A stretch of DNA of 41,264 nt from a virus, in IMG/VR virus record IMGVR_UViG_3300033148_010412, positions 1 to 41,264 of that record, one strand, 5' to 3'. The translations under genes were made by a program, and so were the position numbers. The number at the start of each line of letters is the position of its first letter. The stretch's first letter is position 1. The notes below the pieces were generated by a model that saw nothing but the letters and a program-made list of their open reading frames with translations, made no database searches and was not told where the DNA came from. Below, in pieces: positions 1-41,264 of the stretch.

Positions 1-387
1 TTATCTTATCAGGTGAGAAGAACGGTTTGCCCGTTTGTACTGTTTGTTTGGCGTTAATCCACTGACTATTTCGACCCGCATTCCGCTATCGCTGATAATG
101 TATGTGGCGTTGCAGGAACTGGCTTTCCGCATCTCTTCAGCGAGACAGCGGCGCTGCAGTTCACCGGCCAAATCACTTTCTCTGCCTGCAAGATCGTCCG
201 GGATATGGATTTTATGAATAATAATAATGTTATGGAAAACAAAGTACTCTTGGGTCTCGTTTCTGGAAATTGGGCTACGAATAACTGCTGTCTTGGGAAA
301 TTCTGTCTTGAGATAGGCCAAAGCCGTATCGGCTTTTTCTTTTGCAAAATTTTTAATTAACACAAGAGTTTGAATCAACTGGAGCAC
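1..387 (-). CDS. Hypothetical protein, AT-rich, phage or host
   Basis: This is a complete reading frame of about 125-128 residues whose stop codon is the first three bases of the window. The GTG at 387 overlaps an AGGAGG motif; a TTG at 378, about 8 bases downstream of that motif, is the more likely start. The middle has a hydrophobic beta-rich stretch (EYFVFHNIIIIHKIHI), and no signal peptide or known motif was recognised. It is less GC-rich than the phage genes to its right and is separated from them by more than 400 noncoding bases, so it could be the first host gene outside the prophage. No function is proposed. Confidence 0.5.
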   Translation of the reverse strand: MLQLIQTLVLIKNFAKEKADTALAYLKTEFPKTAVIRSPISRNETQEYFVFHNIIIIHKIHIPDDLAGRESDLAGELQRRCLAEEMRKASSCNATYIISDSGMRVEIVSGLTPNKQYKRANRSSHLIR

Positions 388-821
388 CTCCTCATGAGAT
401 TTCGCAGACTATTTGGTAAATGCAAGTATTGTGCCAGTTTCACCATTCGCTTTTTTGCTAAAAATCATCCCAAATGTTTATACATTTTTATTTCAGGTCA
501 ATGGTTCAATGGCAAAAAATTGTCGTGAGTGAAAAAAAATGTCTCTGCGTGGTAAAGCGGCAAAGATTTCGTGGAGCTTTCTGGGCAAGTCCTGTATATG
601 GGACGGGGATGATCCCATACAGGGCTTCGATTGTTCAGGAATATGTGTTAGCGGATGGGAGAAATTTGCCGAAAAGATGGGAGAAATTCTCTTCCCAGAA
701 ACGTTATGGACAGTATAACAGTGTTTGAATAACAAGGCAATAGGGGATGAATTTGGAGGGTTTTTTTAAGTATTTTATGAGTCAAAAGTTGATGGTTATC
801 TTGTCGATTCTTAAAAAGACA
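388..821. other. Noncoding stretch at the left side of the prophage
   Basis: No convincing gene is seen. It holds an imperfect hairpin at 591-623 (CCTGT...ATGGGA pairing with TCCCAT...ACAGG, two-base bulge, nine-base loop) and a direct repeat at 654-688. Being just outside the last phage gene, it is where the right end of a Mu-like genome and its transposase-binding sites would be expected, but no terminus could be fixed. Confidence 0.4.
654..688. repeat. Two 13-bp direct repeats 22 bp apart
   Basis: GATGGGAGAAATT occurs at 654-666 and again, perfectly, at 676-688, a start-to-start distance of 22 bp. MuA-type transposases bind 22-bp end sites, and the Mu right end carries adjacent sites in direct orientation, so these could be transposase-binding sites. 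That is inference from spacing and position only; no matching inverted copy was found at the other side of the window. Confidence 0.3.
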
Positions 822-1706
822 CTATATAGATTTTATAACAAGGTCTCCTGTTTTAATATCGTAATTTCTCCATGCACATTCGATCCTGGGTTGTTTTTTG
901 ATGGCTGATCCAGGGCCTTGGATGCCGGTATACCGTGTCCTTCCTGCTGCGAAACAGACTGTTTTAAAGTCCTCTCGAATCCACCCACGATTTTCAAGCC
1001 TCTCATATATATTATGAGAATACCCGGAAAGAAGGATCATCTGAGGGGCTTTTAATACTGTCTCCACCAGTTCTTCATGATCTTTTGCGCTCATTTCATG
1101 CCGATACACGGATGGTTCCTTCCGCGTTTCCGGAATGTATGGCGGGTCAAGGTACATGAGGGTTCCAGGCGCATTATAGGTTTTAAGGATGAACCGCCAG
1201 TCCCTGCATTCTATTTGCACACGCATGAAACGGGCATGGATCCTTGGTAGCATGTCTAACATCGATAACCATCTCGAGCAGGTATCAGCCATGTCCCTGT
1301 TTGCCGAATTTACCGAGAAGCCCCAGGATTGCCCAAAACGACCGCCAAAGGACATTCTGGCCACTATGTACCATTTATAGGCTCTCTCAATCGGATCTTC
1401 CGCACTGTTCCACGTTGCGTTGCAATATTTATACTCGCTCCTGGAATTCGGAGTGTAAACTGCTCTAAGGAAAAAACCTAAGAACTTTTCAGGATCTCTC
1501 AGGGTTCTGAAAAAGTGCACAAGACCCTCATCAAGGTCATTATAGACCTCAACGCCCCCGGCCGGCTCTTTGGCAAATAATAACGATGCTCCGCCGCCGA
1601 AGATTTCCACATAATGTCTATGCGGTGGAAAGAGTTTCAAGAGCTTGGCGGTCATCAAGCCTTTACCGCCGTACCATATGATCGGAGATCTCAGTTTTTT
1701 GGACAT
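822..1706 (-). CDS. D12-class DNA N6-adenine methyltransferase (Dam-like)
   Basis: The protein transfers a methyl group from S-adenosylmethionine to adenine in DNA. The N-terminal IIWYGGKG is the usual D12 start, FGGGAS near residues 36-41 is the SAM-binding motif I, and DPPY at about 187-190 is the catalytic motif IV. At 294 residues it has full length for the family. An upstream GTG at 1739 would add 11 residues, but the ATG at 1706 places the family motif at the usual distance. It is the last gene of the leftward late transcript, the position where Mu has its com/mom DNA-modification genes, so it probably protects phage DNA from host restriction. A large inverted repeat lies over its leader. 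Confidence 0.9.
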   Translation of the reverse strand: MSKKLRSPIIWYGGKGLMTAKLLKLFPPHRHYVEIFGGGASLLFAKEPAGGVEVYNDLDEGLVHFFRTLRDPEKFLGFFLRAVYTPNSRSEYKYCNATWNSAEDPIERAYKWYIVARMSFGGRFGQSWGFSVNSANRDMADTCSRWLSMLDMLPRIHARFMRVQIECRDWRFILKTYNAPGTLMYLDPPYIPETRKEPSVYRHEMSAKDHEELVETVLKAPQMILLSGYSHNIYERLENRGWIREDFKTVCFAAGRTRYTGIQGPGSAIKKQPRIECAWRNYDIKTGDLVIKSI

Positions 1707-1712
1707 AATAAA

Positions 1713-1812
1713 ACCTGTTGACCTTTCGATGATCGGCACCTATACTTATCCCCGCCCACGCGTGGGCGACGAGGGGAGTGCCGATCTATCGGGATACCTG
1801 GGGTCAACAGGT
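1713..1812. promoter_or_regulatory. Nested inverted repeat over the methylase leader
   Basis: Three nested pairings are visible: ACCTGTTGACC at 1713-1723 with GGTCAACAGGT at 1802-1812 (11 bp), GATCGGCAC at 1731-1739 with GTGCCGATC at 1778-1786 (9 bp), and a central 16-bp perfect palindrome at 1753-1768 (half site CGCCCACG). In the leftward transcript this folds into a rod of about 100 nt ending seven bases before the methylase ATG. It also contains the alternative GTG start. A smaller hairpin GGGCG/CGCCC at 1822-1838 lies just after the upstream gene. A control of methylase expression is plausible but inferred. Confidence 0.55.
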
Positions 1813-1856
1813 ATCGGTTGAGGGCGCTACCAACGCCCGAGACTCGCTCCTCTCCT

Positions 1857-3221
1857 TTATTCTACCTCAAAGAAGACCACCAGCAGGGCCCACGCTGTGA
1901 TCGTATCGGCCCCCACCGGCGGCTCAATTTTTATATGCAGCTTGCGGGCGCACTGTGAAGGGATATCGCCGATGGGGTGCCTGGTGAGGCCCCCTACAGG
2001 CGTATAGCCCGCCTCCGCATCATCCACAATACCCGATCCCAAAACGCCGTTTGATTTTACTCCGGCCCACAGCTCATCGATCACCTCCTGGCCGTCATGG
2101 TTTTTCTGCCCCGTCCACTGCCCATTCCCGCACAAAACCCCGACCTCAACCTCGATCATGGTCTGGGACTCCTGGAGATCGCCGTCCTTATCGTTCCAGA
2201 GCCACACATCATCCGTATAGGTCTGGCCTGGCAGCATGAGCTTGAAAAGCAGGGAGGACAGGACATAAGCATTCGTTCCATCCCAGGCCTGGACGCGAAT
2301 ATCCTCGGTCAGCGCCTGCTGAATGTTCCTCTGGACATTCAGGAGTCGCGGAAAAGAGTTGGCCCCCTGGATCGTCCTTTGGACGTTCACCAGTCGCGGG
2401 TAAGCCGTTGTCCCCTGTATCGTCCTCTGGATGTTCAGCTTGCGGCCCTTGGCAGGATATTCCTCGATGTTTCTCTGGACATTGAGAAGCCGCGGCCTGG
2501 CCGTGGCCTGCTGAATCGTCCTTTGAAGATTTAAAAGCACAGGGTAGGGATCAGTGCTCAGCGTTTTCCAGAGATCAGCGATCTCCCCGGCCGTCCTCAT
2601 GACGTTGCTGATTCTGATTTCCTGGACCTTGCCGTCAATCTCGTATGTATAGCCAATATCGTTGCCCACAAAAAGCTGATCGCCGCTCCCGAAATCCGGG
2701 GAGCTTTCATCCTGCTCCGTGATCCCTGTTATCTCCGAGCCATTGAGATAAAGCTTGATGGCAGAACCATCACCATTAGACATGCCAACAATATAGAGCC
2801 ACTGGCCGGTTTTGCCCGTGAGCACTCCTGCTTTCCAGCCTTTCCTGCCGGAGGACCCGCCAGAAAAATCAACATAGAAATAGAGGTAATCACTCAAACC
2901 ACGGAGCCTAAACCCAAACTCCCCGTTGATGGTCTTCAGGATGAAATCGACAGTTTTCAGGCTGTTAAGCCAGACAACGATTTCAACCGTGATGCCATTT
3001 GTGGTAAAGAGACTCTTGGGCAAGTTCACGCCGCTCGTCTTCCTCAACGCGCTGTAAGTCTCGTCCCAATTGCGGGCATACCCGATTTTACCTGATACCT
3101 GGCTCGTATACCAATCGTCCAAGTGATTCCCCCGCCCGGACTCGTCATCAAACGGAGTCGTATCGTTGAGCCACCACAGGCCCACAGTATCAGCATCTTT
3201 GGGAAAGAGGCTGTCGGCCAT
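1857..3221 (-). CDS. Tail fibre-like protein with LamG domain and 16-aa repeats
   Basis: A 454-residue protein near the end of the tail operon. Residues about 10-215 form a LamG/concanavalin-like jelly-roll (start VGLWWLNDTTPFDDESG..., later GQWLYIVGMSNGDG and LYLNGSEI), a fold used for carbohydrate binding. Residues about 225-305 are five copies of a 16-residue unit with core LLNVQRxIQ. The C-terminal 150 residues are a separate beta-rich domain. Its ATG overlaps the stop of the preceding gene (TAATG), implying translational coupling. The position and domains suggest a virion appendage contacting host surface sugars. The family of the C-terminal domain was not recognised. Confidence 0.7.
   Translation of the reverse strand: MADSLFPKDADTVGLWWLNDTTPFDDESGRGNHLDDWYTSQVSGKIGYARNWDETYSALRKTSGVNLPKSLFTTNGITVEIVVWLNSLKTVDFILKTINGEFGFRLRGLSDYLYFYVDFSGGSSGRKGWKAGVLTGKTGQWLYIVGMSNGDGSAIKLYLNGSEITGITEQDESSPDFGSGDQLFVGNDIGYTYEIDGKVQEIRISNVMRTAGEIADLWKTLSTDPYPVLLNLQRTIQQATARPRLLNVQRNIEEYPAKGRKLNIQRTIQGTTAYPRLVNVQRTIQGANSFPRLLNVQRNIQQALTEDIRVQAWDGTNAYVLSSLLFKLMLPGQTYTDDVWLWNDKDGDLQESQTMIEVEVGVLCGNGQWTGQKNHDGQEVIDELWAGVKSNGVLGSGIVDDAEAGYTPVGGLTRHPIGDIPSQCARKLHIKIEPPVGADTITAWALLVVFFEVE
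2316..2551 (-). repeat. Five 48-bp coding repeats
   Basis: About five degenerate 48-bp units inside the LamG-domain gene encode PRLLNVQRNIQ-type segments of 16 residues. They differ at many third positions, so the array is kept at protein level rather than being newly amplified. Confidence 0.75.
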
Positions 3222-4708
3222 TACGCTCTCCCCTCAAACTGCAGCCGGGCGGTCGCCGGTGTCCGCTCCGCGGTCTTCTTTGTCTTCCAGCGCAGCCACA
3301 CGGCCTTATTGCCCCATTGCACAGGATAACCTGATCCGCACAGCTCACCGATGGACAGGGTGGCTCCTGAAACAGGGTGGGTGAAGCTCACGCCCGTGGG
3401 CGGGGTTCCTTCATTCGCGATCGATTGCGGCCATTTCACATAATCGGCCAGGATCTTTGTTCCATTGGCGAGGGCACTCCCGTAGGTCAGCGTCCAGGCC
3501 CCGGTGGTATAATTGATGGTCCCTGATCCCCCCGCGGATCCTGTGAGGTTCCCATCCCCGTCGTAGTCGGTGAACTTCTCCTGGCTCAGCTCATCCTCGA
3601 TCACCAGGGTCTTGCTCACCAGGGGCTTGTTGGCGAGGGTCCCGCTGTAGCTCGTCCCTCCATCCCCTTGATCGATCTCCTCCTGGCTTATCGCGCAGTC
3701 CTCTACCCCGATGTCCAGGATGTTATCCGTGATGGAGTACTGGCTGTCCGTGCTGGGGTTTGTTCCCCAGTTCACGTCAACGGTCAACGTGTCCGCCGTG
3801 TTTGAAACGATGGTTCTGGACTGGCCCTTGCCCGTGCCCGCCGTGATCCGCACGAACTTCCCGGCGAATCCATCAACCGTCCAGTTCTTTGCGGTATCCT
3901 GAAGTGTGCTGCCTGTCCCGCCCGTGGCCGTGCCGGAATCGAGTTGCCCCTCCTGCTCGGTCTCGATGAAAACCACCGCATCCAGGTACTTATCGAATAT
4001 CTTGTATCCGGCTCCCACACCCGGGTTGGTGTCCCAGTTATCCTCCAGGGTGAGGGTATCGGACGTATTGCCGGAGATCATCCGCAACTGCCCGATCCCC
4101 GTACCGCTGGTGATGTAAACAAAGCGGCCCATGTGCTCATCTGTGCTCCATGATTGAGAGGAATCGGTGAGCGTATTGTTACCGCTGGATGTGACCGTAC
4201 TGGAGACCTCCTCGTGGTCGTTGGTGATGAACAAGCAACGGAACTCCTCATCGCCGTACCAGGACTCCGATTTCTTGACCGCATCGAAAAGATAATGCAG
4301 GGGTCCTGCAACAGTTATGTCATCGCTCTGGTCGGTACCGGGCAAGCTTGAGGCCGTCACCTCCACGATGGCGAACATGGTGGCATCATTGTCATAGACC
4401 ATGTAGACGCCATCGCCGGAGATGTCCACGCCCGTGCCCAGGGTGCCTCCCGGTTTTTTAAACTTGAGGAGTATCCCTGCAGCAGTAAATGATAACTGCG
4501 CTTTTCCCGCGCCGTTGCTGTCCGGACAGTCCCCGCTCACGTCCCGCAACACCACGCCTGTGATATTATTGGTATCCTTGCTGGCGTTCTTGGTCTTTAT
4601 CTCCCCGCCGGCGGCCGTGGACATGACCCCGCCCAAGCTCGCGTCGGGATCGGTATTCGATGCCCCTCCGGAAAGCCGGAACCGAATGTTTTTTTTGTCA
4701 AGCCCCAT
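3221..4708 (-). CDS. Tail or fibre structural protein with two internal repeats
   Basis: A 495-residue protein rich in Gly, Thr, Ser and Asp, typical of beta-structured phage appendages. Residues about 177-239 and 266-328 are two copies of a unit with the pattern W(S/T)xDxxxGxFVxITxGTGxGQ, followed by NTxDTLTxxxNWxTNP. A segment near 390-440 (LTGSAGGSGTINYTTGAWTL) resembles the short beta repeats of tail proteins. It starts 11 bases before the next upstream gene's stop and ends within the start of the LamG gene, so the three are one operon. The sequence suggests a structural role only; the exact part is unknown. Confidence 0.6.
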   Translation of the reverse strand: MGLDKKNIRFRLSGGASNTDPDASLGGVMSTAAGGEIKTKNASKDTNNITGVVLRDVSGDCPDSNGAGKAQLSFTAAGILLKFKKPGGTLGTGVDISGDGVYMVYDNDATMFAIVEVTASSLPGTDQSDDITVAGPLHYLFDAVKKSESWYGDEEFRCLFITNDHEEVSSTVTSSGNNTLTDSSQSWSTDEHMGRFVYITSGTGIGQLRMISGNTSDTLTLEDNWDTNPGVGAGYKIFDKYLDAVVFIETEQEGQLDSGTATGGTGSTLQDTAKNWTVDGFAGKFVRITAGTGKGQSRTIVSNTADTLTVDVNWGTNPSTDSQYSITDNILDIGVEDCAISQEEIDQGDGGTSYSGTLANKPLVSKTLVIEDELSQEKFTDYDGDGNLTGSAGGSGTINYTTGAWTLTYGSALANGTKILADYVKWPQSIANEGTPPTGVSFTHPVSGATLSIGELCGSGYPVQWGNKAVWLRWKTKKTAERTPATARLQFEGRA

Positions 4709-4718
4709 AATTCACCCC

Positions 4719-6224
4719 TTATTTATTTGTAAATCTCCAGTAGCACGGTTGTATTCCCCAATCCAGGAGAGTATTGTACTGCAAGCTCTCAAGGTTCATA
4801 ACCAGGATACCGCCAGGCCCCGCTATCGTGCGATCATCGAATAATATTTTAGAGATTCTTGTATTGTAGCTCGGCCATCCCCAATGACCCGTTGCCCATT
4901 CCTCGTTCCCCGGCTCATACCAGGTATCAGGGTCATGAGCCATGAGTACCCTTATTCCGGTTGTCGGGTCAGCCCCAGGCTTTCCCGGCGCATACTCCAT
5001 AATCGCGCCATCATATTGGATACTGGTGCCGACCGCAAAGCGCCCCCATACGATCCTATCTGCTTGCATAGGGTTACAGTCGCATTGAAAATCATCTCGC
5101 CCGTTGCACCATTTCGTGATCACATACTCGTCCTGGTACACCATCTTACGATATTGAGGCCCAGGTGGCTCGGCATTGACATGAAGGATATAGGTCTGTT
5201 TGTTCCACGATGGAGAATACCCCGGAGATTGATACCAGATCCCTACTTTCGGCCCTAAGATTATTCCCAGGCCATAATCTGATCCATCTGGGTGAACATA
5301 CCAGATATCGTGATAACCAGCCGTGAAAGTGATATAATCGCCATTCCCGCTCCAGCGCGGCCACATCAGGCGGTCGCCATACAGCTCCTCATATCCTGAT
5401 AATAAGGTTATGGGCACTTTCTGGATAGCAGTGCCGTCAACCTTGCACTTCCATATCTCCCATTCGCTCGTATCGGTGTTGTATTTGTTGAAACAGAGCC
5501 AATCCCCCAACGGTGATATGTGATGATTCCGCGTGTATTCCCCTTCGGTGATGCGAGTTACCCTGTTCTTGCGATCCAGTTTGAATAAATCCCCGAGAGT
5601 CGAATAAGATGTACTGAATATGCCCGGGTGCTCCATTGCCTCCCATGTTTCAAACTTCAAGGTCATGTCTCTGATAATGGCGAAGTCGCACGGATCCGGG
5701 TTGCTCTCGAAACCTATGACTTTTGCTTGATCCCATGTTCCGTATTGGAATTCCACCACTACCCGGTCTCCTTCATCGAACGGCACGCTGTTGCAGGTCA
5801 TATACTCCACCGGCACGTTGTGCAGAGTCCTGTCCCTCAGCTCCACATCCATCTCATCCCGCAGGTAGTTGATGCTCCTGGCCGCCCCGATCCTGAAGGT
5901 AGGGCATATGCGCTGCCAGAGATCAAACTTGAGATAGGACATCACGCACGTGGCCGGCGGCAGTTGTTCCGCCCCTTTCCACATGTTCGAGGGATCCCGG
6001 CCGTAACCATGCTTCTGGTTGACCGGGGGCAGGATATTTTGGTCATGATGCCAGTTGTCGATATCGGCCACGGCCACCACCTGATCCACCGCGCACGGCG
6101 TGAGGTCCACGCACCAGGCGTTCCTGATGTGTCCGCCCTCCACCATGATCTCGTAGTATCCGTCCCCCAGGACCTTTGTGACGACTCCTATTCCCACGAC
6201 TGGCCTTCCTCGAGCGCCTTGCAC
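4719..6224 (-). CDS. Tail protein with N-terminal baseplate-like and C-terminal propeller-like part
   Basis: This is a 501-residue protein. The first 170 residues have short beta motifs (VGIGVVTKVLGDGYYEIMVEGG, DEGDRVVVEFQYGTWDQAKVIGF) like the OB-type domains of tail spike/baseplate proteins. From about residue 225 several blade-like repeats follow (ISPLGDWLCFNKYN, PRWSGNGDYITFTAGY, YSPSWNKQTYILHV) that look like TolB/WD40-type beta-propeller units. It overlaps the hub gene by 37 bases; the GTG at 6224 is given, but an internal GTG after the overlap is possible. Coupling to the hub gene supports a location at the tail tip. The propeller assignment is by eye and moderate. Confidence 0.55.
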   Translation of the reverse strand: MQGARGRPVVGIGVVTKVLGDGYYEIMVEGGHIRNAWCVDLTPCAVDQVVAVADIDNWHHDQNILPPVNQKHGYGRDPSNMWKGAEQLPPATCVMSYLKFDLWQRICPTFRIGAARSINYLRDEMDVELRDRTLHNVPVEYMTCNSVPFDEGDRVVVEFQYGTWDQAKVIGFESNPDPCDFAIIRDMTLKFETWEAMEHPGIFSTSYSTLGDLFKLDRKNRVTRITEGEYTRNHHISPLGDWLCFNKYNTDTSEWEIWKCKVDGTAIQKVPITLLSGYEELYGDRLMWPRWSGNGDYITFTAGYHDIWYVHPDGSDYGLGIILGPKVGIWYQSPGYSPSWNKQTYILHVNAEPPGPQYRKMVYQDEYVITKWCNGRDDFQCDCNPMQADRIVWGRFAVGTSIQYDGAIMEYAPGKPGADPTTGIRVLMAHDPDTWYEPGNEEWATGHWGWPSYNTRISKILFDDRTIAGPGGILVMNLESLQYNTLLDWGIQPCYWRFTNK

Positions 6225-7372
6225 AATAGGTGCTCCGTGATTTCACCATCGTTGTTAACGCGCACCGTCCGCTCGATGACCTCTACCTTTTTCGGTGCGG
6301 TGCTGTCCGCCATGCGCGGGTGAAGATTTATGACTGAGCCCACTTGTAAATATGGATTCAGGGTGGCTACCAGCCGCACTTTCCAGCGCAGGGATTCGGT
6401 GATGATTGCGTCCGCGGCAACGTTCGCCTCATATTCCGACTCCAGGTAGGGTAAATTGGCCGTGTGCTTTCTGATCCCGTACCTTTCCTTTACGGCACTG
6501 CTGGCGTCCCTGACCACGGCACCGCCCGAATAGATCACCATGCACCTTGTGATCACGCCCGATGTGTCGAAGGTGCGCTCCAGGCTGTGTATCCTGGGCT
6601 TCCCAGGATTAGTGTTATCAAAGACATCCGAATAATAAAACTCCGATGCAGGAGGGTCCTTTAATCTGGACAGATACCTTGTAACCCCATGCCTGTCTGT
6701 GTAAATCTTCCCCGCAGGCCACATGTTTTCAGCGATGTGCTTGACGGCAGCCACTCCATCGGAGTAGTTGATATCCTCCGCGACGACCTCTCTCCAAGCC
6801 GCATCAGCCTCCAGGTCATCGGGCGCATCCATTAGGGCGTATGTCCCGGCCTTTTCGTGAAACCAGCTTATGAGGTGCATCAGGGAGCCGTTATACTGGA
6901 TCTGCTGCTCGTAAGCATCCGTGTAAACTCCATCGATGAGTTTCAGCAGCCCAAAAAGCCCGTATCCCCGCAGCGTGATAGGATCGTCTCCCCCTGTCCA
7001 GCCTTTCGTTGATGTGCCCACCTCCGCGGCGGGGCTCGGCGGCGGCCAGGCCTCCACCCGCTCCACAGGGACTCCTTGAAATAGCATCATTTCCTGCCCG
7101 GCAAACGCGGCATAAAACCTCACGTGCCATTTTCTGTTGACCACCTTATTAATCCACCAGGCTGAATGCGCAAGCTGGACAGTGAAATGATCCAGAGAGC
7201 CGTCACCGCGCTGTGTGAACTCAAAGCTCTCAAAAGGGGCAGGGTTGAGCGATTGTCCTGAATCGGGTGCGATAACCACCCTTGCCGCTGGGAATTTGAC
7301 GGTCTTGTCCATGACCTCGGCGATGAGGGCTTCATTCCGCAGTGAGATATCCATCGGGAGGCTGTACTGCAT
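6188..7372 (-). CDS. Tail hub protein, late-control-D-like
   Basis: This 394-residue protein lies downstream of the tape measure region, where siphovirus and Mu-like tails encode the hub. Features seen: N-terminal beta domain (VVIAPDSGQSLNP, FESFEFTQRGDGSLDHFTVQL), a Trp-rich central part (TLRGYGLFGLLKLIDGVY), and a C-terminal part with LQVGSVINLH followed by VEVIERTVRVNNDGE, which resembles the closing beta strands of gpD/gp27-type hub proteins. The hub would connect the tail tube to the fibres encoded downstream. No enzymatic motif is seen. The family call rests on position and pattern, not on a strict signature. Confidence 0.5.
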   Translation of the reverse strand: MQYSLPMDISLRNEALIAEVMDKTVKFPAARVVIAPDSGQSLNPAPFESFEFTQRGDGSLDHFTVQLAHSAWWINKVVNRKWHVRFYAAFAGQEMMLFQGVPVERVEAWPPPSPAAEVGTSTKGWTGGDDPITLRGYGLFGLLKLIDGVYTDAYEQQIQYNGSLMHLISWFHEKAGTYALMDAPDDLEADAAWREVVAEDINYSDGVAAVKHIAENMWPAGKIYTDRHGVTRYLSRLKDPPASEFYYSDVFDNTNPGKPRIHSLERTFDTSGVITRCMVIYSGGAVVRDASSAVKERYGIRKHTANLPYLESEYEANVAADAIITESLRWKVRLVATLNPYLQVGSVINLHPRMADSTAPKKVEVIERTVRVNNDGEITEHLLCKALEEGQSWE

Positions 7373-7373
7373 C

Positions 7374-7742
7374 TTAAGTTTCCTTGCTCTCTATCTGCAG
7401 GATCATGTCCACATTATATGTGTCAGTTAGCTTGTCCCGCAGCTCTGCCTTGAACCGGAACAACCCCACAAAAAAGACTCCTGCAACCCCGGCATAAGCA
7501 TATTGACGGGAATTGTCCTCAAAAGCGTTTTCAAGTTTTTCCCTGGTATTTCCATCTAACTCGCAGTGAATGGTGAGATCGCTGTCCGCCGGATACAGGC
7601 CCATGTCCACGAACTGCACCCCCCCGTCGGCAAGCCTTTTCCGTGATCTCCTGCGCTCCAGGGGATAGACGGCCGGGACCGGCTCGCCCACCTCGATGTA
7701 GCCGTATTCCGTGTTCAGTTGCCTGCAAAAAATCGTGCCCAT
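7374..7742 (-). CDS. Small tail protein, unknown family
   Basis: A 122-residue protein in the tail operon, one base away from the hub gene. It has a beta-rich N-terminus (IFCRQLNTEYGYIEVGEPVPAVYP) and a C-terminus (LRDKLTDTYNVDMILQIES) typical of small tail assembly or tail-tip proteins. No signal peptide or catalytic motif is visible. A role between the tape measure and the hub is inferred from position. Confidence 0.6.
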   Translation of the reverse strand: MGTIFCRQLNTEYGYIEVGEPVPAVYPLERRRSRKRLADGGVQFVDMGLYPADSDLTIHCELDGNTREKLENAFEDNSRQYAYAGVAGVFFVGLFRFKAELRDKLTDTYNVDMILQIESKET

Positions 7743-7754
7743 TGTCTTAACGCC

Positions 7755-7952
7755 TTATTCGTTGCGCTGAAAATCCTGCGGGGTCAGCCACCGGCCGCAT
7801 GCCCGGCAGCGGATCCCGGCCCTCCGTGGGCATGGCTGCAGGTTCCATGACCCGCAGCGTGGACAACCATCTTTTCTTCTTTTACCTTGACCCTTGACCC
7901 TTGAACCTTTAACCTTGAACCTTGAATCTCTATACACTGCACAGACACTCAA
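7755..7952 (-). CDS. Zinc-ribbon small protein starting inside the tape measure gene
   Basis: This 65-residue protein has two CxxC knuckles at residues 30-33 (CPRC) and 49-52 (CRAC), with a further Cys at 41. It is a compact zinc ribbon with a basic linker. Its start overlaps the last 23 bases of the tape measure gene. Residues about 10-24 are encoded by the heptamer intergenic repeat (RFKVKGSRVKGQGK), so the repeat has been read through into the protein. Zinc ribbons occur in the Mu translational activator Com, but similarity to Com beyond the cysteines is not evident. Function unknown. Confidence 0.5.
   Translation of the reverse strand: MSVCAVYRDSRFKVKGSRVKGQGKRRKDGCPRCGSWNLQPCPRRAGIRCRACGRWLTPQDFQRNE
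7881..7927. repeat. Degenerate heptamer repeat array
   Basis: Units such as CCTTGAA, CCTTGAC and CCTTTAA follow each other after the tape measure stop, and run into the coding sequence of the zinc-ribbon protein. Confidence 0.8.
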
Positions 7953-10134
7953 ACCCCTCCTCCTCGATAGTGATCTTCATCCTGTCCAGCAGAAACCGGA
8001 TGAAACCGTCCACCCAGGTCATGTCCGATTGGATCACCCTGATCACGTGCTCCCGTTTCCTGCTCTCAGGGTCCCGCATAAGCCTGGCCCGTTCCTCCAG
8101 GAGATTGGCCTGCGCATCGATCAGCCGCACCTGGCTGCTCACCAGACGCTCCATCTTGTCCTCCAGGAACCACTTCTCCAGCATGCTCCCGCTGGCCCCG
8201 ATGCCCTTGATGAGCTCTCCCAGCCCCCGGTTGATGGAATCGGTGATATCCTTGACTTCCTGGAATTGCTGCTTCCATTCCTTCGCCTCGTCAGTAGCCT
8301 TTGCAAGCTGATCCTTCAGGCTTTTTATCTCCTGCTTGCTCTTCTGGATGGAGGCGGTATCGGTCTGTATCTTCGCCGTCCAGTTCTTCGGGTCCTTGAT
8401 CTCCTTTTTAAGCTCATCGATTTTGGCCTTTGCCTCCCCGGTTTCAACCCTGGGGATTATCTCCACTTCCCGCAACTGGTCTATCTTGTCGCTCACAGCC
8501 CCGACCGCCTGTAAGGCCTCCCCGGTCCACAGTCGCGGCGGCTCCGTGGCCCACACAGCCTCGGCGTCCTCCTTCAGGCCCGCCATCGTGCTCCTTATCT
8601 TTTCGCTTAAGCTCTCAAAAGCTCCTCCGATGACCCAGGTATCCTTGAATGATTCCGTCACCGCCTGCAGCGGCTCCAGTATCTCCGTGAGAATGGCGGC
8701 CTTGACTTTTCTCAGGGCGATCATCCAGTTTCCCTCGAACAGCCACCCCACCAGGGCCACCCCGTCCCGGACGGCCGAGATCGCAACTCCGATCCCCCCG
8801 ATGATCACGTTGATGGCCTTCAGACCGAACTTGATTCCCTCGAGAGACGTGGCCCATTTCAAGAAATCCCTGATGGTCGTGGTGACCACCTCCTGGAAAT
8901 CGCTTACCGCGCCCAACTGAAAAGCGGCCTGTATCTGCGCCTTGACGTTCCCGAGGGTTTCCCCCAGGCGCTCCATGTGCTCGCGCCACTTCAGCGTTTT
9001 ATCGACCCATTGGGTGATTGCATCGATTCCCTCTTTCACCCACTCGACCAGTTCGGTCAGGACGGAAACGAACCCTTCCCCGACGATAATGCGCAGGTTG
9101 CTTATGCTGTTCCACAGCAATTTCAGCTTGTTGTGAAACGTGTTCATCATCTTTTCATATGCCTCCAGCATAGCACCCTGGCTGTTTTTCATCCTGTCGG
9201 TAACCTCTATTAAATCCCTGTAATTGTTTGCCAGGATGAGAACGCCCTGTGCGGCCCTCTGCTCGGGCACCATCTCCATGATCTGGTTCAGCGTCAATTT
9301 CTTTTTCGATACCTGTTCTATAATCTCCATGAGGGAGAGATTTCTGGCCGCGTTTTCATCCGAGGCTATTCCATACTTAACCATTGCCTTCACGGCCTCA
9401 TCGGTCGGCTTGGCCACAGCCACCATCGCCCCCCGCAGGTAGGTGAATGATTCACTGACCAAGCCGGTGTTTTTGGTCAATACGGCCACGGCCGCGCTCG
9501 TCTCTTCAAAGCTGATACCCGAGGCCTTTGCCATCGATGATACCGTACCGATATTGCTCGACAACTGTTCAAAGTTGATCTTGCCTTCCTTCACCGTCTG
9601 GAACATGATGTCCATATATTTGTTGGCCTGGCTCGCGCTTTCACCATACGCACTTAATACCGTGGTCAATCCATCAACCGCCGTCTTGGTCTCGGTAAGC
9701 CCGGCCACGCTCCCTTTCGCGGCCACCTTCACCAGTTCCAGCGAATCGTGCAGCTCATACCCGGCAGAGATGGTCTGATACAGCGCCCCGGACAAATCAC
9801 TGGTGCTCTTGGGTATCACCGTTGACAGCTCGAGGATGGCGTCCTTCACCGCCGGCAGATCCTTCTCCGCCACACCGCTCACCAGGGTGGAGACCTCGGC
9901 CATCTTGTACTGAAATTCGCTGGCCGCCTTGACGGCAAGGACGCTCATGGCCGCGGCCGCCGCGGTGAGCGCGGCCGTCAGCTTCAGCACGCCGCCGACC
10001 GCGTCCTTGGCCACGCTGGTAACCTTCCCCAGCCCCGAAGTGGCCGCGCCCAGTCCTTTATGCAGCGCGCCCAAGGGACCGGAAAACTTATCCACGCCCT
10101 CAATGATTAATTTCAATACTTCCGTCGCGGCCAT
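7930..10134 (-). CDS. Tail tape measure protein (TP901 family type)
   Basis: This 734-residue protein sets tail length and is held inside the tail tube. An N-terminal segment with small residues and hydrophobic stretches (residues about 20-70, GLGAATSGLGKV, LTAALTAAAAAMSVLAVKAA) is followed by the TP901-type core, seen in GALYQTISAG, GLTTVLSAYG, INFEQLSSNIGTV and GISFEETSAAVAVLTK (about 110-230). Further hydrophobic helices lie near 430-480, and a long coiled coil covers about 560-660. It follows the chaperone genes, as in most long-tailed phages. Its length would correspond to a tail of roughly 110 nm if it follows the usual ratio of about 0.15 nm per residue, which supports a long non-contractile tail. 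Confidence 0.9.
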   Translation of the reverse strand: MAATEVLKLIIEGVDKFSGPLGALHKGLGAATSGLGKVTSVAKDAVGGVLKLTAALTAAAAAMSVLAVKAASEFQYKMAEVSTLVSGVAEKDLPAVKDAILELSTVIPKSTSDLSGALYQTISAGYELHDSLELVKVAAKGSVAGLTETKTAVDGLTTVLSAYGESASQANKYMDIMFQTVKEGKINFEQLSSNIGTVSSMAKASGISFEETSAAVAVLTKNTGLVSESFTYLRGAMVAVAKPTDEAVKAMVKYGIASDENAARNLSLMEIIEQVSKKKLTLNQIMEMVPEQRAAQGVLILANNYRDLIEVTDRMKNSQGAMLEAYEKMMNTFHNKLKLLWNSISNLRIIVGEGFVSVLTELVEWVKEGIDAITQWVDKTLKWREHMERLGETLGNVKAQIQAAFQLGAVSDFQEVVTTTIRDFLKWATSLEGIKFGLKAINVIIGGIGVAISAVRDGVALVGWLFEGNWMIALRKVKAAILTEILEPLQAVTESFKDTWVIGGAFESLSEKIRSTMAGLKEDAEAVWATEPPRLWTGEALQAVGAVSDKIDQLREVEIIPRVETGEAKAKIDELKKEIKDPKNWTAKIQTDTASIQKSKQEIKSLKDQLAKATDEAKEWKQQFQEVKDITDSINRGLGELIKGIGASGSMLEKWFLEDKMERLVSSQVRLIDAQANLLEERARLMRDPESRKREHVIRVIQSDMTWVDGFIRFLLDRMKITIEEEGFECLCSV

Positions 10135-10627
10135 ATCGTAATACCTCTTGCAGTCCCTCTTTGCTTTGATCGATAGCCTTCATCCTCCAGTGCTTGACAA
10201 AATCCTCCGCATCGGCATGATCCCCGGCGAATTGCACCATCCTGGCGATGGACCCCGTCATTACCTCCCGCGCCCCGCCATCCGGATTCAAAATCACCAG
10301 GTAAAGCTCGTGCAGATAGGGCAATTCCTTTGCCGTGAGCCGCGCTTTGAAGAGATTACATAGCGTGCCGATGATCCACCACCGTTGCTTTTCATGCAGG
10401 TGCATGTCAGCCGGAATCTCATCATCATTATGCTTGCACCTGGTATGCAGCTCCGGATCGTACCGCACGGTGAGGATGATGTTTCGCCCTATTACATCAA
10501 AACCCTCGGCGGCGATCCCCGCCCTGGTCATGTCCACCAGCAGCATCCGTATCCGGCTGTCCGCGGATTTCATCCATTTCTCAAGCTTCTTCTGCCGTTT
10601 CCGCCTGAATGTCCGCACCTGGCTCAC
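10100..10627 (-). CDS. Hypothetical protein between tail chaperone and tape measure
   Basis: A 175-residue protein with a basic N-terminus (MSQVRTFRRKRQKKLEKWMKS), then a mixed alpha/beta part (RNIILTVRYDPELH, RWWIIGTLCNLFKARL). The GTG start at 10627 overlaps the TGA of the preceding small frame (GTGA) and its 3' end overlaps the tape measure start by 35 bases, so translation is coupled on both sides. It lies where other phages encode a second tail assembly factor. No recognised family. Confidence 0.6.
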   Translation of the reverse strand: MSQVRTFRRKRQKKLEKWMKSADSRIRMLLVDMTRAGIAAEGFDVIGRNIILTVRYDPELHTRCKHNDDEIPADMHLHEKQRWWIIGTLCNLFKARLTAKELPYLHELYLVILNPDGGAREVMTGSIARMVQFAGDHADAEDFVKHWRMKAIDQSKEGLQEVLRYGRDGSIEINH

Positions 10628-10788
10628 TGCTGCGCCCTCCTCCTCTGCTCCTTTATCTCCAGGTACTGTTCCCAGCCCCAGATCTCCTCTCGACTCAAAT
10701 ATCCGTAAGGAAAAATATGCGGCGCAACCTCAAAAACAAAACGCCCCCTTTGGTCGCAGAGGGCGTAAATGCTCGTCAGCTCTCCCAT
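10624..10788 (-). CDS. -1 frame extension of the tail assembly chaperone (54 aa)
   Basis: This short frame begins at an ATG (MGELTSIYALCDQRGRFVFE...) and ends ...EQRRRAQQ. Its frame is -1 relative to the upstream 150-residue gene and is open back through the A9 run at 10812-10820, so ribosomal slippage there would fuse it to the upstream protein, giving about 207 residues in total. This is the G/GT arrangement of long-tailed phages, in which a minor frameshifted chaperone helps load the tape measure. Independent initiation is also possible because GGCAAGGG precedes the ATG. It is shorter than usual gene-finder limits and easily missed. Confidence 0.7.
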   Translation of the reverse strand: MGELTSIYALCDQRGRFVFEVAPHIFPYGYLSREEIWGWEQYLEIKEQRRRAQQ

Positions 10789-10793
10789 CGCCC

Positions 10794-11246
10794 TTACCCT
10801 TGCCTGGACGATTTTTTTTTAAGCTCGCTCCCCCTGCCCGTCAAATCGCTGATCTTCTGGCTGAGCCGGTACAGCACCATCGGGTAATGCGCGGCGATCT
10901 TCGCCGCCTGGTCGTGATCCAGTTCGCTGCCCCTCACCACGGTCTCGATCATGCGCCTGACCTCCGGGCTCTGGCCCTCGCCCAGGCCCAGCACATCCCG
11001 CAGGATTTTGGCCGCATCCGCCGTTTCCTTGCTCTCCAGGGCCTTCACCACGGCCTCGGCCATGCTGTTCTCGCCGACGCCGATTGAGGCCATCAGCCCC
11101 GTTGCATCCAGCGCCCATACCTTGATGATGATGTTCTCTTTGGGAGGTGGCTTGTACAGCGCCTTTAGTTCATTACATACAACCTCGGCCTCCAGGCGCT
11201 GCATCGGCTGATACAATTTTTCTAAATTAAATTCTATGCTCATCAT
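10794..11246 (-). CDS. Tail assembly chaperone (G-like)
   Basis: This 150-residue protein lies between the probable tail tube gene and the tape measure gene, the usual chaperone position. It is helix-rich with a repetitive middle (SMAEAVVKALESKETADAAKILRDVLGLG) and ends SELKKKSSRQG. Its ATG overlaps the stop of the tube gene by four bases (ATGA). The last codons contain nine A residues in the coding strand (AAA AAA AAA), a slippery run placed just before the stop, with the -1 frame open beyond. In other phages both short and frameshifted products are needed for tail assembly but absent from the virion. Confidence 0.75.
   Translation of the reverse strand: MMSIEFNLEKLYQPMQRLEAEVVCNELKALYKPPPKENIIIKVWALDATGLMASIGVGENSMAEAVVKALESKETADAAKILRDVLGLGEGQSPEVRRMIETVVRGSELDHDQAAKIAAHYPMVLYRLSQKISDLTGRGSELKKKSSRQG
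10812..10820 (-). promoter_or_regulatory. A9 slippery site for -1 programmed frameshift
   Basis: In the coding strand the codons CTT AAA AAA AAA TCG contain the heptamer A AAA AAA. A -1 slip leads into the 62-codon open frame ending at 10624; the zero frame stops six codons later (SSRQG). Position and geometry match the known tail chaperone frameshifts. Confidence 0.7.
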
Positions 11247-12259
11247 TCCACCCAGATGGGCTCCATGTCCGCGCCAAGGTTGATCGTGGCCCGCATGTTG
11301 GCACCCACGGGATACTCGTCCGCGATGGCCAGGGACCCCTGCATCAGCCAGAACCCGGTAAGATACTTGTCGGGATAGAACTTGAGCGCTCGAGTGGTAC
11401 CCTTAACCTGCATGATGATCGAGGAGCCTTTCCCATCATGCAGGCAGTTGAACGATCCTGTTCCGCGTCCCCACTTAGTGGCCGCCCTTGGGCCGTCATA
11501 AGTGCTGTCCTCGCTCTGCGTGGCGCTGTCCCGCGGCGGCCTGAATTCGGACGCCTCCGGAATCTGCGCGAAGTTCGGATTGTAGTACTTCGCGTAAACT
11601 GTTTTAGCCACCGACCCGGTGTGGATCAGCGGCAGCGCTTCCGAGAACTCCACCTGGGCTGTTCCCTTGGTGCCGATCCCGTCCTTCCCCAGCGGATGGA
11701 CGGTCACCACCGGGTAGCTGGCCAGCTCCCGGTGCTGGTTGGGTACAGCGAAAATCTCATCCGCCGTAATTGGCGCGGCAGTGAAGCTGGCGGTCCTGAC
11801 CTGCGCCAGTTCAATGCTGGTTGTGGCAATCAACGGAGGCCCGCCGTCAGCCGCCCTGGTCTCTGAAAATTCCGTGTGTTCCGTGCCTGCGACGGCGGCG
11901 ATGGCTTCTGCATTAGTAAGCGTTATGCTGTTGATCCTGTGCGTCTTTGGATCCGTCGCTCTGGTTATGGATACGTCTGTTTCATCCGCCGCCAGGGTCA
12001 CCAGCGCGCCGTTTATCCACGCCGTCCCCTTGGACACGTCCACCTGGTCATTCCCGCCGGAAACCGCCGGAATGACCTCCAAGCCGGTAAGGACGCCGTC
12101 CGGCCGTATAAGCGGCTTCTGCGCGCCCACCATGCTGAATATCCTGCCGGCCGTGGAAACCTCAAAATGCTGATGGTCTATGTCGGTCATGGCCTCATAA
12201 TCATAGAGCACCGCACCCAGCTCCACCAGAACCTTGGAATCGCTCGCGTCTTTTGCCAT
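11243..12259 (-). CDS. Probable major tail tube protein
   Basis: This 338-residue protein sits immediately upstream of the chaperone gene, where long-tailed phages encode the tail tube. It is beta-rich, with no signal peptide, and has a GxxK/R-poor acidic N-terminus. Segments such as AQVEFSEALPLIHTG and GSSIIMQVKGTTRALKFYPDKYLTGFWLMQGSLAIADEYPVGANMRATIN (about 270-330) look like the closing tube-domain strands. The first third (ITDIDHQHFEVSTAGRIF and DVSKGTAWINGALVTLA) looks like an added N-terminal domain. AGGAGG lies about 8 bases before the ATG. No separate sheath gene is seen next to it. The role is assigned mainly from position. Confidence 0.6.
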   Translation of the reverse strand: MAKDASDSKVLVELGAVLYDYEAMTDIDHQHFEVSTAGRIFSMVGAQKPLIRPDGVLTGLEVIPAVSGGNDQVDVSKGTAWINGALVTLAADETDVSITRATDPKTHRINSITLTNAEAIAAVAGTEHTEFSETRAADGGPPLIATTSIELAQVRTASFTAAPITADEIFAVPNQHRELASYPVVTVHPLGKDGIGTKGTAQVEFSEALPLIHTGSVAKTVYAKYYNPNFAQIPEASEFRPPRDSATQSEDSTYDGPRAATKWGRGTGSFNCLHDGKGSSIIMQVKGTTRALKFYPDKYLTGFWLMQGSLAIADEYPVGANMRATINLGADMEPIWVE

Positions 12260-12279
12260 TACTTAATCCTCCTTTTTTA

Positions 12280-12455
12280 AGAAGGTGAAAGGTTCAAGGT
12301 TCAAAGCAAAAGGTTCAAGGTTCAAGGTTCAAGGTAAAAGGTAAAAGGTTAAAAGATTAAGATTTAAACTTCTTGTCCCTTGATCCTTGTCCCTTCATCC
12401 TTGATCCTTTATCCTTTGTCCTTTAACCTTGCTCCTTGTCCCTTGCTTCCTTGTC
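12280..12455. repeat. Heptamer repeat array in two opposed orientations
   Basis: From 12285 to about 12360 units read AAGGTTC/AAGGTAA, and from 12370 to 12453 units read CCTTGTC/CCTTGAT. The two halves are roughly complementary and could fold into a long hairpin. The right half is inside the 3' end of the DUF1599-like gene. Confidence 0.85.
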
Positions 12456-12744
12456 GAATGAAATCTATTCGGTGACAATTGATGCTTGCCGCGCCTAATA
12501 TTCCATACCCCGCAATATCCCGCCAGGGCGACTCGCCAAAAGCGTCCTTGTCTGTGGCGATTCGGAAAAGCTTGTCAATCACTCTCACAATGGCCAGCAT
12601 GTCCTTGAACTGGTCAACGCGGATCCCGTCAGGATAAAGCACTTCAAGAATCCTGTGGGATTGGCTGAAACTATCACCATACGCGGCGTTCTTCTCCGCA
12701 ACCATGCGGCCTATATCCTGTCCTAATATTTCGTAAAGATTCAT
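12409..12744 (-). CDS. DUF1599-like protein (nucleotide modification associated domain 1)
   Basis: A 111-residue protein. The motif EKNAAYGDSF near residue 17, the middle DQFKDMLAIVRVIDKLFRIA, and SPWRDIAGYGILG near 75-87 agree with the DUF1599 pattern (KNxxYGxSW ... KxxRI ... DxxGYxxL), a family found in phages and linked by gene context to altered DNA bases. The C-terminal 15 residues (RQGSKGQGARLKDKG) come from the heptamer repeat and are probably an accidental extension. It lies between tail and fibre genes. The family is known mainly from context, so the biochemical role is open. Confidence 0.6.
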   Translation of the reverse strand: MNLYEILGQDIGRMVAEKNAAYGDSFSQSHRILEVLYPDGIRVDQFKDMLAIVRVIDKLFRIATDKDAFGESPWRDIAGYGILGAASINCHRIDFIRQGSKGQGARLKDKG

Positions 12745-12746
12745 TA

Positions 12747-13145
12747 TTAAACGATCCCCGCGTGGTCTCTTAAATAGCAGATCATTTTCGCCTGCGCTTT
12801 CATGACCTTTTTAGCGCTGGCAAGGTCTGTTACATCGGCCTCTATATAATCCTCCGCCTCCTGCGCTGTCCACGTAGCCCAGCCGGGGATGTTGCGGATA
12901 GCAGGTTCGGCGTTGGCCTTGCGGTTTTGCTTCGCGTTCCATTCGGCCAGAGCGGCGTCGGCGTCATGTAGAGCCAACTTTTCCAAAATGGCCTGTTTGT
13001 TAGACATGTCATAATTCGTAATAATTAATGTACCTTCTGCGACTTCCTCGGTTTCTATATCTGTATTGATGATACACTTATTATCAACAGATATTATTTC
13101 CGCAATCACAGCGTCATGAAACCACTTTCCGTATTTCTTAATCAT
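12747..13145 (-). CDS. Hypothetical protein following the fibre gene
   Basis: A 132-residue protein directly downstream of the fibre gene and three bases before the DUF1599-like gene. Residues 1-50 are beta-rich (DAVIAEIISVDNKCIINTD, GTLIITNYDM); the rest is helical with GWATWTAQEAEDYIEADVTDL, a motif resembling small proteins found beside phage fibres. It may assist fibre assembly; that is inferred from position only. Confidence 0.5.
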   Translation of the reverse strand: MIKKYGKWFHDAVIAEIISVDNKCIINTDIETEEVAEGTLIITNYDMSNKQAILEKLALHDADAALAEWNAKQNRKANAEPAIRNIPGWATWTAQEAEDYIEADVTDLASAKKVMKAQAKMICYLRDHAGIV

Positions 13146-13150
13146 TAAAT

Positions 13151-14560
13151 CTAACCCCCAGGAACAATAAGTATTGATATTATAGTTCTATTCTTTCTGA
13201 CGGTTAACGTGTCTGCACTAGTCTTTGCTCTGCCTTTAACTGCGCCCCATGCCAGAGAACCGGCCTTATATGTGTGGTGGAAGACTAGCGATTGATTATA
13301 ACCAGCAACTAAATAATTCATATTATTTGTATCAGGAGCAAGGTCCGAATTTATTGAAACCCTGAACTGGCATGCGCTGCCCACAACCGAGTGATAATAG
13401 TCGGTAGAAATCACACCAAGGACAACCCAGCCCGGAGGAATCAATATATAGGGCTGTGGGGAATCGATATCTACTTCGCCAGCGGATGCCGTGATATTTT
13501 GAGTTGTGCCCGTTCCAATTACGGTTGTACGATAAGGTATCGGATTGACGAAGCTGTGTACGCATCCATCGTCAGCAAACTGAGTACTCGCATCAGTCCT
13601 GATCCATCCCACGTGCCTGCAGTGGGCAGCGTCTCCACTTCCCCCTAAATATCCGTCACTGTTCGGAGTCGTGGCGCTGTAGCGCAGCTCGTTGGGGTTG
13701 GTGGAGTGGCCCGGGCCCAGCAGGTACGCATGATAATTCGTATCAGCCGCCGGGTTGCTGGTGCTGATGCTCCCATCCGCGTTGAGCAGATAGTTCCCCG
13801 CGGTCAACGCCCTTTCTATATCCGATGCCAGACTGGTATAATCACCGCCGACTTCGATTAACTTACTTGTCCCGGCAAGACCCGTCAGCCGCCCCGTATC
13901 CGCGTCCTTCCGCTCAAAACGGCCGTGAGCCAAACCCTTCCTGTCTGGCGTCCATATTTTCGTTGATGTGTGGCCCAACAATCCCGCGGCGAGCCTCTCA
14001 AAAAACGCGTCTCTCGCACTAATTCCGCCCAGGCCCCACTCCTGCCTGCCGCTGACATCTACGCGCCACCGCTTTTCTGTATCAGAGTCCCGTTTAGCAT
14101 AAAAAGCAGTATCACTTGAGTACTGCCTTGAGAATAATATGCTGCGTGAGAGCTGCCACGCCTTGTCACTGGTGTACTGAAGTGTCATACTCGGCTCTTC
14201 AGTCCCGCGCCCCAGCTTGATCGTGCCGTCAGCATACATCTCTATCCTGTTGTGGGCATCTCCTGTAACCTTTCCCGTCAGTATTAAGTCGCTTGTGTTC
14301 GCTCTCTCGAGATCGATCGGTTTTGGCAAATCTTCAGATTGAATCGCCTGAAATGCGAAAGCCGCCGCTGCCGTGGCCCGCAGGAAATGACCTATTGTAA
14401 GATTCGATGCTTCGTGGCTTGCGCCTACTAATGCATGGGGAGCATAACTCACCTGGAGCACGCCATCATTATCCACCTGCACCTGGACTTGAGAGCCTCC
14501 ACTGGTCTTGCCCATGAGCCGGGCCTGTATCATGCCCTCTATGATTTTGAATATACCCAT
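13151..14560 (-). CDS. Tail fibre or receptor-binding protein
   Basis: A 469-residue protein with a fibre-like layout. The N-terminus is helical and small (MGIFKIIEGMIQARLMGK), residues about 75-180 contain Ser/Thr/Gly-rich beta segments with LILTGKVTGDAHNRIEMYADGTIKLG and similar, and the C-terminal part ends in a beta-rich head domain (PPGWVVLGVISTDYYHSVVGSA ... NRTIISILIVPGG). It is encoded in a block of accessory structural genes between head completion and tail genes, together with a small downstream gene that may help its folding. The receptor is unknown. Confidence 0.6.
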   Translation of the reverse strand: MGIFKIIEGMIQARLMGKTSGGSQVQVQVDNDGVLQVSYAPHALVGASHEASNLTIGHFLRATAAAAFAFQAIQSEDLPKPIDLERANTSDLILTGKVTGDAHNRIEMYADGTIKLGRGTEEPSMTLQYTSDKAWQLSRSILFSRQYSSDTAFYAKRDSDTEKRWRVDVSGRQEWGLGGISARDAFFERLAAGLLGHTSTKIWTPDRKGLAHGRFERKDADTGRLTGLAGTSKLIEVGGDYTSLASDIERALTAGNYLLNADGSISTSNPAADTNYHAYLLGPGHSTNPNELRYSATTPNSDGYLGGSGDAAHCRHVGWIRTDASTQFADDGCVHSFVNPIPYRTTVIGTGTTQNITASAGEVDIDSPQPYILIPPGWVVLGVISTDYYHSVVGSACQFRVSINSDLAPDTNNMNYLVAGYNQSLVFHHTYKAGSLAWGAVKGRAKTSADTLTVRKNRTIISILIVPGG

Positions 14561-14597
14561 TAACCTTTTACCTTGATCCTTTAATCTTGACCCTTAT
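14561..14597. repeat. Heptamer repeat array (short)
   Basis: Units CCTTTTA, CCTTGAT, CCTTTAA and CTTGACC fill the gap between the fibre gene and the small gene upstream of it. Confidence 0.75.
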
Positions 14598-14785
14598 CAG
14601 CTAAAGCTCTCCTGTATCTGCGTAACCATCCCGTCCCCGTCCCTGGTGATCGTGCTCGTCCTCTTCCGGCCCGCCGGGTCCGTCTCCTCCACAGACGATA
14701 CCAGTCCGTCCGTCCGGTTGATCACCGTGATCATAAGCGGACTGTGGATCACCACCTCTTCCCTTCCCAAATCGTCCTGCGGCAT
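14597..14785 (-). CDS. Small hypothetical protein (62 aa)
   Basis: The sequence runs MPQDDLGREEVVIHSPLM and then a beta-strand-like repeat (GLVSSVEETDPAGRKRTSTITRDGDGMVTQIQESF). A GAGGAAG motif lies about 7 bases before its ATG. It overlaps the longer frame at 14601-14957 in another phase; of the two, this one has the more natural composition in the shared part. Probably a small structural or fibre-associated protein; no family recognised. Confidence 0.55.
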   Translation of the reverse strand: MPQDDLGREEVVIHSPLMITVINRTDGLVSSVEETDPAGRKRTSTITRDGDGMVTQIQESFS

Positions 14786-14957
14786 GTTTCATCTTCCTCT
14801 TGGCCGGTGCAACAACCCGCTGGCGTGTCCACCGTCCCGCGATGCGCCATCTCCCGCCGCCCAGGATGCGGCACAGCATGTCGGCCCACAGGGCCGCTGC
14901 TATAAGCAAAAGCAGGACGGTGTCAACGGCCCGCCAGTCGGTGATAGATGACAACAT
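14601..14957 (-). CDS. Small membrane protein overlapping two neighbours
   Basis: AGGAG stands five bases before the ATG at 14957, which overlaps the end of the upstream gene. Residues about 10-30 form one hydrophobic segment (DTVLLLLIAAALWADMLC) followed by basic residues, so a small inner-membrane protein is likely. After about residue 60 the frame runs opposite the 62-aa gene and becomes rich in Gly, Asp and Arg, as expected of a shadow frame. Either the two genes truly overlap for 185 bases, or the membrane protein has been shortened by a frameshift. Function unknown. Confidence 0.4.
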   Translation of the reverse strand: MLSSITDWRAVDTVLLLLIAAALWADMLCRILGGGRWRIAGRWTRQRVVAPAKRKMKHAAGRFGKGRGGDPQSAYDHGDQPDGRTGIVCGGDGPGGPEEDEHDHQGRGRDGYADTGEL

Positions 14958-15237
14958 TGAACTCCTCGTCCGCGGTGGCGTTCTCAATCAGCAGTGTCAT
15001 GGGCCCCAGCAACGGTATCTCCAGACCGCCCTCGTTTAAATATCCCTTGTTATGGCGCCTGCGAAACACATTGAATCCGGATGCGTTTTGTACCGTGAAG
15101 TCGAATAGTGTCGTTCCCGTGGCCGCTTCCACCACAATGAGAAAAGCAATTGCGCTCAACCGCTCCGGTGTCAGCGCCTGCCCGGTTCCGCCCACCGCGG
15201 TGATGGTGCGCTCAAGGATTACCTGCCAGTTCGACAT
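14923..15237 (-). CDS. Hypothetical structural protein (104 aa)
   Basis: A beta-rich 104-residue protein (EAATGTTLFDFTVQNASGFNVF, LEIPLLGPMTLLIENATADEEFNVVIYH). Its regular alternating strands and the absence of a signal peptide suggest a virion decoration or adaptor, but no family was recognised. It is twelve bases from the secreted protein gene upstream and overlaps the membrane protein downstream. Confidence 0.55.
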   Translation of the reverse strand: MSNWQVILERTITAVGGTGQALTPERLSAIAFLIVVEAATGTTLFDFTVQNASGFNVFRRRHNKGYLNEGGLEIPLLGPMTLLIENATADEEFNVVIYHRLAGR

Positions 15238-15249
15238 TTACAACTTCCG

Positions 15250-16089
15250 CTATGGTGCCACCATCAGCCAGACGGGCCGATACTCGCCCTGCACCCCGGC
15301 AAAGGGATGGCTCACCGCCTGGTTGCCCGCTATGTTGGCCGCGGTGGTCCAGGTGGATGTCCAGCCGAATTGCTGCATTGCTCCGGCCGTGTTCGATCCC
15401 AGCGTCAGAGGCTCGCCGTCGGCCGCGGTATCATGCCGCAGGACCAAAGCCACGCCCCAGGTCTGGATCCAAAAATAATAGCCACTGGTAACATCGATCA
15501 GGGATATTCCGGCTAATAAGCGCTCCTCGGTGGCGCTGTGCGTCACACCGTCCCAGGGGTTCTTCATCAGCCCGAATTCATTGGTGTCGGCCGCCGCCAC
15601 GTCGGAGAGCAGAGGATCGCTCAGGGTAAAGGTGCAGACTGCACCTGTTGCGCACGTGGTGTGCGAAGCGATTCTGTATATCTCGCCCTCATTGGTGCCG
15701 TCATTCCCGAACAGGTATCCCTCGTCATACATGTTCGCGGTGATGGCCGTGCTGTCCCCGTTGGTCAATGATATGTTGTATTCTCCGGTGCTGGCCGTCG
15801 CGCTGGGCACCAGGTCGATGTGATCGGATGCGGCCGTCGGAGATATGCACGCCTTGCCTGCCACCAGCGTCCCTCCAGCCTGCGCATACCGGAAAACGCG
15901 TTCTCCAACCACGATCCTGGTCCCTATCGGCAGCTTCTGTGTGGAGCTTTGTTCGGTCAGTCCCTGGATATCCAGCAGGGTTGACGGAGATACAGGTACG
16001 TAAGTGGGCGCTGCCGCGACATGCGATCCCAACGCCATAATGAGCATGGTAACCAGAAACGCCGTCCTGGTTTTCTTTGTGAACTTCAT
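15250..16089 (-). CDS. Phage structural-type protein with a signal peptide
   Basis: A 279-residue protein. Residues 1-28 are a classical Sec signal: KKTR, hydrophobic AFLVTMLIMALGS, then VAAA before PTYV. The mature part has the pattern of a family of beta-rich phage proteins (PIGTRIVVGERVFRYAQAGGTLVAGK near 57-82, EGYLFGNDGTNEGEIYRIASH, TLSDPLL, GYYFWIQTWGVALVL). Export of a structural-type protein is unusual, because virions assemble in the cytoplasm. It may act at the cell surface, for example as a shed receptor decoy, or the signal may be a recent addition. Its neighbour also has an N-terminal membrane segment. Confidence 0.6.
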   Translation of the reverse strand: MKFTKKTRTAFLVTMLIMALGSHVAAAPTYVPVSPSTLLDIQGLTEQSSTQKLPIGTRIVVGERVFRYAQAGGTLVAGKACISPTAASDHIDLVPSATASTGEYNISLTNGDSTAITANMYDEGYLFGNDGTNEGEIYRIASHTTCATGAVCTFTLSDPLLSDVAAADTNEFGLMKNPWDGVTHSATEERLLAGISLIDVTSGYYFWIQTWGVALVLRHDTAADGEPLTLGSNTAGAMQQFGWTSTWTTAANIAGNQAVSHPFAGVQGEYRPVWLMVAP

Positions 16090-16147
16090 TTTTTAATCCT
16101 CCTCTGAATTTTCGCAGGGTCGATTCGTAAACCGCCCATGCGTCAAA

Positions 16148-16678
16148 TTACTTGTGCACCAAGCTGCCGCTGATGGTTATCGCGGGATTCGTGGCGTCAC
16201 CGCCGGTGAAGCGGATCTTCATGTACGGCACGATGACCTTTTTATCCGTCAGAAAAGATACGTATTCATCGCCGTCCCCGTCATGCGCATCATAAATGGC
16301 CGCTGCAATCCCGGTGGGAACGTAAAACGTGCCCTGTGATGATGTTCCCGCCAGCCAGAAGCTGTTCACATCGATAGTAGCCCCGCCTGTCGAGTAATTC
16401 GTCGCCAGTGCAAACCGTTCGCTGCCCCATACCGCTATGGGATCCGAATCCACCGTCTGCGTTCCGCTCAAGATGACTGTTGACTCTCCGCTGAATGTCA
16501 GCGGGCTCAGTACCTGCCTGGCCTGGGCATAAGCCTTCCTGTCCCCAAGCGACTCTATGATGCTTATGATCCCGCTCCTGGACGACATCTCCGGCATCAG
16601 CCGCCAGGCAGTGAACGCAATAATCATAATCAGCACTGTGGCCGCTATAAACTCGAACAATGAAATACGCTTCCTCAT
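16148..16678 (-). CDS. Membrane-anchored protein with prepilin-like N-terminus
   Basis: The start chosen is the ATG at 16678, six bases after AAGGAGG. The N-terminus has a basic start and one hydrophobic helix (ISLFEFIAATVLIMIIAFTAWRLM), like a type IV prepilin or pseudopilin, though the usual Gly-Phe-Thr-Leu cleavage site is missing; SLFEF has the Glu at the right place. The remaining 145 residues are beta-rich (VILSGTQTVDSDPIAVWGSERFALATNY) and end VPYMKIRFTGGDATNPAITISGSLV. It forms a pair with the secreted protein downstream. A surface-located pair that alters the lysogen is possible. Confidence 0.55.
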   Translation of the reverse strand: MRKRISLFEFIAATVLIMIIAFTAWRLMPEMSSRSGIISIIESLGDRKAYAQARQVLSPLTFSGESTVILSGTQTVDSDPIAVWGSERFALATNYSTGGATIDVNSFWLAGTSSQGTFYVPTGIAAAIYDAHDGDGDEYVSFLTDKKVIVPYMKIRFTGGDATNPAITISGSLVHK

Positions 16679-16691
16679 GTCAAACCTCCTT

Positions 16692-16722
16692 CTTACCTTG
16701 CGCCTTGAACCTTTCACCTCGT
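16692..16722. repeat. Heptamer repeat array (short)
   Basis: Units ACCTTGC, GCCTTGA and ACCTTTC lie between the DUF1834-type gene and the SD of the membrane protein gene. Confidence 0.7.
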
Positions 16723-16724
16723 TT

Positions 16725-17180
16725 TTATATTGCCTTTTCGCCGATCAGCTCCACCGCGCCCGATACTTCGATGGAGCCGCTCTCCCTCTGCGTCAAAAAC
16801 AGATCCACGTCCTCGTAGTAGACACGGATCATATAGCCGTCGGTCTGCCAGTAGTTTTTCTGCCCCGTCCGATCCCCGGAGGCCAGCCTGGCGATCTTGA
16901 TCCCCCAGCTCTCCACCTCCTTGGCCTGGTCATTGATGTCCTGGCCCGTGAAAATCAGTCGCGCCCGGATCCGCAGAACAGGGATGCCGTCCACGATCTC
17001 TCTGGTGCACCGGGGCACCGCGATCCTGATGCACGGCGGGACGTCGTCCTCCCGCGTAAAATCATGCTTCACGTCCGGGTCCCGGCCCTTGAACCTGATG
17101 ACGGCAAGATTGTCCCTGAGATACGTCTCCAGGTTTTCCCCGAACTCCGCCAGGTAATCTCCCGTGTCAATGATCGCCAT
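16725..17180 (-). CDS. DUF1834-type protein (Mu gp37-like)
   Basis: A 151-residue protein of the Mu-like head-to-tail region. It has an N-terminal helix (DYLAEFGENLETYLRDNLAVIRF), a central strand pair (VLRIRARLIFTGQD) and GYMIRVYYEDVDLFL, as in DUF1834 proteins. It follows virion morphogenesis and DUF1320 genes in the order typical for Mu-like phages. In Mu this gene lies just before the tail genes and its product takes part in virion completion. Confidence 0.65.
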   Translation of the reverse strand: MAIIDTGDYLAEFGENLETYLRDNLAVIRFKGRDPDVKHDFTREDDVPPCIRIAVPRCTREIVDGIPVLRIRARLIFTGQDINDQAKEVESWGIKIARLASGDRTGQKNYWQTDGYMIRVYYEDVDLFLTQRESGSIEVSGAVELIGEKAI

Positions 17181-17190
17181 TGCTCAATCC

Positions 17191-17709
17191 TTACGAACGG
17201 AATGATTTGCGCATCCATGCCGCAAATATACTGCGGATCTCCCGCCTGTCCCGCCTGGAAATCCCCACGTGCGGCCGGGCCGGGATTTCCGCCCGCTTGC
17301 GGAAGATGGCGTCTTCTGTTCCTTTTCCCGTGGGAATCCGCAGCGCCTTCGCCTGCTTCGGGACGATGACCGCGCCGAACTGATGCACCGCCGCCTTCAG
17401 CGCCTGCTCGGGCGTGAAGGCCAACACCACCCTGGAGCTGGTGAGCCGGGATCCGTCCACGCGGAAACTGCTCTGCATCCCCGCGGTGTCCACCAGCGGA
17501 AGGGAGGAGCCTTTCCTGTCCACGGTCAGCGATGATAGAGGCTCCAGCGGAATCTCGTTGCCCGCATTGTCCACGCCCTTGCCGCGGTCCAGCCGGTATT
17601 TATATTCCTCCTCCACGGCTTCACCCACCTGGCGCATCAGCGTGCGGTTGGGCTTCACCTTTCGCGCGTCAAATTTCCAGGCTTGCCCCCTTGCTTCGAT
17701 CCGGATCAT
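17191..17709 (-). CDS. Phage virion morphogenesis protein (gpG/tail completion family)
   Basis: A 172-residue protein with family features: VGEAVEEEYKYRLDRG near residue 28, a central LVDTAGMQSSFRVDG, VHQFGAVIVPKQ near 108, and a C-terminal IPARPHVGISRRDRREI. The pattern (W or F x R x ... LxdTG ... VxYAxxHqxG ... iPaRpFlGls) is that of the morphogenesis family found in Mu-like and P2-like phages. It acts when heads are made competent for tail joining. The C-terminus is strongly basic. Confidence 0.8.
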   Translation of the reverse strand: MIRIEARGQAWKFDARKVKPNRTLMRQVGEAVEEEYKYRLDRGKGVDNAGNEIPLEPLSSLTVDRKGSSLPLVDTAGMQSSFRVDGSRLTSSRVVLAFTPEQALKAAVHQFGAVIVPKQAKALRIPTGKGTEDAIFRKRAEIPARPHVGISRRDRREIRSIFAAWMRKSFRS

Positions 17710-17714
17710 TTTGG

Positions 17715-18143
17715 TTAGAATCCCGTCATCTTTTCCCGGTTGAATATCCGCTCATTCACCTGCACCGACCCGCCGTCCTCCCGCGGCGGATCAGGATCCC
17801 CGCCGTCCTCCGGCCCCAGCGTGGCCCTGCCGGCCGCCACGTCGCGTAAAAACCTGATGGCGTCATCATAGTCCTGCCGCACCTGCTCACTCACCTTGCG
17901 CTTGCGTATCGCCAGCCGGTAATGCGCCAGCCTTGCCGTAACGTCCCGGATCACTTTCGGCACAGGATCAAGCGGGATGGTGTACTGCACGCCCGCGTAC
18001 CCGTCCACCTCGGACTGCGCCCGATCGATGATCTCCGCGATCCGCGCATCCTTCTCCTGCTCGGTCTCGCTCCCTGTATCAGTCACGAATTCCCGCGCCA
18101 GGTCCAGCGAAATGGGCAGATCATCCTTTGTGCAATACGCCAT
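17715..18143 (-). CDS. DUF1320 protein (Mu gp36-like)
   Basis: A 142-residue protein. YCTKDDL at the start, IAEIIDRAQSEVDGYAGVQYTIPLDPVPKVI near 36-66, LAHYRLAIRKRKVSE and RQDYDDAIRFLRDVAAGRATLG near 89-111 match the DUF1320 pattern. The protein works in the head-tail connection of Mu-like phages and lies, as expected, directly downstream of the capsid gene, from which it is separated by a heptamer array. Confidence 0.85.
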   Translation of the reverse strand: MAYCTKDDLPISLDLAREFVTDTGSETEQEKDARIAEIIDRAQSEVDGYAGVQYTIPLDPVPKVIRDVTARLAHYRLAIRKRKVSEQVRQDYDDAIRFLRDVAAGRATLGPEDGGDPDPPREDGGSVQVNERIFNREKMTGF

Positions 18144-18159
18144 CGTTCACTCCGTTCAA

Positions 18160-18290
18160 AAGTGAAAGGTTCAAGGTAAAAGGTAAAAGGTGAAAGATTA
18201 AAAGACTAAGATGTAAGCTTCTTTTTCCTTGTCCCTTGTCCCTTGCTCCTTGAACCTTGCCCCTTGTTCCTTGCTCCTTGAATCTTGCTT
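18160..18290. repeat. Heptamer repeat array in two opposed orientations
   Basis: The left part reads AAGGTTC, AAGGTAA and AAAGGTG, and the right part CCTTGTC, CCTTGCT, CCTTGAA and CCTTGCC. It fills the whole gap between the capsid gene and the DUF1320 gene and could form a hairpin. Confidence 0.85.
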
Positions 18291-19226
18291 TTACGCCGCC
18301 ACCGCATCGGTCCAGAGGAATCCCGCGATGTCCGAACACATCTTTTCGTCCGTGTTGTCGGACGTCTCGATGATGTTCGATTTGTGCGGCTCGTCACGAT
18401 AACGGGACGTCTTCGGGTACCCCTGGCGCCGGAAAGTGTAGCCGTAACTGGGCACGCCGTTCGCGGCGTCCTGTGCGGCGGGGACATAAGCCAGCACCGC
18501 GTATCGCCCCCATATGTCCGAAAATGTCTCGGATCCGGGTTTGCCGCTGGCGTACATGCTCCTGGCGGCCACGATCCGGGGAATATCAAGTATCTCCGCC
18601 AATAGCTCCACGGTGATCACGCCCCTCTGTGAATATTGGATCCGCTCCAGGATTTTGGGATGATTCTTCAGCGCCTTATATACCTTGCGCCCCAATAGCA
18701 GCGTATTCGGCTCGATGCCGATCTTGCCGCCCACAACATCTTTCGCATCCTCGATAGCCAGAATGGGATTGGAGTTGTCGTTGCTCCACTGGTCATCGCC
18801 GCTCAGCGTATCCTTGTTTCCCGTCGCATAGTTGGCCGACGCGGTGGCCAGGGTCGCATAACGTTTCTCCCGTGCCCTCAGTATCGCCTTCATGGTGATC
18901 TTGGTATGCACCATCTCCGGGTTGAGCGGCGGGGTTGCCTCGGCTGTTTCCCGGTCATCCAGGGCTGCCTCAACGGAATATTCCAGGGTTTGATATTGCG
19001 CCGTGCTGGCGGAAAAATCGATCCGCGCCGACCTGCCGCGGATGGCGCGGATGGCGTTGTAAATTCTGAACGCCTCCTTGCCGTATTTTATGAACTCCCC
19101 CGCCTCCTTTGCCACCGGGACGATGGGAAAGAGTGCCTCGCCCACGAACTCCGGATCGCCGTACCCCAGCGCGATGTTGGAAAGTACCGGGTCCACGATC
19201 CGCATGATTTCTAATCTATCAGCCAT
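18291..19226 (-). CDS. Major capsid protein
   Basis: A 311-residue protein directly downstream of the DUF2190 and protease/scaffold genes. The sequence has the pattern of Mu-like/E-type capsid proteins: N-terminal VDPVLSNIALGYGDPEFVGEALFPIVPV, then AARIDFSAS, LARAREKRYATLAT, and a central PNTLLLGRKVYKALKNHPKILERIQYSQRG near 188-215, followed by VAYVPAAQ. GGGAGG precedes the ATG. It would form the icosahedral shell. The strand arrangement is consistent with an HK97 fold, though this cannot be shown from sequence alone. Confidence 0.85.
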   Translation of the reverse strand: MADRLEIMRIVDPVLSNIALGYGDPEFVGEALFPIVPVAKEAGEFIKYGKEAFRIYNAIRAIRGRSARIDFSASTAQYQTLEYSVEAALDDRETAEATPPLNPEMVHTKITMKAILRAREKRYATLATASANYATGNKDTLSGDDQWSNDNSNPILAIEDAKDVVGGKIGIEPNTLLLGRKVYKALKNHPKILERIQYSQRGVITVELLAEILDIPRIVAARSMYASGKPGSETFSDIWGRYAVLAYVPAAQDAANGVPSYGYTFRRQGYPKTSRYRDEPHKSNIIETSDNTDEKMCSDIAGFLWTDAVAA

Positions 19227-19275
19227 CTGCTGTCCCTCCCTGTTTAAAATTGCTCATTGATGAAATCCGCAGTTA

Positions 19276-19671
19276 TTACCTGCTCAGGTCCACCTCGATG
19301 ATATCCCCGTCGGCCGCGGCCGCTTCCTTGGCGTATCCGTTGACCACGTTGACCAGCAGATCGCCAGGGAGCACGGTTCCACCGATGTCAACCAGGATAT
19401 CCGCCGCGGTCTTCGCCTTGCCGCTGGCGTCCGATCCTACCGCTGCACCGGCAGCGATCGCTCCGGATGCTTCCACAAGCGCAGATCCCCGCGTGACCAG
19501 GGTGCCCGGTTTCCCGTCATCGATATCGAACAGCGCCACGCCGCGGGCCTTCTTTCCCTCAGTATTGATCTGAGCGTTATCGTGTCCCACGAAACGATAC
19601 TGTGAAATCGCCCCGCTGGCTTCCACCGTCTCCTGCATGAGGGGCGTATATTTCATGCTTCCTGTTGCCAT
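19276..19671 (-). CDS. DUF2190 capsid decoration protein
   Basis: A 131-residue protein between protease/scaffold and capsid genes. The pattern VEASGAISQYRFVGHDN, GVALFDIDDGKPGTLVTRGSALVEASGAI and AGAAVGSDASGKA is typical of DUF2190 proteins, beta-helical or beta-sandwich proteins decorating the capsid of Mu-like phages. AGGAGG stands close before the ATG. Confidence 0.8.
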   Translation of the reverse strand: MATGSMKYTPLMQETVEASGAISQYRFVGHDNAQINTEGKKARGVALFDIDDGKPGTLVTRGSALVEASGAIAAGAAVGSDASGKAKTAADILVDIGGTVLPGDLLVNVVNGYAKEAAAADGDIIEVDLSR

Positions 19672-19689
19672 TGTACTCCTCCTTCAACT

Positions 19690-20259
19690 CTACCTTTTTG
19701 TAACGGCTGCCAGGGCTTGCTCGTAGCTCACGCCCTGGTGCTGCTCCTGGTAGTTTAGTGCTTTCCTGTGCAATGCGGCCCGCTCCGGATCCACTTTTTC
19801 GCCCTTTTCGGTGAATTCTGCGTGGTACGTGCCCGCATCCCCGTCACCGGGGATGATGCGTCCGAAGTTGACCAGCGGGGGCAAACTTTCCAGGAATCGC
19901 TTCATCCATGAACGGGGAGCCAGTTTCTCGGGGTCCTTGCCCATCTCGGCGAAATTGACGATGGTCGTCTCGGGATCCAGGCTCATCATGAACTCCACCA
20001 GCCCGGCATCGCGCATGGCCGGCATTAACCTGCCCTGCCGGATCAGGTCCTCGCAGAACGCCGCCGTCTCCTTCCTGGCCGCGTCCGCGGCCACCTTTGC
20101 GGCCCGCTCCTCCGCGTTCTTGACTTTGTTCTGCAGAGCTATATTCTCCTTCTTCAGGGTATTGATAGTATCCTGGAACTCCGCCCTGGTCTCATCCCTG
20201 GCTTTGTTGACCGCGTCGTCGATCATCTTATGGACTTGCTCCTTTTTTAATGTTTCCAT
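19690..20259 (-). CDS. Nested in-frame scaffold protein (Mu Z-like)
   Basis: Inside the protease gene an ATG at 20259 (METLKKEQVHKMIDDAVNK...) is preceded by a perfect AGGAGG six bases upstream. It would give a 189-residue protein made of the coiled-coil scaffold and C-terminal capsid-binding part only. Mu uses the same arrangement, gene Z within gene I, and lambda Nu3 within C. The strong internal SD is direct sequence support; the function follows from the known cases. Confidence 0.7.
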   Translation of the reverse strand: METLKKEQVHKMIDDAVNKARDETRAEFQDTINTLKKENIALQNKVKNAEERAAKVAADAARKETAAFCEDLIRQGRLMPAMRDAGLVEFMMSLDPETTIVNFAEMGKDPEKLAPRSWMKRFLESLPPLVNFGRIIPGDGDAGTYHAEFTEKGEKVDPERAALHRKALNYQEQHQGVSYEQALAAVTKR

Positions 20260-20832
20260 CGCTTCCTCCTCTTCGAAATCTATATCCGCCCGGTAACGGG
20301 CGTCCGCGAACCCGATATCCTTCAACCCCTTTACCTGCGGCGCCTTGGCGCCAAGGAATCCGATATGATTCAAATACCAGCGCCCGGTGGGACTCTGGTG
20401 AGGCCGTAAAAAAGACGCGCTGCGTTTCTTGTACAGCCCGTTCTTAACTACATCCGCGAATTCGGGTACCACATCCTTCAGCCTGGCGAGGAGCAGCTTC
20501 CCCTCACGCCGCAAACAATCCACCCAGCCGAAGGCCGGATTATTGTGTGTCGGGTGGCCCACCACCACCGGCGCCTCGTGAACCGCCGGGTCGTAATCCC
20601 TCACCACATCGTCAAGGTCCGCCTCGCTGATTGTCCCCTGCGGATATTCCCCGGCCCTGAATATAGCGATCTCCTCGTCAAAACCCGCCATGTTGGCTTG
20701 CTCCCACTGCTTTATGCAGACAGCGTAACGTTGATCCCGGTCCTCATATTCGCCGGTCATAGCGGCATCGGCCATGCAGCGCTCGATAAACTTTTCTTTT
20801 GTTTCGCCATTCTCAGGTTTCGGTATCGGCAT
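19690..20832 (-). CDS. Prohead protease/scaffold (Mu gpI-like)
   Basis: This 380-residue protein has three parts. Residues 1-50 form a small domain (IPKPENGETKEKFIERCM ... DQRYAVCIKQW) often found at the start of phage protease or capsid-maturation proteins. Residues about 55-175 are the Mu I-type protease, with PVVVGHPTHNNPAFGWVDCLRREGKLLLARLKDV and KKRSASFLR. Residues 192-300 are a long coiled coil, the scaffold. ATG 20832 is chosen because GGAGG lies 6 bases upstream; the TTG at 20844 is less likely. It clips the capsid precursors and shapes the prohead. A second start inside the frame gives the scaffold alone. Confidence 0.8.
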   Translation of the reverse strand: MPIPKPENGETKEKFIERCMADAAMTGEYEDRDQRYAVCIKQWEQANMAGFDEEIAIFRAGEYPQGTISEADLDDVVRDYDPAVHEAPVVVGHPTHNNPAFGWVDCLRREGKLLLARLKDVVPEFADVVKNGLYKKRSASFLRPHQSPTGRWYLNHIGFLGAKAPQVKGLKDIGFADARYRADIDFEEEEAMETLKKEQVHKMIDDAVNKARDETRAEFQDTINTLKKENIALQNKVKNAEERAAKVAADAARKETAAFCEDLIRQGRLMPAMRDAGLVEFMMSLDPETTIVNFAEMGKDPEKLAPRSWMKRFLESLPPLVNFGRIIPGDGDAGTYHAEFTEKGEKVDPERAALHRKALNYQEQHQGVSYEQALAAVTKR

Positions 20833-20851
20833 ATTGGCCTCCAATAATTCT

Positions 20852-20897
20852 CAAATCTTTACCCTTGAACCTTTTACCTTTGATCTTGGACCTCTCA
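20852..20897. repeat. Heptamer repeat array (short)
   Basis: Units CCTTGAA, CCTTTTA, CCTTTGA and TCTTGGA fill the gap between portal and protease genes and run into the last codons of the portal gene. Confidence 0.7.
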
Positions 20898-22811
20898 ACC
20901 ATATCTTCCCCGGATCATCCGCTGGACGTCCTCCGGAAACCGCCATAAGGGCCAGATGATGTCCCGGCCCCTGTCGTTGGGCCGATGCGCGGCCTGAACC
21001 ACCGGGTGCGCCCAATATTGTTCCACCGGCATGGGCGTGCCTCCGAATTCCCAGTTGGTCAGGGCCTCGATGGCCCGGCTGTCGTCCGCGGTCCTGGAGT
21101 CCCGGGGACCCCGGGAAAACGCATAGAGCTTGTCATTCGGGTATGCCTGCTTCGCGTTCTCCAGCGCCGCGTCCTGGTATATCTGCTTGAGCTCGTTGCG
21201 CACGTACAACTCCGCCCGCGCCCGCGGGTCCATCGTGTACTCGCCGCTGTCCGGGTCCCGGAACTGGTCGCCGGAAAAAAACGCCTCCAGGTTCTCGGTG
21301 GCCTCCGCGATGGTGGTCTGCCCGCGCACCAGGCCGCTTATTTCGCCCTTCACCCGGCCCTGCACCAGATCCAACAGTCCTCCCTCGAATGCCTTTATCT
21401 GCCTTCCCACGTTATGGAGTATCTTCTCGATGACCTCCTCGCCCAGCTCCGCGGTGAGGCTCTGGATCAGCGCGTCCAGTCCGCCGATTCCGCCGCCGAT
21501 GTCCTGGAATTCTATTGCTCCCTCGCCCCGATTGCGGGGAGAGTGGTCGGGCTTCGCCATGCCGCCCAGCACCGGCTCATCGCCCTCCGGCTCCGGGATC
21601 CCATAGGTGTCGCGCATGTACGACATGGGCACAGGCATTCCCATGTCAACGATTAAAATCTTGTCCCTCTTGGCCAGGGCCTCCAGGTCCTCGGGCGGCT
21701 GGAACTTTATCTGGAACTTTGGATACTTGTCCCGCGGGCCGTGGTTGAAATCCACGAGAGGCTCAACCAGGCCCCGCTGGATGGTCTCCATCGTGCAGGT
21801 GCAGTCATATTCCAGGATGTCCTGCCGAACCTCGTTCTGCACCTGGCCCAGGGCATAGGAGCCGCTCTCGCCCTCCTGCGTGGTCAGCGTCTGGCCCAGA
21901 ACCCGCTTGCTCTTCAGGCTGTCGGCCACGCGACTGAAATCCTCGAACATGTTGATGGACGCGGTGCCCTTGAATTCGTGCACCTCGATCTCGGTGGTCT
22001 TGGAGATCATGGCCGCAAGCTCGGTGGCCATATTCTTAACGGCCGCCTCCAGCGTTTCCCGGTCGCCCCGGGAGGAGGCGGAATCGTACCGGCCCAGCAC
22101 GAACCCCTGCCCGAAGCGCTCCATGAAACTGATCCAGTCCTTGATGCTGTAATTCTGAAACATCCACCACCAGACCAGGCCGCGCATGAGGCCCGAGCGC
22201 ACCACGTAACCGCCCCGGGGCTGGAACCGATGAAACAGGAACTTCTCCCCCGGGATCTCTTCGCCTTTGAACGAATAGGATTCGGTCAACAACCTGGGGA
22301 ATTTCAGCAGGTTCCAGCCATCATCCCGGAACACGAACCGGTGCTGCATGACCTCGTCCAGAGACTCCACATAGAGCCACTTGCCGTCGGTGGCCCACAT
22401 GATCTCCGACATGGCGAACCCGTACGGCCCGGCTTCCTGGAGCGACCGCAGCGCGCCCTTGAAGTCCGGGACGGCTTCGAGGATTTCCCGCACCAGGTCC
22501 GCGTCCTTGTGCCCCTGGCCGTCGTCCGTGCCCGGCACCACCTCCCACGGACAGCCCACCACCGCGGCCTTGCGCGTATCCAGCACGCTGCCCAGGTGCA
22601 GGTCCTTCTCGATCACGTCAGCGTAGAGCCGCATGGCCCGCTCGATATCTCCCAGATCAGCCGAATAATGTATGGAAGCCAGCGTCTCCGGCGTCATGCT
22701 CCCGCCGTACGCCCCAACCAGCGGATCCAGGACGGAGGGCTGCACGATCCGCCCGGCCTCGGGCTTTTCTTTCCCAGCAAAACTGGCCTTTATGCGACTG
22801 AAAAATTTCAT
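20895..22811 (-). CDS. Portal protein (DUF935, Mu gp29-like) with C-terminal MuF-like domain
   Basis: A 638-residue protein. Residues about 25-430 match the DUF935 portal family: VLDPLVGAYGG, LGSVLDTRKAAVVGCPWEVVPG, YGFAMSEIMW and FERFGQGFVLGRYDSAS. The remaining 200 residues contain the pattern of the MuF/SPP1 gp7 head morphogenesis domain (YVRNELKQIYQDAALENAKQAYPN, then RTADDSRAIEALTN, then HPVVQAAHRPNDRGRDI). No separate gpF gene lies beside it, which supports a fusion. The portal forms the DNA entry ring; the second domain is normally in a protein injected or associated with the portal. The fusion reading is by pattern. Confidence 0.8.
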   Translation of the reverse strand: MKFFSRIKASFAGKEKPEAGRIVQPSVLDPLVGAYGGSMTPETLASIHYSADLGDIERAMRLYADVIEKDLHLGSVLDTRKAAVVGCPWEVVPGTDDGQGHKDADLVREILEAVPDFKGALRSLQEAGPYGFAMSEIMWATDGKWLYVESLDEVMQHRFVFRDDGWNLLKFPRLLTESYSFKGEEIPGEKFLFHRFQPRGGYVVRSGLMRGLVWWWMFQNYSIKDWISFMERFGQGFVLGRYDSASSRGDRETLEAAVKNMATELAAMISKTTEIEVHEFKGTASINMFEDFSRVADSLKSKRVLGQTLTTQEGESGSYALGQVQNEVRQDILEYDCTCTMETIQRGLVEPLVDFNHGPRDKYPKFQIKFQPPEDLEALAKRDKILIVDMGMPVPMSYMRDTYGIPEPEGDEPVLGGMAKPDHSPRNRGEGAIEFQDIGGGIGGLDALIQSLTAELGEEVIEKILHNVGRQIKAFEGGLLDLVQGRVKGEISGLVRGQTTIAEATENLEAFFSGDQFRDPDSGEYTMDPRARAELYVRNELKQIYQDAALENAKQAYPNDKLYAFSRGPRDSRTADDSRAIEALTNWEFGGTPMPVEQYWAHPVVQAAHRPNDRGRDIIWPLWRFPEDVQRMIRGRYG

Positions 22812-22917
22812 CGCCCCCTGAACCTTACTCCCTGTCCCTTGTCCCTTGCCCCTTTCACCTTGTCCCTTTCACCTTTCACCTTTCACCTTGCCCCTTTCAC
22901 CTTGTCCCTTTCACCTC
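22812..22917. repeat. Heptamer repeat array (largest regular block)
   Basis: Fifteen or so consecutive units such as CCCTTTC, ACCTTGT, ACCTTTC and ACCTTGC lie between terminase and portal genes. In the transcribed strand they read AAGGTGA/AAAGGGG, thus giving a run of AAGG motifs in front of the portal start. Confidence 0.9.
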
Positions 22918-24565
22918 ACAACCAGGCCCCGCGGCCCATGCCCGCATACCGGCTCCGCCGGATACTCATGTATTCCGGCGCGCCGCCGGTGATCTCCTCG
23001 GCCAGTGAAAAGGCCATCTCCAGCGCGTCCGGCCCGTCATCGTGATCCCCCTGCGGGAAATTGAGCATCTGCTGAATCAGCGTTCTGTGCTTGCGCGAAA
23101 ACCTCAGTATTCCGTTCTTCACGTGCGGCTGCATGCGCTGGATACGCAGCATCTTGTCCGTGAGGGGCTTGTAGCCTTCCACGGGCAGGAACATGCCCAC
23201 TTCCTGCCCCTTGCTGATCATCTCGTCCTTGAAAAACTCCTGGAACTGCGTCTCCTCCACCCGGATACGCAGCGGCCTGTGGTGCTGATATGCAATAAAA
23301 ACGTCCTCGATGATCCTGTGCGGATGACGCTTGCGGATGTCCGCGTCCACCACGTAGCAGAAAAACTTCCCGTCCTCCCTGGCCACACCCAGCACCACGA
23401 TGGCCGAGGGGTCGGACCTGCGGCTCTGCTTGCCCATCGACGGGTCAACGGCCGCCACGTTGACGAGATGCTTCCCCTCCAGCTCGTCGTCCTCGTACCA
23501 CCGGAACCACTCCTCCAGGAACACAGCGGTTTCCGGGTCCAGCGGCTCGTTCTGCATCTCCGCATCGAAGTGCGCCGGGCCGTCGCTTATCCGCATCTTC
23601 ATGAGATCGTAATAGGTGTACCGCTCGGGCCAGAGCACCTCGGTGCCCTCGAGCATTTGTTTTTTGTGCCGCTCGAAAAAAGCGTCCGCGGCCGGCGTTT
23701 CCCCGATTGCCGTTTGTGCTGTGAAAAGATCTTCCCATTTTTCCCACAATGGAGACTGGGACCACCTGAGGACGGCCCTGTACTTTCGGCCCCTCCATGC
23801 CGGATTCTTAAGTAAATTGGCTCCCAGACAGTCGTGATGGATTATGGTGAATGCCGCCAGGGTGACCGTGTCGGGCTGTCCCGCCCGCCGCAGCGCGCGG
23901 AAAAACCACTTGCGGGTCTTTTCCCGCTGTTCCGCGCTGATCACGTTTTCGTCGTTCTCCGGGTCATCCACGATCATCAAGTCCGGACGATGCTGGCCGT
24001 GCCGGGCGCCGCGCAGGCGCTTGCCCGAACCCCATGCCTTGATCCGCACGCCATTTGCGGTAAGAACGTTGCCCACCTGCCACGTGGGACCCTCTCCACA
24101 GACCTCCGGAAAGTCCTGCTGCAGCCGCTGGTTGCTCTCCAGCTCCAGCTTGACTATCTCCAGGAAATCGTTGGCCTGGCTCGTGGTATCCGAGAACAGC
24201 CCGATGAAATTTCTGAATTTCCCGGCCACGCACCAGATAGGCGCTATCAGGCTCAGCCAGGTGGACTTGGCGAAGCCCCGGGGCGCGGCCACCGCCATCT
24301 GGCCGCCCTTGCCGGTCTTGATGGCTTCCTCTATGAGCTGCTGAATGTTGTCGGCAAGGTAATGATGCAGCCCGGAAGACGGGCAGGTGAGATAATGCGG
24401 AAAATAAAACTCCCCGAACTTCTTTAAATCAGCCAGCGCGGCCCTGCGCCGCTTTCTTTTGCCGGCCGGCGTGCCGTCCGCAAAGGGAGACGTGGAGGCC
24501 TCGATGAGTTTCCGCAGGCCCGTCATGTCGTCCTTGAATTGTTTAATGGTCAGTTTTTTTGTCAT
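22916..24565 (-). CDS. Terminase large subunit
   Basis: The motor protein cuts and packages phage DNA into the prohead. This 549-residue protein has Walker A APRGFAKST at 94-102, Walker B LMIVDD at 196-201, and a C-terminal RNase H-like nuclease with acidic residues at VDPSMG (Asp374), RVEET near 437 and DHDDGPDAL near 508-515. This is a complete set. It lies next to a probable small subunit and portal gene, as in Mu-like phages. The stop reaches into the heptamer repeat array, and the start has a good spacing from the upstream gene, with a short palindrome-containing gap. Confidence 0.9.
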   Translation of the reverse strand: MTKKLTIKQFKDDMTGLRKLIEASTSPFADGTPAGKRKRRRAALADLKKFGEFYFPHYLTCPSSGLHHYLADNIQQLIEEAIKTGKGGQMAVAAPRGFAKSTWLSLIAPIWCVAGKFRNFIGLFSDTTSQANDFLEIVKLELESNQRLQQDFPEVCGEGPTWQVGNVLTANGVRIKAWGSGKRLRGARHGQHRPDLMIVDDPENDENVISAEQREKTRKWFFRALRRAGQPDTVTLAAFTIIHHDCLGANLLKNPAWRGRKYRAVLRWSQSPLWEKWEDLFTAQTAIGETPAADAFFERHKKQMLEGTEVLWPERYTYYDLMKMRISDGPAHFDAEMQNEPLDPETAVFLEEWFRWYEDDELEGKHLVNVAAVDPSMGKQSRRSDPSAIVVLGVAREDGKFFCYVVDADIRKRHPHRIIEDVFIAYQHHRPLRIRVEETQFQEFFKDEMISKGQEVGMFLPVEGYKPLTDKMLRIQRMQPHVKNGILRFSRKHRTLIQQMLNFPQGDHDDGPDALEMAFSLAEEITGGAPEYMSIRRSRYAGMGRGAWL

Positions 24566-24580
24566 GGCAAAACAAGTTCA

Positions 24581-24634
24581 CCACAGAGATCGCGGAGATC
24601 GCAGAGACCTCTGTGCTCTCTGCGCGCTTTGCAG
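24581..24634. repeat. Imperfect inverted ACAGAG-type repeat
   Basis: CACAGAG at 24582-24588 pairs with CTCTGTG at 24609-24615, and GCGGAGATCGCAGAGA-like sequence continues to TCTCTGCG. Such ACAGAG/CTCTGTG elements are common scattered intergenic sequences in some bacterial genomes. It occupies the 73-base gap between terminase genes. Confidence 0.5.
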
Positions 24635-24638
24635 TGAA

Positions 24639-25190
24639 TCATGCGGCGTATTTCCGCCGCACGTGATCCGTGAATCCCTCCAGGTGCTCCTGTATGACCA
24701 GCAGTGCATCTTGATCCTTGATCTGCTGGAGATAATTCACCAGCTCCTCCAGCGCATCCCGGACCTCCCGCAGCCGGTCCCGGGCCAACTCCCGCGTCCT
24801 GCGCGTCTTTTCGATGCCCAGGATCAGGTTGTCCACCCGCAACAAAAATTCCAGGTCTTCCCTGTCCGGGGTGGCTGCCCGTACCTTTTCCACCAGCTTC
24901 TCGCGGATGGTGGTGTAATCGGAGAGGATATGCTCCTCCAGGTCCTCGCACGCGGCCGCCAGGTCCATGCGCGCGGCCTGCGTCTTCGCCCGGCTCTCCT
25001 CCCATTGATAGCGGTGTATCCATCCCTTAGGGCGGCCCTTCCCGTCGGGCTGCCGGCTGGTCAGCGTGGCCGCCGAAAATGTCGGGTACCCCTCGATACG
25101 CATGCGCCGGGCGATCTCCTCCGCGTCCAGGCCCTGGAGATACAGACCGTACGCCGTCTCAATGGCCTCGCGCTCATATCTTTTCGGCAC
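24639..25190 (-). CDS. Probable terminase small subunit
   Basis: A 183-residue protein directly upstream of the terminase large subunit. Residues 1-30 hold a helix-turn-helix-like segment (YEREAIETAYGLYLQGLDAEEIARRMRIEG), then WIHRYQWEESRAK, as in DNA-recognition domains of small terminases, and a long coiled coil follows (about 55-160). GTG 25190 is used, as a TGGAG stands 8 bases upstream; a longer frame from 25232 lacks an SD. The small subunit binds phage DNA and brings it to the large subunit. For transposable phages this step starts at the genome's left end. Confidence 0.65.
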   Translation of the reverse strand: MPKRYEREAIETAYGLYLQGLDAEEIARRMRIEGYPTFSAATLTSRQPDGKGRPKGWIHRYQWEESRAKTQAARMDLAAACEDLEEHILSDYTTIREKLVEKVRAATPDREDLEFLLRVDNLILGIEKTRRTRELARDRLREVRDALEELVNYLQQIKDQDALLVIQEHLEGFTDHVRRKYAA

Positions 25191-25296
25191 AGCGACGCTC
25201 CAGGTTCTTGGCCGCCTGTATGGCCAGGGCATCGATGAAAGCGCGGTATGCCCGGCGGTACTTTCTCCTGATCCACCAGCGTTTAATCCACGTCAC
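25174..25296 (-). CDS. Small very basic protein (40 aa)
   Basis: The GTG start at 25296 has AGGAGG six bases upstream and overlaps the preceding stop (GTGA). The product (MTWIKRWWIRRKYRRAYRAF IDALAIQ..., about 11 Arg/Lys in 40 residues) has an N-terminal basic-aromatic helix, and its stop lies inside the start of the terminase small subunit. This tight coupling on both sides supports a real gene. It may be part of the lysis cassette or a DNA-binding helper; there is no family match. Confidence 0.5.
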   Translation of the reverse strand: MTWIKRWWIRRKYRRAYRAFIDALAIQAAKNLERRCAEKI

Positions 25297-25484
25297 GATT
25301 CCCTCCTGATCCAGGGTAAGAGTATCTCCAGAAACTTCTCCAGCCGGCCGTGCAGCAGTTGGTTTTCTCGATAGAGACGCCGTATCGCATAGAGCAGCAG
25401 GATATTAAACATCAGGCTCAGCACCAGGGCCGCGGTGCTTGAGCCTGCCACGCGCTCGGCCAGGCTGATGATCCCGGAGTCCAC
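25293..25484 (-). CDS. Small membrane protein with coiled coil (DUF2730/Rz-like)
   Basis: A 63-residue protein with a hydrophobic helix at about 18-35 (TAALVLSLMFNILLLYAI) and a charged helix behind it (RRLYRENQLLHGRLEKFLEILLP). This type of N-anchored coiled coil is found at this place in Mu-like phages (gp25 region, DUF2730) and among spanin-like proteins. Start is a GTG just two bases after the upstream stop. A role in lysis is inferred. Confidence 0.5.
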   Translation of the reverse strand: MDSGIISLAERVAGSSTAALVLSLMFNILLLYAIRRLYRENQLLHGRLEKFLEILLPWIRRES

Positions 25485-25485
25485 C

Positions 25486-25788
25486 TCAATCCCGGAAGTG
25501 CTGGAGGGCTTCCTTGTCGCCTTCCAGCTTCAACTTCTTTGATTCGACAAACAACCTGATGGCGCGGCCAAAGCTGTCCTCCACCGGATCACCCGGCTCC
25601 ATGCGCGCATTGCCCGATTTTATCTGCCGCTCCAGGTCCGCCAGCTCCATGAAGAGCACGGCCAACAGGTCCTTGATCCGCTGCTCGCTCTTGCATAAAT
25701 CGGTGAAATGCTCCTTGCTGAGTTCATCCTTCACCGCCAGGAGCACCGCCTTGAACTGCCGGATCTTCTCGTAGGTAAAAACGGGCAT
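25486..25788 (-). CDS. Helical hypothetical protein of the lysis-terminase interval
   Basis: A 100-residue protein, almost all helix with heptad-like spacing (IRQFKAVLLAVKDELSKEHFTDLCKSEQRIKDLLAVLFMELADLERQIKSG). AGGAGTGATTC precedes its ATG and overlaps the stop of the gene upstream. It has no membrane segment or known motif. It may be a phage gp26-type protein; that is inferred from place only. Confidence 0.55.
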   Translation of the reverse strand: MPVFTYEKIRQFKAVLLAVKDELSKEHFTDLCKSEQRIKDLLAVLFMELADLERQIKSGNARMEPGDPVEDSFGRAIRLFVESKKLKLEGDKEALQHFRD

Positions 25789-25791
25789 GAA

Positions 25792-26025
25792 TCACTCCTT
25801 GCTCAGCAGGTGCGCCATTTCAATGGCCGTGCGCTTGTCTGCAGTGGACACGCTCTCGCCGGTGATATCCAGCAGATTGCCCAGCAACTCCAGCGCCTTC
25901 TGCATCTTCTCCTCGCCGCTGAGATCCTTCCACTCCTCGGCCACCCGCTTGACTATGGGGATGGCCTTGAGAATCAGCGGAATGAGCTTGAACAGAATGT
26001 TCATCACGAAAATAAAGTTTCCCAT
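25792..26025 (-). CDS. Small membrane protein, possible holin
   Basis: The ATG at 26025 (MGNFIFVMNILFKLIPLIL...) follows AGGAGG with five bases spacing and is preferred to the longer frame from 26073. Residues 3-25 are a hydrophobic helix; the rest is a charged helix (RVAEEWKDLSGEEKMQKALELLGNLLD). Directly downstream of a transglycosylase lacking a signal peptide, a membrane protein of 77 residues is a good holin candidate, but no holin family signature is seen. Confidence 0.45.
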   Translation of the reverse strand: MGNFIFVMNILFKLIPLILKAIPIVKRVAEEWKDLSGEEKMQKALELLGNLLDITGESVSTADKRTAIEMAHLLSKE

Positions 26026-26063
26026 GAGTTCCTCCTGTAGGGGTTGTTCGCGAATCGCCCGTA

Positions 26064-26645
26064 CTACGGGCATGGCGTGTTATGACCAGGATGGCCATGC
26101 TGCGCATAAATGCCGGAGTAAATTCTCAACGCCCTGGCTTCCCCCCATGCCTTCACAACCTTATCCACGTATGCGATCACCTGATCCGCATAAGGCCGTT
26201 TGCCTCTCACGACGCATTCATCATGACGCAAGTATTTCTTAGTAATGTCCCAGACGTCGGATTTATTTCCATGCCGTATCTCAGAGAGCCGCAGCGCCAA
26301 TTGTACGTATACCGGACCGCAGTTGTAGCAGGCCAGCGCGAACTTCCAGCGCTCCGGCTTGTTCCTGAGGGTGGGGAACTTGTCGTACTGCCGCCGCAGA
26401 TAGTAGGCGCCGCATCGCACGTTATGCGCCGGGTTCCAGATGTCCGGCGCATCAATCCTCAGCTTCTGCGCCATCGACACGAAGGTTTCCGGAATCAATT
26501 GCATCAGCCCCGCCGCGCCGCAATGAGATTGCACATCCGCTCTCCAGCCCGATTCCACCTGGATCATCGCGTGGACAAGGCACGGGTCCATATCGAACTC
26601 GTCGGCGGCCTGGGCGATGATAGTTTTATAAAGCTTGTTGTACAT
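26064..26645 (-). CDS. Endolysin: lytic transglycosylase (SLT domain)
   Basis: The enzyme cleaves the glycan strands of peptidoglycan for host lysis. It has all SLT (Slt70-type) marks: catalytic Glu in MIQVESGW (residue 31), GAAGLMQLIP (44-52), NPAHNVRCGAYYLRRQYDKF, and ACYNCGPV. The 193 residues lack a signal peptide, so release needs a holin or pore. ATG 26645 is preferred because GCAGGG lies just before it; a GTG at 26657 is also in frame. It is the first gene of the leftward late operon. The C-terminal 60 residues contain extra Cys and His and are not part of the core. Confidence 0.85.
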   Translation of the reverse strand: MYNKLYKTIIAQAADEFDMDPCLVHAMIQVESGWRADVQSHCGAAGLMQLIPETFVSMAQKLRIDAPDIWNPAHNVRCGAYYLRRQYDKFPTLRNKPERWKFALACYNCGPVYVQLALRLSEIRHGNKSDVWDITKKYLRHDECVVRGKRPYADQVIAYVDKVVKAWGEARALRIYSGIYAQHGHPGHNTPCP

Positions 26646-26845
26646 TTTCCCTGCCACGTTGCCGGGACGGGATTCCCGCCCCGGCGGCCTGTGGCGGCCA
26701 CTAACCCATTTGCACGGGTTTTGTTCGAAGAGATAAGGTCAAGGGTTGATTTATCCGGTGATCCCGTCTGCCACTGTTAATCTCGCTTAACCCCTTTCAT
26801 CTCCCTCGCGAGCAGTAGCAGACGGGACGGGATTAAAATTAAATT

Positions 26846-26868
26846 GGCCCCGGCCCGCTGCCGGGGCC
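26846..26868. promoter_or_regulatory. GC-rich hairpin
   Basis: GGCCCCGG at 26846-26853 pairs perfectly with CCGGGGCC at 26861-26868 around a 7-base loop. It has no T run, so it is not a standard terminator on either strand; it stands just before a strong SD. Confidence 0.6.
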
Positions 26869-26874
26869 TGCAAC

Positions 26875-26916
26875 ATGGAGGTGAAAATGAAACGTTATTG
26901 CTATATTAACCGTTAA
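26875..26916 (+). CDS. Possible leader peptide or truncated gene start
   Basis: ATGGAGGTGAAAATG contains a near-perfect SD in front of a second ATG at 26887. The frame gives MKRYCYINR (or MEVKMKRYCYINR) and stops. A strong translation start with so short a frame suggests either a leader peptide or the remains of a gene lost by deletion. Confidence 0.25.
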   Translation: MEVKMKRYCYINR

Positions 26917-27009
26917 AATCAGGGCTGTGGGCACACCTGTCATCTCCTGTCAACAAAAAATAATTTTTTTTGAAAAAAATGCATTTCTAAAAAAAAAGTG
27001 AAAAAAGAC

Positions 27010-27039
27010 TTGACAAACGGTAATTACCAGTATATACTG
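27010..27039 (+). promoter_or_regulatory. Strong sigma-70 promoter with palindromic operator
   Basis: TTGACA (27010-27015) and TATACT (27033-27038) are separated by exactly 17 bases. Two palindromes lie over it: GGTAATTACC at 27019-27028 and CAGTATATACTG at 27028-27039, which covers the -10. They are natural targets for the ribbon-helix-helix protein encoded by the first gene, implying autorepression. Confidence 0.75.
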
Positions 27040-27066
27040 TAAGCAAGATAATGAGAGGGAGTAAAA

Positions 27067-27255
27067 ATGAAAAAATTAGTACAGATCAAAAATATGGACG
27101 CAAAGGTATGGTTGGCTTTTGCGACTGCGGCAAAAAGTTTAAAAAGAGAGCAAGCCGATTATTTGGCTGAAATAATGCTTGCGCAGGAGCCGATCAGAAA
27201 GCAGTATGAATTTCTCACTGAAATAGAGAGGCAAGAGGCTAAAAAGAAAAAATAA
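27067..27255 (+). CDS. Ribbon-helix-helix-like small regulator
   Basis: A 62-residue basic protein. VQIKNMDAKVWLAFATAAKSLKREQADYLAEIM has the layout of the Arc/CopG fold: a polar beta strand (KLVQIKN), helix A (AKVWLAFATAAKSL) and helix B (REQADYLAEIML). Such dimers bind palindromic operators. The gene follows a strong promoter whose -10 lies within a perfect 12-bp palindrome, so it most likely represses its own operon. GGGAG lies five bases before the ATG. The second gene encodes an acidic protein. The fold is assigned by pattern and is likely, not certain. Confidence 0.6.
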   Translation: MKKLVQIKNMDAKVWLAFATAAKSLKREQADYLAEIMLAQEPIRKQYEFLTEIERQEAKKKK

Positions 27256-27315
27256 TTTGCAAGTATGGCCGGGATGGCGACCTGGCTGAAATTAAATAAC
27301 GAAAGGAGAAAAACG

Positions 27316-27903
27316 ATGAGATATTATCCAATTAGTAGAGATCAAGCGGCCCGCATCAATTACGATGAAATGGTCCGCCAATGTGGCCACGATGCAGCCG
27401 AAAGTCTTGATTTTACTTACCTCTATTTCGAGATAGATAAAGAAGAAATGGAGGAAATGGCAAAAGCTTCTTGGCCAGCGCTAACAAAGATCGAAGAGCA
27501 TGAATGGCCGAGAGAATGGGGAGAATTCCCTGTTGATAAAAATCTTTTCATCTGTGAGGAAGGCGGATTTGTCGTTGACGATAAAGAAGAAGCTGAGGCT
27601 CGGTGGAAATCTGCCTGGCTTGAAGGTTTCACCAGCGAAAGGGCAGAAAAAATCACGCGGGAAATGCTCAAAAATGCGGGAGAAGACATGGAAAAGACAG
27701 AATCCCGTCAATGGGCACATTTAACTGTCCTTCCCCACACGGGACATGCTGACGAGCATTTTATAGAAGGCTGTCGTCTTGACGACGAAAAATGGGTATG
27801 GCGTTTAAATACACCGATGGGCGACAGTGAATGGCAGATAGGATGTGAAGAAGACATTCTGATTTCAGTCGAAGAAAATTGCCGCAACTGGCATCTCGAA
27901 TAA
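27316..27903 (+). CDS. Very acidic hypothetical protein (195 aa)
   Basis: ATG 27316 is selected because AAAGGAG precedes it by seven bases; a longer frame from 27265 lacks an SD. The protein has about twice as many Asp/Glu as Lys/Arg (roughly 46 to 22) and many Trp residues (SWPAL, EWPREWGEF, KWVWRLN, SEWQIG, NWHLE). There is no signal peptide. It is the second gene of an operon starting with a small DNA-binding protein, and is AT-rich relative to the phage core. Its size and charge resemble phage inhibitors that mimic DNA, including anti-restriction and anti-CRISPR proteins; this is speculation, no family is recognised. Confidence 0.6.
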   Translation: MRYYPISRDQAARINYDEMVRQCGHDAAESLDFTYLYFEIDKEEMEEMAKASWPALTKIEEHEWPREWGEFPVDKNLFICEEGGFVVDDKEEAEARWKSAWLEGFTSERAEKITREMLKNAGEDMEKTESRQWAHLTVLPHTGHADEHFIEGCRLDDEKWVWRLNTPMGDSEWQIGCEEDILISVEENCRNWHLE

Positions 27904-27910
27904 ATAAAAA

Positions 27911-27972
27911 GCCGGGGGTGTCGGGCAGGAGAAAGCCCCCGCGGTGGCGAACCGCGGTCCCCGGCTTTTTTT
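27911..27972 (+). terminator. Rho-independent terminator after the acidic protein gene
   Basis: GCCGGGG (27911-27917) pairs with CCCCGGC (27959-27965), followed by T7. The interior folds further, with CCGCGG on both sides of a 7-base loop and a GGGC/GCCC arm. A preceding A5 allows partial function in the opposite direction. Confidence 0.8.
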
Positions 27973-27977
27973 ATTTT

Positions 27978-28010
27978 AGCACTTGACATTTAAAACTCAA
28001 GTGCTATTCT
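27978..28010 (+). promoter_or_regulatory. Promoter of the candidate RNA with operator-like inverted repeat
   Basis: TTGACA at 27983-27988 and TATTCT at 28005-28010 are 16 bases apart. The perfect 9-bp inverted repeat AGCACTTGA-N10-TCAAGTGCT (27978-27986 and 27997-28005) covers the -35 and reaches the -10, so a dimeric repressor bound here would block polymerase. No gene starts downstream before the terminator at 28160. Confidence 0.7.
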
Positions 28011-28016
28011 CATTAT

Positions 28017-28183
28017 CAGCCCTATCCTGCCCAACCCCTCCGGGCGCCGCCGGTCCCCGGGGGAGAAAAGAGGGTCGCCCGACACGCTGAAATCGTGTCT
28101 GATCGCCACGCATGCCGGCGGCGTTCGGGAGAGGATAGGGCGACCGGCACAAAAAAAAGAGCGGCCTCCTGGCCGCTTTTTTT
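28017..28183 (+). ncRNA. Candidate structured RNA, about 167 nt
   Basis: The predicted start (7-8 bases after the -10) falls at the first strand of a closing stem: GCCCTATCC (28019-28027) with GGATAGGGC (28133-28141). Nested inside are CGCCGCCGG (28045-28053) with CCGGCGGCG (28115-28123), and the hairpin GACACG (28081-28086)/CGTGTC (28094-28099). Alternative pairing of GTCGCCC (28074-28080) with GGGCGAC (28138-28144) could compete with the closing stem, giving a possible switch. The RNA ends with a strong terminator hairpin. No good open frame is contained. It lies between the end of the early operon and the plus-strand island. No known RNA family was recognised; a 6S-like rod shape is superficially similar. 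Confidence 0.65.
28151..28183. terminator. Bidirectional terminator between candidate RNA and early operon
   Basis: A8 (28151-28158), AGCGGCC (28160-28166), TCCT loop, GGCCGCT (28171-28177) and T7 form a symmetrical terminator. It ends the plus-strand RNA and can also stop the leftward early operon, whose last gene ends at 28209. Confidence 0.85.
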
Positions 28184-28208
28184 CTCTGCGGTCTCCATAA
28201 TTATTCCT

Positions 28209-28403
28209 TCATTCCTCCAATCCCTGGAATTCGGCCCGCTCCAGGAGCTCCTTCAATGATTGGGGCGTGGTGCCCACACATCGCTCTGAGATCTTGAGCT
28301 TCAACAGCCGGCCGTCGTCCAGCATGCGGTGCACAGTGCGCTTGCTCACTCCCAGCGCTTTGGCAATCTCCCCGGGCCGTATCATCTTGCGCTCCATGCT
28401 CAT
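28209..28403 (-). CDS. Excisionase/MerR-type helix-turn-helix protein
   Basis: A 64-residue protein containing IRPGEIAKALGVSKRTVHRMLDDGRLLKLKIS, the helix-turn-helix pattern of the excisionase-like HTH_17 group. The first ATG is too close to the AGAGG motif, so translation may begin two codons later at 28397. It is the last gene of the early operon, just upstream of the terminator. In Mu this region encodes activators for middle and late transcription, so a regulatory role for the lysis-head operon is plausible. The protein itself is only DNA-binding in type. Confidence 0.65.
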   Translation of the reverse strand: MSMERKMIRPGEIAKALGVSKRTVHRMLDDGRLLKLKISERCVGTTPQSLKELLERAEFQGLEE

Positions 28404-28406
28404 CCT

Positions 28407-28462
28407 CTTTCACCTTTTACCTTGATCCTTTTACCTTGTACCTTTTCCTTTCTCCTTTCACC
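28407..28462. repeat. Heptamer repeat array
   Basis: Units TCACCTT, TTACCTT, GATCCTT and TGTACCTT occupy the space between two early genes and end in the stop codon region of the DUF1018-like gene. Confidence 0.8.
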
Positions 28463-28892
28463 TTAATCTTTTAATAACCTCCAGCGCTTCTCGCCGTCTC
28501 AGGTGCCGGGTGGAATCGGTCCGGTGCCCGGTCACCTCCCGCACGATATCCCGTAGGATCATCTCCCCTGGCCCTTTCCGCGCCAGGGTCCATATCTTCT
28601 GCAGCAGCTTGGGCGGCGTCTTGAGCCCGACCCGATCCCTGCGGCCGACCTTGTGCTCCAGCGCGGTGATCACCCTGTTATAGTCCTGGGCCGTCGCGGG
28701 CCTGTCCTTTCCGATGGCCTGGCGGCAAAAGCCACGCAGCCAGGCATCTGGATCCCCGGGCTTTATTTTTTTCACCACCCGCTGCACCAGGTCCCGGTAG
28801 TAATCCCGCTGTTTGGCTGATGGCAGCCGCGGCGGCCATTCGCAGCGGGGAGGCCTCCGTGGTATGTCGTAAATGTCAATGTCGGGTTTCAT
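28458..28892 (-). CDS. DUF1018-like early protein (Mu gp16-like)
   Basis: A 144-residue basic protein. LPSAKQRDYYRDLVQRVVKKI, WLRGFCRQAIGKDRPATAQDYNRVITALEHKVGR near 50-85, and the C-terminal helix set resemble DUF1018/gp16 proteins encoded in the early region of Mu-like phages. AGGTG lies before the ATG with suitable spacing. The exact function of the family is not known; DNA binding has been proposed from its charge. The assignment is moderate. Confidence 0.5.
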   Translation of the reverse strand: MKPDIDIYDIPRRPPRCEWPPRLPSAKQRDYYRDLVQRVVKKIKPGDPDAWLRGFCRQAIGKDRPATAQDYNRVITALEHKVGRRDRVGLKTPPKLLQKIWTLARKGPGEMILRDIVREVTGHRTDSTRHLRRREALEVIKRLR

Positions 28893-28897
28893 CTGTT

Positions 28898-28953
28898 ACA
28901 CCTGATCATGATAAGTGGATGGTATTCTTATAAAAAATTAATCATTCAGGTGT
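28898..28953. promoter_or_regulatory. Inverted repeat between two early genes
   Basis: ACACCTGA (28898-28905) and TCAGGTGT (28946-28953) are perfect inverted copies in an AT-rich gap. They could be an operator or a weak attenuator inside the early operon. Confidence 0.35.
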
Positions 28954-28955
28954 CA

Positions 28956-29537
28956 TCATTCAAGCATCCTCATCAAGTTCTGCACCGTCCCCTTGATCTG
29001 CTCCATCTTCCCCCTGGGCATGAACATTGCTCCATAGTTTGCCTGCAGCAGGTTTCTTGTATCCGCGTCAAGTGGATCGCTGAGAAACTTGGTGATCACA
29101 TCGTAGCGCGCGGGGATCTTTCCCGCCTCCGGGTCCTCCTCCCGCCGCTTTTCCTCCGTTCGCACCAGGTCCAGGGTGAGCTGTCCGGTCACTTCCACCA
29201 GGGACACCTTCTTAAGCTTGGCCTCCCTGGCCAGCAGGGCCAGCGCCCGCGACCGCAGCATCCGGGCGCACGCCTCCAGGTCCTCCTTCTCCTTGACCAG
29301 GAAGTAGCCGCTGGAGGTGCTCATCACCGGCAGCCCCTCCAGGTGGATCAAATTTGATATCTCATCGCGCACGTCCCTGCCGATGCCGTCGTAGACCTCT
29401 ATCTTGCTCACTTCTCTCTCCAGCACCTCGCCCATGATCTCCCGCAGGGTGATGGCCTTGTCCACGCCCACGTGCTCCGCCAGAACTTCCCGGAGTCTCC
29501 TGCGAATAAAATCCCGCGCCGGTTCTTTTGTCTTCAT
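28956..29537 (-). CDS. Hypothetical early protein with winged-helix-like N-terminus
   Basis: A 193-residue protein. Residues about 1-95 (RDFIRRRLREVLAEHVGVDKAITLREIMGEVL ... DEISNLIHLEGLPVMSTSSGYFLVKEKEDLE) have helices followed by a hairpin wing GYFLVK, as in winged-helix DNA-binding domains. The C-terminal half is helical and ends in KGTVQNLMRMLE. Its ATG overlaps the stop of the upstream zinc-motif gene by four bases. It probably binds DNA; no specific family was recognised. Confidence 0.55.
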   Translation of the reverse strand: MKTKEPARDFIRRRLREVLAEHVGVDKAITLREIMGEVLEREVSKIEVYDGIGRDVRDEISNLIHLEGLPVMSTSSGYFLVKEKEDLEACARMLRSRALALLAREAKLKKVSLVEVTGQLTLDLVRTEEKRREEDPEAGKIPARYDVITKFLSDPLDADTRNLLQANYGAMFMPRGKMEQIKGTVQNLMRMLE

Positions 29538-30112
29538 TGTTTCACCCCCATAATATTTATGATGATCTCCCGGGCCGTCTCCTGTAATATCCGGGAGCTG
29601 AAGGTAGTCTCCGAAAAGCCGTCTTCGGCCACTCTGGTGATGAGCAGATGATAACCGTTGTCCCCGGCTGTGCCGGGCTGAGCGATGGATGGGGATTCAA
29701 GGTGCGGTCCCCCGTTGCTTTTTCCGCCGCGCTGTTTTTTGATCGCGGCGATATAGTGATACACACATAACTGTCTGCCTGCGAAATCTCTTTTGGCAGG
29801 CCGCCTGCATTCATCATATTCGCACACGATCTGATTTCCCGTTGCAACACGGGTATTGAGCGCCCCGATATAGTGCCATTGACATAACCGCCTGCCGTCT
29901 ATCTCGCATGTGCCCTGCCTTGTACAGCCGGCACGCTCGCATTGTTTTTTCATCTCTTTCTCCTCCCCATGCGGCATAACCATGATGATATCCTCATCCG
30001 GCGCTTCATCCAGCGCCTTCTTATAATGCTCATCGCAATACGTATCCAGGTCCATGATGTGCGTGGCCGCTTTTATGCAGCCTTTAATGCTGCATTCCTG
30101 GATATCACTCAT
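29534..30112 (-). CDS. Protein with three identical-spacing zinc motifs (C-x4-C-x13-C-x2-H)
   Basis: A 192-residue protein with three tandem metal-binding motifs of exactly the same spacing: C7-C12-C26-H29, C58-C63-C77-H80 and C97-C102-C116-H119. Motifs two and three are also alike around the ligands (GRRLCQWHYIGAL and GRQLCVYHYIAAI). The last 70 residues are a separate domain (GYHLLITRVAEDGFSETTF) without motif. This looks like a small array of treble-clef-like zinc knuckles binding nucleic acid or protein. The gene overlaps the downstream frame by 4 bases. No family name is certain. Confidence 0.7.
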   Translation of the reverse strand: MSDIQECSIKGCIKAATHIMDLDTYCDEHYKKALDEAPDEDIIMVMPHGEEKEMKKQCERAGCTRQGTCEIDGRRLCQWHYIGALNTRVATGNQIVCEYDECRRPAKRDFAGRQLCVYHYIAAIKKQRGGKSNGGPHLESPSIAQPGTAGDNGYHLLITRVAEDGFSETTFSSRILQETAREIIINIMGVKQ

Positions 30113-30155
30113 GCTCCACCTCCTGCGCCGCGGCAGGGCTATTCCCGAATCGTCC

Positions 30156-30812
30156 CTACATTTCCTGTTCTTCCACCCACTGGTGAATCTTGTGCGGATC
30201 GACCCGGTGTTTGCGGCAGACCCGGGCCATGATTTCGGGCCTGCGGTTCCCGGCCTGGATAAGATTCAGAATCTCCCTGCCAGCCGCCTGGATGCGCGCC
30301 ATCTCATCCGGCGCCGCATCGATGGGCTTGAATGCCGGGACTGGAATATGGGCCGGCGCTTTCTCTTCTCCATACCGCCCCTTCTGTATAAGTCGCTCCT
30401 CTTTTTCCCTGCATTCCCTTTCCCGCCGATTCGCCATGATCTCCACGCCCTTTGACCGCATGACCGATTTCCAGTAATTGTGATTTTTCAGCCCATAAGC
30501 ATGCCGCTTTGAGAGTGCCTGCACCGCCATGTCCATGCACTCAAGTGCCGCGTGGCGATCTATGGAGTGCTTCCTGCCGTCATAGCTGTACCCCTCGTCC
30601 TGTAGAATCTTCCAAACCTCCCGCAGCAGCCGCAGCCGCTTCGAGAAGTTCATCTGAGCCCCCGGAGCGCGGCGGAAGAGATCCAGGTACGCGGTTACCC
30701 GCTGATAATCCTTCCCGAAAAAGGACCGGGCCTTCGCCAGCGCTGGCAAGTACCAGCCCGGGTCGTATGTAAAGCCGCATTTGGGGCATGTTGTGTTATT
30801 TGCTTTGTTCAC
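30156..30812 (-). CDS. Early hypothetical protein with N-terminal CxxC zinc knuckle
   Basis: A 218-residue basic protein. CPKCGFTYDPGW at residues 9-20 is half of a zinc ribbon, followed by helices with many Arg and Lys. The last 45 residues (NLIQAGNRRPEIMARVCRKHRVDPHKIHQWVEE) look like a helix-turn-helix. It lies directly downstream of the ATPase B gene, so it may take part in replication-transposition. It has no recognised family. Confidence 0.5.
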   Translation of the reverse strand: MNKANNTTCPKCGFTYDPGWYLPALAKARSFFGKDYQRVTAYLDLFRRAPGAQMNFSKRLRLLREVWKILQDEGYSYDGRKHSIDRHAALECMDMAVQALSKRHAYGLKNHNYWKSVMRSKGVEIMANRRERECREKEERLIQKGRYGEEKAPAHIPVPAFKPIDAAPDEMARIQAAGREILNLIQAGNRRPEIMARVCRKHRVDPHKIHQWVEEQEM

Positions 30813-30847
30813 CGGTCGGCCCCGTCCGCGGCCTCAACGCCGCTCAT

Positions 30848-30909
30848 ACCTTGTACCTTGATCCTTGTCCCTTGCACCTTGCACCTTGCACCTTGAACCT
30901 TTATCCTTA
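30848..30909. repeat. Heptamer repeat array
   Basis: Units TACCTTG, ATCCTTG, TCCCTTG, CACCTTG and AACCTTT lie between the B-type ATPase gene and the gene after it. Confidence 0.85.
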
Positions 30910-32088
30910 TATTGCCGCCACCACCTCCGCGCTGACCCTGGCCTCCCCCATCTCCGCGGCCAGGTTCATGCCCCGCGCCGTGTAATTATTCACGGTGAGC
31001 GGATAGATGCGGCTCTCCACCAGCTTGCCGTACCGGTCCTTGATCAACAGCCGGTCGGCCAGGGCATCCAGGCCGTCCTTGCTGAATACTTTCTCAAGAT
31101 CCGCACCCACGCGCTTGAATTTCAGAGCCAGGTAGCCCTTCATGTCCTCGGCCGAGAAGGGCGCCAGCTTCGCCGTAACGCAGCGCCGGATGACCTCCCG
31201 GATGTCATAGGACCGCCGCTCGTCAAGCCGCTGCTCCAGCTCGGGTTGTGCGATGAGAATGATCCCCATGACCGGCGATAATCCGTCCTTGATTTCCAGA
31301 AACCGCTTCAGATATTTCAGCGTGTGGATCATCAGATCATGAGCCTCCTCCAGCACCAGGACGAACCGCCTGCCGGTCTTGTAACGCTCCAGCAGGAGCT
31401 GCCGCACCCGGGCCGCCTGCTTCTCCTGGCTGGAGGGGGAGCGGCCGTCGGCCGAGATGTCGCGGATGATGGCTTCCGCGATGTGGTATGCCGTGAGCCT
31501 CTTCTTGTCAAAAGACTGCGGAAAAATGATTATCACCCGGTCGTCCCTCTGGAGTTGTTCGAATACCAGCTCACGGATGATGGTCTTGCCCGAGCCGACC
31601 TCGCCGATCACCGCCACGAAACCGCCGTTGTGGGCCGCGTCCAGCATGGCCTCCTTGACGTAGCGGTGCTCCTGGCTCAGGTAGACGTCCTTCTTGCTCT
31701 GCACATCGCCGATGAACGGGTTCCGAAATATTCTGAAATGCCTGAGTGTCTCTGAATTAATCATTTCCACCTCCACCGTTTCGATGAATTTCGGGTTGCA
31801 GGCCGCGGGTTTCCGGCGGATCACCGTGTGAAACGATTCCTGCCACATTTGCCCCACGACGGACTCTTCCACCCCGTGATCCCGCAGGTACTTCTCGATC
31901 CTGCACCGATACTCACGCTGGGCCTCCGGGCTCACACCCGGCACGTAGCCTTTCCGCAGGGTATAGGCGAACGTGGTGATGTTGATCCCCAGGTCCCGGC
32001 ACAGGGCCTGCTGCTGTATCCCGTTCTCTTTCAAAATCCGGCGCAGCAGGATCGGCCTGTCCTCCATGCGTTCCGCGATTCTTCCCAT
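30907..32088 (-). CDS. AAA+ ATPase, transposition target protein (MuB-like)
   Basis: A 393-residue protein that selects target DNA and stimulates the transposase. Residues 15-50 are a helix-turn-helix (LKENGIQQQALCRDLGINITTFAYTLRKG), the N-terminal domain found in MuB. The AAA+ core has Walker A GEVGSGKT (162-169) and Walker B LVLEEAHD (244-251). GGGAGGTGAAA immediately before ATG 32088 fixes the start; the much longer frame to 32256 overlaps the transposase and is not used. The gene follows the transposase by two bases, the same A-B order as in Mu. Confidence 0.9.
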   Translation of the reverse strand: MGRIAERMEDRPILLRRILKENGIQQQALCRDLGINITTFAYTLRKGYVPGVSPEAQREYRCRIEKYLRDHGVEESVVGQMWQESFHTVIRRKPAACNPKFIETVEVEMINSETLRHFRIFRNPFIGDVQSKKDVYLSQEHRYVKEAMLDAAHNGGFVAVIGEVGSGKTIIRELVFEQLQRDDRVIIIFPQSFDKKRLTAYHIAEAIIRDISADGRSPSSQEKQAARVRQLLLERYKTGRRFVLVLEEAHDLMIHTLKYLKRFLEIKDGLSPVMGIILIAQPELEQRLDERRSYDIREVIRRCVTAKLAPFSAEDMKGYLALKFKRVGADLEKVFSKDGLDALADRLLIKDRYGKLVESRIYPLTVNNYTARGMNLAAEMGEARVSAEVVAAI

Positions 32089-32090
32089 TT

Positions 32091-33779
32091 TCACCTCCCG
32101 TTTCTTGATGCTTGCTCCTTGATCCTTTCTCCTTTTTCCTGCAAGCGCTCCATGATCGCGGCTATCTCCATTTCCGGCACCGTGTCCCCGTACTCCTCCT
32201 TCAACGTCTGCGCCATCCAGGGCCGCCAGGCGTCTCCCAGTTCCTCCCGTATCCACTTTGCCGCCTTGAGCCGGGGGATGTCCCGCGCCTGGACGTCCGC
32301 TGCCAGAGGGATCTCCGAGGCCCTGCTGCTGCGGTCAATGAACATGATCGGCTCCAGCTCCCTGTGCAGCTCGCCCAGGAACGGTAATCCGGTCTTCTTT
32401 TCGGGCGCATCGCGCCGTGCTTCTGCATCCATTTCTTTGCCCGCCTTCATGGCAGGTGTGTCTTTTTGCGACTTGTATTCCTGGCCCCACACGGCCGCAT
32501 CGGCCCTGAACCCGCCCTGGATCCCGGGGAGGAACTGCACCGCGGAGGCCGAATACTTCCTGCCCTCGTAAGCAATTGTCACGTCCGGATGACGGTACGG
32601 GTTGACGGTCACCTCCACCCTGTCGCCGCGGGCGATGCCCGGTACGTGCCGTAGATCATAGGAAAGTCCGTTGTACCGGATGACCAGGTTCCCCTCCACG
32701 ATACGTTTATCGGGCCTGCTGTGGGCCAGGGACTGGATGACCTCCAGGGGCGGCAGAATCCTGATGTCCTCGGCCTTGATGCTGGACCACAGGGCCGACC
32801 TGGTCATGCCCGTGCGCGTGTGTATCATCGTGGCGTTGATATATGCGCACATGTCCAGGGCCTTGTGGTTCAAATCCTCCAGGCTGGCGGCCGGCGCCAG
32901 GCGGAGCAGGGACTCGAACTTCTGCTCCCATATCCACATCATGGTCTCCACCGCGCCCTTGACCCGGGGATTGCCCGGCAGGTGGGGCCTGTGCTCCACC
33001 TCCAGGCGGTCAAGGATGCGGTTTATTATCGAGTTGGCCGAACCCGCATCCCATATCAACATGCGGGGGACATGGGCGAAGGGGTATTTCTCGCGGATGA
33101 ATTCGGGCTTTTCGCGCCAGGCGCGGGAAAAGAGAAAATCGAAGAGATCGTGCCAGTTCTCGCCGGCGGAATAATAATATCTTACGTAAAACGCACCGCT
33201 GAAATGGTCCACCAGCAGGTACCGTATCAGGTGCCGCTTGATCTTGCGCATCTTTTCCGGCTTGTAGAGCTGCTCCAGGTCCGGGTCCCGGATCTCAAGG
33301 CCCTTGTCCTGCAGGTAGTACTGGACGCAGTGCGTGGCGTCCACCTGGTGCACGTGGTTTGGGTGGAGGCTGCGCATGGCAACGTGCGGGGTCGGCTCTA
33401 ACTGGTGCCGCTTGCTGACCTTCTGCTCCCGCATCAGCCGCCGCACCGTCCCCTCCGAGACCGCCCCCGCGTCGATGACCCCTGTATGGGAAGCCGCCAG
33501 CATGGCCGTGAACGTATCCATCGCCATGCGATTCTTCTTTGATCTCGAGGTTCGGATGATCGCGGCTATCTCGTTGACCTGGTCATCGGTGAGACTATGA
33601 TCGTCTCCGCCGTTGCCGTTGCACGCCCGGCCGGAATCAAAGCCCATCTGCTTGAGCCTGCGCAACAGGGTGTTCCTGGACTTGCCGGTGATCCGGCCGT
33701 ATTGCTCCAGGACGTCCCAGCGCTCCCCCCAGGCCGCGGTGGTAAAATCACGAAAGAGTTGTGACCAGAGATCTGGCAT
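32091..33779 (-). CDS. DDE transposase (MuA-like)
   Basis: This enzyme joins the phage ends to new sites and drives replicative transposition. The 562-residue protein carries an N-terminal helix-turn-helix segment (ITGKSRNTLLRRLKQMG, 30-46), a second helical DNA-binding part (to about 125), and an RNase H-like catalytic core with Asp147 (HQVDATH), Asp244 (LIWDAGSAN) and Glu278 (VKGAVE). A Mu-type C-terminal beta-barrel follows (about 350-420, EGNLVIRYNGLSYDLRHVPG). It is about 100 residues shorter than MuA, mainly at the N-terminus, where MuA binds the enhancer. The AGGAG lies nine bases before the ATG. Confidence 0.93.
   Translation of the reverse strand: MPDLWSQLFRDFTTAAWGERWDVLEQYGRITGKSRNTLLRRLKQMGFDSGRACNGNGGDDHSLTDDQVNEIAAIIRTSRSKKNRMAMDTFTAMLAASHTGVIDAGAVSEGTVRRLMREQKVSKRHQLEPTPHVAMRSLHPNHVHQVDATHCVQYYLQDKGLEIRDPDLEQLYKPEKMRKIKRHLIRYLLVDHFSGAFYVRYYYSAGENWHDLFDFLFSRAWREKPEFIREKYPFAHVPRMLIWDAGSANSIINRILDRLEVEHRPHLPGNPRVKGAVETMMWIWEQKFESLLRLAPAASLEDLNHKALDMCAYINATMIHTRTGMTRSALWSSIKAEDIRILPPLEVIQSLAHSRPDKRIVEGNLVIRYNGLSYDLRHVPGIARGDRVEVTVNPYRHPDVTIAYEGRKYSASAVQFLPGIQGGFRADAAVWGQEYKSQKDTPAMKAGKEMDAEARRDAPEKKTGLPFLGELHRELEPIMFIDRSSRASEIPLAADVQARDIPRLKAAKWIREELGDAWRPWMAQTLKEEYGDTVPEMEIAAIMERLQEKGERIKEQASRNGR
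32101..32141. repeat. Heptamer-like repeat inside the transposase 3' end
   Basis: CTTGATG, CTTGCTC, CTTGATC, CTTTCTC and CTTTTTC units are within the last 15 codons of the transposase gene, so its C-terminus (EKGERIKEQAS) derives partly from the repeat. Confidence 0.6.
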
Positions 33780-33951
33780 GAGAACTGCTCCTGGCTTTCA
33801 CGGGCATTTTGAACGGCCTGCGGCACATCGTGAAATTATCCTCAAAAATTTTATTCACGTGCGCATACATGAGATCGAGATATTCGTTGAAGGAATCGCC
33901 GTCCACCGGCGGGTCCCATCCCCATAGCCAGCATCGCCAGAGCCAGTGCAT
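33748..33951 (-). CDS. Small hypothetical protein upstream of the transposase
   Basis: The frame of 67 codons begins one base after the stop of the 319-residue gene and overlaps the first 32 bases of the transposase. Its sequence has an aromatic N-terminus (HWLWRCWLWGWDPPVDGD), then NEYLDLMYAHVNKIFEDNF. AGGGGAATAA stands before the ATG. It covers an otherwise unexplained 175-base gap, which supports it, though the last 20 residues overlap the transposase frame. No function can be proposed. Confidence 0.45.
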   Translation of the reverse strand: MHWLWRCWLWGWDPPVDGDSFNEYLDLMYAHVNKIFEDNFTMCRRPFKMPVKARSSSHARSLVTTLS

Positions 33952-33954
33952 TGC

Positions 33955-34911
33955 TTATTCCCCTTTCTTTGCGTATTCGCTGAATTTCTTGAGTTTTCTC
34001 CTCTCCTCCCGCTCCTCGTCCGCATGATCGGCCAGGCGCATGATCTCCTCCCGATATTCGTTCACTATCATGGGGTCCGGGCGGAGGCCCGTGTAGTGTT
34101 GATCCATCTCGTAGACATAATTGGTCAGGTCGCATAGTATGTGCTCAAGGAACGAGCGGAGGCGGGTCAACACCTTGTAATGATCCACGGCTTCATCCAG
34201 GGGAAAAGATTCGAGTTGGGCCAGTGCTCCCCCGAAGTTTCTGTAAATCATGTCAACATGCTTGACCATCTCCTCCGGCCCGGTAAATTTCGGCCCTTCG
34301 ATTTTTTCTTTCAGCTTCCTGTTCTCGATCTCCTTCTCTCCCATCACCTGCCGCGCCGCCTTGAGGTCCTCCCTCGCCTCCTGCGCCTCGGCCTCCGCTT
34401 CCTTCACCTTCTCCCTGGCGCGCTCCTGGATTCCCTCGATGGCCTCCTTGATGGCCTCCGCATTGTCCAGCTCAAGCTTGAATTTCTCGCCGTCTATCTC
34501 CACGAACCCGTCCCCGTCGAATCGCATGGCCCCCTCGGGCAATGCCCGCATGGCCCGGAGGTCGCTGCGGCCGAGGCCGATACGTTTCATTATCTGGTAA
34601 TACTCGGCGCCGAATGTTTCCAAATTTTGAAGTTCTTCATAAACGCTCGAGGGGCTCACACCCACGAGACGGCAGAATTTTTCCCATGTATGGTATGGTT
34701 CCAGTTTTTTATAAATTTCGCTCTGCCTAATCTTTTTCATGACAACTAAAAATGCTACTCTGTTGAATGTTCTATTAAAATTAAAGGCTTGCGCCTGTCC
34801 TGCCATTAACCCGAGAAAAATCTTTTTTTCCTCATCTGAAAATTCTGCAAGGGCCTCCTTGTCTTTCATCACGATAGCCGCATCTATTCTTTCCTGTTTT
34901 GAATTATTCAT
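33955..34911 (-). CDS. Early coiled-coil protein (DUF3102-like)
   Basis: A 318-residue protein beginning at ATG 34911, six bases after GGAGG. N-terminal half: QAFNFNRTFNRVAFLVVMKKIRQSEIYKKL and TWEKFCRLVGVSPSSVYEELQNLETFG, the latter a helix-turn-helix-like part that resembles DUF3102 proteins. The middle (about 165-240) is a long coiled coil full of Glu, Ala and Lys. The remaining part is helical. It is the first large gene of the early operon and may act with the transposition machinery; DUF3102 proteins occur in Mu-like phages and plasmids with unknown role. Confidence 0.5.
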   Translation of the reverse strand: MNNSKQERIDAAIVMKDKEALAEFSDEEKKIFLGLMAGQAQAFNFNRTFNRVAFLVVMKKIRQSEIYKKLEPYHTWEKFCRLVGVSPSSVYEELQNLETFGAEYYQIMKRIGLGRSDLRAMRALPEGAMRFDGDGFVEIDGEKFKLELDNAEAIKEAIEGIQERAREKVKEAEAEAQEAREDLKAARQVMGEKEIENRKLKEKIEGPKFTGPEEMVKHVDMIYRNFGGALAQLESFPLDEAVDHYKVLTRLRSFLEHILCDLTNYVYEMDQHYTGLRPDPMIVNEYREEIMRLADHADEEREERRKLKKFSEYAKKGE

Positions 34912-34977
34912 GAAAACCTCCGCACGGCGGACAAAATATTTTGATAAATTATTATAATTATTATCCTCGATCCCTAA

Positions 34978-35003
34978 AAAATGTCCGCCGCGGCGGACAT
35001 TTT
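34978..35003 (-). terminator. 26-bp perfect palindrome followed by T run
   Basis: A perfect palindrome with half site ATGTCCGCCG and A/T extensions lies just after the IclR-type HTH gene. In the leftward strand it is followed by T6, so it can act as a terminator or attenuator. One additional half site CGGCGGACA lies at 34925-34933 in front of the next gene, so a regulatory protein might use the same sequence. Confidence 0.6.
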
Positions 35004-35012
35004 CAACCTTAT

Positions 35013-35327
35013 TCAAATGGCGGTTGCCTCCAGTTCGGCCGTCGCCTTTTCGATGCGTTTCTTTTGCATGTCAATGAATCGATGTCGCCAGCGTCTGAAC
35101 CCTAGCCAGTTTTCACCGTTTTTGGGGCCTGGTACATACGAAATCCCTTCCTTAATCACATATCGCTTTTGTTCCAACGTCCAGAGAATGCGAAACAGTT
35201 TATTTTTTGTCATGTTTAGTTCTTTCACCATCTCTGCTAGAGTAACCGGTCGCCCTTTATCGCAGACATACTCAATAATGGTCAGCCCGTCTCCCAATAC
35301 TTCGATGGTATATTCTGTATTTGCCAT
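35013..35327 (-). CDS. IclR-type winged helix-turn-helix regulator, N-terminal domain only
   Basis: A 104-residue protein. TIIEYVCDKGRPVTLAEMVKELNMTKNKLFRILWTLEQKRYVIKEG has the DNA-binding pattern of IclR-type regulators, but the ligand-binding domain is missing. The remaining part is a basic helix (FRRWRHRFIDMQKKRIEKATAEL). GGAGGGTGTG immediately before ATG 35327 fixes the start. It is probably a phage regulator with an early function. The palindrome just behind the gene might be its operator. Confidence 0.7.
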   Translation of the reverse strand: MANTEYTIEVLGDGLTIIEYVCDKGRPVTLAEMVKELNMTKNKLFRILWTLEQKRYVIKEGISYVPGPKNGENWLGFRRWRHRFIDMQKKRIEKATAELEATAI

Positions 35328-35545
35328 CACACCCTCCACCAGAACTGCCAGGCGGCGAAAATGATCATCACTGCCACGGCAATCCAGAACCCTATGGTGA
35401 TGAATTTGCTCTCAGGCGCCAGGATATCCAGAATCATCCTGTCCGTCAGCTCTTCCATCTTCTGCCGATAGTGGGCGTTGATCCTGGCCTCCAGCTCCGG
35501 CAGATAAACCGGTACTTCCACCGTCTTTTTACGATTCTTCTTCAT
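35327..35545 (-). CDS. Small C-tail-anchored membrane protein
   Basis: A 72-residue protein with basic N-terminus (MKKNRKKTVEVPVYLPELE), helical middle and a C-terminal hydrophobic segment (FITIGFWIAVAVMIIFAAWQFWW). GGAGGTGAGG precedes ATG 35545. It is located between two regulators in the early operon and overlaps the upstream gene by 17 bases. It may anchor at the inner membrane, for example for exclusion of other phages, but no family is recognised. Confidence 0.6.
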   Translation of the reverse strand: MKKNRKKTVEVPVYLPELEARINAHYRQKMEELTDRMILDILAPESKFITIGFWIAVAVMIIFAAWQFWWRV

Positions 35546-36158
35546 CCTCACCTCCATCTAAAAAGCTCAACTGTCCCTTGGCTTCCAGGCTCCTGCGGAT
35601 TCGCTCCGCCCTTTTCCGTTTGCGTAGCAATGCTTTTTGTTCCATCGCCGCCTGGCGATCCTGGAGCATGGCCTCATAAAGCTTTTCGCAGCCCAGGATC
35701 TCAGCTCTGGCCCGTCGGCCCCCGGCCCTGATCTTGCGCATGTCAGCTTCGTTTGGCCCTCTGAGAAAAGATTTGGAGAGATCCCCTGCCTGCTGGCCGA
35801 ATCTTTGAACAGCCTGCACCAGAGCCTCGGCGATGTCCGCCGTGTCCATGCCCTCGATGTCTGGTGCATCGCAGGCCTCGATGCCCAACTCAAAATTCAA
35901 ATGGTGAACTAAACGATTGGATTTGATTAATTTGCAGAAAGGAATAATTCTGTCGGAAGGTATGGGCGTATCGCCGGTGAAGTATCTCTGGACTTGGCGG
36001 TCGCTGACACCCAGCGCATCGCTAAGCTCCTGCCATGCCTGTTGCATGGTGATCCTGCGCTCCCTGCGCTGGATGAAAATCCAGGTGTGGATCTCTTCCT
36101 GCAAAATTTCCAAGAAATCCGTCATCCCGGGTTTCGAATCGTCAACGAAATTCGACAT
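35529..36158 (-). CDS. CII-like phage regulatory protein
   Basis: A 209-residue protein. The N-terminal part (MQQAWQELSDALGVSDRQVQRYFTGDTPIPSDRIIPFCKLIKSNRLVHHLNFELG, about 38-92) is a helix-turn-helix with the layout of phage CII-type regulators. The C-terminal half is a basic coiled coil. The start at 36158 lies directly beside palindrome GACAATTGTC at 36160-36169. It is the second gene in the early operon behind the Ner-like gene, and should act at the lysis-lysogeny switch or in early transcription. Confidence 0.6.
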   Translation of the reverse strand: MSNFVDDSKPGMTDFLEILQEEIHTWIFIQRRERRITMQQAWQELSDALGVSDRQVQRYFTGDTPIPSDRIIPFCKLIKSNRLVHHLNFELGIEACDAPDIEGMDTADIAEALVQAVQRFGQQAGDLSKSFLRGPNEADMRKIRAGGRRARAEILGCEKLYEAMLQDRQAAMEQKALLRKRKRAERIRRSLEAKGQLSFLDGGEDEEES

Positions 36159-36159
36159 T

Positions 36160-36206
36160 GACAATTGTCCAAAAAAAATATAACGTTGTTATAATTACCA
36201 TAACAA
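36160..36206. promoter_or_regulatory. Two operator-like palindromes at the early regulators
   Basis: GACAATTGTC at 36160-36169 is a perfect 10-bp palindrome. TTGTTAT-N7-ATAACAA is a perfect 7-bp inverted repeat at 36186-36206, reaching into the last codons of the Ner-like gene. Each is suited to bind one of the neighbouring HTH regulators. Confidence 0.5.
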
Positions 36207-36410
36207 TTCGTAAGACATGTTGACCTTGCATGCTATATATTCCTGGACGCGGCGGGACGTGGCCTTGCCCGCCAGCACCCGGGATACCACCGATGGATTA
36301 ATCCCCAAATCATATGCAATAGAGGCCTGAGTAATTCCTAGCTCAACAAGTAGTGCTTTGCGTTTTTGAGGTTTCATTTTTTTTGGCCCTATTAGGTCAA
36401 TATCTTTCAT
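36195..36410 (-). CDS. Ner-like helix-turn-helix regulator
   Basis: A short protein of 71 residues from ATG 36410, or 60 from ATG 36377 (AGGG nine bases before). RKALLVELGITQASIAYDLGINPSVVSRVLAGKATSRRVQEYIACKVNMSYELLW matches the Ner/Nlp pattern: a helix, helix-turn-helix, and a terminal segment ending in W. It is the first gene divergent from the repressor. In Mu, Ner switches off repressor and early transcription, and the position agrees. The longer upstream frame runs into the repressor gene and is discarded. Confidence 0.75.
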   Translation of the reverse strand: MKDIDLIGPKKMKPQKRKALLVELGITQASIAYDLGINPSVVSRVLAGKATSRRVQEYIACKVNMSYELLW

Positions 36411-36438
36411 GTTTATATAATGACGGAACTCTGAAATT

Positions 36439-37206
36439 ATGTCAAGAGAAAAATTACAGATATCCGAAAATAATTTATCCACTCTTGGTTCTCGATTAAG
36501 AGCATTTAGAAAAGCAAAAGGCCTAACTTTGATCGAAGTGGCCGAAAAACTTGACATTGCTCACAGCACTCTTTCTGCTCTGGAGAATGATGTAAGCTTG
36601 CCCTCTGCAGAGACTTTAATGTCATTATACCGAAATTATGGGATCTCTTATAATTGGTTGCTGGAAGGTGATGGTGAGCCATTAACAATAAGTGAAGCAA
36701 AAAGTGTTGAATATGGGCTCCCCACCCCGCCTTCTCCTGAACTTCGGCTCATAACCCGTGACGAAGCAGAAAAGGAAAGCTTTCATCGAATCGAGCGCGT
36801 GGAAAACTACGTACCTATCAAATTACTGGCCGACCGGGTGGCGGGAGGTGATCCCCGTGAGATCAACGAAAATGACATCGAGAGCTATACGGTGATCTAC
36901 GAGTCATGGGTGAAACCGGGCGGCGTCTACAGCAGCATCCGCATCAAGGGTGACTCGATGGCCCCGGTGCTGAGGGAGGGCGATATCGTAACCATAAACC
37001 ACACCCGCACCGACCCCGCGGAGCTTCGGGGAAAGATCGTCGCCGTCCGGATCCCCGACGAGGGGATCACCATCAAGTACCTCAACGAAATGCCCGATGT
37101 CTGGGTCCTGGAACCTGAGAACCGATTAGCCCAGACCATCTACGCGGACAAAAAGAAAAGCAAAATCATCGGCGTGGTGGAATGGGCGTGGAGGAGGTTT
37201 GAGTGA
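36439..37206 (+). CDS. LexA/CI-type repressor (XRE HTH with S24 peptidase)
   Basis: This 255-residue protein keeps the prophage silent. Residues 14-75 are an XRE helix-turn-helix (LRAFRKAKGLTLIEVAEKLDIAHSTLSALENDVSLPSAETL). The C-terminal domain has Ser173 in KGDSMAPVL and Lys213 in ITIKYL, the catalytic pair, and a cleavage site Ala135-Gly136 (DRVAGGDP). RecA-assisted cleavage on DNA damage is therefore expected. That is the lambda type of control, unlike the Mu repressor. The first part of the gene is AT-rich and the second GC-rich, suggesting domain exchange. Its 3' end is the site of a cargo insertion and duplication. Confidence 0.9.
   Translation: MSREKLQISENNLSTLGSRLRAFRKAKGLTLIEVAEKLDIAHSTLSALENDVSLPSAETLMSLYRNYGISYNWLLEGDGEPLTISEAKSVEYGLPTPPSPELRLITRDEAEKESFHRIERVENYVPIKLLADRVAGGDPREINENDIESYTVIYESWVKPGGVYSSIRIKGDSMAPVLREGDIVTINHTRTDPAELRGKIVAVRIPDEGITIKYLNEMPDVWVLEPENRLAQTIYADKKKSKIIGVVEWAWRRFE
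37135..37206 (+). repeat. 72-bp direct repeat, copy 1 (repressor 3' end)
   Basis: The last 72 bases of the repressor gene, stop included, recur without mismatch at 38197-38268, with the match extending about 4 bases further upstream with one mismatch. The copies flank the TIR-like gene and are 1062 bp apart. Confidence 0.95.
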
Positions 37207-37244
37207 ATTAAATTAAAGATTCTATTTTATTGGAGAAAATTATA

Positions 37245-38132
37245 ATGGAAAAAACAAGGACATCCCAATCATCGACTTTAATAGAAAAAGACCGAGGGCG
37301 AGCCTCGCAATTGTTAAGAAGTCAAAAAGAAAAGGCGCAGAAGCTCTTAAAACAAATGCATTTAAGCGATCAAGATTTTGAGCAATGGGAATTAACAACA
37401 AGGGGCTTTATTGAAAAAGCATTTGGAGACCAACATTACAATATAAATAAATTCGATTCTGCCTGTCCTAAAGAATATGCACTTTGGGTTGGATTTCCTG
37501 GAATATCACCTGAAGAAACTCCGGAGCAAACAAGTGCTCGCAATAAAAATTTTTTAAAAGAAAAGCTCATTATCCTAGATAGCTGTATTGAACAAATTTA
37601 TATGTCATCTACTGAAAGAGAAAACCTCATTGTATCGCAATCAAGCCATATTTCGCTAAAAAAAGTTTTTATTGTTCACGGTAGTGATACCGGTAAGAAA
37701 GCTGAGGTGGCAAGATTAATTTCTAAATTAGATATTGAACCTATTATTCTTCATGAGCAGCCAAACGAAGGGAAAACTTTAATTGAAAAGTTTGAAAAAC
37801 ACGCATCAGAGGTTGGCTTTGCATTGGTGAATTTAACTGCAGATGATATTGGCTGCTCAAGTGAAGCTTTTAACAATTCTAAAGATAAAAGAGCAGAACC
37901 AAAATGGGAACGAAGAGCACGCCAAAATGTAGTCTTCGAATTAGGCTTCTTCTTTGGTAGTATCGGAAGAGATCGAGTTTGCGTATTATATTCACCTGAG
38001 GTAGAACTCCCATCTGATATTCATGGCTTAACTTATATAAGATTTGATACAGAAGGGGCTTGGGAATTACACGTTGCGAAAGCTTTGAAAGCTGCTGGAT
38101 TTGAAGTAGATCTTAATAAATTATCTGATTGA
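37245..38132 (+). CDS. TIR-like nucleotide-binding effector (Cap12/Pycsar TIR type)
   Basis: A 295-residue protein. Its C-terminal 155 residues form the TIR-like domain of the PF10137 type: KKVFIVHGSDTGKKAEVARLI (139-159), IILHEQPNEGKTLIEKFE, FALVNLTADDIG, and RARQNVVFELGFFFG with the putative catalytic Glu232, then VCVLYSPEVELPSDIHGLTYI. Members of this family degrade NAD+ in anti-phage systems. The N-terminal 130 residues are helical without known sensor. ATG 37245 follows GGAG; frame to 37230 starts with TTG. AT-rich. It follows the repressor closely and can be expressed with it in the lysogen. No cyclase gene is adjacent. Confidence 0.8.
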   Translation: MEKTRTSQSSTLIEKDRGRASQLLRSQKEKAQKLLKQMHLSDQDFEQWELTTRGFIEKAFGDQHYNINKFDSACPKEYALWVGFPGISPEETPEQTSARNKNFLKEKLIILDSCIEQIYMSSTERENLIVSQSSHISLKKVFIVHGSDTGKKAEVARLISKLDIEPIILHEQPNEGKTLIEKFEKHASEVGFALVNLTADDIGCSSEAFNNSKDKRAEPKWERRARQNVVFELGFFFGSIGRDRVCVLYSPEVELPSDIHGLTYIRFDTEGAWELHVAKALKAAGFEVDLNKLSD

Positions 38133-38143
38133 TAAAATGATCG

Positions 38144-38173
38144 CCTCTTTTCACCTTGGCCGAGCGCTCCTGG
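38144..38173 (+). pseudogene. Remnant of a diverged deoxyribosyltransferase start
   Basis: The 30 bases encode PLFTLAERSW, identical to residues 8-17 of the intact gene at 39204. Twenty-six of 30 bases agree, and the four differences are all at third codon positions. The piece ends two codons later in a stop. It therefore comes from a related but diverged gene, not from duplication of the local copy. Confidence 0.85.
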
Positions 38174-38196
38174 AGATGACCAACCGCCGCCACCAA

Positions 38197-38268
38197 ACCA
38201 TCTACGCGGACAAAAAGAAAAGCAAAATCATCGGCGTGGTGGAATGGGCGTGGAGGAGGTTTGAGTGA
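38197..38268 (+). repeat. 72-bp direct repeat, copy 2 (orphan repressor end)
   Basis: Perfect copy of 37135-37206 without the rest of the repressor gene. Homologous recombination between the two copies would remove exactly the TIR-like gene and the remnant, and leave repressor followed by the 302-aa gene. Confidence 0.95.
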
Positions 38269-38277
38269 GGATCTTTC

Positions 38278-39186
38278 ATGGGAGCTTGTATGTCCAAAAG
38301 AACTGACGAAATAAAAAAATCAGTTCTTGTCTTTCCATCAGGGCATAAGATAGAGGGTGTCGGTGCAGGATACATTGGAGGAGATGAATCTGTTATTGAT
38401 GGATTATCAGGTTACTGTTTTATTGGTGGCGGGATTAACCCTGCCAATGAACTATGTGGTAAATTTGAAAACCTGTTATGTTCTTATTTCCCGGATATTC
38501 CCCCAGATAAAATCCGATGGCGAACTCAAACTGTAAATCACAAAGATTCCAAGGCTTTCCCGTTTACCCGATTAAAAAGACCTCAAATACTTATATTATT
38601 TGAGGAGATAGCCGATCTGATAGGCTCATCTCAAACTCGTCGAACTGCTGTTGTTTCGGAAAACACTGCAATAAGAAAAGGCCTGGAAACCATAGATATT
38701 GAATATAATCCCATGATTCCAATAGGATACTCTTTTCTCTGGGCTCTCGGTGAATGGATTAAAGGTATCCGGAGCAAAAGCTTCATATTAGGAATTATAG
38801 TAGAAGAAAACCCAACAATTTCCAAAATTGAGTCCAATCGAAGATGCAAGGTTCACGAATACTTGCGAGAGTTGACTTCTTACGCACCAAAAATCTTTAG
38901 CGAATTATTTCCTGATATCGATGCCGAAATGGATATAAATATTGTGCCGAAGAATTGGCATCGAATAACCCAGCTAGCGGATTTCATAATCTATTGGTGC
39001 AATAGATACTTTTCGAGAAACTTGAAAACTAGGAAACAAGCAATAAATTTATTAGATAAGATAAAGCTGCAATCTCTGATGACAAATAAAGCTAGTCTCA
39101 AACAAGGTTTTATTCCTGGCGGAATTCATCCCCAAGATGTGAATATGACATGCATTGCTCAATACCATAAATTAACTCATTTATAA
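38278..39186 (+). CDS. Hypothetical cargo protein (302 aa)
   Basis: No family was recognised. AT-rich. Visible features: VLVFPSGHKIEGVGAGYIGG near residue 19, GYCFIGGGINPANELCGKFENLL near 47, TRLKRPQILILFEEIADL, IPIGYSFLWALGEWIKGI, and near 235 WHRITQLADFIIYWCNRYF. The last motif resembles the QxADxiay segment of DUF3800 proteins, but the acidic start motif (YIDESG) is missing. Start: ATG 38278 with GAGG or ATG 38290 with GGGAG. It follows the orphan repressor end as the TIR-like gene follows the intact one, so it is an alternative cargo gene, probably for defence. Confidence 0.6.
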   Translation: MGACMSKRTDEIKKSVLVFPSGHKIEGVGAGYIGGDESVIDGLSGYCFIGGGINPANELCGKFENLLCSYFPDIPPDKIRWRTQTVNHKDSKAFPFTRLKRPQILILFEEIADLIGSSQTRRTAVVSENTAIRKGLETIDIEYNPMIPIGYSFLWALGEWIKGIRSKSFILGIIVEENPTISKIESNRRCKVHEYLRELTSYAPKIFSELFPDIDAEMDINIVPKNWHRITQLADFIIYWCNRYFSRNLKTRKQAINLLDKIKLQSLMTNKASLKQGFIPGGIHPQDVNMTCIAQYHKLTHL

Positions 39187-39203
39187 CTATCTTAAAAGAA
39201 TTC

Positions 39204-39659
39204 ATGCAAATCTATTTGTCTGCCCCACTCTTTACCTTGGCCGAGCGATCCTGGAACCGCTCGCTGGCCGATATGCTCCGGCGCCGCGGGATTAAGATCC
39301 TCATGCCGCAGGAGATCTCCAGCGCCCACAACCATGCAAAACACATCTTCCAGAAGAACATCAGCGCCATCAAGGAATGCGACATCATGGTGGCCGTTCT
39401 GGACCAGGCGGACACCGACTCCGGGACGAGCTGGGAGGTGGGCTACGCCTATGGTATCGGCAAACCCATCCTGGGGATCCGCACCGACTTCCGAGGCAAG
39501 GCGGATCAGTTCCGTGTTAACATCATGAATCACTATTCCTGCACCGCTTATATCGAATACATGGACGAGGACATGCGCATCCTGGTAAACAAGATTCTCC
39601 AGGAACTCGAGCGGCTGCAGGAAATGATGCTTCGCAAGAAAAGTATGGCACAACAATAG
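39204..39659 (+). CDS. Nucleoside 2-deoxyribosyltransferase-like protein
   Basis: A 151-residue protein of the family that transfers deoxyribose between bases. The pattern is complete: MQIYLSAPLFTLAE at the start (family YLAGPxF), ISxxD-type NISAIKECDIMVAVLD (52-67), DSGTSWEVGYAYGIGKPI (72-89) with the catalytic Glu78 and NHYS near 112. Because it lies in a phage cargo locus with a DNA methyltransferase, a role in nucleotide-pool or DNA-base alteration, or in defence via nucleotide turnover, is possible. It is GC-rich like the phage core. A degenerate copy of its start lies 1 kb upstream. Confidence 0.8.
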   Translation: MQIYLSAPLFTLAERSWNRSLADMLRRRGIKILMPQEISSAHNHAKHIFQKNISAIKECDIMVAVLDQADTDSGTSWEVGYAYGIGKPILGIRTDFRGKADQFRVNIMNHYSCTAYIEYMDEDMRILVNKILQELERLQEMMLRKKSMAQQ

Positions 39660-39671
39660 GAGTGATCGATC

Positions 39672-41264
39672 ATGCCAAACGCCTTGTATTTCGGAGACAA
39701 CCTGGAGGTTCTCCGAAAGCATATTCCCGATGAATCCGTGGATCTCGTTTATTTAGACCCACCTTTCAATTCTCGACGCGATTACAATGTTCTCTTTCAA
39801 GAAACCAACGGTACAGATTCTTCGGCCCAGATCCGGGCCTTTTCTGATTACTGGAAGTGGGGAGAGGAAGCAGAGAAAAATTTTCAAGAGGTTCTCGACA
39901 AAGGAAACACACGCCTCATAGAAATGATGGGTTCTTTTAGGTCATTTCTTAAAACGAGTGATATGATGGCTTACTTGGCTATGATGGCGCCGAGAATACT
40001 GGAGATTCATCGCGTGTTGAAGCCAACAGGAAGTCTATACCTGCACTGTGACACGACAGCCAGCCACTACATTAAGATGCTGTTGGATGCGGTGTTTGGA
40101 GTTATGAATTTTCGGAATGAGATTATCTGGAAACGTTTCAATTTCCATGCAGATGCAAAACGCTTTGGCAGGATAGCTGATAGGATTCTATATTATTCAA
40201 AAAATAATATATTTGTTTTTAATCAGTTAAAGGTGCCATTTTCGGATCACTATATTACAAGTAAGTTTTACCATATTGATACCAATGGGAGGCGATATTG
40301 TCTTGACAATCTCAATCCTCCTGGCGGTCGGGGACCTGTTTATGAATTTCATGGTGTTACTAAACCTTGGAGGTTCAGCAAGGAAAAGATGCTTCAATTG
40401 GAAGCAGAGGGGAGAATTTACACAGGTAGTAAGATTCCCAGATTAAAACGGTTCTTGGATGAACTCCCTGGACAGGCCGTTCATGAGCTATGGACTGATA
40501 TACCTGCAATTAACTCTCAAGCAAAAGAACGTCTTGGATATCAAACACAAAAGCCTCTTGCTCTTCTGGAGCGTATTATCATGGCCAGCAGTAATAATGG
40601 TAACTTGGTTCTCGATCCATTCTGTGGTTGTGGTACAACCATTATCGCTGCCCAGAAACTGAAACGCCGTTGGATAGGAATTGATATAACCCATCTGGCC
40701 ATCAACTTGATGAAATGGCGTATTCAAGATTCATTCGGCGGGTCGGTCTCTTATACAATTCATGGCCTGCCCAAAGATATCCAGGGCGCGATAGCGCTCT
40801 TTAAGCAAGACCCGTTTGAATTCCAGCACTGGGCGCTGATGCTTGTAAATGCCCGCTCTGTTAATGGTCCAAAGAAAAAAGGCTCGGACCGGGGAATTGA
40901 TGGAATTGGCTTTTTCGTGGACGATCCTTCAGAAAAGACAAAAAAAATCATCGTCCAGGTAAAGGGAGGAGAAAACATTACAGTAAAAGATATCCGTGAC
41001 TTGGTAGGCGTTATTGATAGGGAAAAGGCTCAGATGGGTTTATTTCTGACCATTCATCCTCCCACCGGCCCCATGAAAAAAGAGGCCGCACAGGCTGGCT
41101 TTTATCGCTCCGAGTATTGGAATACGGATTATCCGCGGGTCCAGATCGCATTGATCGGTGATCTCCTAGAAGGCCACATGCCTAAGATACCCCCGAATGT
41201 GAAACTCCCCCATAAGCGTGCGGAGCGAATTAAACAGGAAAACGAACAACAGCAATTGCTATGA
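39672..41264 (+). CDS. DNA methyltransferase fused to Mrr-like restriction domain
   Basis: A 530-residue protein. Residues 1-345 form a beta-class amino-methyltransferase: LDPPF (28-32, motif IV) first, then RILEIHRVLKPTGSLYLHCD, and a late motif I LDPFCGCGTT (314-323). Residues about 375-490 show an Mrr-like PD-(D/E)xK nuclease: FEFQHWAL, RGIDGIGFF with Asp410 and IIVQVKGG with Gln429-Lys431, then DIRDLVGVI and GLFLTI. One polypeptide would thus both modify and cut, as in type IIG/IIL-like enzymes. AGGAG lies ten bases before the ATG, and the gap to the upstream gene is 12 bases. The frame ends exactly at the window's last base. Confidence 0.85.
   Translation: MPNALYFGDNLEVLRKHIPDESVDLVYLDPPFNSRRDYNVLFQETNGTDSSAQIRAFSDYWKWGEEAEKNFQEVLDKGNTRLIEMMGSFRSFLKTSDMMAYLAMMAPRILEIHRVLKPTGSLYLHCDTTASHYIKMLLDAVFGVMNFRNEIIWKRFNFHADAKRFGRIADRILYYSKNNIFVFNQLKVPFSDHYITSKFYHIDTNGRRYCLDNLNPPGGRGPVYEFHGVTKPWRFSKEKMLQLEAEGRIYTGSKIPRLKRFLDELPGQAVHELWTDIPAINSQAKERLGYQTQKPLALLERIIMASSNNGNLVLDPFCGCGTTIIAAQKLKRRWIGIDITHLAINLMKWRIQDSFGGSVSYTIHGLPKDIQGAIALFKQDPFEFQHWALMLVNARSVNGPKKKGSDRGIDGIGFFVDDPSEKTKKIIVQVKGGENITVKDIRDLVGVIDREKAQMGLFLTIHPPTGPMKKEAAQAGFYRSEYWNTDYPRVQIALIGDLLEGHMPKIPPNVKLPHKRAERIKQENEQQQLL

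Follow-up and report, generated by a model that had tools for sequence, protein, structure and literature searches.

Does a short stretch at the boundary between the early and late genes of a Mu-like phage produce a small RNA of its own? The stretch (the element) lies in IMG/VR virus record IMGVR_UViG_3300033148_010412, of which 41,264 nucleotides were analysed as one window, and an initial annotation had proposed positions 27978-28183 as a new structured RNA with its own repressible promoter. Most genes of this phage are on the minus strand, including the transposase (32091-33779), the transposition ATPase (30907-32256), the terminase (22916-24565), the portal (20895-22811) and the tail genes, with a probable early promoter predicted at 36445 on the same strand. 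The last early gene, which is convergent with the element, encodes a 64-aa HTH_17/excisionase-like protein (28209-28403, minus strand), and the next minus-strand gene encodes a transglycosylase (26064-26657). Between these two, the plus strand carries a promoter at 27010, two low-G+C open reading frames (ORFs; 62 and 195 aa), a Y-shaped terminator and the element. Elsewhere in the phage, a protein adjoining the repressor (37230-38132) matches the PADLOC candidate defence family PDC-S35 (E 1e-75) and has a TIR-type effector region; we regard its gene as a candidate phage-borne defence gene. The early region also holds AAAATGTCCGCCGCGGCGGACATTTT (34978-35003), a perfect 26-bp palindrome and the longest gapless palindrome found.

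The element begins with a sigma-70-type promoter, TTGACA-16-TATTCT (27983-28010, plus strand; -35 at 27983-27988, -10 at 28005-28010), which was annotated correctly and also has an extended -10, with TG one base ahead of TATTCT (TGC). Ten sites across the 41 kb, this one included, reach 10/12 matches or better. Overlapping it, as in an operator-controlled promoter, is an inverted repeat, TAGCACTTGA (27977-27986)-N10-TCAAGTGCTA (27997-28006), which is perfect, as had been reported, but has arms of 10+10 rather than 9+9. That the repeat falls on the promoter is beyond chance: among 247 promoter-like sites of the same quality in 60 shuffled windows, none had a comparable repeat (9+9 or longer) beneath it. 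From its position the palindrome may be an operator; a symmetric two-way promoter would be just as good an account, since on the minus strand the palindrome produces a mirror site, TTGAGT-16-TAAAAT, which likewise has a TG (27973-28000, 9/12 matches). Since the palindrome also creates this mirror promoter, the term 'repressible' is unproven: the overlap is as described, but repression was read from the palindrome itself. No second paired copy of the site occurs elsewhere in the phage window, and an operator shared with the phage repressor was rejected for that reason. The palindrome pattern matched four places in IMG/VR. Each of them is a hairpin, and none is followed by a relative of the element; three have runs of A and T on both flanks, as in terminators or hairpins of that sort, and two of the four are near-identical.

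Judged by the position of the -10, the predicted untranslated RNA would be ~165 nt long (28017-28183, plus strand). In the computed fold, a closing stem of 10 bp (28019-28028/28132-28141; pair probability 0.97-0.98) begins 1-3 bases after the expected transcription start, followed inwards by a 16-bp helix that includes G-U pairs (28039-28054/28114-28129) and a 6-bp hairpin (28081-28086/28094-28099). The initial annotation had the hairpin right and also recognised the closing stem, at the expected start, and the inner helix, but gave each as 9 bp. Its 7-bp pairing in competition with the closing stem is weaker than proposed: the alternative (28073-28080/28138-28145) is 8 bp long and carries no weight in the computed ensemble because the closing stem is so probably paired, and a switch is thus unsupported energetically. 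With the terminator included, the fold has a z score of -4.7 (0/200 shuffles as good); without it the score is -2.5 to -3.2. Given its composition, the fold stands out only moderately, and in a coarse whole-window folding scan other segments reach z scores of -4 to -8, better for their own composition. The plus strand folds better than the minus strand, both fold strongly, and the element as a whole is one large imperfect DNA palindrome with ~70% G+C. As had been noted, it has no plausible reading frame; of its two frames, one opens with ATG and has 8 codons, the other opens with GTG and continues through the terminator, and both lack a Shine-Dalgarno site.

The predicted transcript runs into an A8-hairpin-T7 two-way intrinsic terminator (28149-28183, both strands; 28154-28183 in the computed fold) that also ends the minus-strand early operon. 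Its ownership became apparent from an IMG/VR terminase search, which returned one close relative, the closest found (G001/L002; terminase 74% identical), and one distant one. L002 retains the early HTH gene (product 67% identical), the transglycosylase gene and, in the same place between them, the two-way terminator (L002 6595-6632, both strands), whose hairpin has changed yet still pairs. A promoter-like site, the accessory ORFs and the element are all missing from that place in L002. A8-hairpin-T7 is accordingly explained as the end of the early operon, its A run being the T run of the minus-strand terminator. Because the terminator is kept in a relative that has neither the promoter nor the RNA, it should not be read as a sign of an RNA gene in its own right, and a plus-strand unit, if it exists, would borrow it from the early operon. 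The annotated terminator is therefore real, but what it had been taken to contribute to an RNA unit is explained by the early operon.

Comparison with L002 also delimits an insertion. Matches to L002 end at 26898 in the window and resume from 28147, positions that are ~55 bp apart in L002 (6688 and 6632), so that the window has ~1.25 kb (26.9-28.15 kb) that L002 lacks. The insertion contains an accessory ('moron') operon and the element on the same strand; the initial annotation had correctly located the element at the early/late boundary, but had not connected it with this operon just upstream. The operon promoter, TTGACA-17-TATACT (27010-27038, plus strand), is the best promoter match of the window and contains two perfect palindromes, GGTAATTACC (27019-27028) and CAGTATATACTG (27028-27039), as would be expected of an autoregulated operon. 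The first ORF (27067-27255, plus strand) encodes a basic 62-aa protein with an all-helical monomer model, which we suspect to be a small autoregulating DNA-binding protein; it has no family, sequence or fold match, and a fold search with the structure model gave nothing significant. The second (27316-27903, plus strand) encodes a 195-aa protein without known relative, for which the structure model was unusable (pLDDT 34). Neither protein had a match in phage records, plasmid records or IMG/VR. The operon ends in a Y-shaped terminator (27906-27976, plus strand) with a 13-bp stem, two inner hairpins and a T-rich tail. The accessory genes have 35-49% G+C compared with ~70% for the element, a contrast that leaves room for separate arrivals. 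Both phages also keep a plus-strand hairpin followed by GGAGGT(G/A)AAAATGA (26846-26930; L002 6741-6688), which lies opposite all neighbouring genes and is possibly a small ORF with a structured leader; just upstream of it is a 15-bp imperfect inverted repeat (26762-26827, 93% complementary).

Searches for relatives of the element were uniformly negative. Rfam, at gathering and permissive thresholds, gave only sub-threshold matches, mostly on the terminator, in agreement with the annotation that no known RNA class is recognisable. A blastn search of phage records returned no match, and IMG/VR yielded none to the HTH protein, either accessory protein or a 20-mer of the element. A search with the terminase alignment added 79 distant loci from IMG/VR, none with the element, which was absent from 87 phage or prophage stretches overall and occurs once in the window. 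Neither a single-sequence covariance model of the element nor the 195-aa protein had a match in 398 genomes of one phylum, where an empty result without a positive control shows little. An integron attC site was considered and rejected, as GCCCAAC at 28029 has no paired partner core. With no homologue found, there is no conservation and no covariation to test, and the element lacks the homologues with covarying helices that mark a conserved structured RNA class. Conservation in related phages, on which the initial annotation had staked its proposal, is negative in the single close relative, L002. A single sequence without relatives shows rarity or fast turnover rather than a new class, and the proposal of a new structured RNA, as a class, is not supported.

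A better-supported structured RNA of this phage is the leader hairpin (1713-1812, minus strand) of a D12-type DNA adenine methylase gene (822-1706, ATG at 1706), which the whole-window folding scan picked out with a z score of -4.1 to -8.4. Shine-Dalgarno-like bases 7 nt ahead of the AUG are sequestered in its 11-bp outer stem, ACCUGUUGACC/GGUCAACAGGU, and the next helix has GATC in both arms. The close relative G001 keeps the whole structure (L105 18777-18874): base changes affect both partners in two pairs and one partner in four, and three cells are broken. Pairing holds in 95.5% of cells, compared with 27-46% for shifted pairings, and covariation across these two sequences is not significant against shuffled letters (110/500). 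The arrangement resembles the control of mom translation through Com in phage Mu (PMC6483171), and the methylase leader deserves separate study.

Our preferred explanation, in which our confidence is evenly divided, takes the element to be a phage small-RNA gene that is transcribed independently and is carried with the moron insertion at the early/late boundary. As a description of the sequence, the annotated self-contained unit at a Mu-like early/late boundary holds: a promoter, present as a sequence motif; a non-coding structured stretch; and a terminator, common to the convergent early operon. The small-RNA reading draws on the quality of the promoter, on a palindrome beyond chance and on an expected start 1-3 bases before the closing stem. 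It is further suggested by the fold with the terminator, the plus-strand preference, the lack of a frame and the well-placed terminator, by the joint lack of this stretch and the accessory operon in the closest relative, and by the same arrangement documented in Escherichia coli O157 prophages (PMC4104026). Against it we counted the lack of a homologue, the moderate fold without the terminator, the terminator's other owner and the G+C contrast. Under the small-RNA reading, the palindromic promoter at 27983 would start the untranslated RNA, which would fold into one long interrupted hairpin and end where the convergent early operon already had its two-way terminator. The RNA would most likely be made whenever a palindrome-binding factor is absent, presuming an operator role, and its expression would most likely be independent of the phage early and late programmes. 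It would then most likely act in trans, its target being a host or phage transcript or an RNA-binding protein. That a discrete functional RNA is made from the element at all is a proposition we hold at about the midpoint between belief and disbelief.

The main rival is that the element is inert junction DNA. On this explanation the element makes no RNA with a function: its palindrome arose as an accident of the insertion or serves as a symmetric promoter for both directions, the GC-rich imperfect palindrome between it and the early terminator is an insulator or inert, and whatever is transcribed is a by-product. The minus-strand mirror promoter, the lack of conservation, a fold only moderately unusual given its composition and a terminator that belongs to the early operon all fit it, but a promoter and palindrome of such quality were unseen in the 60 shuffled windows, and the stems start within three bases of the expected start. 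On balance we consider it a possible, somewhat doubtful explanation. Another idea, that a REP/MITE-like palindromic mobile or repeat element landed beside a promoter and that its arms act at the DNA level, would suit one large imperfect palindrome folding strongly on both strands, and the intergenic region of the relative has a repeat-like hairpin, ATTCCGGCTTTCGCCGGAAT. The element is, however, single-copy in the phage, no flanking target-site duplication was recognised, and no copy occurs in the 398 genomes of one phylum that were searched, a set without the true host; we find this origin very unlikely.

The remaining rival turns on the neighbouring Y-shaped terminator. In an antisense switch between two RNAs, on the model of phage P1 C4, the accessory transcript would pair through its Y-shaped 3' end (27906-27976) with the 5' arm of the element (28025-28043), one transcript controlling the folding or stability of the other. 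Positions 27912-27930 are complementary to 28025-28043 at 16/19 bases, a local complementarity score reached by 17/1000 shuffled pairs, and the Y shape has a weak c4-2 score of 19.8 bits. Yet the gathering score of c4-2 is 41 and the C4 model has no match even at E 10, and membership of the Y element in either family was rejected on these grounds. Moreover, the hybrid energy is not unusual (66/300 shuffles as good), cofolding leaves both RNAs separately folded, and equal complementarity scores occur elsewhere in the window. The Y structure shares with the P1/P7 C4 and c4-2 RNAs (Rfam RF01695, RF02944) its three stems and its partial complementarity to the adjoining element; unlike C4, it involves no antirepressor gene or masked ribosome site, and the element itself does not resemble C4. 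We judge such a switch improbable, and still less credible its fullest form, in which the moron terminator RNA would control a non-coding RNA from a palindromic two-way promoter, a paired-RNA switch undescribed in Mu-like phages.

If the RNA is made, the moron site of this Mu-like phage would contain a small-RNA gene, whose palindromic promoter, ~165-nt transcribed region and terminator would form a compact unit in which to study accessory phage RNAs acting on the host. If it is not made, the locus is a caution, since the terminator that completes the apparent unit belongs to the opposing early operon. In position, the element resembles the early/late (middle) control region of phage Mu, lying between the early genes and the first lysis-type gene, but it differs in being on the strand opposite the early and late genes. 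The initial annotation had placed it where Mu controls late transcription; the neighbourhood is right, but a late-control role is not borne out, given the opposite strand and the fact that no Mor/C-type activator or late promoter was identified in the window.

The closer comparison is with E. coli O157 prophages, in which a small-RNA gene lies between moron genes and a phage gene, in convergent arrangement (PMC4104026). A phage small-RNA gene at a moron site is thus an already known kind, documented for lambdoid prophages. The element shares with AgvB and AsxR its site, flanked by moron genes and a conserved phage gene and tolerant of insertions, here within an insertion absent from L002; like them it would have its own transcription and an intrinsic terminator (PMC4104026), both predicted from sequence in the present case. 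AgvB and AsxR are Hfq-bound RNAs of 51-60 nt that occur as convergent pairs in lambdoid prophages and have a demonstrated anti-sRNA function (PMC4104026), whereas the element would be ~165 nt long, much more structured and carried by a Mu-like phage.
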